Positions 1 through 33,927 of a stretch of 33,927 bases of DNA are shown one piece after another. Position numbers and translations under genes: made by a program. Position 1 is the first letter of the stretch. Each line of letters opens with the position of its first letter. Source of the stretch: a virus. The stretch covers positions 1 to 33,927 of the IMG/VR virus record IMGVR_UViG_3300020442_001779; one strand, written 5' to 3'. A model generated the notes under the pieces. It was given only the letters and a program-made list of their open reading frames with translations. It made no database searches and was not told the origin of the DNA.

Positions 1-513
1 GAAGAATTGTGCTGCGAGTCCTGGTCTATCTTTTTTAGTGGTGGAAAAGTCAACACACGCACACCTGGAGTGGAGTGGTTCGATGATTCGGTTCTTGAAG
101 TTGCAAGTGAAGACGAATCGACAGTTGCCACTAAACTCCTCAGTAAATGCCCGTAGTAAGAGTTGTACGTCGTTCGTTGTGTTATCTGCCTCGTCAATGA
201 TGATGACTTTGTGTTTAGCAGTTGCTGTAAGCGAGACGGTCGAAGCGAAGTTCTTCGCATTGTTTCGGACAGTATCGAGGAATCTACCCTCGTCGGATCC
301 ATTGATGACATAATAGTCTACCCCCAGTTCGTTACAAAGTGCTTTTGCGACAGTAGTCTTGCCGCATCCAGCAGGTCCCGAAAGAAGAAGATTCGGAACC
401 TCTCCTTTATCTAGGAAGTCTTGAAAAGTCTTCTTAGTTTGTTCTGGGAGAATACAATCTTCAATAGTTTTGGGTCGATACTTTTCAACCCAAAGAAATT
501 CATCACGACTCAT
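1..513 (-). CDS. 44: Sliding clamp loader large subunit gp44 (N-terminal part, cut by window edge)
   Basis: The AAA+ ATPase subunit of the clamp loader, which with gp62 opens and loads the gp45 clamp on primer-template DNA. Seen: the reading starts MSRDEFLWVEKYRPKTIED, the usual WVEKYRP opening of RFC-type loaders. It is followed by Walker A (GPAGCGKTT, about residues 46-54), Walker B (IIIDEAD, about 105-111) and an SRC-type sensor region (PLHSRCACVDF) that supplies the arginine finger in this family. Only 171 codons are visible; the family is about 315-320 residues, so the C-terminal part lies beyond position 1. The start at 513 overlaps the end of the AbrB-like gene by 11 bases, so it is translationally coupled. 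It is the last gene visible in the gp45 operon, as in the T4 order 45-44-62. Confidence 0.93.
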   Translation of the reverse strand, partial: MSRDEFLWVEKYRPKTIEDCILPEQTKKTFQDFLDKGEVPNLLLSGPAGCGKTTVAKALCNELGVDYYVINGSDEGRFLDTVRNNAKNFASTVSLTATAKHKVIIIDEADNTTNDVQLLLRAFTEEFSGNCRFVFTCNFKNRIIEPLHSRCACVDFSTTKKDRPGLAAQFF

Positions 514-658
514 TAGTTTTCCTCAGTTCAAAAGACCCGTCTTCACGGTTAATCCATTCTAGCATATCTCCCTCCTTCCATCCAGTAGATTCTAATATAT
601 CTTCAGGAATGGTAAGGAATCCATCATCATCTACTTCCCTGATCCATGTTGTTTTCAT
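503..658 (-). CDS. Small AbrB/SpoVT-like DNA-binding-type protein
   Basis: A 51-residue protein starting MKTTWIREVDDDGFLTIPED. The pattern of a strand with a conserved L-T-I-P-E-D-I-L turn, followed by G-W-K-E-G-D-x-L-E-W, is that of the swapped-hairpin AbrB/MazE domain, where 'lxIPkeile..gwkeGDxl' is typical. Proteins of this fold bind DNA as dimers and often act as antitoxins or transition-state regulators. No toxin gene lies beside it. It sits between the oxygenase gene (2 bases upstream) and gp44, which it overlaps, so it is probably co-expressed early with replication genes. A role in early gene regulation is inference only. The AbrB-like fold is likely from the motif, but the protein is short. 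Confidence 0.7.
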   Translation of the reverse strand: MKTTWIREVDDDGFLTIPEDILESTGWKEGDMLEWINREDGSFELRKTNES

Positions 659-660
659 AA

Positions 661-1200
661 TCAATAATCAAAATAGTTAATGTTCAATAAAACTCTAACA
701 GATTCATTACTACAAGGTTTTCCAGCATGTAATAAAGAGTTATCAAAAGTTACTAATCGATTTGCAATACTTTTAATACTCTGACCATTCTTGAATACAG
801 TAACTCCATTATTTGTATTCAAATAAAAAATTGAGGTCTTTGCAGTTGGATAAAAACAGTCTCTGTGTAATTTATATTGAGATGGACTTTCTCTCTTTGT
901 GTTTAAGTTTGCTTTTATTTTTATAATCGATACTGCGTTTATTTTAGAAAGTAATGGTTTGATCAACTTAAAAATTTTTTCATTCTTAAGTCCTCCATCA
1001 GATATATTCCAAATCATATTTGTAAATTGAAATATATCTGGATTTTCCCTTTCTTCATCAGCACCGCTAACTACTGTATTCTGATAATTCCATTGAAAAT
1101 TTCTAGACATAAATTCATTTTGAATTCTCAAAAAAGATTCAGAGTCTAGAAAATTATCCTTAACAGATACAATACTTTTTTCTTCTCTAATATCAATCAT
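661..1200 (-). CDS. 2OG-Fe(II) oxygenase (prolyl 4-hydroxylase-like)
   Basis: A 179-residue protein of the double-stranded beta-helix dioxygenase type, which couples 2-oxoglutarate decarboxylation to hydroxylation of a substrate using Fe(II). Seen: the HxD iron motif (KLHRDCF, about residues 111-117), the distal iron-binding histidine (LLHAGKP, about 156-162) and an arginine ten residues later (SVRVLLNINYF) placed to bind 2-oxoglutarate. The N-terminal VKDNFLDSESFLRIQ is the usual entry helix of this family. Such genes are common in T4-like cyanophages, but substrates are mostly unknown. It overlaps the 73-residue gene upstream by 8 bases and is followed after 2 bases by the AbrB-like gene, so it travels within the clamp operon. 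Protein or nucleic acid could be the substrate. Confidence 0.82.
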   Translation of the reverse strand: MIDIREEKSIVSVKDNFLDSESFLRIQNEFMSRNFQWNYQNTVVSGADEERENPDIFQFTNMIWNISDGGLKNEKIFKLIKPLLSKINAVSIIKIKANLNTKRESPSQYKLHRDCFYPTAKTSIFYLNTNNGVTVFKNGQSIKSIANRLVTFDNSLLHAGKPCSNESVRVLLNINYFDY

Positions 1201-1414
1201 ACTTAGACTCTCTCGTTCTCACATACTTAAGTTCATGCCATTGATAGTTATAGCATACTAGGAGCACATGATGCTTTTTATGCATAGGGACTAGATCATC
1301 ATGCTTTGGAGTAGTTCCAAGTTCAATGGTGACATATTCATCACCTTTGAAATAAATCCACCCTTCATGATGATTCCACTTCACATAATCGTTGACCTGA
1401 GGATTATAAGTCAT
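1193..1414 (-). CDS. Conserved-looking small protein of unknown function
   Basis: A 73-residue protein starting MTYNPQVNDYVKWNHHEGWIYF. The ATG at 1414 is preferred over a TTG six bases upstream because it forms an ATGA overlap with the stop codon of the preceding gene. The sequence V-x-W-x-x-x-E-G-W-I-Y-F, with a later C-Y-N-Y-Q-W-H-E-L-K-Y-V, suggests a small all-beta (SH3-like) fold, which is inference. It contains five histidines and one cysteine but no clear metal motif. I do not recognise a function. Its position between the gp45 neighbours and the oxygenase suggests early expression. Confidence 0.75.
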   Translation of the reverse strand: MTYNPQVNDYVKWNHHEGWIYFKGDEYVTIELGTTPKHDDLVPMHKKHHVLLVCYNYQWHELKYVRTRESKYD

Positions 1415-1938
1415 AGCCAATTCGGTTTTTTGGATTCGTCACGAAGATAATTAGATGCAACCCAAGGTTTGGATGCGATATACATTTTGTAAGCAGTAAA
1501 AGTGTCGATGCTTGTGTCAAATTTATACTCATCAGGCATTGCTCTCGCGTAATTTTCTGCTAGAGAATAGCAGGTAATAGACTTACCAGTCTTCTTATGA
1601 AAAATTCTCTTTGCCTCAAATAAAGTTTTAGTGCAAGAATGAATTTTTCCATATCGAATCTTATATTCAGCAGATAGGAAGCAACCATGCTGAATTAACC
1701 AGGCAAGGTTGTACTTGTTTGCTGCTGCCCACACGGTGCATGGATGGTTCCTGAACGCGCCTTTCTTGGTGTTGTATGGTGTTCCATCCTTTTTGTGTAA
1801 TTCACCCCAGTCTAGATACCATTTGGAGTAGATAATAGAGATCATCTGACAGCACTCCAGGGGCATTTTGACAATGTGTTTGTCAGGTAAAACCCTGGCA
1901 GATATCATTGGGTCTGGTGAGGTAACAAAGATGTTCAT
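1411..1938 (-). CDS. Phage protein with N-terminal 'DKHIVKM' signature, function unknown
   Basis: A 175-residue protein. The start at 1938 is supported by an ATGA overlap with the upstream stop codon and by the N-terminus MNIFVTSPDPMISARVLPDK. The block 'DKHIVKMPLECCQMIS' is a signature I recognise from a widespread T4-like and cyanophage family (usually 'xDKHVVKMxLExxQMLS') with no settled function. Such proteins are sometimes loosely labelled as DNA repair glycosylases, but I see no endonuclease V signature here and do not adopt that label. The protein is basic and aromatic-rich (several W and Y). It forms part of a chain of four tightly overlapped genes after the clamp gene, so it is probably expressed with DNA replication functions. 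Confidence 0.82.
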   Translation of the reverse strand: MNIFVTSPDPMISARVLPDKHIVKMPLECCQMISIIYSKWYLDWGELHKKDGTPYNTKKGAFRNHPCTVWAAANKYNLAWLIQHGCFLSAEYKIRYGKIHSCTKTLFEAKRIFHKKTGKSITCYSLAENYARAMPDEYKFDTSIDTFTAYKMYIASKPWVASNYLRDESKKPNWL

Positions 1939-2261
1939 AGGATTGTCTTTGGTATAAACCAGTATGGCACAGATTGCCAATACTTGCCTAGAAGATATGC
2001 CTGATAAAAATCTGTCACATCCTTCCAAGTATTACGATAATCTTTAGGATAGATCGTAAGACTCATTACAGAAAAAACGACTACATGGAAGAAGTTTCCA
2101 GCAGGATGATGCCCTAACTGAAATCCAAGTAGCCGTGCTTCATCATTTACACTAAACCCAAGACCAAAATGAATATGTAATTGATCATGGAGTTTAGTGT
2201 CTTCTCCAATTCCAGGAATCCAATTCTCAAGAAACTGGATATATGGATCTGGTTCCATCAT
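1935..2261 (-). CDS. Hypothetical protein following clamp gene
   Basis: A 108-residue protein starting MMEPDPYIQFLENWIPGIGED. It overlaps the stop codon of gp45 upstream (ATGA at 2258-2261) and the start of the next gene downstream in the same way, which strongly supports both ends. The middle part holds H-D-Q-L-H-I-H-F-G-L-G-F-S-V-N-D-E-A-R-L-L-G-F-Q-L-G-H-H-P-A-G-N, rich in His and Asp/Glu, which could bind a metal. The C-terminal half is aromatic and slightly hydrophobic (HVVVFSVMSLTIYP), but there is no clean membrane helix. I recall similar proteins after gp45 in cyanomyoviruses, without known function. Confidence 0.75.
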   Translation of the reverse strand: MMEPDPYIQFLENWIPGIGEDTKLHDQLHIHFGLGFSVNDEARLLGFQLGHHPAGNFFHVVVFSVMSLTIYPKDYRNTWKDVTDFYQAYLLGKYWQSVPYWFIPKTIL

Positions 2262-2923
2262 CCAAAAGTAGAATCAGGTTCAAGAGCAATGTAGTAGGTA
2301 ACTCCATTCTCTTTATTAATAAACCGAGAAAGCAGTTTAGATGAAATAACAACATCATACTTTCCAGGAATGATTTTGATATTCTCTACCTTGAAGTTGA
2401 AGGTAAAGTTGTTGTCCGTCTCTCCAACAATCTCAGCATAAGAATCTGAAGTGTCATTCTTCTTATCACGAAGAACTAGTTTAACAACACCTGCTTCACC
2501 AACTACAGATAGATCATACAGTTGATAGATTGAAGATGCTTTGATTAGTTTTGATAACTGATTGTGATTCAGTTCAAAAGAAACATCTTCAGAAGGAAGA
2601 GTTAATTGTTTATCTGGAGGTGTAATGATTACATTCTCGTCAGCAAAGAAATACTTTGAACGAGACTTACCCTCTTTGATTACAACATAACTATCGTTTG
2701 TGTAATCAAGTTCTGGATTTTCATGAAGTGCCAAACCATTCAAGAAACGATTTAGATCATAAATTCCAAAGTCTTTAGGGAAGTCTTCTTCAACAGTTGC
2801 TTCTGCAAGAATGTTCCTCATCACAGACATTGTACGAATACGACTTCCCTTCTTAATCAGAATTGACTGATTGATTCCAGAGAAGTTTTTTAGAATGTTT
2901 AGCGTTTTATCAGAAAGTTTCAT
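2258..2923 (-). CDS. 45: DNA polymerase sliding clamp gp45
   Basis: The trimeric processivity clamp that tethers gp43 polymerase to DNA; in T4 it also activates late transcription with gp55 and gp33. The start at 2923 (MKLSDKTLNILKNFSGINQ) is chosen because T4-type clamps begin MKLS; an ATG six codons upstream (2941) gives MKIRPP and is less likely. Seen: N-terminal LKNFSGINQSILIKKG, an internal LAEATVEEDFPKDFGIYDLN strand-turn region, and the second-domain segment SFELNHNQLSKLIKASSIYQ, all typical. Length is 221 residues, close to the 228 of T4. It overlaps the DUF3310-like gene by 14 bases and the next gene by 4. Having gp55 in the same window fits clamp-coupled late transcription. Confidence 0.94.
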   Translation of the reverse strand: MKLSDKTLNILKNFSGINQSILIKKGSRIRTMSVMRNILAEATVEEDFPKDFGIYDLNRFLNGLALHENPELDYTNDSYVVIKEGKSRSKYFFADENVIITPPDKQLTLPSEDVSFELNHNQLSKLIKASSIYQLYDLSVVGEAGVVKLVLRDKKNDTSDSYAEIVGETDNNFTFNFKVENIKIIPGKYDVVISSKLLSRFINKENGVTYYIALEPDSTFG

Positions 2924-3347
2924 AGGGGGTCGAATTTTCATTACAGAGACCAGCGAAATGGTAGAGGAGGATGCAGTAGTGAATTGCTTTTAGAATGTCT
3001 TGTTTAGACTTTCCACCTTTCTTACCGAAGCGAGAGAGATACTTGATAGCATTAGATCGACAGAATGGTTCTGCATCACCAATACCTTCAATCAAATCAA
3101 GTGTCTGAGTTTTAGATTCCCGTGACGCATAATGGGCATTGTATGTCCCACCAAGATATTCACGAATCTCTTTGAGAATTACATCTTCATGATATTTCCA
3201 GAATCCATTCGTATTGTTAGGAGTATCAGGAAGATCTGGAACACTAAAAGAAATAGTATCATCTCCAGATGATCCAGAGACCCCCTTAGGGGGAATCTCT
3301 GGAAATGAATCATAATTGATATTCATAGTATAGGAAGAAGAAATCAT
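2910..3347 (-). CDS. DUF3310-like protein (possible nucleotide kinase-related)
   Basis: A 145-residue protein. The C-terminal part carries AIKYLSRFGKKGGKSKQDIL followed by KAIHYCILLYHF, which is the hallmark of DUF3310 (consensus A.kYl.R.gkKgg...Dl.KAi.Yi). That family includes T7 gp1.7, reported as a nucleotide kinase; whether this protein shares the activity is inference. The first 45 residues are low-complexity, with Ser, Pro and Asp, and look unfolded. The start is uncertain. The ATG at 3347 lies only about 3 bases after the predicted transcription start of the sigma-70 promoter just upstream, so the second ATG at 3326 (MNINYDSFPEI) may be the real one. It is the first gene of the clamp operon. 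Confidence 0.85.
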   Translation of the reverse strand: MISSSYTMNINYDSFPEIPPKGVSGSSGDDTISFSVPDLPDTPNNTNGFWKYHEDVILKEIREYLGGTYNAHYASRESKTQTLDLIEGIGDAEPFCRSNAIKYLSRFGKKGGKSKQDILKAIHYCILLYHFAGLCNENSTPYETF

Positions 3348-3356
3348 TGTACAGTT

Positions 3357-3385
3357 ATTATATCAGAAAAGAATAGTAGAGTCAA
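3357..3385 (-). promoter_or_regulatory. Strong sigma-70 promoter for the clamp/replication operon
   Basis: On the minus strand TTGACT (3385-3380) and TATAAT (3362-3357) are separated by exactly 17 bases. This is 11 of 12 consensus positions with ideal spacing. It overlaps the last codons of the CobS-like gene and points at the DUF3310-like gene and gp45. Host-type (early) transcription is the expected use, before gp55 acts. Confidence 0.8.
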
Positions 3386-4485
3386 TCACTTAGAGAAATA
3401 AATCCAGCACTTTGCTCTTCAGAAGGCATCTGAAAATCTACATCAATCTTATCATAGAGTTCCATGAATGATTGCTTGGTCTCATCATCAAAACGATTTA
3501 CACATACTTCGATTGCCTTTGCTTTATTGTCAAAGATGCTGTAAGCACGAATAATGTGAACCAAACGGCGAGTGGAGATGATCTCATCTACACCACCATC
3601 ATAGAAGGTCTTGCGGATGATGTCACCCCAGTCAACCAAACGCTTACAGAAGTCACGATCCTCAACACCAAGATCCAGAGCAATACCCTCAAGAATTTTC
3701 TGCTCAACAGAAGGAGAAGGATAAGACTGCTCAAAGGTTACAGGGAACCTCTCTAGGAATGCTTCGTTTAGAACATTAGTGCCAATGAAACGTCCATCAT
3801 CAGAACCCTTACCTTTGGTGTTTGCAGTAGCAATGACATTGAAACCATCAGCAGGTCGAATGAACTTACCAATCTTCTTCAGAAACACACCCTTCCCTTC
3901 AAGGATGGATTGTAGGCAGAGGATTTTGTTTGAAGCCAAGTCAATTTCATCGAGTAGCAGGATTGCTCCTCGCTGGAGTGCTTCAATGACAGGTCCGTTA
4001 TGCCAAACAGTTGACCCATCGACAAGGCGAAACCCACCAATAAGATCGTCTTCATCAGTTTCAATAGTGATGTTTACACGAATCAGTTCTCGTCCAAGTT
4101 GAGCACACGCTTGCTCAACCGAGAACGTTTTGCCGTTACCAGAAAGACCCGTAATGAACGTTGGATAGAATAGACGGGACTGAATAATTTTTTTAACATC
4201 AGTGAAGTTACCAAAGCGGACGAAGGTATCATCTTTTTCAGGGATAAGATTTTTGTGTTCCTGATCGGGAACAACTGCAGCAGTCGCTTGATAGTTTTGC
4301 TCCATTTGTTCCCGAACGGTAAGATTCCATTTACCGTGACCTACTTTATAGTCAGAGAGTTTTTTAGTAACTGTCTGATAAGTAGATCCATTCATCGCAC
4401 ACCAGGCACGGACTTCAGCAGAAGTAACTTGATTTCCGTATAGAGACTGGAGAGAAGTGCGAATGTAATCAGAGGAAACGGTCAT
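3382..4485 (-). CDS. cobS: CobS-like MoxR-type AAA+ ATPase
   Basis: A 367-residue ring ATPase of the MoxR/CobS class. Seen (numbered from the ATG at 4485): Walker A GLSGNGKT about 113-120, the MoxR-type segment ETDEDDLIGGFRL about 142-154, Walker B AILLLDEID about 174-182, sensor 1 NVIATANT, and the arginine-finger region LNEAFLERFPVTF. In cobalamin synthesis CobS works with the VWA subunit CobT, and the neighbouring gene here is CobT-like. In phages no CobN is normally present, so a cobalt-chelatase role is doubtful and a chaperone/remodelling role is equally possible. The ATG at 4485 is preferred over a TTG at 4506 because the upstream reading frame ends in TAATG exactly there. The stop overlaps the promoter of the clamp operon. 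Confidence 0.88.
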   Translation of the reverse strand: MTVSSDYIRTSLQSLYGNQVTSAEVRAWCAMNGSTYQTVTKKLSDYKVGHGKWNLTVREQMEQNYQATAAVVPDQEHKNLIPEKDDTFVRFGNFTDVKKIIQSRLFYPTFITGLSGNGKTFSVEQACAQLGRELIRVNITIETDEDDLIGGFRLVDGSTVWHNGPVIEALQRGAILLLDEIDLASNKILCLQSILEGKGVFLKKIGKFIRPADGFNVIATANTKGKGSDDGRFIGTNVLNEAFLERFPVTFEQSYPSPSVEQKILEGIALDLGVEDRDFCKRLVDWGDIIRKTFYDGGVDEIISTRRLVHIIRAYSIFDNKAKAIEVCVNRFDDETKQSFMELYDKIDVDFQMPSEEQSAGFISLSD

Positions 4486-4571
4486 TACGATTGGTTTGTT
4501 TGACAAAGTAAGTATAACCCAATATCCAAGTCACTCAGTCCATCAGTAGACAGATCTTCATCTGCCACATC
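4485..4571 (-). other. Frame +1 continuation of the Pro-Ala-rich gene (possible frameshift product)
   Basis: After the stop of the Pro-Ala-rich gene, the +1 frame reads DVADEDLSTDGLSDLDIGLY and then eight more residues before a TAA. The acidic character continues directly from the VEDEE tail upstream. The TAA shares one base with the CobS start (TAATG), the same coupling seen at many junctions here. Three explanations remain: a single inserted base in the gene (mutation or sequence error), a programmed +1 frameshift at GAA-TGA, or a separate 27-residue gene starting at GTG 4568, with GAGG six bases upstream as a ribosome site. Joining both parts would give an 85-residue protein. Confidence 0.45.
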
Positions 4572-4743
4572 ATTCCTCGTCTTCAACCTCAACAGCAGGT
4601 TCTTCCTCTACAACTTCAGGTTCTACTTCTGGTTCAGGAGCAGGTGCAGGAGTGGGTTCAGGAGCAGGTGCAGGTGCAGGTGCAGGAGTGGGCTCTGGTG
4701 CGGGAGTAGAACCCAGTCCTAATAGTTCAGAAAATCTTCCCAT
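4570..4743 (-). CDS. Small Pro-Ala-rich protein with acidic tail
   Basis: A 57-residue protein starting MGRFSELLGLGS. Residues 14-38 are an uninterrupted Pro-alternating stretch (PAPEPTPAPAPAPAPEPTP and on), followed by an acidic tail rich in Glu and Val. Such a segment would be a stiff, extended, unfolded linker. The gene has a T4-type late promoter 20 bases upstream, which suggests a late, perhaps virion, role. It lies between the CobT-like and CobS-like genes. The acidic character carries on in the +1 frame after its TGA, so the gene may be frameshifted and the full product longer (see the adjacent entry). I do not recognise a function. Confidence 0.7.
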   Translation of the reverse strand: MGRFSELLGLGSTPAPEPTPAPAPAPAPEPTPAPAPEPEVEPEVVEEEPAVEVEDEE

Positions 4744-4763
4744 GGTTATTAAAAATTTTTAAG

Positions 4764-4771
4764 TATTTATC
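4764..4771 (-). promoter_or_regulatory. Putative T4-type late promoter (GATAAATA)
   Basis: GATAAATA on the minus strand, overlapping the stop codon of the CobT-like gene and 20 bases before the Pro-Ala-rich gene. It matches the gp55 late core at 7 of 8 bases. It would allow late expression of the small protein and CobS separately from CobT. Confidence 0.5.
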
Positions 4772-6887
4772 AGACAATCAGTCCAATAAATTCGCTCAGG
4801 ATTTTCTTGTTCATTTTCTTTTTATTCAAGGATTTTGCAAAAGCACTTTTGATCTGTGACTTGGTTGCATCTTCATTTACATCAAAACTAGTGTCTTGAG
4901 ATAGAGCTGTTGATGCAATACCAAAATACTTTTGATATCCTGCACTATTGATAGATGCAGTCTTAGTTTTTTTCCAGTTGCGAATCTGATCTTCAACTTC
5001 GGAGGGATTACAATACCTGCGAATAAACTCTCCAGACTGCCTAGACTCAACAACACGGATTCCAATAAAGTTAACTTCTTGAAATGTATCCTTCAAATCT
5101 TGAAGGATAATCGAAGTAAATCTATGCCACTCATAAGGAACTGCGTAAGTTTTTCCAGTTTTACGATTACGAAGATAATCACGATTAGGAACTAGACTCT
5201 TAGTTCCAATATAAACATCTTGATCCCAAGGACGCTTGATCGTTTTATGTCGAGCAAGATGATTTGCTTCACCATCAGTCAACACAATACAATTGACCTT
5301 TTCAAGATTATGTTGCGACTTAAACTGTGGGATGATGTTATGGAGTGTAAGAAACGCTTCATTCAAAGGAGTTCCTGAAAGTGCTAGTTGATGAGGAACA
5401 TCATATTCAGCATAATATCGCAGAGAATAAACACAACGCCAAATGTTTTTCATCTGATTATTCAATTCTCGATTTGAAACATCAGAGGTAAGAAGATTCA
5501 TCATAGAAAAATTCTTATCAACTGCAAAGAGTCCTTCTTTCCTCTCATAATGTTCTTCAGGATGAACAGTGAAATTATTCTCATCTCTGGTAATACAATT
5601 AAACTCCTTTGTAAATGCATACACAGTGAATGGAATAGAAACTTTCTTACAGAACCAGATCAGATTATAAAGTTGCTTCACAGTATCAAGCAATGTGTTA
5701 CACATTGATCCAGACCAATCAAGAACAAAAATGAGTCCATGATTCTTTCCATCAGGAATTACATTGACCTTCTTAAACAAATCCTCATTGAATTTGTAAG
5801 TATGTAGTTTTGAACAATCCAATACACCAGTTCTGGATACGCTTGACCGAGAGTAACTAGCAGCAGACTTTTTACACTCAAACTCTTTTACTAGGTAGTT
5901 AACCTCTTTTTGAGATTCTCTTTTGTACTTGGTGAAGTAAGTATCAGCAATATTAAATACATCTTCATATCCTCTATAGTTATTAAAAAATTCTGTAATG
6001 ACTTTATGAACCTGTTCATTTGTATTGATTACAGTATCAACATTCAAGTCAGGTTTTTCAATATACTCATTACCAAGTTTATCCGAGTCAATCAAGTTTT
6101 TCAAATTACTTGATAGACAATTATCAGTTTCGACTTTGATATCATCATCTTCCTGCGAAGAACCTTCAATATCATTATTACTATCATCTTCAAACTCTTC
6201 TTCAGATCCAGTAGTCTGCTCTGAATCTTCACCATGTTCTTTATTAGTCTGATTCATCTCAGTCTCTCCACCATCTTGAGATGAAGGTCCCTGTCCTTGA
6301 GGTTGCTCTGGATGATTATCTGTCTTAGTCTCTTCTTGTTTCTTTTCCTTACAATACTTATATAACATTTCGGATGCAAGGATAACATCCGCAAAGGTTT
6401 CTGCGTCGGCAATCATATTGATGATTTCCATTTCTTCTCCCCGTTGAATAGGAATATCAACGTAGTTACCGATCTTGAACCAGAGATTTGCACGATCGGC
6501 AAGATTCATCTTACTGATATCTTCACCTTCAAGTTGAAAGAAATCCTGGTCAGCAAGTTCCTTATAACCATTATAAAAGGTTTTGGAAAGTCCCGCATAC
6601 TTACGCTTCATCAGTTTTTCAATGCGGGCATCTTCAACTACATTGACAAACTGACGAGGAATCTTTCCCTCAAAACTCCAATCATTAGGAGTGTATAGAG
6701 CATGACCAACTTCATGACCGACAAGCATGTCGTATACAGAGTTAGTTGCTTTCTCCCACATAGGCAATGTCAGAACGCGAGTCTCAACATTAAACATTGC
6801 AGTTTCTACATTCTTGTTCTCAATGAGAAGATCCTCAGTAGCAAGAAGTTTGGCCAGTTGACCTTTGATTTCAAAATTGATGGTCAT
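4770..6887 (-). CDS. cobT: CobT-like VWA protein with N-terminal HExxH metalloprotease motif
   Basis: A 705-residue protein with three parts. Near residue 60 is VGHEVGHALYTP, a textbook HExxH zinc motif, followed about 25 residues later by NVVEDARIE, whose Glu fits as third ligand (gluzincin pattern). Residues about 185-258 form a Gln/Glu/Asp/Ser-rich disordered linker. The C-terminal half is a VWA domain with MIDAS residues D-x-S-x-S in LDWSGSM (about 390), SGTPLNEAF and VLTDGEAN. MoxR-type ATPases act with VWA partners, and the CobS-like gene follows, so the pair probably forms one complex. The ATG at 6887 is chosen over 6893 because it makes an ATGA overlap with the small gene upstream. 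Cyanophage relatives are usually called CobT or peptidase; the substrate is unknown. Confidence 0.87.
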   Translation of the reverse strand: MTINFEIKGQLAKLLATEDLLIENKNVETAMFNVETRVLTLPMWEKATNSVYDMLVGHEVGHALYTPNDWSFEGKIPRQFVNVVEDARIEKLMKRKYAGLSKTFYNGYKELADQDFFQLEGEDISKMNLADRANLWFKIGNYVDIPIQRGEEMEIINMIADAETFADVILASEMLYKYCKEKKQEETKTDNHPEQPQGQGPSSQDGGETEMNQTNKEHGEDSEQTTGSEEEFEDDSNNDIEGSSQEDDDIKVETDNCLSSNLKNLIDSDKLGNEYIEKPDLNVDTVINTNEQVHKVITEFFNNYRGYEDVFNIADTYFTKYKRESQKEVNYLVKEFECKKSAASYSRSSVSRTGVLDCSKLHTYKFNEDLFKKVNVIPDGKNHGLIFVLDWSGSMCNTLLDTVKQLYNLIWFCKKVSIPFTVYAFTKEFNCITRDENNFTVHPEEHYERKEGLFAVDKNFSMMNLLTSDVSNRELNNQMKNIWRCVYSLRYYAEYDVPHQLALSGTPLNEAFLTLHNIIPQFKSQHNLEKVNCIVLTDGEANHLARHKTIKRPWDQDVYIGTKSLVPNRDYLRNRKTGKTYAVPYEWHRFTSIILQDLKDTFQEVNFIGIRVVESRQSGEFIRRYCNPSEVEDQIRNWKKTKTASINSAGYQKYFGIASTALSQDTSFDVNEDATKSQIKSAFAKSLNKKKMNKKILSEFIGLIV

Positions 6888-7057
6888 GGGCATTCCGTTT
6901 CAATGCACATACTATAAGACCCCTTCCTTTGGGAAGAGGTCTGAGTGTGACGCTTTTTAAAGTGTCGCAGTGCTTCTTTTCTCGCTCTCATTGCCTGAGG
7001 TTTGAGTTTTCTTTTTTGTTCTTTCTTTGAATGGTGTTGCCAGTTTGGCGTGGTCAT
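6884..7057 (-). CDS. Small highly basic protein
   Basis: A 57-residue protein starting MTTPNWQHHSKKEQKRKLK. Over one third of the residues are Lys, Arg or His, so it may bind nucleic acid; that is inference. Both ends are fixed by ATGA overlaps, with the glutaredoxin-like gene upstream (7054-7057) and the CobT-like gene downstream (6884-6887), which is strong support for a real gene despite its size. The coding strand also contains two hairpins (about 6949-6966 and 6917-6942), so this stretch may have an RNA role as well. I believe similar proteins occur in other cyanomyoviruses. Confidence 0.68.
   Translation of the reverse strand: MTTPNWQHHSKKEQKRKLKPQAMRARKEALRHFKKRHTQTSSQRKGSYSMCIETECP
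6917..6966 (-). other. Two adjacent RNA hairpins within the small basic gene
   Basis: Positions 6917-6927 and 6932-6942 pair as an 11-base stem with one C/A mismatch around a short loop. Immediately next to it 6949-6956 and 6959-6966 pair as an 8-base stem with one G/T wobble. No T-run follows on the minus strand, so neither looks like an intrinsic terminator. They could modulate translation of the CobT-like gene or stabilise mRNA ends. The fold is read by eye only. Confidence 0.4.
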
Positions 7058-7296
7058 TGTACTCGTCCTGAAGATTTAAGGTATTGTAGCGTTTCTTTCA
7101 TGGATCCGATGTGCTTATAACCAATGCTTATCTGAGGGTAGGTTGCCTCTGATCCAAACTCTGCACGGAATTGCCTATCACTAAAATCAACTCCGAGTAA
7201 AACTTCATACACATCAATCCCAATAGATTCTAAGAGAAATTTCATTCTCTCACACTCTTGACTTCCGCCTGAATAAAGTGTTGCTTGATTAGTCAT
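7054..7296 (-). CDS. Glutaredoxin-like protein with incomplete active site
   Basis: An 80-residue thioredoxin-fold protein. The start ATG at 7296 (MTNQATLYSGGSQECERMKF) is preferred to a TTG at 7311. The order beta-strand, S-x-x-C motif, helix (ERMKFLLESIGIDVYE), then FRAEFGSEATYPQISIGYKH and IGSMKETLQYL, follows glutaredoxins, including the cis-Pro (TYPQI) and the glutathione-contacting G-S near the end. The usual CPYC is replaced by SQEC, so only the second cysteine position is kept. A classical dithiol mechanism would need the first cysteine, so redox activity is uncertain. T4-like phages often carry glutaredoxins that reduce ribonucleotide reductase. It overlaps its neighbours on both sides. 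Confidence 0.78.
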   Translation of the reverse strand: MTNQATLYSGGSQECERMKFLLESIGIDVYEVLLGVDFSDRQFRAEFGSEATYPQISIGYKHIGSMKETLQYLKSSGRVQ

Positions 7297-7444
7297 TGTC
7301 TTCGTACTCAATTACAATTCGTTTGTACTTTCTACCTTTACTATCTTGAATGTAAAGTTCCTTAAGTTCACCATCTAATTCTTTAGCAATTTCATGAAGT
7401 CTCCACCAAGGAACTCTTTTTTCATTCTTCTTTTCGTTCTCCAT
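7289..7444 (-). CDS. Small hypothetical protein
   Basis: A 51-residue protein starting MENEKKNEKRVPWWRLHEIA, ending in an alternating hydrophobic/basic strand (KYKRIVIEYEDND). It overlaps the gene upstream by 23 bases and the glutaredoxin-like gene by 8. The stop TAA at 7289 is in a different frame from that start. It shares the pattern RIVIxYxxND with the C-terminus of the 43-residue protein at 7561 (RIIITYREND). This suggests the two small genes arose by duplication or serve the same fold. Function not recognised. Confidence 0.6.
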   Translation of the reverse strand: MENEKKNEKRVPWWRLHEIAKELDGELKELYIQDSKGRKYKRIVIEYEDND

Positions 7445-7568
7445 TTACAAGACCCCTATGCTTATCAATTTGCTCTTGTGTTGGGACAGTAATCCTAAAT
7501 GCCATACCCTCTTCTTCAAACTCTTCATTCATTTTTTTGTAGATTTCTGGTGTAAGTTTTTCAGTCAT
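7422..7568 (-). CDS. Small acidic hypothetical protein
   Basis: A 48-residue protein starting MTEKLTPEIYKKMNEEFEEE. The first 20 residues would form an amphipathic helix, followed by a short strand MAFRITVPT and a charged tail. It overlaps the stop of the gene upstream by 8 bases and the following gene by 23, an arrangement matching the rest of this compressed cluster. Support comes from spacing and amino-acid composition only; function is not recognised. Confidence 0.55.
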   Translation of the reverse strand: MTEKLTPEIYKKMNEEFEEEGMAFRITVPTQEQIDKHRGLVNGERKEE

Positions 7569-7692
7569 TTTCTCTATAAGTAATAATAATTCGTTTTGAG
7601 TTGCAACCTTTCGTATCTATAATATCTTGATGATGCACTTTTGCATTTAGTAACTCACTTATTTTATCTAGTAAGTTATTCACAATATTCAT
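7561..7692 (-). CDS. Small hypothetical protein
   Basis: A 43-residue protein starting MNIVNNLLDKISELLNAKVH. The open frame extends upstream to 7773, but the region above 7706 belongs to another gene, and the ATG at 7692 comes 13 bases after that gene's stop. An alternative ATG at 7728 would add 12 residues. It is predicted to be a helix followed by a strand, KRIIITYREND, that resembles the C-terminus of the 51-residue protein two genes on (KRIVIEYEDND). Function not recognised. Confidence 0.55.
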   Translation of the reverse strand: MNIVNNLLDKISELLNAKVHHQDIIDTKGCNSKRIIITYREND

Positions 7693-7705
7693 TTTTGTAA
7701 TATTA

Positions 7706-8020
7706 CTAGTCACGTTGTCTCCAATCATCAGGTTTGTCTTGTTTGAACCAGTCAACGATCTCATCCGCACCATCGAACCCTGTGCGGTAGTTAGAGGGGT
7801 CTGGATCTCCCAAACCCATCTTATTCATAAAATCGTCCATTGTGCCTTCTTGGATGTCCTGCGCCGCCTGACGGCGTGCTTTACGCAACCACTCTCTGGC
7901 AGTTGTATTCGCTTTGGACAGTTTCTCTGCCCAGATCATATCTTCTAACTGGACTTCTTCCTTGTTCGCAATCTTTTTACAGATGAACTCTAACCGTAGT
8001 CTGTACTGAGTAGATAGCAT
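7706..8020 (-). CDS. Hypothetical protein, helical, cyanophage-type
   Basis: A 104-residue protein starting MLSTQYRLRLEFICKKIANK. It is mostly helical and mixed charged up to about residue 60 (AREWLRKARRQAAQDIQEG), then has an acidic Gly/Pro-rich end (GLGDPDPSNYRTGFDGADEI). It starts one base after the preceding stop. I associate this family with the gp46-proximal region of marine T4-like phages, but no function is known to me. No metal-binding or nucleotide-binding motif is visible. Confidence 0.75.
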   Translation of the reverse strand: MLSTQYRLRLEFICKKIANKEEVQLEDMIWAEKLSKANTTAREWLRKARRQAAQDIQEGTMDDFMNKMGLGDPDPSNYRTGFDGADEIVDWFKQDKPDDWRQRD

Positions 8021-8021
8021 C

Positions 8022-8216
8022 TTAGTCCCTCAACTTTAATTCTAGATCTTCTAGTTTATGATATTCTGCATGTGCTCGCTCTTGACGTTCACATACAATA
8101 CTCAGAATGTCACTCATGATTACGCTGTTGTCTTCGTAATCATCGAGATATTTATAGATTGCTTCTTTAAGATATCTATATCTATGCCACTCAGGACTGT
8201 ACGGTTTGTAATTCAT
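8022..8216 (-). CDS. Hypothetical protein, 'YSPEWHRYRYLKEAI' family
   Basis: A 64-residue protein with N-terminal MNYKPYSPEWHRYRYLKEAI and a C-terminal helix (ERQERAHAEYHKLEDLELKL). The Y-S-P-E-W-H-x-x-R-Y-L-K-E-A block is, from memory, shared by many T4-like cyanophage proteins in this position, with no known role. It begins a run of small genes after gp46. No promoter with both -35 and -10 boxes is visible in the 26-base gap upstream. A TATAAATA inside the gene (8148-8155) is probably chance. Confidence 0.75.
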   Translation of the reverse strand: MNYKPYSPEWHRYRYLKEAIYKYLDDYEDNSVIMSDILSIVCERQERAHAEYHKLEDLELKLRD

Positions 8217-8242
8217 AATAAAAAAATAACTCTATGGTTTAT

Positions 8243-9952
8243 TTAGACTTTGTAAGAGAAATTCTTACGTTTTTCAAATTTAACTACATTCTCAAATTTA
8301 TCTTTAAGTGAATCCTTGTGAGAAATTACAAAAACATTTGCATCACTAATAACATATCGAATGATTTTCATAAACTCATCGGCACCAAATCCATCTAGCG
8401 AAGAATCAAATGTCTCATCAAAAATAATTAGATTACAGTTTAGCGAGTTTTTAATTTTTGCAACTTCTCTCCAAGCAAACAACAACGATAAATTAATTCT
8501 GGATTTTTCACCTTCACTAAACGAAGAATAAGTGAAGTCTTCATGGATTGGTGATTGTACCGTCTCGTTAAATTCTTCGTCTAATGTGAAGTTAATGTAG
8601 AAATCCATCATTTGAAGATATCGATTCACTTGCTGATTAATCAGTGGGAGATACTTTTTAATAATTTGGGTTTTAACCCCACCATCTTTCAGAAGTGATT
8701 GGCAAAAGTTATAATATTGGATTAACTCTTTATTGGAAGTAATTTCTTTCTTTAGAGTTTTTAAATTTTGACTGAAATTTTCTAGTTTCTCATGTTCAGA
8801 ATTTCTGCTCTCAAGTTGATTGGTAATAGTTTGAATTTCCTGTTGTAAATTTCTGCACTGATTTTGTAGTCCAGAAATTCTAATGTTGTTTTGAGAAATT
8901 TCATGTGTTAGAGAAACGACCTCCCTAGATAACTCGGCAAACTGTTGAGACTTGTTATCTTCTTCTACTATATTGGTCTGAAGTTTTTCAAGACCTTGTT
9001 CAAATTCGACAATAGAAGATTTTAAATCATCAATTTTATTTAACCGAAAAGATTCTTCTATATTTTGAGTACAGGTGGGGCAAACCGAATTCTCTGAAAA
9101 AAATCTTTCCTCTTTTTCAAAAGTTTCTTTCTTCTGATTGATCTTTGCTTTCAGACTTGTGAATTTCATCAAAGCCTTTCCAGAAGACTCAAACTTTTTC
9201 ATCTGAGTATTCAAAGACTCAATAGTTTTATTAGTCTCTAAATTACTTTCAATCAGATCAGATGCCTCTATAGCAAATTCTTTAATCTTGCTTTTCTTTT
9301 GAGTGATATCGTCCTTTCCTTGACTCTCAATTTTATTGATGAATTGTAGTTGCATGTTGTACTTATCACTCAGAGAATCTTCTTTGAGTTGAAGAACATT
9401 TAATTCATCTTTGATCTTCTTCGTACTCTCTTTGATAATACTTGACATTGAAGAAAAGATTTTAATGTCAAGTAAATCTTCAATAACTTCTCTCCTACTG
9501 GCAGCAGTCAACTGCATAAATGGAACGAAGTTACTACTACCAAGAACAACTAACTGAGTAAATGATTTGTAGTTCATCTTCAAGATACTTTGTTCAAGTA
9601 TCTTTTGTTGATCAGATGCTGATGCTTGTTGGTCAACCAGTTTTCCATTCTTATGAATTTCAAAGATAGTTGGTTTCATTCCACGAACTATTTTCCAGTC
9701 AGTATTACCTATTGAAAAAACAAGTTCAACCACACATTCTCTTTCATTTGTAGAGTTTAATAGTTGAGGTTTATTGATTCCTCTAAAAGATTTACCGAAA
9801 AGAGCATATGTAAGAGCATCTAACATTGTACTCTTACCGGATCCATTGTTACCAACTACAAGTGTTGTAGGATTTTTATCGAGTGGAATCTCAATAAAAT
9901 AATCTCCACAACTTAGGAAGTTTTTATACTTAATCGTCTGAAAAATAATCAT
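8243..9952 (-). CDS. 46: Recombination endonuclease subunit gp46 (Rad50/SbcC-like ATPase)
   Basis: A 569-residue SMC-like ATPase that with gp47 resects DNA ends during recombination-dependent replication. Seen: N-terminal NFLSCGDYFIEI and Walker A VVGNNGSGKST (about 34-44). A long coiled coil follows, with the zinc hook C-P-T-C in the middle (SVCPTCTQNIEE). The C-terminal ABC signature FSEGEKSRINLSLLFAW, Walker B LIIFDETFDSSLD and the D-loop/H-loop NVFVISHKDS are also present. The ATG at 9952 (MIIFQTIKYKNFL) is preferred to a TTG at 9958. It overlaps the DUF3110-like gene by 23 bases. T4 has gp47 then gp46 in the same order, with small genes between. Confidence 0.95.
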   Translation of the reverse strand: MIIFQTIKYKNFLSCGDYFIEIPLDKNPTTLVVGNNGSGKSTMLDALTYALFGKSFRGINKPQLLNSTNERECVVELVFSIGNTDWKIVRGMKPTIFEIHKNGKLVDQQASASDQQKILEQSILKMNYKSFTQLVVLGSSNFVPFMQLTAASRREVIEDLLDIKIFSSMSSIIKESTKKIKDELNVLQLKEDSLSDKYNMQLQFINKIESQGKDDITQKKSKIKEFAIEASDLIESNLETNKTIESLNTQMKKFESSGKALMKFTSLKAKINQKKETFEKEERFFSENSVCPTCTQNIEESFRLNKIDDLKSSIVEFEQGLEKLQTNIVEEDNKSQQFAELSREVVSLTHEISQNNIRISGLQNQCRNLQQEIQTITNQLESRNSEHEKLENFSQNLKTLKKEITSNKELIQYYNFCQSLLKDGGVKTQIIKKYLPLINQQVNRYLQMMDFYINFTLDEEFNETVQSPIHEDFTYSSFSEGEKSRINLSLLFAWREVAKIKNSLNCNLIIFDETFDSSLDGFGADEFMKIIRYVISDANVFVISHKDSLKDKFENVVKFEKRKNFSYKV

Positions 9953-10211
9953 CGTCAAATGGCGGAATTACAATATCATTTTTGGTAAATATGACGTACT
10001 CATATCCATGCATTTCACATGCGTGTACTACTGCATCATCTTCTACTTCATAGACCTCCATAGTAGGATATTTTTCACTTTCGTTCAAAAGCATAGCATA
10101 CCTTTCGGCGTCATCGTTCTCCTCAAAGATACAGAGAACACTCTCTCCATCATCATTCTTTAAAGAGAACGCTCCTTCATCTGTGCTTCCTACCATGGTT
10201 ATAATGTACAT
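9930..10211 (-). CDS. DUF3110-like protein of cyanobacterial type
   Basis: A 93-residue acidic protein. The core TDEGAFSLKNDDGESVLCIF followed by EENDDAERYAMLLNESEKYP matches DUF3110, a small family best known from cyanobacteria (pattern 'tdeGiysl..g....laFEdedDAeRYa.lL'). That is the clearest sign in this window of a cyanobacterial host and possibly of gene capture from one. The start TAATG shares one base with the gp47 stop, so it is coupled to gp47 and inserted inside the 47/46 pair. The function of DUF3110 is unknown. A role linked to the gp46/47 nuclease is inference from position. Confidence 0.75.
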   Translation of the reverse strand: MYIITMVGSTDEGAFSLKNDDGESVLCIFEENDDAERYAMLLNESEKYPTMEVYEVEDDAVVHACEMHGYEYVIFTKNDIVIPPFDDDYFSDD

Positions 10212-11242
10212 TATATCATTTCACATGCTTCTTTATAAACTTCCTCAAAAATCTTATTAATTTTTGACTTTTCTAAATCCGTTGTGGATTCTTGGATATA
10301 TTTATTTACAATAGAGATTGTATGTTCCGACTCAAGTTCTTCAAACATCGGTGGTTCTTCCGTATTGAAGTTTTCAACAATTTTTACTTCAGCAACATCT
10401 GCTTTGTATAGGTCGTTGATAAAATCATCAAACTCAGAAACATTGTTTTTCTGCTTGACAATTACTTTAACAATCTTATTTTTGTACTCATCAAAATCAA
10501 CTTCAATTCCATCATAATACTCAATCTGGTAGAACATCCTGTAAGGATTATTGATTGGTTCTAGTAAAAGATTTTCAGTATTAAATAAATGAAATCCTCT
10601 TTCATCGTTTAGGTCATTCCAATACATCTCATAAGGATTACCTAGGTAATAGATTTGACTATTATCAGATCGAGTATGATAGTGTCCAGAGAACACATAA
10701 TCGAATTTCTTAAACAGGTTTTTATCATGTCCTTCTTCCATCACATGACCTTTATATGCATAGAATCCAGCGATTTCTAGATGACCCATAGCAACTTTGG
10801 CAGATGTCTTTTTCATTGCCATTAGAGTGTCATATTCGTTCTCCTGATTAATCCAAGGAATAAACAGAATAGGTAGACCGCCAATAGTAATTTCTGTTGG
10901 TTCTGAGATTACATTAACGTTATCATACTCTCTTAGAAGTAGATCTACAGCATTCACAGAATTAGTATTCTTATAGTATGCAGTGTGATTTCCAACTACA
11001 GTATATACAGTACATCCAAGATCTCTCAATCGATCATAGTAATTATCCTTTGCCCACTGTAGAGCAGAAAAGTCTATACTCTTACGATTGTCAAACGTAT
11101 CTCCAAGATCAATAACGGTCTTGATATTATTGTCTTCAATATTTTTAAAGAAGATTTCGTAGAACTGTAGAAAATAATCATGAAACAAATCAGAGTTTTT
11201 TCTACACCCAAAATGTTGATCTGTGATAATGGCAGTTAGCAT
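10211..11242 (-). CDS. 47: Recombination endonuclease subunit gp47 (Mre11/SbcD-like)
   Basis: A 343-residue calcineurin-type metallophosphoesterase, partner of gp46 in end resection. Conserved metal-binding motifs are seen in order: TDQHFG (about 7-12), GDTFDNR (about 47-53), GNHTAYY (about 84-90), MGHLEIAG (about 153-160) and SGHYHTRSD (about 185-193). The usual D-x-H appears as D-Q-H. The start ATG shares one base with the gp55 stop (TAATG at 11242), so gp55, gp47, the DUF3110-like gene and gp46 form one coupled unit. C-terminal residues 200-340 are acidic and helical, consistent with the gp46-binding region of this family. Confidence 0.94.
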   Translation of the reverse strand: MLTAIITDQHFGCRKNSDLFHDYFLQFYEIFFKNIEDNNIKTVIDLGDTFDNRKSIDFSALQWAKDNYYDRLRDLGCTVYTVVGNHTAYYKNTNSVNAVDLLLREYDNVNVISEPTEITIGGLPILFIPWINQENEYDTLMAMKKTSAKVAMGHLEIAGFYAYKGHVMEEGHDKNLFKKFDYVFSGHYHTRSDNSQIYYLGNPYEMYWNDLNDERGFHLFNTENLLLEPINNPYRMFYQIEYYDGIEVDFDEYKNKIVKVIVKQKNNVSEFDDFINDLYKADVAEVKIVENFNTEEPPMFEELESEHTISIVNKYIQESTTDLEKSKINKIFEEVYKEACEMI

Positions 11243-11721
11243 TAATATCTGAGTTTAGAATGTACGTTGTCTTTGATAGAATTATAATCGCTATAGTTCA
11301 TTCCGTCAACTAGTCCATCATCGACAAAGACCTCATCAAATCCAGTCTTCTCTAAGATCTTATTCTTAATATCTAACTGACGCTTTTCTCTTTGAATGCG
11401 GCGAAGAAACGCATAGTAGATAATCTGAGTGAAGTATGCGAAAGGATTCTGAGACTTTTCTGGATTAAAATTATGAATGTACTGAACGCAGTTTTCAATA
11501 CCATCTGAAATCATATCATCCTTGAAGATATAATTTACAAAGTTTGGTTTAAAAGAAAGGTGATTAGCAATCTTTAAGAAACACTCTCCAAGGTAATTTG
11601 TAATCCTTGGTTTCGGTAATCCCTGTTCTTCTGCTTCCTTTACACTTTTTTTGTACTCAATAATAGCATCAAGAAAATCTTTATTATTGACGTAATGAAC
11701 TGACTGTTGTCTTTTTCCCAT
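11242..11721 (-). CDS. 55: Late-transcription sigma factor gp55
   Basis: A 159-residue minimal sigma factor that directs host RNA polymerase to TATAAATA late promoters. Seen: LGECFLKIANHLSFKPNFVN then DDMISDGIENCVQYIHNFNP, the sigma-2-like helices that bind core polymerase. FAYFTQIIYYAFLRRIQREKRQ follows, the -10 recognition helix region shared with T4 gp55. Length is near the T4 protein (185). Many late-type promoter cores sit before structural genes in this window, consistent with its role. Its own promoter appears to be sigma-70-like, in the 146-base gap upstream. Confidence 0.92.
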   Translation of the reverse strand: MGKRQQSVHYVNNKDFLDAIIEYKKSVKEAEEQGLPKPRITNYLGECFLKIANHLSFKPNFVNYIFKDDMISDGIENCVQYIHNFNPEKSQNPFAYFTQIIYYAFLRRIQREKRQLDIKNKILEKTGFDEVFVDDGLVDGMNYSDYNSIKDNVHSKLRY

Positions 11722-11772
11722 GGTTAAACTTATTTTTTACTACTATAAAAAAATTTAATACTCAATAAGTTT

Positions 11773-11801
11773 ATCATAACATACTTTTTTCAGAATAACA
11801 A
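11773..11801 (-). promoter_or_regulatory. Sigma-70-like promoter upstream of gp55
   Basis: On the minus strand TTGTTA (11801-11796) and TATGAT (11778-11773) are separated by 17 bases, giving 4/6 and 5/6 matches to consensus. It would start transcription about 45 bases before gp55. It lies beside, and in the opposite sense to, the plus-strand promoter-like site at 11803-11832. Confidence 0.5.
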
Positions 11802-11802
11802 C

Positions 11803-11832
11803 TTGACAAGACCCAGTTAATCTGTGTATAAT
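11803..11832 (+). promoter_or_regulatory. Consensus sigma-70-like promoter on the plus strand
   Basis: TTGACA (11803-11808) and TATAAT (11827-11832) with an 18-base spacer, a 12 of 12 match to the box consensus. It points against all genes in the window. Transcription would start near 11839 and run into the 3' end of the Sm-like gene in antisense. No protein-coding gene begins downstream on this strand, so a non-coding RNA or interference with read-through would be the product. Confidence 0.5.
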
Positions 11833-11866
11833 ACCTTTGTTAGGGTTGATGAGACAGCTTTAGTTA

Positions 11867-11895
11867 CTTAGAGATTCTTATATATCTTCTCTAAG
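11867..11895. other. Hairpin with 8-base perfect stem
   Basis: CTTAGAGA (11867-11874) and TCTCTAAG (11888-11895) form a perfect stem around a 13-base loop. It overlaps the stop codon of the Sm-like gene. On the plus strand it lies about 30-55 bases after the predicted start of the plus-strand promoter and is followed by a T-rich but broken stretch. On the minus strand no T-run follows. It could end a short plus-strand RNA or protect the mRNA 3' end. Confidence 0.4.
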
Positions 11896-12275
11896 ATCTT
11901 CTTTGCTTCATTAACATTAGATAAGTATCCCATCTTTCTAGTCTTATTTGGTTTCTTTGGGGAAAGAATGTTCTTAGAACTTTGTTTCTTAATAAATGTT
12001 TGATGCATCATAATCATCTCCATATCCCTAGACTCTGCCATTGTAAGGACATCACTCATGTTGAGTACAAATATATCTTCCTTGGTTGTCTTTAACCATG
12101 GTTCTACTTTGTACCCAACTTTACTTCCAGTTCTAGAATTTAAATCAGTAATTACAATTGGATTTGTAACTAGTAATTTAATATCTTCACACTCTTCTGT
12201 TGTTGGTATCACTTTAGCAAAGATCTCTTCTCCAGTCTTTAGTTTTAGTGTTGCATAAAAGTCTTCTTCCATCAT
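11868..12275 (-). CDS. Sm-like (LSm-fold) hypothetical protein
   Basis: A 135-residue protein starting MMEEDFYATLKLKTGEEIFA. The segment YATLKLKTGEEIFAKVIPTT, followed by strands ending in LVTNPIVITDLNSR and an EDIFVLNMSDVLTMAES strand-turn-strand, looks like an Sm barrel. The C-terminal third is basic with a conserved-looking KMGYLSNVNEAKKILEKIY helix. From memory, the family is common between UvsW and gp55 in cyanomyoviruses. Whether it binds RNA is not known. The ATG at 12275 overlaps the UvsW stop (ATGA); a second ATG follows immediately. Its 3' end is covered by the hairpin and possible antisense transcript. Confidence 0.8.
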   Translation of the reverse strand: MMEEDFYATLKLKTGEEIFAKVIPTTEECEDIKLLVTNPIVITDLNSRTGSKVGYKVEPWLKTTKEDIFVLNMSDVLTMAESRDMEMIMMHQTFIKKQSSKNILSPKKPNKTRKMGYLSNVNEAKKILEKIYKNL

Positions 12276-13735
12276 GTCTTTAAGTTGATTGTAATTATTT
12301 CATAATTAAACTTCTCTTCATTATAAATTTTAATTCTTTCTATCAAATGATTTAAAGTATAATTTTTTTTACCGTTGATTGTACAATCATCAGAGATGTC
12401 ATATAGTTTTGCCTTTGTTTTGGTAGTACTTTTTCTTAAGACTCTTCCGATTGATTGTAGATTTCTAATTCTTGATTTACTTGGAGATGCAAAAACTACA
12501 TTGTGTAAATTTTTAATATTGATTCCTGTAGAGAACACTCCATAAGATGCGATAATGATTGCATTATTTTCTTTTTCAGTAATTTCTCTTACTGCTTCTC
12601 TTTCAGAAGTATCCACTCCACCATGAACAAAGAAAATTTTTCTATCATCACTAACATTACTATTTATTAATTCATACAAAGGTTTACCATGAGACTCAAC
12701 TCTTGAAAAAAGAATTAAAGTATTTCCTTTTAGTTCTAAAGATAAATTTTTAATGAAGTTATTTCTTCTATCATTACTGATCAAAAACTGAATTTCATCT
12801 TCATAAGTATTAAACACTATTGGTTTATGCTTTAGAAGAAGACATTGAATATCTAACTTTGAAAGATGTCCTTTCTCCATTAGTTCTGCAGTCTTGGTTA
12901 CTTTATATGATGGCCCAAACAGTCCTTCTAAGACCCACTTATGAGTCTGGGATCCATCTAAAGTTCCAGTGAATCCAAACCTATACTTAGTATGATGAAG
13001 TTTAGTCATAATAGAAACTAATGACTTACTCTTGAACTGGTGTGCTTCATCACCAATTACAACAGTGTAACTTTCAAAGAAAGACTTTGGTAGTTTGTAG
13101 ATACTCTGCCATGTCGTTACTGTTACTGGTAGGTTCGTATGCTTCTCTCTACCAGAATAAATTTTATGACAATTAGAATCTGAGTCCCAACCATAATCTG
13201 AAAAGTCTTTTACCATCTGCTCGACGAGACTTGTAGTTGGAACGATCAGTAATATCTTTTCACCTTTAGCCACGTAGTATCTTACAAGAGAATAGATCAT
13301 CAAACTCTTGCCAGATGCTGTTGGACTTATTAATAATTTTCTATTATATCTTAACGCTGCGTAAATCCCTTCCAACTGATAAGGTCTTGGTTTAAACCTT
13401 GAAATGGAATTTACATAATCTTTTACCCCTGGTTCTGAAATATTATCGTTAACTTCAAATGGTAATCCATAGTAGGGATTACTCTTAAACTCGTAAGTAT
13501 AATTGTGAAGTTTGATCTTCTCAATTACTTTATCTAAAAGACCCACATAAATTTCTCCAGTGTGGGTACTTAACAATCTGATCTTTCCATCCCAATACTT
13601 GCTTCTCATCTGAGGCATGAATTTCGCACCCTCAACATCAAAAGTAAAATACTCTTGAAGTTCATACAAGATATGAGGATCACATTCTAGTTTAATGTAA
13701 ACCTCATTTTTCTTGGAAATTACTACGTCAGACAT
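12272..13735 (-). CDS. uvsW: RNA-DNA and DNA helicase UvsW
   Basis: A 487-residue superfamily 2 helicase that unwinds R-loops and branched DNA and switches replication from origin-dependent to recombination-dependent mode. Seen: N-terminal DNA-binding part (residues 1-110), Q-type region RPYQLEGIYAAL, motif I SPTASGKSLM, motif II VVIGDEAHQF (DEAH), motif III RFGFTGTLDG, motif V ASYGVFSTGINIKN and motif VI QSIGRVLRKS. Full length for the family. A late-type promoter core lies 22 bases before the start, matching the late expression of UvsW in T4. It overlaps the Sm-like gene by 4 bases. Confidence 0.95.
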   Translation of the reverse strand: MSDVVISKKNEVYIKLECDPHILYELQEYFTFDVEGAKFMPQMRSKYWDGKIRLLSTHTGEIYVGLLDKVIEKIKLHNYTYEFKSNPYYGLPFEVNDNISEPGVKDYVNSISRFKPRPYQLEGIYAALRYNRKLLISPTASGKSLMIYSLVRYYVAKGEKILLIVPTTSLVEQMVKDFSDYGWDSDSNCHKIYSGREKHTNLPVTVTTWQSIYKLPKSFFESYTVVIGDEAHQFKSKSLVSIMTKLHHTKYRFGFTGTLDGSQTHKWVLEGLFGPSYKVTKTAELMEKGHLSKLDIQCLLLKHKPIVFNTYEDEIQFLISNDRRNNFIKNLSLELKGNTLILFSRVESHGKPLYELINSNVSDDRKIFFVHGGVDTSEREAVREITEKENNAIIIASYGVFSTGINIKNLHNVVFASPSKSRIRNLQSIGRVLRKSTTKTKAKLYDISDDCTINGKKNYTLNHLIERIKIYNEEKFNYEIITINLKT

Positions 13736-13757
13736 ACATGACTAAAATACTTAATAG

Positions 13758-13765
13758 TATTTATT
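13758..13765 (-). promoter_or_regulatory. Putative late promoter (AATAAATA) for uvsW
   Basis: AATAAATA on the minus strand, next to the uvsY stop and 22 bases before the uvsW start. It matches the late core at 7 of 8 bases, and uvsW is a late gene in T4. The AT-rich context lowers certainty. Confidence 0.45.
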
Positions 13766-14202
13766 TACCCCAGTCCAGATTGGAATTTCATGTATTCAAT
13801 AGCATTTTTAATTTGAAAAGTACGGTTATGAATTGACTTAATAATATCTTCAAGATATTTAATCATAACATCATAGTATTCTACTTTTAATGCTGCAGAA
13901 GATAATGTTTCATCAGCATCTAAGTATTTTTGAATAGTGTCTTTGTCCCTAATTCTTTTACCAAAAGGTTCTTTTTTATAAACTTCATCGTCAGCCTTTC
14001 CTGTAATATATTCATATTTACTATGTCGAATATTCTTTTTATGCTGATCTGCTCTTGCTCTCAGTAGAAGAATGTTATTGTAAATTTCATAATATTTTGA
14101 ATGCAAAACAGGAATGTTTAAAGACTCTTGATGTAGATTATCTGGATCAATTTGAGAATCTTTCTCCCACATTGCCTGGATTTTTTCAAGATCAATTATC
14201 AT
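13765..14202 (-). CDS. uvsY: Recombination mediator UvsY
   Basis: A 145-residue protein that loads the UvsX recombinase on gp32-coated single-stranded DNA. Seen: N-terminal MIIDLEKIQAMWEKDSQID, then the conserved ARADQHKKNIRHSKYEYITG block that carries the basic DNA-binding residues (T4 'K..Y.YY.GKA' type). A long C-terminal helical part (SAALKVEYYDVMIKYLEDII) used for hexamer formation follows. T4 UvsY is 137 residues. The start forms an ATGA overlap with the stop of the tail-tube-like gene at 14199-14202. UvsY next to UvsW matches the T4 order. Confidence 0.93.
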   Translation of the reverse strand: MIIDLEKIQAMWEKDSQIDPDNLHQESLNIPVLHSKYYEIYNNILLLRARADQHKKNIRHSKYEYITGKADDEVYKKEPFGKRIRDKDTIQKYLDADETLSSAALKVEYYDVMIKYLEDIIKSIHNRTFQIKNAIEYMKFQSGLG

Positions 14203-14792
14203 AAGACATTTATTGGATGTAGAGGTTTGTCGTTTCTATCTAGTATATTATACATCATATATTTAAATTTGACTTCTGCAGTCACATATCGAATATCTTC
14301 AGGAGTAGAATCAAATTGAATAGTTGTTAATGAGTATGGAAATAAACCTTTGAATTTTACTTTAAAATTATTTACCTCTGTATTTGTAAGAACATAAAGT
14401 GTTCCATCAGAGTAAATATTCATCTCACTCCTAAACACGTCTGGATAATATTTTTTAATGTCTTTTTGATTTTGCAAGTTGTAAATCTCACTTAAAGATT
14501 CTGGAAATCCAAGACCTCTCATCCAGTTCTGAACTTCCATAAAATTCTCAAGATTCTCATCTACCATAAATCGAAGAGTTAAATCTTCAAATTGCATCAT
14601 ATCTCCAGGAACTGGAATCTTCCTGAGATAGTTTGGTTGTTCTGTCGTTCCTAACTCTATTCCTGGAATGTTTGCAGAATTAGCAAAAAATGCAACCTTG
14701 GGTGCTCTATTGAGTACAAACTTGTATCCAAGAGGTGACAAAAAATTCCTATTTTGTATCTGTCTTTTAAACAGATTATTAGTTTCTGCCAT
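14199..14792 (-). CDS. Putative tail-tube-fold virion protein
   Basis: A 197-residue protein starting MAETNNLFKRQIQNRNFLSP. Features: NRAPKVAFFANSANIPGIEL near the N-terminus, PVPGDMMQFEDLTLRFMVDE in the middle, and a C-terminal KGLFPYSLTTIQFDSTPEDI plus VTAEVKFKYMMY. The same plan (SxxIPG, then F..l.v.f.vDe, then lFP..i..i.fds..d....V.f.Y) occurs in gp19 of this window and in related tube and baseplate-initiator proteins, so a gp19/gp54-like fold is likely. I recall this gene between gp23 and uvsY in cyanomyoviruses as a virion protein without a settled name. It has its own late-type promoter after the gp23 terminator. Confidence 0.72.
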   Translation of the reverse strand: MAETNNLFKRQIQNRNFLSPLGYKFVLNRAPKVAFFANSANIPGIELGTTEQPNYLRKIPVPGDMMQFEDLTLRFMVDENLENFMEVQNWMRGLGFPESLSEIYNLQNQKDIKKYYPDVFRSEMNIYSDGTLYVLTNTEVNNFKVKFKGLFPYSLTTIQFDSTPEDIRYVTAEVKFKYMMYNILDRNDKPLHPINVL

Positions 14793-14808
14793 GTTTATGT
14801 TTTAAAAT

Positions 14809-14816
14809 TATTTATC
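14809..14816 (-). promoter_or_regulatory. Putative late promoter (GATAAATA) after the gp23 terminator
   Basis: GATAAATA on the minus strand, 16 bases before the start of the tail-tube-like gene and 10 bases after the gp23 terminator T-run. The arrangement terminator then promoter separates capsid mRNA from the following unit. Confidence 0.55.
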
Positions 14817-14826
14817 TAATAACCAT

Positions 14827-14851
14827 AAAAAAAGGGATCCCGAAGGATCCC
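14827..14851 (-). terminator. Rho-independent terminator after major capsid gene
   Basis: On the minus strand, GGGATCC, tetraloop TTCG, GGATCCC, then seven T. A perfect 7-base GC-rich stem with an extra-stable UUCG loop and U-tract, starting 21 bases after the gp23 stop. It resembles the gp23 terminator of T4 in position. Confidence 0.93.
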
Positions 14852-14872
14852 CAAGAAATATGTGAACTGTGA

Positions 14873-16276
14873 TCACATGAGGTTCTGAACTTTGACTCTT
14901 CTGTAGTAACGGTTTGCGTTAACAGTAAGTGCGCCGAGACCAGCGGTTGTGCCTTCAGCGAAGGGGTTAGCAACAAGACCGTAACGAGTCTTAAAGCCAA
15001 TCTTGGGCTGGAAGGTGTTCTCTCCAACGGCACGAACCATCTGGAGGGGAACATAGGGGCAGTAGAAGAGACCTGCGTCATAGGGGGAAGAACCCTTATA
15101 ACCAACAACGTAGTACTGGTTAGCAGCAACGTTTGCAGCATAAGGATCGATGTAGACGCGGAACTTGCCGAGGAGTACACCAGCAAAGGTGTTACCAGTG
15201 TCATCTACATTGAGGTTTGCATTTAGTGCAGGGGTGTAATCAAGTACACCAGCCATGCTTAGTGCGGAAGCAACGTCTGCGGAGCAGAGAATTACGTTGC
15301 CCTTCCCTCTACGAGTTCTTTGTGCGATTGCGTTAGCATCACGCTCGATTTGGAAGAGTAGTCCCTTGAACTTCTCAACAGACCAGCGACCGTTGGAGTC
15401 AACGTCAAGGTCGAATGCACCAGCGGTAGCAACGTTGGTTGCTGCGCCTTGCTCAGCGGTCTTGTAGATGGTTCTGATGACTTCACGGTTGATCTCTGCA
15501 AGAATCTCAGAGGAGAGAATGTTTGCGAGTTCCGCTTCAGCATTTAGACCATGGATCGCCTTGAGGTCTTGTGCTAGTTCTAAGGAGTACTCAGCCTTGA
15601 GTGCTCTGGACTTTGCTTCGACGAGGACTTTCTCGATGGAGAATGCCATCTCGTTGAAGTGATTACCTGCGCCGTCGCCTAGTGCTTCAGCAGAGGTGGT
15701 CTTCATTCCCTGACCAACGTTATATGCGCTCTGGTCGCCGCTGGTGGGGTTGAGGATGCTGGGGTTGTCGCCGCTTTGTGCGGTAGTACCCATACCAACT
15801 GCAGTACCAGTGAAGTCGGTTAGGGTGCGACCATCATTCTGACCAGACCATGCAGAATCTGCTTCGTCGTAGAATGCTTCGGTTCCGTCGTTAGCACCGT
15901 AACGGGAACGCATTGCGAAGATAAGTCCAGTAGGACCAGACATTGGTTGAACGCCTGCGAGATCATATGCGATCAAGTTAGGCATTGCACGTCTGATTAA
16001 AGAAATCAGAACGGGGTCGAAACCTGCAACAGGGCCACCAGCGTCAGCACCTGCGCTGAAACCTGCAGAACCGTTACCGGTTGCAGTGTTCATGGTGGGA
16101 GAAGCTTCGTTTAGCATTCCGCCTTGGGAGAATGCGTTTTGCTCTCTTAGGAATTTTTCTTGGTTTTCTAGCAGGACAGCAGTTACGGCTTTACGATGGG
16201 AATCTTTGATTTCCTCGCATCCTTCAGCGTTTAGAAGGGGTGCCCACTTTTCCTGCAGATGCTCAGATTGGAACAT
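14873..16276 (-). CDS. 23: Major capsid protein gp23
   Basis: A 467-residue HK97-fold shell protein. Seen: N-terminal MFQSEHLQEKWAPLLNAEGC, the usual opening of marine T4-like gp23, then RSRYGAND, NEMAFSIEKVLVEAKSRALKAEYS, LAQDLKAIHGLNAEAELANI and the YYVVGYKGSSPYDAGLFYCPYVPL to FQPKIGFKTRYGLVANPF end. The prohead protease site is visible as MLNE|A after residue 57, matching the (I/L)xE rule, so the mature chain would start at Ala58. A good ribosome site (AGAGGT) precedes the start. GC content and codon use look richer than in the AT-rich neighbours, consistent with very high expression. It lacks its own late core and is probably read from the gp22 promoter. Confidence 0.97.
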   Translation of the reverse strand: MFQSEHLQEKWAPLLNAEGCEEIKDSHRKAVTAVLLENQEKFLREQNAFSQGGMLNEASPTMNTATGNGSAGFSAGADAGGPVAGFDPVLISLIRRAMPNLIAYDLAGVQPMSGPTGLIFAMRSRYGANDGTEAFYDEADSAWSGQNDGRTLTDFTGTAVGMGTTAQSGDNPSILNPTSGDQSAYNVGQGMKTTSAEALGDGAGNHFNEMAFSIEKVLVEAKSRALKAEYSLELAQDLKAIHGLNAEAELANILSSEILAEINREVIRTIYKTAEQGAATNVATAGAFDLDVDSNGRWSVEKFKGLLFQIERDANAIAQRTRRGKGNVILCSADVASALSMAGVLDYTPALNANLNVDDTGNTFAGVLLGKFRVYIDPYAANVAANQYYVVGYKGSSPYDAGLFYCPYVPLQMVRAVGENTFQPKIGFKTRYGLVANPFAEGTTAGLGALTVNANRYYRRVKVQNLM

Positions 16277-16328
16277 TTGCTTTTACCTCTTTTAAAGATT
16301 TAGTGGTTTGTTTGAATTAATAAGAAAT

Positions 16329-17489
16329 TCACTTTTTGTTGACAACGGATGAAAGAGTTCTCAGATAAGCAGCCATTGAATCTGTATAAGGTTCAGGGGT
16401 TACTTCTGCTCCTTCAGAGAGTGTTTCGGTGGTTGTCTGTGGAGCAACTTTTTTAGCAAAATATGCTTCTTTTAGTGTCTCCAGTTTCTCACGATAAGAT
16501 GTCTCACTTTCAAACTCAACACTTTCGGAAAGTGAAGCGAGCTTTTCCTTCTGAGTAGCAGCGAGGCCTTCAGAGATCTCATCGAAAATTCTATCTGCAA
16601 CCGACTCGGAGAGACGCTTGTTTAGAGAAATGTTCTTATCGATTTGCTCGTTGAGTTTTGTCTCCATTTCATCAAGTTTTTCTACCATGCTCTCAAGCAC
16701 ATCATATTTATCTTCAGGGATTGATACATAATGTTCTTCAAAAAGATTCTTGAGACCAGACATAAAGGAATTATTTAGTTCTTCTTTAAGTCCTGCCTCA
16801 ACGGATAGTCTGTTCTCAGACATCCACTCACTAGATACATACTCAAGATAAGAATCAACACGCTCAGTTAGAGCAGTCTTGATTTCTTCTACTTCTTCTA
16901 CTAGTTTAGTTTCGTACTGAGTTTCAAGTGCTTCTTGAATCTCAGAAACCTTGGAACGGAGCGCAGATTCAAAGATAGTTCTTGCTTTCTCTTGGAATTC
17001 CTCAGAAAGTTCTTCACCTTGTAGAAGAGCATTTACATCTTCTTCTACATTGTACTCTTCTTCGGTTTCCTCTTCTTCAGCAACAACTTCTTCCTCTACA
17101 GTTTCTTCCTCTGCAACTACTTCCTCTTCAGTGGTCTCTTCTTCGGAAACGACTTCCTCTTCGGTAGTTTCTTCCTCAGCGACTACTTCTTCAGATTCGA
17201 CTTCGGTTTCTTCCTTCTTGACTGATGCCATTGCTTCAGCGGGTTTTGCACCCTTCTTAACAACATCAGAAACAGTCTTTAGGGAAGGCTCCTTTAACTT
17301 TGCAGAATCATCATCTACTTTATAGTTATCGGGAGTAGGACCACCGAGATCTTCATAATTTCCTGTTTGACCAGGAGTTACGCTTGCTACTGAGTCCATA
17401 GATTCTCCAGATTTAGCACCAGAATTTACTGCAGTTTGGGATTGCTTAGTGCCTGCTTCCATTTCCTGTAAGTCTTTACCACTAGACAT
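16329..17489 (-). CDS. 22: Prohead core scaffold protein gp22
   Basis: A 386-residue acidic scaffold that fills the prohead and is degraded by gp21. Seen: N-terminal unfolded Ser/Gly/Asp-rich region, four tandem 11-residue Glu/Val repeats (residues 100-143), then a long charged coiled-coil part (LEEVEEIK-type heptads, residues 150-350). It ends TPEPYTDSMAAYLRTLSSVV, a C-terminus typical of T4-like gp22, where it contacts the shell. It is longer than T4 gp22 (269 residues) because of the N-terminal repeats. Several LxE sites suited to gp21 are present. It lies between gp21 and gp23 as in T4 and has a perfect late promoter upstream and a GGAG ribosome site. Confidence 0.9.
   Translation of the reverse strand: MSSGKDLQEMEAGTKQSQTAVNSGAKSGESMDSVASVTPGQTGNYEDLGGPTPDNYKVDDDSAKLKEPSLKTVSDVVKKGAKPAEAMASVKKEETEVESEEVVAEEETTEEEVVSEEETTEEEVVAEEETVEEEVVAEEEETEEEYNVEEDVNALLQGEELSEEFQEKARTIFESALRSKVSEIQEALETQYETKLVEEVEEIKTALTERVDSYLEYVSSEWMSENRLSVEAGLKEELNNSFMSGLKNLFEEHYVSIPEDKYDVLESMVEKLDEMETKLNEQIDKNISLNKRLSESVADRIFDEISEGLAATQKEKLASLSESVEFESETSYREKLETLKEAYFAKKVAPQTTTETLSEGAEVTPEPYTDSMAAYLRTLSSVVNKK
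17061..17192 (-). repeat. Four 33-base tandem repeats coding EEVVAEEETTE in gp22
   Basis: Residues 100-143 of gp22 are four units of 11 residues: EEVVAEEETTE, EEVVSEEETTE, EEVVAEEETVE, EEVVAEEEETE. The DNA units differ at some third positions, so the repeat is not a recent exact duplication. Unit number probably varies among relatives. Confidence 0.85.
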
Positions 17490-17528
17490 TTGAACGCTCC
17501 GTTTACCTTAGGTTAATTTAACTATATT

Positions 17529-17536
17529 TATTTATA
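17529..17536 (-). promoter_or_regulatory. Late promoter TATAAATA before gp22
   Basis: A perfect TATAAATA on the minus strand, in the gap between gp21 and gp22, 39 bases before the gp22 start. It probably drives gp22 and gp23 up to the UUCG terminator. Confidence 0.75.
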
Positions 17537-17546
17537 ATTTAATAAA

Positions 17547-18197
17547 TTACAGTGAATTTAAAAAGTCATTGAATAAATTTAACTTATGTTCTTCAAGTTG
17601 TTTTTGTTGAACAAGAGTATTTATTTGTCTTTTTACACCCTCTGCATATCTTTCTCTGAGAATTCCACCATCCCAGATCCACTCTTTTCCTTCCATAATT
17701 CCCTGAACAAAAGCATCAGGTGCAGATGGATCAGCGACGATATCTGCTGCAGTTGCAAGCATGAAATCTTCACCGACTTCTTTATATCCGTTCTTAGTTT
17801 CTCTTAGTGAACCAATTCCTCTAGAAGAAACTCCAAGAGTTACACCATCTTTTAATAGTGATTCTGCAATCTTACCCATAGGAGTTGACAGAATCTGTGC
17901 TTTTCCTATAAAATTATTACCATCTCTATAGAGTTCAGTAATCTTATGAGAAACTCTATCTAAATTTACAGTTGGTCCATCAGGATGACCTAACTCTCCA
18001 AGAGCACGACCCTTTGCAACATAATCTTTGCTGTATCTTTCAACCTCCCTTTCCATAATACCCATTGGGTACATACGTCCATTTCGGTTTACTTTTTCTG
18101 CTTGTAGAAAAGGGCCTTTGATGTAAAGACTTTTCTTACCGTTTTTACTTTCGGTAAGAACCTCTACCTTTTCAATCTCTTCTCTGATTAGTTTCAT
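17547..18197 (-). CDS. 21: Prohead core protein protease gp21
   Basis: A 216-residue serine protease that matures the prohead by cutting after (I/L)xE. Seen: KSLYIKGPFLQAEKVNRNGRMYP (substrate-binding N-terminus), the catalytic His in LGELGHPDGP (about residue 71) and the catalytic Ser in GVTLGVSSRGIGSL (about 126). A conserved DFMLATAADIVADPSAPDAF strand/loop follows. Length matches T4 gp21 (212). The C-terminal tail is helical. It precedes gp22 and gp23, as in T4. Its activity is relevant to the LTE sites in the 756-residue protein. Confidence 0.96.
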   Translation of the reverse strand: MKLIREEIEKVEVLTESKNGKKSLYIKGPFLQAEKVNRNGRMYPMGIMEREVERYSKDYVAKGRALGELGHPDGPTVNLDRVSHKITELYRDGNNFIGKAQILSTPMGKIAESLLKDGVTLGVSSRGIGSLRETKNGYKEVGEDFMLATAADIVADPSAPDAFVQGIMEGKEWIWDGGILRERYAEGVKRQINTLVQQKQLEEHKLNLFNDFLNSL

Positions 18198-18203
18198 GGG
18201 TTT

Positions 18204-18473
18204 TTATGCACTTATTGGATTGTTATTTTCATCATGTCTTTGGTATGTACCAACACTCACTGGATTATTATTCTCATCATGTCTCTGATAAGTAGACGGA
18301 GTTCTTGTTCCAGTTCCAGCAGGACTGTTATAAGTACGCGCTACATAATCAGCATTAAAATCTTCATACGTTACTGTACTCCATCCTTCAGTTCCTGAAA
18401 ACTGATTGACAGTATTTTTTCCAGGTTGAGATGGTACAGGGTTGTTATTTTCGTCGTGACGAATATAAGCCAT
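18204..18473 (-). CDS. Repeat protein with three RHDENNNP(V/I) motifs
   Basis: An 89-residue protein. The motif Y-(I/Q)-R-H-D-E-N-N-N-P-(V/I) occurs at residues 3-13, 62-72 and 77-87. The middle (residues 20-60) is Gly/Thr/Ser/Asn-rich with STVTYEDFNADYVARTYNSP. No catalytic motif is seen. The three copies use different codons (CGT CAC GAC GAA against AGA CAT GAT GAG and GAA), so the peptide has been kept by selection. A perfect late promoter precedes it. It sits where T4 has gp68, between the gp67-like gene and gp21, so a prohead core or virion role is plausible, but sequence similarity to gp68 is not evident. I do not recognise the family. Confidence 0.78.
   Translation of the reverse strand: MAYIRHDENNNPVPSQPGKNTVNQFSGTEGWSTVTYEDFNADYVARTYNSPAGTGTRTPSTYQRHDENNNPVSVGTYQRHDENNNPISA
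18213..18467 (-). repeat. Three copies of an 11-residue RHDENNNP motif
   Basis: Copies lie at 18435-18467, 18258-18290 and 18213-18245. The second and third are 45 bases apart, start to start. They are identical in protein except for I/Q at position 2 and V/I at position 11, but diverged at synonymous sites. Confidence 0.85.
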
Positions 18474-18496
18474 TATGAATATAGTAAAATATAAAT

Positions 18497-18504
18497 TATT
18501 TATA
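18497..18504 (-). promoter_or_regulatory. Late promoter TATAAATA before the RHDENNNP repeat gene
   Basis: A perfect TATAAATA on the minus strand in the 38-base gap between the gp67-like gene and the repeat protein, 23 bases before its start. It probably also serves gp21. Confidence 0.72.
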
Positions 18505-18511
18505 ATTTTAC

Positions 18512-18691
18512 TTAACTATCCTCTTCCTCTTCTTCTACTTCTACTTCTAGTGATTTAAATGCAGAATCATAAGTTTCAGGACGAATCGCTTCAACCTTTC
18601 CTACACTTTTTGTGTAGAGCATGTCCTTTATTTTGTCACTGATCTCAGAAGGAGATCCTTCTGACGCAATCAAATCCATTAATTCTTCCAT
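18512..18691 (-). CDS. 67: Small acidic prohead core protein, gp67-like
   Basis: A 59-residue protein starting MEELMDLIASEGSPSEISDK and ending in a strongly acidic tail (SLEVEVEEEEEDS). Small size, N-terminal MEELMDLI-type helix, acidic tail and position directly after portal gp20 and before gp21 all fit the T4 prohead core protein gp67 (80 residues). A perfect late promoter is placed just before it. The name rests on position and composition more than on residue identity. Confidence 0.75.
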   Translation of the reverse strand: MEELMDLIASEGSPSEISDKIKDMLYTKSVGKVEAIRPETYDSAFKSLEVEVEEEEEDS

Positions 18692-18713
18692 AAAAAATAA
18701 AAATAATTTCTTT

Positions 18714-18721
18714 TATTTATA
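18714..18721 (-). promoter_or_regulatory. Late promoter TATAAATA before the gp67-like gene
   Basis: A perfect TATAAATA on the minus strand, overlapping the gp20 stop codon, 22 bases before the gp67-like start. Confidence 0.72.
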
Positions 18722-20369
18722 CCTCTGTCGCTTCTCCGTCCTGATCTTCAATATCAGTAGGAACTTTACCAGAATCTCCTTCAATGTTACTGGCAATAGA
18801 TGGTTCCATTGGTTGTCCAGTTTCTGGATCAATAGGAGCATTAGGATCAGTTATAATTCCCATTTCAATTTCTTTTGCAATCTTCTCATCCTCTTCAATA
18901 ATCTCTTGATCAGTTTGACGAAGAATCTTAGATCTTACATAGTTCTGAGAATAATACTTTCCAATGTAAGGTTCTGCAGTTGCAGCAAGATTTAGTCTCT
19001 CAGTTAGAAGTTCTGCTTCCTTAAGTTCTGAGAAGTGATTATCATATAAGAAATCATATTGAATATGCTCTGAGATACTATTCCAATCCTCAATAGCAAT
19101 AATATTTTTTAGAATTAACTGAGTCTTTAAGAGGTCGTTGAATAGATTTGAAAATCTCTTTCTTAAACGACCTACAAACTTAGTAAACTTAAGTTCATCT
19201 CTTAGGATTTCAGAAGATCTGCCCAGGTTAAACCCACCTTCTCCATCCATTCTTGAGGGTGGAACATTAAGGGATCTATACAGTTTTTTCTTAAAGTATT
19301 CAATATCAGTAATCTCTCCAAGGTTTTGGCCTCCTGGCAGAGTTGAGATTTCTGTTCCCCTTCCGCCTTCTCTGCGAGGCAACCAAAAATCTTCAAGCAT
19401 TGACATGAATTTTTTGTCATCCCTAATTTCTCCAGTATTTGAATCATAAACAGTTTTGTTACGATAGCGCATCATAACATCACGTAGATATTGTTCTGCT
19501 TTGACTTTAGGTAGATTACCAACATCAATGTAGAAAATTCTACGTTCAGGTGCTCTTGATAATCGATAGATTACCAAAGAGTCTTCAATCATACGAAGTT
19601 GATTCAGGGACTTAATTGCTTTATTTAAGTATGAAAGTACAATATTTTTATTTCTATCTACGAGTCCAGAGTTGCAGTATGCTATAGAATCTCTGGACAT
19701 TTTTATTCCACCAGCAGATGCACTATTACCACCTAATGGAGTTGTAAAAGACTTTGGATTATATAAGAAATATTCTTGAATTTCTAACTCTTTTACTACT
19801 TGATCTTTATTATTGTTATTTGCGTTTAAAATATTACTGTTCTTATCTTTATCTTTGACCTGTTGACGTACATACCTCATTTTTAGAGGATCTATGTATC
19901 TTAGTTCTTGTATACCTTCTTGAGGTTTTTTGAAATCAATTAGTTTATGATAATAAATTCTACCATCAACATACCAATTTCTATAAATCTCATGACACTT
20001 TTTATCAAAGTCTAATAAACTTAAAATAGTTTTAAATTCTGAACGAATTTTATCTTTGATATTATCTCCAATTTCTAAGTTTGATAGTTCTATCTGTACA
20101 GGACTATCATTACTATCTGAAACAATAGCTTCGTTTACAATATCTTCAATTGCACTGTCAACTTCAGGATGAAGTGACATCTCTCTATATCTCTTAATTA
20201 GATCATACTCAGTTCTATATACACCTTCAATATCCACATATGAACCAAAAAATCCACTAGTTAAATAGTGGTCAACCCCGTCCTCATTATTCTGAGGAAC
20301 GGGGGAAACTACATCTTTGGATTTTTTGTTATCATCATCCTCAATCGAGAATCCAAATAATCTTGCCAT
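18717..20369 (-). CDS. 20: Portal vertex protein gp20
   Basis: A 550-residue dodecameric portal at the head-tail vertex, through which gp17 pumps DNA. Seen: HPEVDSAIEDIVNEAIVSDS near residue 67, YWYVDGRIYYHKLIDF-type wing segment (NWYVDGRIYYHKLIDFKKPQ), LRYIDPLKMRYVRQ, SRAPERRIFYIDVGNLPK and LEDFWLPRREGGRGTEISTL, which are the conserved blocks of cyanophage gp20. The clip/stem region RSLNVPPSRMDGE follows. The C-terminal 50 residues are acidic and Pro-rich. Length is close to T4 gp20 (524). It follows gp19 in the T4 order. Confidence 0.96.
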   Translation of the reverse strand: MARLFGFSIEDDDNKKSKDVVSPVPQNNEDGVDHYLTSGFFGSYVDIEGVYRTEYDLIKRYREMSLHPEVDSAIEDIVNEAIVSDSNDSPVQIELSNLEIGDNIKDKIRSEFKTILSLLDFDKKCHEIYRNWYVDGRIYYHKLIDFKKPQEGIQELRYIDPLKMRYVRQQVKDKDKNSNILNANNNNKDQVVKELEIQEYFLYNPKSFTTPLGGNSASAGGIKMSRDSIAYCNSGLVDRNKNIVLSYLNKAIKSLNQLRMIEDSLVIYRLSRAPERRIFYIDVGNLPKVKAEQYLRDVMMRYRNKTVYDSNTGEIRDDKKFMSMLEDFWLPRREGGRGTEISTLPGGQNLGEITDIEYFKKKLYRSLNVPPSRMDGEGGFNLGRSSEILRDELKFTKFVGRLRKRFSNLFNDLLKTQLILKNIIAIEDWNSISEHIQYDFLYDNHFSELKEAELLTERLNLAATAEPYIGKYYSQNYVRSKILRQTDQEIIEEDEKIAKEIEMGIITDPNAPIDPETGQPMEPSIASNIEGDSGKVPTDIEDQDGEATEV

Positions 20370-20396
20370 GAATGAATTGAACTAGTTTGATAATAC

Positions 20397-20404
20397 TATT
20401 TATT
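20397..20404 (-). promoter_or_regulatory. Putative late promoter (AATAAATA) before gp20
   Basis: AATAAATA on the minus strand, overlapping the gp19 stop, 27 bases before the gp20 start. It matches the late core at 7 of 8 bases. Confidence 0.5.
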
Positions 20405-21041
20405 ATCGAACGATAGTCTGAGTTTGATCCTGGTAATCGTTGCTTGCTCCTGCTTGCCAGTATTGGACTTGGAACTCAACTGTATACTCTTCAATGGTAT
20501 CAGTGCTATCGTAAGATAGATCAATCTGAGAAACATTAGTTGGGAAAATGTCAAAGAACTTGTAAGTTCTTAGTGGTTTTACACCACCCTCAGTACCATT
20601 TACACCATTATTAGTTTGAGAGAATTTTCCTTTACCAGCACCTCTACCCATTTGGTAGACAAATGCATTGGTCATATAAGAACTGGGATTAGTTGCACCA
20701 GAAGCATTATCTAGTTTACTAATTCCATTCATCCACTGCTCCATTGCAGTTCTGATGGTAAAGTCCTCATCATTAATAATGGTAACAGTCCAAGTATCAA
20801 AGGTTCTATCTCCAGCAACCTTCAAAACTCTTCCTCTGAAAGGAACATCAATTGGAGCAACATTTGATGCAGGTAGAGCAGCCGCTTTACATAAGAAGTT
20901 GAAGTTAGTTTGGTTTGTATTATTCCAAGTAGCTTCTGCAGCTACTGGCAAAGAAGGGATTGTGACTTCAAATAAATTAGGTCTTGCGCCTCCACCCTGA
21001 AGGGCAGATTTGAAGTCTGAGATCGTTCTATGGATTGCCAT
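20403..21041 (-). CDS. 19: Tail tube protein gp19
   Basis: A 212-residue subunit of the inner tail tube. Seen: MAIHRTISDFKSALQGGGAR then PNLFEVTIPSLP, the typical N-terminus; LCKAAALPASNVAPIDVPFRGR with FDTWTVTIINDEDF; and the C-terminal FFDIFPTNVSQIDLSYDSTDT followed by EEYTVEFQVQYW. These are the standard tube-fold strands. T4 gp19 is 163 residues; cyanophage forms are longer, as here. A strong ribosome site (GGAGG) lies before the start. It has no late core of its own and is probably co-transcribed with gp18. Confidence 0.95.
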   Translation of the reverse strand: MAIHRTISDFKSALQGGGARPNLFEVTIPSLPVAAEATWNNTNQTNFNFLCKAAALPASNVAPIDVPFRGRVLKVAGDRTFDTWTVTIINDEDFTIRTAMEQWMNGISKLDNASGATNPSSYMTNAFVYQMGRGAGKGKFSQTNNGVNGTEGGVKPLRTYKFFDIFPTNVSQIDLSYDSTDTIEEYTVEFQVQYWQAGASNDYQDQTQTIVR

Positions 21042-21080
21042 TGTTAATTTCCTCCGTTTGGTTTATTGATTGGCAGTATA

Positions 21081-23507
21081 TCAAACTCTACCTGCAACTT
21101 CACTGAAAGAAATTCCAGTGCGAGTAGCAACAAATGTTAGAGTAATGTAATTGATGGACTTAGTGGGTTTAACATAAATGTCTGCTCTAAACTCATTGTT
21201 ATCAATAACATCAGGAGTGTTATTTGAAGAGTCACAAACAACTAGGAAGTCATAAACTCCTCTCTTTGCTTGAATGTCTCTTAGATATGGATCTACAATG
21301 TTGACAAAGTTTGCTCTTGTCAATTCATCATTGAGTTCAAATAGTTGATCTTTAGCAGCCTCTTCAATTGCCTGCTCAATCGTTAGGAACAATCTTCTAA
21401 CGTTGATTCTGTCAAATGCGGATGCATATGCAGATGCTGTCTTGTCTCCGAATAGAACTGTTCCAGAACCACTTTGAGTGATAATTGGGTTAATTCTATT
21501 AGAATAGAGTCTGTCTCTTTGTGCTCTAGTTGGGTTGTATGCTAATTTAACTGCGTTGTTAATAGCACCTCTTTGGGTTCCAGCGGGTGAGAACCATGGA
21601 TAAGCATTGATTCCAGTTCTAACCATTAGTCCTGCAACATCAGCGTTGCAAGGTAAGTAGTAGAAGTTAGAAGTAAATCTGTCATATGCATACTTATATC
21701 CACTATCAAATACTGCATAAGTAGATGATGCAAGAGAAGAGAAGAACTCTAGAACATTATCAGTTTGAGTTTCTGTATTTGTAATGTTAACAACGTCAGT
21801 GGTATCTGGTGAAATCACTGCTATACAATCTTTTCTTGCCTCCGCTAAACTAATTAGATAGTTTGCTTTAACTTGAGTATTTAACTTAGAACTTTCTGAT
21901 GGACCCATCAGTAGGTAATCAACTTCAACTTCATCTTTGTTTGAGAATAATTGATATCCACTAATAACGCTGCTTACTTCAGCACTATATCCATTAGTCT
22001 GAGAATAATTATTTCCAGATTCTAGATCAAATACTGCAGAACCAATACACTTGAAGGAAAGATCCTGAACATCTTGGTTCCATCCACTTGTCTTAGTTGT
22101 GAATGCATTTGCCTCAAAGTCAATAGCAGCAGGAACGATACCTCTATAAGTATCTTCTGTTAGAGAAATATCTTCTCCACCGTAAACATACTGAGAGTAT
22201 CTCGCGAGATAATCTCTCCACCATAGTTTTAGTGGAGAATTTTGAGTAGATTGAGTATCAGTTCCTTTTGATACTGATACATGCTTCTCAAGAAGGTTTG
22301 CTTTGATTCCACTAATAGTTCCTAGATCATCAAATACTGCAATGTGCATTGCATCACCCCTAGAACCTCTCTGATTTGCAAAATCATTTGATACAGGTTT
22401 TGGTGCGATTGAATTCCAGAGAAGATCTCCTGTTGAAAGAGCAATCTTTTGTGCGGAATACCAATCACTTGCGTTTCCTGCAGTTAAACTGTTTGCAATT
22501 TGACCAGAAGAATTAATCAATTCAATTTCTGCACTATCTGCAATAGATCTTGCAGCATCATTCTCTTGATAAGAAACCTTAGTTTCAGTTCCTCCAGTGT
22601 ATCCTTTTCTAGTGAATGTAACCTGTGCTCCAACAATTGCAGTCTGAGCAATTCCAGTTGCAACAGTAACGCTAGTTGCACCAATACTAGCAATTACTAG
22701 TCCAGAATCTGTTCCAATATTTACTCTACTTAAAGTAGTTGAAATTCCAGTTGGTACTGTGTCTAAGAATAACTCAGTAGATCCTGCTGGTGCTACGTTT
22801 CCAGCAGCAATTTGTGCAGTTGTATCAGTAGTATAGTTTGTGGTTAATCCAGTAACTCTAGATACAATCTTTACATCAATGCTAGATGCTCCAGTTGAAC
22901 TGGTAGTAACTCCAGTAATGATACCTTTAATATGTCCTGTAAAAACATCAGTTCCACCAGTTGAATTAGGAATAGATAGTCCAGTTACTTGATAAAGAAC
23001 ACCATTTTCTCTATCAGCACTTAGAGATCCTAAGTCTGTTGAATTGATTGAAATAATTTGGTCTGCTTTATCATCGATAACTGCAACCTTTAAAGTATTT
23101 CCCCAAGATCCTGGAGTTTGTGCTGCAAATGTATAACCAGGAGTAGCAGAAGTTTGCTCATACTGATCATAGTTCTTGATCTTCAGAGTAGCAGTACTTG
23201 CAGAACCAACAATGGTATTTGCATTCTTTAAATCTGGATCATCAACTCTTACAACCTTTAAAATGCCCCCATAACTTAGGAAGGTAGAAGCAGATAACCA
23301 GTATCCTTGCTGACCATCCGTAGAAATCGGTTTTCCAAAGTATGATAGTAATTCAGATTCAGTAGTAACTTCAATAACCTCATCTACAGGTCCGATAGAG
23401 AAGGGACCAGCAATAGCACCAATATTATCAAGTACATTATCAGCTCTTCCAACAGTTAAATCAACTTCCCTGACGAGAACGCCTGGAGATAATTGAGGGG
23501 TAGCCAT
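21081..23507 (-). CDS. 18: Contractile tail sheath protein gp18
   Basis: An 808-residue sheath subunit. Seen: N-terminal QLSPGVLVREVDLTVGRADN, FSIGPVDEVIEVTTESELLS with FGKP and SASTFLSYGGILKVVRV, all typical. C-terminal blocks are YPWFSPAGTQRGAINNAVKL, PIITQSGSGTVLFGDKTAS, INVRRLFLTIEQAIEEAAKD and NNNEFRADIYVKPTKSINYI (present as VIDNNEFRADIYVKP), the conserved polymerising core. Residues about 110-330 form a Thr/Ser/Ala-rich insertion domain exposed on the sheath surface, variable among relatives. It is longer than T4 gp18 (659) because of this region. A ribosome site (ACGGAG) precedes it. Confidence 0.97.
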   Translation of the reverse strand: MATPQLSPGVLVREVDLTVGRADNVLDNIGAIAGPFSIGPVDEVIEVTTESELLSYFGKPISTDGQQGYWLSASTFLSYGGILKVVRVDDPDLKNANTIVGSASTATLKIKNYDQYEQTSATPGYTFAAQTPGSWGNTLKVAVIDDKADQIISINSTDLGSLSADRENGVLYQVTGLSIPNSTGGTDVFTGHIKGIITGVTTSSTGASSIDVKIVSRVTGLTTNYTTDTTAQIAAGNVAPAGSTELFLDTVPTGISTTLSRVNIGTDSGLVIASIGATSVTVATGIAQTAIVGAQVTFTRKGYTGGTETKVSYQENDAARSIADSAEIELINSSGQIANSLTAGNASDWYSAQKIALSTGDLLWNSIAPKPVSNDFANQRGSRGDAMHIAVFDDLGTISGIKANLLEKHVSVSKGTDTQSTQNSPLKLWWRDYLARYSQYVYGGEDISLTEDTYRGIVPAAIDFEANAFTTKTSGWNQDVQDLSFKCIGSAVFDLESGNNYSQTNGYSAEVSSVISGYQLFSNKDEVEVDYLLMGPSESSKLNTQVKANYLISLAEARKDCIAVISPDTTDVVNITNTETQTDNVLEFFSSLASSTYAVFDSGYKYAYDRFTSNFYYLPCNADVAGLMVRTGINAYPWFSPAGTQRGAINNAVKLAYNPTRAQRDRLYSNRINPIITQSGSGTVLFGDKTASAYASAFDRINVRRLFLTIEQAIEEAAKDQLFELNDELTRANFVNIVDPYLRDIQAKRGVYDFLVVCDSSNNTPDVIDNNEFRADIYVKPTKSINYITLTFVATRTGISFSEVAGRV

Positions 23508-23532
23508 GTTTTTCTCCGTTTTGACTCAGTTT

Positions 23533-23568
23533 ATCTGAAAATATTTATAAATTAGACTATTTTCAGAT
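23533..23568. repeat. Inverted repeat enclosing the gp18 late promoter
   Basis: ATCTGAAAATA (23533-23543) and TATTTTCAGAT (23558-23568) are perfect 11-base complements around 14 bases. One arm runs into the late core TATAAATA (23549-23542). In RNA read through from upstream it would form a hairpin. In single-stranded or supercoiled DNA it could form a cruciform at the promoter. Confidence 0.6.
23542..23549 (-). promoter_or_regulatory. Late promoter TATAAATA before gp18
   Basis: A perfect TATAAATA on the minus strand, 34 bases before the gp18 start, in the gap after the zinc-ribbon gene. It is partly inside an 11-base inverted repeat. Confidence 0.72.
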
Positions 23569-23588
23569 GATAAAACAATGCATGAACA

Positions 23589-23825
23589 CTACCAGTCGGG
23601 ATAAACATCATCGATTCTGGACATTGAATTGTATTTTTCTTTTCTATTTTTAATAACTCTTTTTATAGTACACTGTTTACACTCATAAGCATAAGACGAT
23701 GAGTTGTATTTATTTTTTCTTGTTCGATAGAATCCATTAATCAAATCCTTTACTTCTCCACAGGTTCTGCACTTTCTATCTGTTAGATATAAGTGTTCTA
23801 ATTCAAATTGATCATCTACCTCCAT
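23589..23825 (-). CDS. Small zinc-ribbon protein between gp17 and gp18
   Basis: A 78-residue protein. The ATG at 23825 shares a base with the gp17 stop (TAATG) and is preferred to a GTG at 23840. Two CxxC pairs are seen (CRTCGEVKDL, about residues 19-28, and CKQC, about 49-52), giving a four-cysteine zinc ribbon with the intervening FYRTRKNKY. The C-terminal part is basic (KRVIKNRKEK) and then acidic. This C-x2-C-G-E-x-K pattern is often seen in phage zinc fingers that accompany or derive from HNH-type endonucleases, but no HNH motif is present. It may bind DNA or the terminase; function unknown. Confidence 0.72.
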   Translation of the reverse strand: MEVDDQFELEHLYLTDRKCRTCGEVKDLINGFYRTRKNKYNSSSYAYECKQCTIKRVIKNRKEKYNSMSRIDDVYPDW

Positions 23826-25471
23826 TACATATACTCCCACATGTGTGACATATCACCATATTCATCAGTAAACCATCTGTCTCCATTCTTATCAGTAAAA
23901 GTGTTTTCATCAGTTACTCCATCAACAATAAAACCAAATGGAGACATGTCTTGTTCTACTTGATTCTTCTGCTCATCATATAATCTCTTTCTTATATCTT
24001 GATCTGTAAGTTCTTTGAAGTAATCTTCGTTAATCAACCAAGCGTATATGACAAGACACATAACTAGGTCATCATTCTTACCTTCTTCTGCTTCAAAAGA
24101 GTTTCCTTTCTGAATGAAAGTAGTCAGTTCATTTACAATATCAAAGTCTTCAAAGATCAGTTTATTATCTTCTACTAAAGTCTTAAGGTTAAAGCATCCA
24201 ACTTTTTTAGTAGTCTTGGACATTTTGAGTCCTAATTGAACTTTCTTTCCAGAAAATCCTTGACCTAGAACTTGTCCTGCCCTACCTCTCATTGCACACA
24301 TCAATAGATTGGCATACTCTAGATCGTAAAACAATCCTGCAGCAACTTGATCTCCAATATCATTTACCTCACACAAGATGTAGGCATTATTATATGAAGT
24401 TGCAATCTCCTTAATAATTTGAGGGAAGAATATAGGTCTTAATTGATTATTTCTGTACTTACCAACTATCTTATGTGGATACTGTGAAACATCAACTACA
24501 ATAAATGCAGAGTAATCTTTTTCAATTCCTCTAGCAACGTCTACTGTAATTACATAAGTATGATCCTTCTGAGGTTCTTCGTATAGATCAAATCCAGCAT
24601 TGGATGTCTTTGGATTAGTAAATGTTAGTGCATTTAATTTAGGACCTGAGATCAGAGTATCAGCAGAACCTAAGAACTGACATTCAAACTCCTGTCTCCA
24701 TTGTGCTTCAGAAGTGTTTGAAATGGTTGTCTTTTTAAACTCTTCATCTCTACCAGGAATATCTGTCCAGTGAACTTCCAATGGAACATACTCGTTCTTC
24801 TGTTTCTGGGCATCACTCCACAATCTGTAGAAGTGATTCATTCCAAATGGAGTTGAAACTACAATAACCTTTGAGGATTTACCTGAGGTAATCGTAGGAT
24901 AAACTGAACTGAAGAAGTTATCTGCAACTTGGTTTGGAACGAACGCAAACTCATCCAGGAAAATAATATTATAAGTACCACCACGAACAGATGATGCTGA
25001 GGTAGATGCAGCAAATATCTTAGATCCATTCTCTAATTCAAGAGATCCTTTATTCCAAGATAAGATGCCCTGTTGTAACCATTTGGGTAAGTTTTCATAC
25101 CCAGTTTGTAATCTATTGAGTAGATCTCTTGCAGTATTTGCTTTGTTTGCTAGGATGGCAATATTAACATTGTCATTGAATATTGCATAGTGTAGTAAGT
25201 ATGAAACGACAGTAGTTGATTTACCAGACTGTCGAGGTAACTTACAGATATTGAATCTATTACCATGAAAACTCTCGATCATTTCCTGTTGGAAAGGATA
25301 CATCTTGAATGGTTGTAATCCATGATCAAGAGTTACGATTTTAATGTACTTAGTAAAGTATACTGGATCTTCAGCACACTTTGCAAACTCTAAAATTTGT
25401 TCTTGCGTAAATTCAATTTTGGTATTCGCTTTCTTTAGAAGCGGATTACCAAGATAATATTCTTCACTCAT
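23825..25471 (-). CDS. 17: Terminase large subunit gp17
   Basis: A 548-residue DNA-packaging motor with ATPase and nuclease domains. Seen: adenine-binding region PFKMYPFQQEMIE, Walker A LPRQSGKST (78-86), Walker B IIFLDEFAF (169-177), coupling motif VVSTPFG (204-210) and nuclease domain starting ITVDVARGIEKDYSAF (Asp311). Later acidic residues are found in CEVNDIGDQV and the GKNDDLVMCLVIYAW end motif. Length is like T4 gp17 (610) or slightly shorter. The small subunit gp16, which precedes gp17 in T4, is not seen next to it; instead a small beta protein lies 6 bases upstream. No intron or intein is present. Confidence 0.97.
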   Translation of the reverse strand: MSEEYYLGNPLLKKANTKIEFTQEQILEFAKCAEDPVYFTKYIKIVTLDHGLQPFKMYPFQQEMIESFHGNRFNICKLPRQSGKSTTVVSYLLHYAIFNDNVNIAILANKANTARDLLNRLQTGYENLPKWLQQGILSWNKGSLELENGSKIFAASTSASSVRGGTYNIIFLDEFAFVPNQVADNFFSSVYPTITSGKSSKVIVVSTPFGMNHFYRLWSDAQKQKNEYVPLEVHWTDIPGRDEEFKKTTISNTSEAQWRQEFECQFLGSADTLISGPKLNALTFTNPKTSNAGFDLYEEPQKDHTYVITVDVARGIEKDYSAFIVVDVSQYPHKIVGKYRNNQLRPIFFPQIIKEIATSYNNAYILCEVNDIGDQVAAGLFYDLEYANLLMCAMRGRAGQVLGQGFSGKKVQLGLKMSKTTKKVGCFNLKTLVEDNKLIFEDFDIVNELTTFIQKGNSFEAEEGKNDDLVMCLVIYAWLINEDYFKELTDQDIRKRLYDEQKNQVEQDMSPFGFIVDGVTDENTFTDKNGDRWFTDEYGDMSHMWEYM

Positions 25472-25477
25472 AAATTG

Positions 25478-25753
25478 TTATCCTTGATATACCACAGATG
25501 TAGCGTATACATCAGATGCTGATGAATAAACTAAATCTGTTCTCTCCTTATGTATTATAATTGGATCTTTTCCAGCAATATGTATACTTCCAGTTGTTAC
25601 GCCAGAACCAGTTCTGACCTCAACCAAACGATCCGATGAATGACTATGTTGAATCATTACATATTGTCCACCAATACCATTTATATTGGGGACACTAGAT
25701 CCACTTCCAGCGTTTACTTGAGTGGATTCTCCTAAAAGTTTTACTACATTCAT
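25478..25753 (-). CDS. Small beta-rich virion-type protein
   Basis: A 91-residue protein starting MNVVKLLGESTQVNAGSGSS. It has alternating strand pattern with Gly/Ser/Thr turns (VMIQHSHSSDRLVEVRTGSG, GSIHIAGKDPIIIHKERTDL, VYATSVVYQ), which suggests a small beta-sandwich. Proteins with the same plan (MNVVKLLG..., then I.PGE..V.EK..tD.v) occur beside gp17 in marine T4-like phages and are probably head or neck decorations. The assignment is by memory of that pattern. It starts directly after the stop of the 756-residue gene and 6 bases before gp17. Confidence 0.72.
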   Translation of the reverse strand: MNVVKLLGESTQVNAGSGSSVPNINGIGGQYVMIQHSHSSDRLVEVRTGSGVTTGSIHIAGKDPIIIHKERTDLVYSSASDVYATSVVYQG

Positions 25754-28024
25754 TTAACACTTCCAGCGACGACGGGCTTTACAAACGGGTTTATCGGGAG
25801 TTTTACTACAATCGATGTTATGCATGTCTTGTTGCCCCTTAGAGCGGGCGCAGAAGGACTTCCTGCGCTTAGCATCCTTACTACCCTTTTTTACTTTTCC
25901 AGTTACAGCAGTTTTTAATTTGGAACCAGGATTCTCACGACGATATGCAGCAACTGCTTTCTTACTCATACCATCAGTTTTGTCACCTTTGTTGACTTTC
26001 TGCCAATCTTCATTCTGTTGATCCTCCTTAGCATTTCTGCGTTGTTGTGCTTCATAGGATTTTCTAGCAGCAACACGATCTTTAGTTGGTTTGTTTCTAC
26101 CAGTCTTTGGTGCATCAGTAGGAGGTTTAGATACTGGAGTTCCAACCTTTACTCTGACCTTTTCACGGGACGGTGGTGCCTTAGCGGGATCATCTGCACT
26201 TCTAACTTCATCTCTGAATTTCTTCATAGACTTCTTAATCTCTGGTTTTGATTTTTTTTCATACTCCAGAGATTTTCTTTCACGATCAAACGCTTTTCTA
26301 TCATCAGCACGATCTTTTCTTACTTCTTTGTCGGATCTTGTATCTCCTTTTGCTGCTCTGTTTTTTGCTCTTTTATCAGCATTCATTAATCGACTTAACT
26401 TAGCCCGTTCTCCAGGTTTGGTCATATCAATCCCATGCTTTTTTGCAATTTCGGCTCTCCTAGCATTATCTTCTCTTTTACCTTCAGTGAGTTCATACTC
26501 TTCTTTATTAAAAACAGTAAGTAGAGTTTCACTGGGTTTTAAATCAGATACTCTAAAGTAAACTACTCTACAACCAGGATAGATCTTTTGCATCTCATTA
26601 TTGACTTCCATCTTTGAAGGAAGTTTTAGTTGAGGGAAGAATACTTTACTTGTATAACTCTTACCTCTCCAGTAACTAACTACCATTAAGACATTGCCAG
26701 TCTTAGTATTCAGTCTCATTGCCTCAGTGACATTACCTTCAAGACATTGACATGGATCTTGTCCGCATACTGGACATGTTTCTAATTCTTCTTTCTTAAC
26801 ACAGTTTGGATATCTCTTACCAAACATGGTCTTCATTCCTTTTTTCTCATATCCTTTCCAACACTTTTCAGTAAGTTCAGATCTCCAATCAGAATATTCC
26901 TCACTCTTATTACCCCAGTTAGCAGCACCTTTTTTACGACACTTGACTAGTGCTCCAGATGCATATGCAGAAGGCCATACAGAATAACGGGACTTGACTT
27001 TATGGTAGCAAGCATCTTTTGTGCCACTACCTTTGCCTTTTTTATCCTTTGCTTCGGTTAATTCTACTTCCTCTTTCCTTACCTTTCTGTCTGTTTTTAC
27101 CATTGTTGGTTTTGCAGCACCAGATTTTTTCTGTTGATTAGGATCTTCTCTTCTCTTTGCAGCGGCAGCAGCACGTCTCTCTTTCTTAGTCATACTTGCT
27201 CTTTTCTCAGAAGAAACACATTTAGGAATACCTTCTCCAGGTTCATCACTGGCACAAGTTCCACCTGTGACAACATTAACCCATCCAGACTTACCATCTT
27301 TTGACTTAGATTTACCAAACCAATCACGAAGTCCTTCTTCCTTTATCAAATCTTCAACACTAATTAGATCAATAATTTCAGCAAACTTTTTACCATTTGC
27401 ATCAAGAATATCTACAGATTCACTTACACCACCATTGCTACCACCATTACCATTGGTAGTAGTTTCTCCATTACCATTAGTAGTCTTAGTTTCTTCAGAA
27501 TCTTCTTCGTCTTTTGCTAGATATCCACCACGACCAACATGCCATCCCATAGGAATTTTCTTGCACTTCTTATCTTCATAGCACCAGTAGTGACCTTTCT
27601 TGCAGTTGTGAACCTTTCCGTCAGACTTCACTTCATCAAGAATTTGATCTACTAAATTTGTTTCTCCCATCAAACTGGGACCTTTCACTTTCTTCTTTGC
27701 AATTTCTGATCCTTCATCCCCAGTTTTAGTTCTATCTCTAATTTTCTTTTCTCTTTGTGCTTTTCTATGCGCTTTGGGATCAATAGCATCAGGCATTGCA
27801 CCTTCCTCAACTTCAAACTCATTATTGAGTCTTGTTAAGGGATTATAATAAGGAGTTACATCACTCTTATATTTTGGGCCTTTATTAGTATAACCTGCTT
27901 CTCTTCTCTTCTTCTCAAACTCATGTCTATTTTTAGGACTTAACTTTCTTTTTGGAATTGGTTTACCAGTAAAACCAATTTCAGTTTCATCTTTCTTTGC
28001 TTTTTTCTTATCTTCGTTTAACAT
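25754..28024 (-). CDS. Large modular basic Cys-rich protein, possible processed polyprotein
   Basis: A 756-residue protein, very rich in Lys/Arg, built of small modules. Approximate order: N-terminal basic region (1-70); Cys/His module with KGHYWCYEDKKCKKIPMGWH (140-165); Asn/Gly linker (180-200); DWFGKSK...GWVNVVTGGTCASDE (233-280). Then DACYHKVKSRYSVWPSAYAS plus CRKKGAANW, a DUF5872-like module (337-370); CWKGYEKKGMKTMFGKRYPNC (388-408); CPVCGQDPCQC (417-427). Next come a folded segment around VLMVVSYWRGKSYTSKVFFP (445-505), Lys/Arg-rich helices (515-650), and a last Cys module with AAYRRENPGSKLKTAV (680-756). Modules are flanked by LTE sites (E324, E386, E514) that fit the gp21 consensus. 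No enzyme motif is seen. A late-type promoter precedes it. A packaged internal protein is a hypothesis. Confidence 0.75.
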   Translation of the reverse strand: MLNEDKKKAKKDETEIGFTGKPIPKRKLSPKNRHEFEKKRREAGYTNKGPKYKSDVTPYYNPLTRLNNEFEVEEGAMPDAIDPKAHRKAQREKKIRDRTKTGDEGSEIAKKKVKGPSLMGETNLVDQILDEVKSDGKVHNCKKGHYWCYEDKKCKKIPMGWHVGRGGYLAKDEEDSEETKTTNGNGETTTNGNGGSNGGVSESVDILDANGKKFAEIIDLISVEDLIKEEGLRDWFGKSKSKDGKSGWVNVVTGGTCASDEPGEGIPKCVSSEKRASMTKKERRAAAAAKRREDPNQQKKSGAAKPTMVKTDRKVRKEEVELTEAKDKKGKGSGTKDACYHKVKSRYSVWPSAYASGALVKCRKKGAANWGNKSEEYSDWRSELTEKCWKGYEKKGMKTMFGKRYPNCVKKEELETCPVCGQDPCQCLEGNVTEAMRLNTKTGNVLMVVSYWRGKSYTSKVFFPQLKLPSKMEVNNEMQKIYPGCRVVYFRVSDLKPSETLLTVFNKEEYELTEGKREDNARRAEIAKKHGIDMTKPGERAKLSRLMNADKRAKNRAAKGDTRSDKEVRKDRADDRKAFDRERKSLEYEKKSKPEIKKSMKKFRDEVRSADDPAKAPPSREKVRVKVGTPVSKPPTDAPKTGRNKPTKDRVAARKSYEAQQRRNAKEDQQNEDWQKVNKGDKTDGMSKKAVAAYRRENPGSKLKTAVTGKVKKGSKDAKRRKSFCARSKGQQDMHNIDCSKTPDKPVCKARRRWKC

Positions 28025-28047
28025 GTCAAGAAGAGAACTTTATGTAT

Positions 28048-28055
28048 TATTTATC
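28048..28055 (-). promoter_or_regulatory. Putative late promoter (GATAAATA) before the modular protein
   Basis: GATAAATA on the minus strand, overlapping the glycosyltransferase stop, 23 bases before the 756-residue gene. It matches the late core at 7 of 8 bases and may serve gp17 as well. Confidence 0.5.
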
Positions 28056-28833
28056 AAAAACCAAGATTCTTAGATCGAACATAATCTAGATTATAAGAAG
28101 TATATGTAATTGGCACTCCTTCCTTTCCATATGGATGTTTTGAAGGACTGCAGTATCTCCATCCTTCTCCCCACTTCTCAAACATGTAAGAAAAATTTTC
28201 TATATTGATCTCATCAAGTCTTTGCTTTAATTCTGGATCTTTTTTTGATGTTTGACTTCCATGAGTATAATATTCATCTTTGTTTCCAAGTCCATGATAA
28301 TAGTTACTCTCAAGAGATAAAACTTTTTTAATTGGTCTATGGACAAATCTCATTATATAATCTGCATCTTCGCAGTATGCTGGATAAAAATTCTCATCAA
28401 ATAAACCAAACTGATTTACAACCCAGTCTTTAATTAAAAATAAATCCCAACTACCAACATTAAAATCTCCAGGATTACCATGAACTAATCCAATCTCATC
28501 ATCTTGAGCATGATTATACATTTCCTCTAAAAGACCAAGGCCAAATGAAACATCATCATTTACTATGATCCAATATGGAGCATTCATATAACATTTAATT
28601 ATCAGATTCCATGCGCCAGAAACTCCAATATTTCTTGGCATGTGGCACACTGTAATCTTCTTCACAAACTTATGATTAAGTGACTTGAGTTTATCTAACT
28701 GATCATCAAGTTCACCTCTTCCATTATTGTTAATAATTACAAATTCATCTACTGGATAATCAACACTCATTAGAAGTCTTGTTACCCAGAATGAACTATT
28801 AACAACTGCAGTTCCAATTACTGGTATACTCAT
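28054..28833 (-). CDS. Family 2-type glycosyltransferase
   Basis: A 259-residue GT-A fold transferase that would move a sugar from a nucleotide-sugar donor. Seen: N-terminal PVIGTAVVNSSFWVTRLLMS, with DEFVIINNNGRGELDDQLDK (donor-binding first half); PRNIGVSGAWNLIIK, the typical NxGxxxAxN turn; the metal-binding acidic motif IVNDDVSF (about 89-96); and FYPAYCEDADYIMR, the conserved ED of family 2 acceptor sites. It is not membrane-bound. It overlaps the upstream methyltransferase (ATGA at 28830-28833), so the two are coupled. The target may be virion glycans or host surface sugars. Confidence 0.86.
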   Translation of the reverse strand: MSIPVIGTAVVNSSFWVTRLLMSVDYPVDEFVIINNNGRGELDDQLDKLKSLNHKFVKKITVCHMPRNIGVSGAWNLIIKCYMNAPYWIIVNDDVSFGLGLLEEMYNHAQDDEIGLVHGNPGDFNVGSWDLFLIKDWVVNQFGLFDENFYPAYCEDADYIMRFVHRPIKKVLSLESNYYHGLGNKDEYYTHGSQTSKKDPELKQRLDEINIENFSYMFEKWGEGWRYCSPSKHPYGKEGVPITYTSYNLDYVRSKNLGF

Positions 28834-30083
28834 AAAGAACCTAACATATACTTTTCTGCCTTCTTGACATTATCATTAATACATGTCATTCTATCTAAGA
28901 TATCTTTATCTACAAGGTCTGGATGTACCCACCAATCTTCATATGATCTCCAATCATCAGGAGCAATATTATTAACTACTCTAACGTATCCATAAGACTC
29001 TAGATACTTGATTGATTTCTCTTGCAGAGTTTTATTCGTATCTGTATAATAGTCATGCTCAAATGTAATGACTCTGAATTTATAAGAATCGAAAGGCATT
29101 GTTAGCAATATTTGATATGTGACTTCTGGAGGATCACAATCTAATTGTAAGTAATCAATTGTACTTGGTAAATCTAATCCTGTTAAAAATTTATCATAAT
29201 CCACATAAAGAGCATTCTTTAGTAAACATGGATTCTTCCTTTCTCTTGCAAATGCTTCAACAAAACTCTGTTCAATATCTAAAGATACTCCAGTCCAATC
29301 AAACTTGGTCTCTAGCAATGCAGTATTGTTTCCATAAAAACTATTACCAGCACCAATCTCTAAGTAACTTCCATCTCTCTTTCCATTCAACATAGAAAGA
29401 ATAAACATGTCTTGATATGATTCAGAATAATTCTTTTCAATGTCCTCTAGTCCAGGGAATTTGAATTTATATGAATTATATTTTTCCTTTGTATATGAAT
29501 CGAATGATGACGAACTATGTGGACTTATTTTACTTAAATTATTGATACATAAAGTTCTATATTCAGAAGTAATTTCAGGGTCTTTAATTAATTCTTGTAA
29601 AGTTTTTCTAGAATCATCACATAGACCACACCACCAACTTGATACAGACTTTAAGAATGTAATTCCATAAAATCCTGGATAGTCTAATTGAGTTCTTAAA
29701 TTTTCTGGATTTTTCTCAGCAACAGTTTCACCGATAGATGTAATTAAAAAGCATTCATGCCACTCTTGAGATTTTTCATAAAATCTTCCAAGATAAAAAT
29801 ATGCTTCAGGTCTAGTTGGACAGGTTGATATTGCATGTTGAATTAGACCCTTTACTGTAAAGTTTCTTGATCCTTGTCTATCAAAACATGAAGATGCTCT
29901 AATTAAAGATTCATACTTTAGCAATACATCGTCAGATCTTTCCGCTGCTCTCAAATAGTAAGAAACTGCAGATGCTGTTTGACCAATACTATCATAACAA
30001 ACTGCAATATTAAAATTTAATTCTGCATTATTTGGGTCAACAATATATTCTTTTACTAGTTCAATAAGATTATCTGACTTCAT
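28830..30083 (-). CDS. TPR repeat protein fused to FkbM-type methyltransferase
   Basis: A 417-residue two-part protein. Residues 18-120 carry tetratricopeptide-like helices (NAELNFNIAVCYDSIGQTAS and RPEAYFYLGRFYEKSQEWHE). Residues 220-400 are a class I SAM-dependent methyltransferase of the FkbM type: SAM motif I SYLEIGAGNSFYGNNTALL (239-257), FDWTGVSLDIEQSF with the acidic ribose-binding residue, and DYLQLDCDPPEVTYQIL. FkbM enzymes often O-methylate sugars. TPR-fused versions are typical of glycan or protein-glycosylation clusters. It overlaps the GH130-like gene by 14 bases and the glycosyltransferase by 4, forming a cassette. Confidence 0.86.
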   Translation of the reverse strand: MKSDNLIELVKEYIVDPNNAELNFNIAVCYDSIGQTASAVSYYLRAAERSDDVLLKYESLIRASSCFDRQGSRNFTVKGLIQHAISTCPTRPEAYFYLGRFYEKSQEWHECFLITSIGETVAEKNPENLRTQLDYPGFYGITFLKSVSSWWCGLCDDSRKTLQELIKDPEITSEYRTLCINNLSKISPHSSSSFDSYTKEKYNSYKFKFPGLEDIEKNYSESYQDMFILSMLNGKRDGSYLEIGAGNSFYGNNTALLETKFDWTGVSLDIEQSFVEAFARERKNPCLLKNALYVDYDKFLTGLDLPSTIDYLQLDCDPPEVTYQILLTMPFDSYKFRVITFEHDYYTDTNKTLQEKSIKYLESYGYVRVVNNIAPDDWRSYEDWWVHPDLVDKDILDRMTCINDNVKKAEKYMLGSL

Positions 30084-31065
30084 TTAACATCTCCTCAACT
30101 ACTGTTTCTGGAACTTTCAATACATATGCAGCATTATCTTGGAACCCAAATGATATTAAAAACTCACTATCACGCTTTACCATACCAATAGAAAATTCTA
30201 CATGACCAGACATGATAGAAAAGTCATCGGAAAACTTGACAATATTCCAATTTTTATCCCATAAGATAAACCTGTGGCGATATACAGCATCTTTTCTCCC
30301 AACTTCACTATTAAATAACCAAACTTCATGAGTTAAGGCTAAGTAGTGATCTTTCCATGAAATTACTTGAGAACCACCTCTAACATCTCTGGGAAGATTA
30401 ATTTGATCTCCTAGATGAACTGTTTCGCAGGTTTGATTTTCTGGATCAACTTTTACAACTTCAGTTGGATTGGACCATTTTACATAGTGATATGGAAGAT
30501 CTTCAATTGGCATCCAGTTTTTCTCGCAATAAGAATTTGGATCTTTTGGTGGAGGAATTCTAAATCTTGATACTTCTTGAACTCCATCATCATTAACTAC
30601 AATTTCTGACAATTCCATACGTCCTTGTCCATTAGTAGTAGTATCTCTCCTTACACCAGTAATGTATAATTTATCTTCCCATTTGAATATTCTAGCATCT
30701 TCTAATCCTACAAAATCCCACATGGGTTCATAAGTATCAAATGTAGAAGTGTCTATCTGAGAAAACTTTGAGATTTCAAAGTTTTCATCAAGTTCACAAT
30801 ACCAATTCCATGTTCTAAGATGCATATCCTCTTCTGGATGAATATACGTCAAAGGACCATATTGATGTTGATAAAGTTTTTCTTCAGAATGATAGAAGGT
30901 GTAGTTAACATGTCTAATATTAACTATTACCTTTCCAGATTCATCTATGAAGATTGATGGGTTCATCAATCCAGTACCAGAAGTTAATTCTGCCGGTAAA
31001 ATTAACGGATAAATGTTCCCACCATTCTCCAATGCTCTTTTCGCAAGAGAGTGCAAATAATCCAT
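30070..31065 (-). CDS. GH130-like five-bladed beta-propeller glycan enzyme
   Basis: A 331-residue protein with propeller repeats. The signature is MWDFVGLEDARIFKWEDKLY, where G-x-E-D-x-R is the EDPR-type motif of GH130 mannoside phosphorylases and glycosidases (residues 119-125). Further blades show NPSIFIDESGKVIVNIRHVN near the N-terminus, EKNWMPIEDLPYHYVKWSNP (KNW.P in the active site of the family), RGGSQVISWKDHYLALTHEV, and GHVEFSIGMVKRDSEFLISF. Whether it cuts, phosphorolyses or builds mannose-type links is not decidable. It leads a cassette with a methyltransferase and a glycosyltransferase, suggesting modification of glycans rather than degradation. Confidence 0.8.
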   Translation of the reverse strand: MDYLHSLAKRALENGGNIYPLILPAELTSGTGLMNPSIFIDESGKVIVNIRHVNYTFYHSEEKLYQHQYGPLTYIHPEEDMHLRTWNWYCELDENFEISKFSQIDTSTFDTYEPMWDFVGLEDARIFKWEDKLYITGVRRDTTTNGQGRMELSEIVVNDDGVQEVSRFRIPPPKDPNSYCEKNWMPIEDLPYHYVKWSNPTEVVKVDPENQTCETVHLGDQINLPRDVRGGSQVISWKDHYLALTHEVWLFNSEVGRKDAVYRHRFILWDKNWNIVKFSDDFSIMSGHVEFSIGMVKRDSEFLISFGFQDNAAYVLKVPETVVEEMLNEVR

Positions 31066-31089
31066 GAGTATAAAATAATGATTTTGATT

Positions 31090-31338
31090 TTATTCAGTAA
31101 CTGAGTCTACTTCCTCATTTGGATCTTTAAAGACTGCTACTCCAATTTCTGCCTTTGACTCTACACCTGCAAGTTGTCCCTGCAAAATTTCTTGCCAAAG
31201 TTCTTCTTTTAAATTACCTTCAGAGTCTCTTGGAATTCTTACTTCTCTAGTATAAGTAAATCCTTGAGAATTTGTATAGGTAACAGTTGCGTATTCTTCT
31301 GTGGTAAAGTCACTTACCGTATAATTTATAGAACTCAT
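31090..31338 (-). CDS. Small hypothetical protein, virion-associated context
   Basis: An 82-residue protein starting MSSINYTVSDFTTEEYATVT. The first half is strand-rich (YATVTYTNSQGFTYTREVRI), the second half helical (EELWQEILQGQLAGVESKAE), with an acidic C-terminus. It is coupled to the coiled-coil gene upstream by ATGA (31335-31338). Its location among tail fibre genes suggests a late, structural or assembly role. Family not named. Confidence 0.7.
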   Translation of the reverse strand: MSSINYTVSDFTTEEYATVTYTNSQGFTYTREVRIPRDSEGNLKEELWQEILQGQLAGVESKAEIGVAVFKDPNEEVDSVTE

Positions 31339-31553
31339 CCCTCAGATCCTTCAACCAAATTTTCTTCTACCAAACCTTCTTCTCCTTCCTCTGGAAGAGT
31401 TACGCCAGTTCCAGTTAGGTACTCATAAATCCCTTGGAGTTTTGTTGCCATTTCTCTTTTCATATTCAACTTGTTATTCAAATCCTGAATCTCCTTCATG
31501 AGTTCTTCGGATTGAGTAACTACAGATTGTAGATGCTTTTGTTGTTCAGTCAT
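31335..31553 (-). CDS. Small coiled-coil protein
   Basis: A 72-residue protein starting MTEQQKHLQSVVTQSEELMK. Residues 1-45 show regular hydrophobic spacing (LQSVV..SEELMKEIQDLNNKLNMKREMATKLQG) that predicts a coiled coil. The rest is acidic with a short YEYLTGTGVTLPEEGEEG tail. Such small coiled coils near tail fibres could be fibre chaperones or connectors, which is inference. A GGAG ribosome site and a late-type promoter core precede it. Confidence 0.72.
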   Translation of the reverse strand: MTEQQKHLQSVVTQSEELMKEIQDLNNKLNMKREMATKLQGIYEYLTGTGVTLPEEGEEGLVEENLVEGSEG

Positions 31554-31587
31554 TGTCGTTCTCCTAATATGAAATAATTTACTTAAC

Positions 31588-31595
31588 TATTTATT
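31588..31595 (-). promoter_or_regulatory. Putative late promoter (AATAAATA)
   Basis: AATAAATA on the minus strand, touching the stop of the 123-residue gene and 34 bases before the coiled-coil gene, which has a clear GGAG ribosome site. It matches the late core at 7 of 8 bases. Confidence 0.5.
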
Positions 31596-31965
31596 AGACT
31601 GGTGGAGTTACTTCATCTACTCCATCTTGCCACGGGAATCCAGAAGTAATTTCAGTCGTTGGTTGTGCAGCGTCTTCAATTTCCTCAGCAATTCTTCTAT
31701 CAATATGATCTCTATATTCTTGGTCAGAATTGACAACACTCTGAATCCATCCGAGTACAATTTCCTCAGTTAAATCTTCATAAGGTACAAAATTATTGGG
31801 ATCAACTGTTGCTAGGTCAAAAGGTGTTGCTCCAACAAATGTTCCTGAAACTCCATCTTCATTTGTTCCAGTTAATTTCCAATGTGTTTGTACAATGGCA
31901 TTTTGAATGGTTGAAGAGGACTTTCTACCAATTCTATCAATTGCCCAAGTATATGTGAGAGACAT
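31594..31965 (-). CDS. Hypothetical protein of cyanophage tail-fibre region
   Basis: A 123-residue protein starting MSLTYTWAIDRIGRKSSSTI. The N-terminal part (TYTWAIDRIGRKSSSTIQNA, then VQTHWKLTGTNEDGVSGTFV) suggests a small beta-domain. EEIVLGWIQSVVNSDQEYRD with HIDRRIAEEIEDAAQPTTEI is a helical end. From memory, proteins of this plan (W.l.g.de.G...ty.g...f, followed by ltee.vl.Wi) are common in tail fibre regions of marine T4-like phages. Function not known. A late-type promoter core precedes it. Confidence 0.75.
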   Translation of the reverse strand: MSLTYTWAIDRIGRKSSSTIQNAIVQTHWKLTGTNEDGVSGTFVGATPFDLATVDPNNFVPYEDLTEEIVLGWIQSVVNSDQEYRDHIDRRIAEEIEDAAQPTTEITSGFPWQDGVDEVTPPV

Positions 31966-31991
31966 TTTATATAAAAGTGAAATACCTGTAT

Positions 31992-31999
31992 TATTTATT
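31992..31999 (-). promoter_or_regulatory. Putative late promoter (AATAAATA)
   Basis: AATAAATA on the minus strand, overlapping the end of the S74 fibre gene and 26 bases before the 123-residue gene. It matches the late core at 7 of 8 bases. Confidence 0.48.
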
Positions 32000-32759
32000 C
32001 AAGATTTTCTATTCTTTGTTCTAAAGAATCCATTCTAGTTTTCATCTCTTGCATTGCTTTTACCATTACAGCAGTAACTCCATCAAACTCCAATGATTGT
32101 AGTGCATTTGGATCATCTTTTACACCTTCAACACTACTCGGTATAATTTCTTGAAGTTCATGTGCAATAAATCCTTCTCTTCTTATTCCGTCATGAGTAC
32201 TTAATTGTGTATTGCTTCCATCTTCATTAGTTTTAGTAAAATTAGTCCATTCATACTCAATTGGTCTCAACTGCATAATTCTATCAATTGCACCATCAGT
32301 CAATGGAGTAACATTCTGCTTCAATCTATGGTCAGATATTCTTGCAATGTTTCCAATTAATGTCCAGTCAATCCATACTCTAGCATATGGGTTAGCCCAT
32401 TCAATATTAAACCAGTTGTTTCCACCACCACCTCTACCCGCTCTAGTTCGTGCCCCGACCCACATCATTTCATAAAACATGGATCTATTTGAAGGATTCA
32501 TGTAGTAACCACTATTATTCCAATCAAAGAAAATGTATGCGCGACAGTCTCTTATATAAGTCTGGTTCTGATCAAAGTAATTTGCATATGCTCTAAAATA
32601 ATTATATCCTCCATCGTTATTGTAGTTAAAGTGAGTTGTTCCAGTAGGACCTAGAATTTGAACCTCACCATTAAACTTTGCACAATCACCAGCAGACCCA
32701 AAATCTGCATAATAACTAGTGTCATTACGATCATAATATACATTTGCATACATTGTCAT
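31995..32759 (-). CDS. Tail fibre protein with C-terminal S74 chaperone domain
   Basis: A 254-residue protein. Residues 1-100 contain repeats of the type YYDRNDTSYYADF and FFDWNNSGYYMNPSNRS, a motif I know from cyanophage fibres (YYDxNNTxYYxDP). The C-terminal part has SDHRLKQNVTPLTDGAIDRI (Ser142 as predicted catalytic Ser of the S74 intramolecular protease, Lys147 close by), RPIEYEWTN, GFIAHELQEIIPSSVEG and an end coiled coil MKTRMDSLEQRIENLE. S74 domains help fibre trimerisation and then cut themselves off. The start is supported by GGAGGGATAATACC upstream. The protein is short for a fibre and may be a modular tip. Confidence 0.85.
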   Translation of the reverse strand: MTMYANVYYDRNDTSYYADFGSAGDCAKFNGEVQILGPTGTTHFNYNNDGGYNYFRAYANYFDQNQTYIRDCRAYIFFDWNNSGYYMNPSNRSMFYEMMWVGARTRAGRGGGGNNWFNIEWANPYARVWIDWTLIGNIARISDHRLKQNVTPLTDGAIDRIMQLRPIEYEWTNFTKTNEDGSNTQLSTHDGIRREGFIAHELQEIIPSSVEGVKDDPNALQSLEFDGVTAVMVKAMQEMKTRMDSLEQRIENLE

Positions 32760-32763
32760 GGTA

Positions 32764-33189
32764 TTATCCCTCCGTTGCGTTCTGGTAGTAAACTAGTCCT
32801 TTTAAATGAGTATAGGCTTGATCAACGATACTTTCTTGACTTGTTGGATCTATGAAAAAATTTAAATCAAAATCACTAATATCTGTCGAAAGTGATCCGT
32901 TAAACTCAACATCAGTTGGATTAATAGTAATTGCTCCGATAGGTTCTTTACCATTATCTCTTGCTTCTCTACTAGTGTAAACTTCTATACTAATTCTACC
33001 AACATAACCTGCTCTCCAATATACCTCATGACCTTGTTGTCTTGGAGTTTGTCCATCTGGTCTTGATGGATCTGGAGGTGCTGGAACGTCATTCATACGT
33101 TTTTCGGTAGTCACCTTTTTAATTACATGGTATGCATTTGGAGCAGTCAAACCTGTTGAAGGTAATTCAAAATCTCTAACTAAAGCCAT
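32764..33189 (-). CDS. Hypothetical tail-fibre-region protein
   Basis: A 141-residue protein starting MALVRDFELPSTGLTAPNAY. HVIKKVTTEKR and a Pro/Arg-rich loop (PAPPDPSRPDGQTPRQQGHE) are followed by strands VYWRAGYVGRISIEVYTSRE and an acidic helix-rich end. The opening 'MALVRDFELPSTGL..PNAYHVI' is familiar from fibre regions of cyanomyoviruses, where it precedes or follows S74 fibres. It lies 4 bases from the next fibre gene and 1 base from the fibre gene before it, suggesting co-expression, perhaps as a fibre assembly or connector protein. Function not established. Confidence 0.72.
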   Translation of the reverse strand: MALVRDFELPSTGLTAPNAYHVIKKVTTEKRMNDVPAPPDPSRPDGQTPRQQGHEVYWRAGYVGRISIEVYTSREARDNGKEPIGAITINPTDVEFNGSLSTDISDFDLNFFIDPTSQESIVDQAYTHLKGLVYYQNATEG

Positions 33190-33190
33190 C

Positions 33191-33927
33191 TCACTCTCCT
33201 AATCGTTTTTTAAGTTCTGCGACTTCTTCTCTTAGAGTATTTATCATTTCACTCTGCTCTTTTATTGCTTCAATGAATAATCCAGCAAAGTTTCCATAAT
33301 CTACACCATATTCATCAACATCCTCTGCGTAAGTCACAACTTCAGGGACAACTTCAACAACTTCTTGAGCAATGACACCAATTTCAGTTTTACCATTATG
33401 AGGATCATCTTCAGATCTATTCGTCTTTATAAATGATACTCCACGTAAGTTTAGAACTTTGTCTAATGCATTTTCAATAGTCTTAATATCTTTCTTAACG
33501 CGAGCATCTGATGCTGCAGTAATTGAACTTGTTGAATAAATTGCTTTACTAACATAAAGTCCATAAGAAGATGATGTAGAAGATCCAACCATACCAACAC
33601 AGTTGTTGTTATGATGATAATAGTGATGCCATCTTCCACCATCTTGATTATAAAATCCACCATTACCACTACCATCAAACATGACGTGAGGACGGTTTCC
33701 AGTATCAATACACATTCCATACCAACTATTCTTGGATCCACGAAGTCTCATTGATCCATAAGAAGATACATCATTTGGACTTATGTGCCAACCATGGTCT
33801 CCAGAATAATATCCAGTACTATTAGTATACATCCAAGTGTACTTGTAAGTGTAACTACTACCACCATTAATTCTAAATCTTACAGTATCATTATTATAAT
33901 CTTGTTTGAATGTAATTCCATTATAGT
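33191..33927 (-). CDS. Tail fibre protein with S74 domain (5' part outside window)
   Basis: At least 245 codons; the frame is open through the right window edge, so the N-terminal part is missing. An internal ATG at 33832 is not taken as the start because protein-like sequence (YNGITFKQDYNNDTVRFRIN) continues upstream. The visible part shows Gly/Asn/Tyr/Ser-rich repeats (DHGWHISPNDVSSYGSMRLR, then RWHHYYHHNNN). An S74 domain follows: ASDARVKKDIKTIENALDKV, EIGVIAQEVVEVVPEVV, DYGNFAGLFIEAIKEQSE, with an end coiled coil NTLREEVAELKKRLGE. The predicted catalytic Ser is in SDARVKK. A host-binding tail fibre or tip is the likely role. Confidence 0.87.
   Translation of the reverse strand, partial: YNGITFKQDYNNDTVRFRINGGSSYTYKYTWMYTNSTGYYSGDHGWHISPNDVSSYGSMRLRGSKNSWYGMCIDTGNRPHVMFDGSGNGGFYNQDGGRWHHYYHHNNNCVGMVGSSTSSSYGLYVSKAIYSTSSITAASDARVKKDIKTIENALDKVLNLRGVSFIKTNRSEDDPHNGKTEIGVIAQEVVEVVPEVVTYAEDVDEYGVDYGNFAGLFIEAIKEQSEMINTLREEVAELKKRLGE

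Follow-up and report, generated by a model that had tools for sequence, protein, structure and literature searches.

A shuffled-module protein of T4-like cyanophages as a candidate head cargo polyprotein of the prohead protease gp21

The internal proteins of phage T4, IPI, IPII and IPIII (with Alt), are small and basic, are made with a leader that ends in a site for the prohead protease gp21, are packed in the head and are ejected; the database record of ipII and ipIII starts MKTYQEFIAE↓A (arrows here mark the known or predicted cut). T4 gp21 cuts after L/I-x-E (PMC9026906). In the capsid targeting sequence of IPIII, residues 4 and 7 target while residues 8 and 10 govern processing, an Asp at position 10 being enough to block it, and targeting and processing are separable in T4 (PMC9026906); the T4 core proteins are also substrates, cut by gp21 into several fragments (PMC9026906). 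Two other systems bear on the protein described here. Polyvalent proteins are composed of unrelated, exchangeable modules and are thought to be injected and split, an arrangement that Iyer et al. (2017, PMC5512222) liken to a polyprotein, and a SAM hydrolase is present in the virions of S-CREM2, a T4-like cyanophage (PMC10665884). A search of a set of open-access papers found no description of a gp21-processed cargo polyprotein of the kind that we consider below.

A basic modular protein in a T4-like head gene block

The window, by which we mean the whole stretch of DNA analysed, is a 33.9-kb virus record (33,927 nt) that carries T4-like head genes: gp23, gp22, gp21, gp17 and their neighbours. 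Its gene order runs from the gene of a 756-aa protein through a 91-aa ORF to gp17, after which come gp18 to gp23.

14873-16276, minus strand: gp23 major capsid protein (phrog_138), propeptide end GGMLNE↓ASPT
16329-17489, minus strand: gp22 scaffold (phrog_237)
17547-18197, minus strand: gp21 prohead protease (phrog_207), own site VEVLTE↓S near the N-terminus
23825-25471, minus strand: gp17 large terminase, by sequence and by gene order as in annotated relatives
25754-28024, minus strand: 756-aa modular protein of the T4-GC119 / phrog_727 family, by profile match; pI 9.7
28048-28055, minus strand: putative late-promoter-like element GATAAATA, 31-24 nt upstream of the ATG

An earlier note on this DNA had described a 756-residue, strongly basic protein encoded in the head block next to gp17 and preceded by a late promoter, and this description held: the ORF occupies 25754-28024 on the minus strand; its product has a pI of 9.7, with 180 K+R against 115 D+E, and contains 18 Cys; gp17 is separated from it by the 91-aa ORF; and GATAAATA, which differs from TATAAATA by one mismatch, stands before the ATG in a window whose coding strand has 19 copies of the late-promoter-like NATAAATA and whose other strand has 0. 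The 91-aa ORF (25478-25753, minus strand; phrog_18571) starts MNVVKLLGE↓STQV, with an LxE site at residue 9. Between gp20 and gp21 lies a gene for an 89-aa protein (18204-18473, minus strand) with repeated Y-x-RHDxxNNPV motifs, whose P-HM2 relative (L260:1557-1814) adjoins the gene of the modular protein instead.

Compared with PHROGs, the 756-aa protein matched phrog_727 (E 8.9e-81), phrog_3477 and others; its only Pfam match was DUF6321, at the C-terminus (residues 681-754, E 1.4e-10), and phmmer against PDB and NCBIfam returned no match. By tblastn it hit 402 phage records, nearly all of them T4-like cyanophages, and since not one of the 402 covers 80% of it in one place, it is a mosaic. 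Mapping of 375 homologue alignments onto the protein, which we used to define module blocks, resolved six conserved blocks, Z, A, B, C, D and E, with variable stretches between them.

27506-27610, minus strand: module Z, residues 139-173, CKKGHYWCYEDKKCKKIP, conserved block
27089-27334, minus strand: module A, residues 231-312, GLRDWFGKSKSKDGKSGWVNVV...CVSS..KRAS, conserved block
26903-27019, minus strand: module B, residues 336-374, KDACYHKVKSRYSVWPSAYASGALVKCRKKGAANWGN, conserved block with a stand-alone 56-aa relative in phage CRP-902
26789-26866, minus strand: module C, residues 387-412, KCWKGYEKKGMKTMFGKRYPNCVKKE, conserved block
26516-26722, minus strand: module D, residues 435-503, conserved block, small beta-beta-alpha-beta domain by AlphaFold
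26009-26482, minus strand: Lys/Arg-rich region, residues 515-672, by charge
25757-26008, minus strand: module E, residues 673-756, containing DUF6321 and found as a free protein in podoviruses

The AlphaFold model of module D, beta-beta-alpha-beta, has a pLDDT of 77.6, and a PDB fold search with it gave no usable match (best E 0.22); a model of modules A-B-C was discarded at pLDDT 47. The piece comprising residues 515-756 has a net charge of +40 and a pI of 10.4. In the homologues the Z, A, B, C, D and E modules are found in differing orders and numbers, with extra units in the form of DUF192, DUF5661 and SAM-lyase-like domains, the last of these being absent from the 756-aa protein itself. 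Judged by its alignments, then, the protein is a mosaic of reshuffled short basic modules.

Candidate cut sites at the module borders

The complete set of (L/I)xE motifs in the 756-aa protein consists of E4, E131, E229, E324, E386 and E514. All are outside the module cores, and all except E4 are gp21-type sites situated ahead of modules.

27632-27634, minus strand: codon of E131, predicted cut QILDE↓VKSDG before module Z, 8 aa ahead of the Cys module
27338-27340, minus strand: codon of E229, predicted cut DLIKE↓EGLRDWFG before module A, 2 aa ahead of the GLRDWFG module
27053-27055, minus strand: codon of E324, predicted cut VELTE↓AKDKK before module B, from the (L/I)xE site and homologue borders
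26867-26869, minus strand: codon of E386, predicted cut SELTE↓KCWKG before module C, from the (L/I)xE site and homologue borders
26723-26725, minus strand: codon of E434, weaker predicted cut NVTE↓AMRL before module D, from homologue D borders
26483-26485, minus strand: codon of E514, predicted cut YELTE↓GKRED, from the (L/I)xE site

The earlier note had named four sites, VELTE↓A (E324), SELTE↓K (E386), YELTE↓G (E514) and NVTE↓A (E434), each of which is found at the residue given, but it had missed the border sites E131 (ILDE↓V) and E229 (LIKE↓E); and NVTE↓A, which it considered close to the rule, is present but of a V-x-E type unseen in gp21 and gp23 sites. The last border, at residue 672 (QNE↓DW), has no hydrophobic residue at P3.

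The number of (L/I)xE motifs in this protein alone, 6 against 4.1 expected (P=0.21), is near chance, and we dropped it as evidence. ELTE occurs 3 times against 0.01 expected, a count reached in 0 of 5000 shuffles, and 4 of the 6 (L/I)xE sites are followed by a conserved core within 13 aa (P=0.012). Within the 756-aa protein, site repetition and position are thus evidence and site number is not; it is the sequences of the homologues that make the border-site evidence strong.

The earlier note had suggested comparing homologues to see whether sites persist at the borders as the modules change. We listed the sequence preceding every module in about 165 homologues (163 module-containing proteins from viral contigs), counting only distinct linkers, less than 50% identical, and taking residue shuffles and random positions in the same proteins as controls. 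For each common module type, 65-100% of the preceding linkers, which are otherwise unrelated, end in hydrophobic-x-E, against 22-46% when shuffled; at random positions in these proteins the figure is 16-29%. The motif is found in all 21 distinct linkers at module D borders (100%; P3 mostly V/I/M), in 98% at module C (n=49; shuffled 42-44%), in 89-94% at module B (shuffled 43-46%), in 8 of 9 at module Z (89%), in 81% at module E (n=52) and in 65% at module A (n=55; shuffled 22%). P1 is Glu; at C borders P3 is usually L or I, and at the other borders it is L, I, V, M or F. The C borders illustrate how little else is shared: SELLGE↓KCWPGY, AFME↓KCWKGY, FQQFSE↓KCWKGY, GEVIDE↓KCWDGY, SELTE↓KCWKGY. 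The sites are therefore kept at borders while both modules and linkers change. V-, M- and F-x-E are frequent at A, B and D borders, whereas gp21 and gp23 sites use L/I, and many relatives have a conserved LNE (GGLNEKG) within module E, at a non-border position.

The motif can be compared with presumptive protease substrates of the same lineage. The gp21 protein has its own I/L-x-E site near its N-terminus in 73 of 73 related contigs, as VEV(L/I)-x-E↓ or VELITE↓, these contigs having been selected by similarity to the window gp21 and so not being independent; and the six gp23 propeptide ends that we examined read LNE↓A, LTE↓A, LSE↓A and LME↓A/S. The T4 cleavage rule on which the earlier note relied is accordingly matched by gp21 and gp23 of this lineage, which carry the same motif as VEV(L/I)TE↓ and L-x-E↓.

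Some modules also exist on their own. Free module E, of 83-86 aa, is encoded by the Autographiviridae phages P-SCSP1o, where its gene comes after the major capsid gene, and KBS-P-1A, and by two small pelagiphages, in which it starts MAKTP(A/L)WQRKAGK, at the border marked xE↓(G/V)AAW(T/Q) in myoviruses. None of these four proteins contains hydrophobic-x-E, the internal LNE being replaced by LNA or LTA. Roseobacter phage CRP-902 has module B alone, as a 56-aa protein (L262:1977-2147) that likewise lacks hydrophobic-x-E, and P-HM2_112 starts M↓ATRIPT, the residues directly after the module D border, with Ala at P1'. The small phages with free modules belong to families that are not known to encode a T4-type gp21. 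The natural N-termini of the free modules offer independent support that the predicted borders are real, and these free relatives suggest that a module can do without the border Glu. The CRP-902 protein also gave a weak Pfam match to DUF5872 (E 0.0018), below the cut-off.

Capsid targeting sequences and presence in virions

The N-terminus of the 756-aa protein, MLNEDKKK, does not show the pattern of a capsid targeting sequence, with aromatic residues at 4 and 7, a hydrophobic residue at 8 and Glu at 10. Such sequences are found around the family and, in some relatives, within it. A neighbour family of proteins of ~105 aa starts MK(S/T/N)(F/Y)xxF(I/L/M)(S/T)E↓S, matching all four T4 positions; in several phages its gene is the next one downstream of the family gene, or is close to it. 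By hhalign this leader protein is homologous to module D (94.7%, E 6e-8), so that one fold is preceded by a leader in the ~105-aa protein and by a border site in the chain. In S-SZBM1, gp084 consists of MKTFKQYITE↓A followed by module E, and gp082 (L243:3254-5377) has an internal ITYREFIAE↓G ahead of a SAM-lyase-like domain; the S-H34 chain has an internal KTFQDFIEE↓KDACYHK ahead of module B. The strict pattern K(T/S/N)(F/Y/W)xx(F/Y/W)(L/I/V/M)xE occurs inside chains 4 times in the contig set, against 0.1 expected. A loose internal pattern was set aside, as it showed no enrichment (7 against 5 by shuffle). The S-PRM1 protein (L264:4554-5180) that adjoins the gene of the modular protein has a MKTYNQFVLE↓A leader, is Gly/Arg-rich and has no family matches.

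The SAM-lyase-like domain occurs in both settings. P-SSM2_114 (L247:4995-5504) has it after an N-terminal MRTFQEFLQLCE↓G, while in P-SSM4, S-SSM5 and P-SSM7 it is internal, behind the same kind of site. Five relatives score 27-33 bits against PF23780 (SAM lyase), three passing its 28-bit gathering score and two falling just below it. Association of this domain with a targeting or cut site suggests an injected anti-restriction enzyme.

Presence of the family in virions is supported by public annotation. Mass spectrometry of S-SCSM1 virions identified 45 proteins (PMC9602691). In the S-SCSM1 genome 48 genes, by our count, are labelled 'virion protein', against the 45 reported; the label covers NMNAT (ORF91), ORF213 and the carboxypeptidase named in the paper and is absent from both terminase subunits, so that it tracks detection closely, though not exactly. 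On absence from virions, which the earlier note had raised as a test, the S-SCSM1 homologue SSCSM1_29 bears the label, and S-SZBM1 gp082, as identified by length and order, is missing from the 30 proteins listed for the virions of its phage. The targeting-sequence protein S-SCSM1_30 is not labelled. The records of S-SSM5, P-SSM4 and P-HM2 attach 'similar to Synechococcus phage S-SM1 protein' to T4-GC119, gp13-15, 18-21 and 23, and not to gp16, gp17 or the replication genes, from which we infer that this remark marks the S-SM1 virion set. The S-P4 record names a relative structural protein. S-SZBM1 gp081 (87 aa, L243:2989-3252), encoded just upstream of gp082, corresponds by length and order to the abundant virion protein S-SZBM1_195.

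A cargo polyprotein, its alternatives and known systems

The best explanation for the 756-aa protein, and in our judgement a probable one, is that it is a head cargo polyprotein processed by gp21. The earlier note had proposed as much, and its reading gains support from the border sites in homologues, the gp21/gp23 motif and the virion label; the capsid targeting sequences, in the chain and on stand-alone relatives, and the N-termini of the free modules are new support for it. Module shuffling, the border motif, its counterpart in gp21 and gp23, the targeting sequences of some relatives and the free modules can all be read directly in the sequences.

The protein would be made late in infection, and short sequences that correspond to the capsid targeting sequences of T4 would bring the chain into the core of the prohead. 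After shell assembly gp21 would cut it after hydrophobic-x-Glu, at E131, E229, E324, E386, E514 and perhaps E434, to yield several small, mostly basic, Cys-containing proteins that would share the head with the packed DNA and would probably be ejected into the host cell, where the modules may act in DNA binding or counter-defence. Because each module would carry its own cut signal, modules could be swapped freely between phages, and a single gene could supply the head with many kinds of small protein for delivery into the next host cell.

Of the other readings, the one that fares best, though we think it unlikely, is targeting without cutting: hydrophobic-x-E linkers would only hold the chain in place within the prohead core, leaving the protein whole, as a multi-domain internal protein. 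The linkers do resemble capsid targeting sequences and the two functions are separable in T4 (PMC9026906), but T4 processing needs residues 8 and 10 and is blocked by Asp at 10 (PMC9026906), and P1 Glu with a hydrophobic P3 is present at nearly all borders, even those lacking the upstream targeting residues. It is slightly less likely again that the protein is a core or scaffold component like T4 gp67 and gp68, most of whose gp21-cut pieces would leave before DNA packaging. A basic protein encoded in a head gene block would suit such a role, as would the several fragments into which gp21 cuts T4 core proteins (PMC9026906); relatives, however, are labelled virion proteins, and their module content (DUF192, DUF5661, SAM-lyase-like) varies widely, unlike that of a scaffold. 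We rejected as very improbable the idea that the acidic hydrophobic-x-E stretches are simply flexible spacers or shared recombination points, with no protease involved. This would be in keeping with the shuffling of modules and with description of the gene's region as a mobile cassette, but the linkers are dissimilar except at P3 and P1 where DNA recombination would leave longer shared sequence, shuffles do not reproduce the motif, and free relatives outside the T4-like group are without it. Least credible is an external structural protein (tail, fibre or decoration) with modules that bind something outside the virion, since, despite records that name relatives structural proteins and fibre genes among the neighbours, the same modules carry T4-type targeting sequences, and these, like the gp21-type sites, indicate a place within the head.

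The 756-aa protein is matched by more than 400 phage records, and all the protein-family models that it matched are of unknown function. If the cargo polyprotein reading is true, infection by these phages starts with the delivery of sets of small proteins, the mature peptides to make can be read off exactly from the borders, and cargo peptides are under-reported by proteome searches built on whole tryptic proteins. The internal repeated capsid targeting sequences would provide a natural example, useful for loading several proteins per phage head.

The nearest known systems each share part of this arrangement. The units are small and mostly basic, like the T4 internal proteins, and the sequence likeness noted is in the leader: cyanophage stand-alone relatives have the same kind of leader as MKTYQEFIAE↓A, whereas the chain holds several cargo units, with a site before each. 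Like polyvalent proteins, it has at least two unrelated exchangeable domains (Z, A, B, C, D and E, shuffled); those proteins are, however, reported to be freed by embedded peptidase domains and to be scarce in cyanobacteria (PMC5512222), while the proposed splitter here is a separate prohead protease and the units are mostly of 30-85 aa. As a Pfam search found no peptidase domain in the 756-aa protein or in 65 homologues, it is not, on its sequence, a polyvalent protein in the published sense. T4 gp22 and gp67 are also cut several times by gp21 in the prohead, some small fragments staying in the virion, but unlike these scaffold proteins the cyanophage family has exchangeable modules, some of them free-standing or enzyme-like. 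The inner body or ejection proteins of phiKZ-like phages are likewise internal to the head, and a gp21-like protease cuts them after the Glu of a short motif, but they are described as losing propeptides rather than as strings of several products. The virion SAM hydrolase of S-CREM2 resembles the SAM-lyase-like cargo found behind an internal targeting sequence in relatives of the 756-aa protein, though its gene is separate. We consider it somewhat likely that the one-leader, one-cargo internal protein of T4 became, in the T4-like cyanophages, a swappable polyprotein whose effectors, which in relatives include a likely anti-restriction SAM lyase, each carry a targeting or cut signal and are released by the capsid protease, and that the same effectors stand alone as free proteins in unrelated podoviruses.
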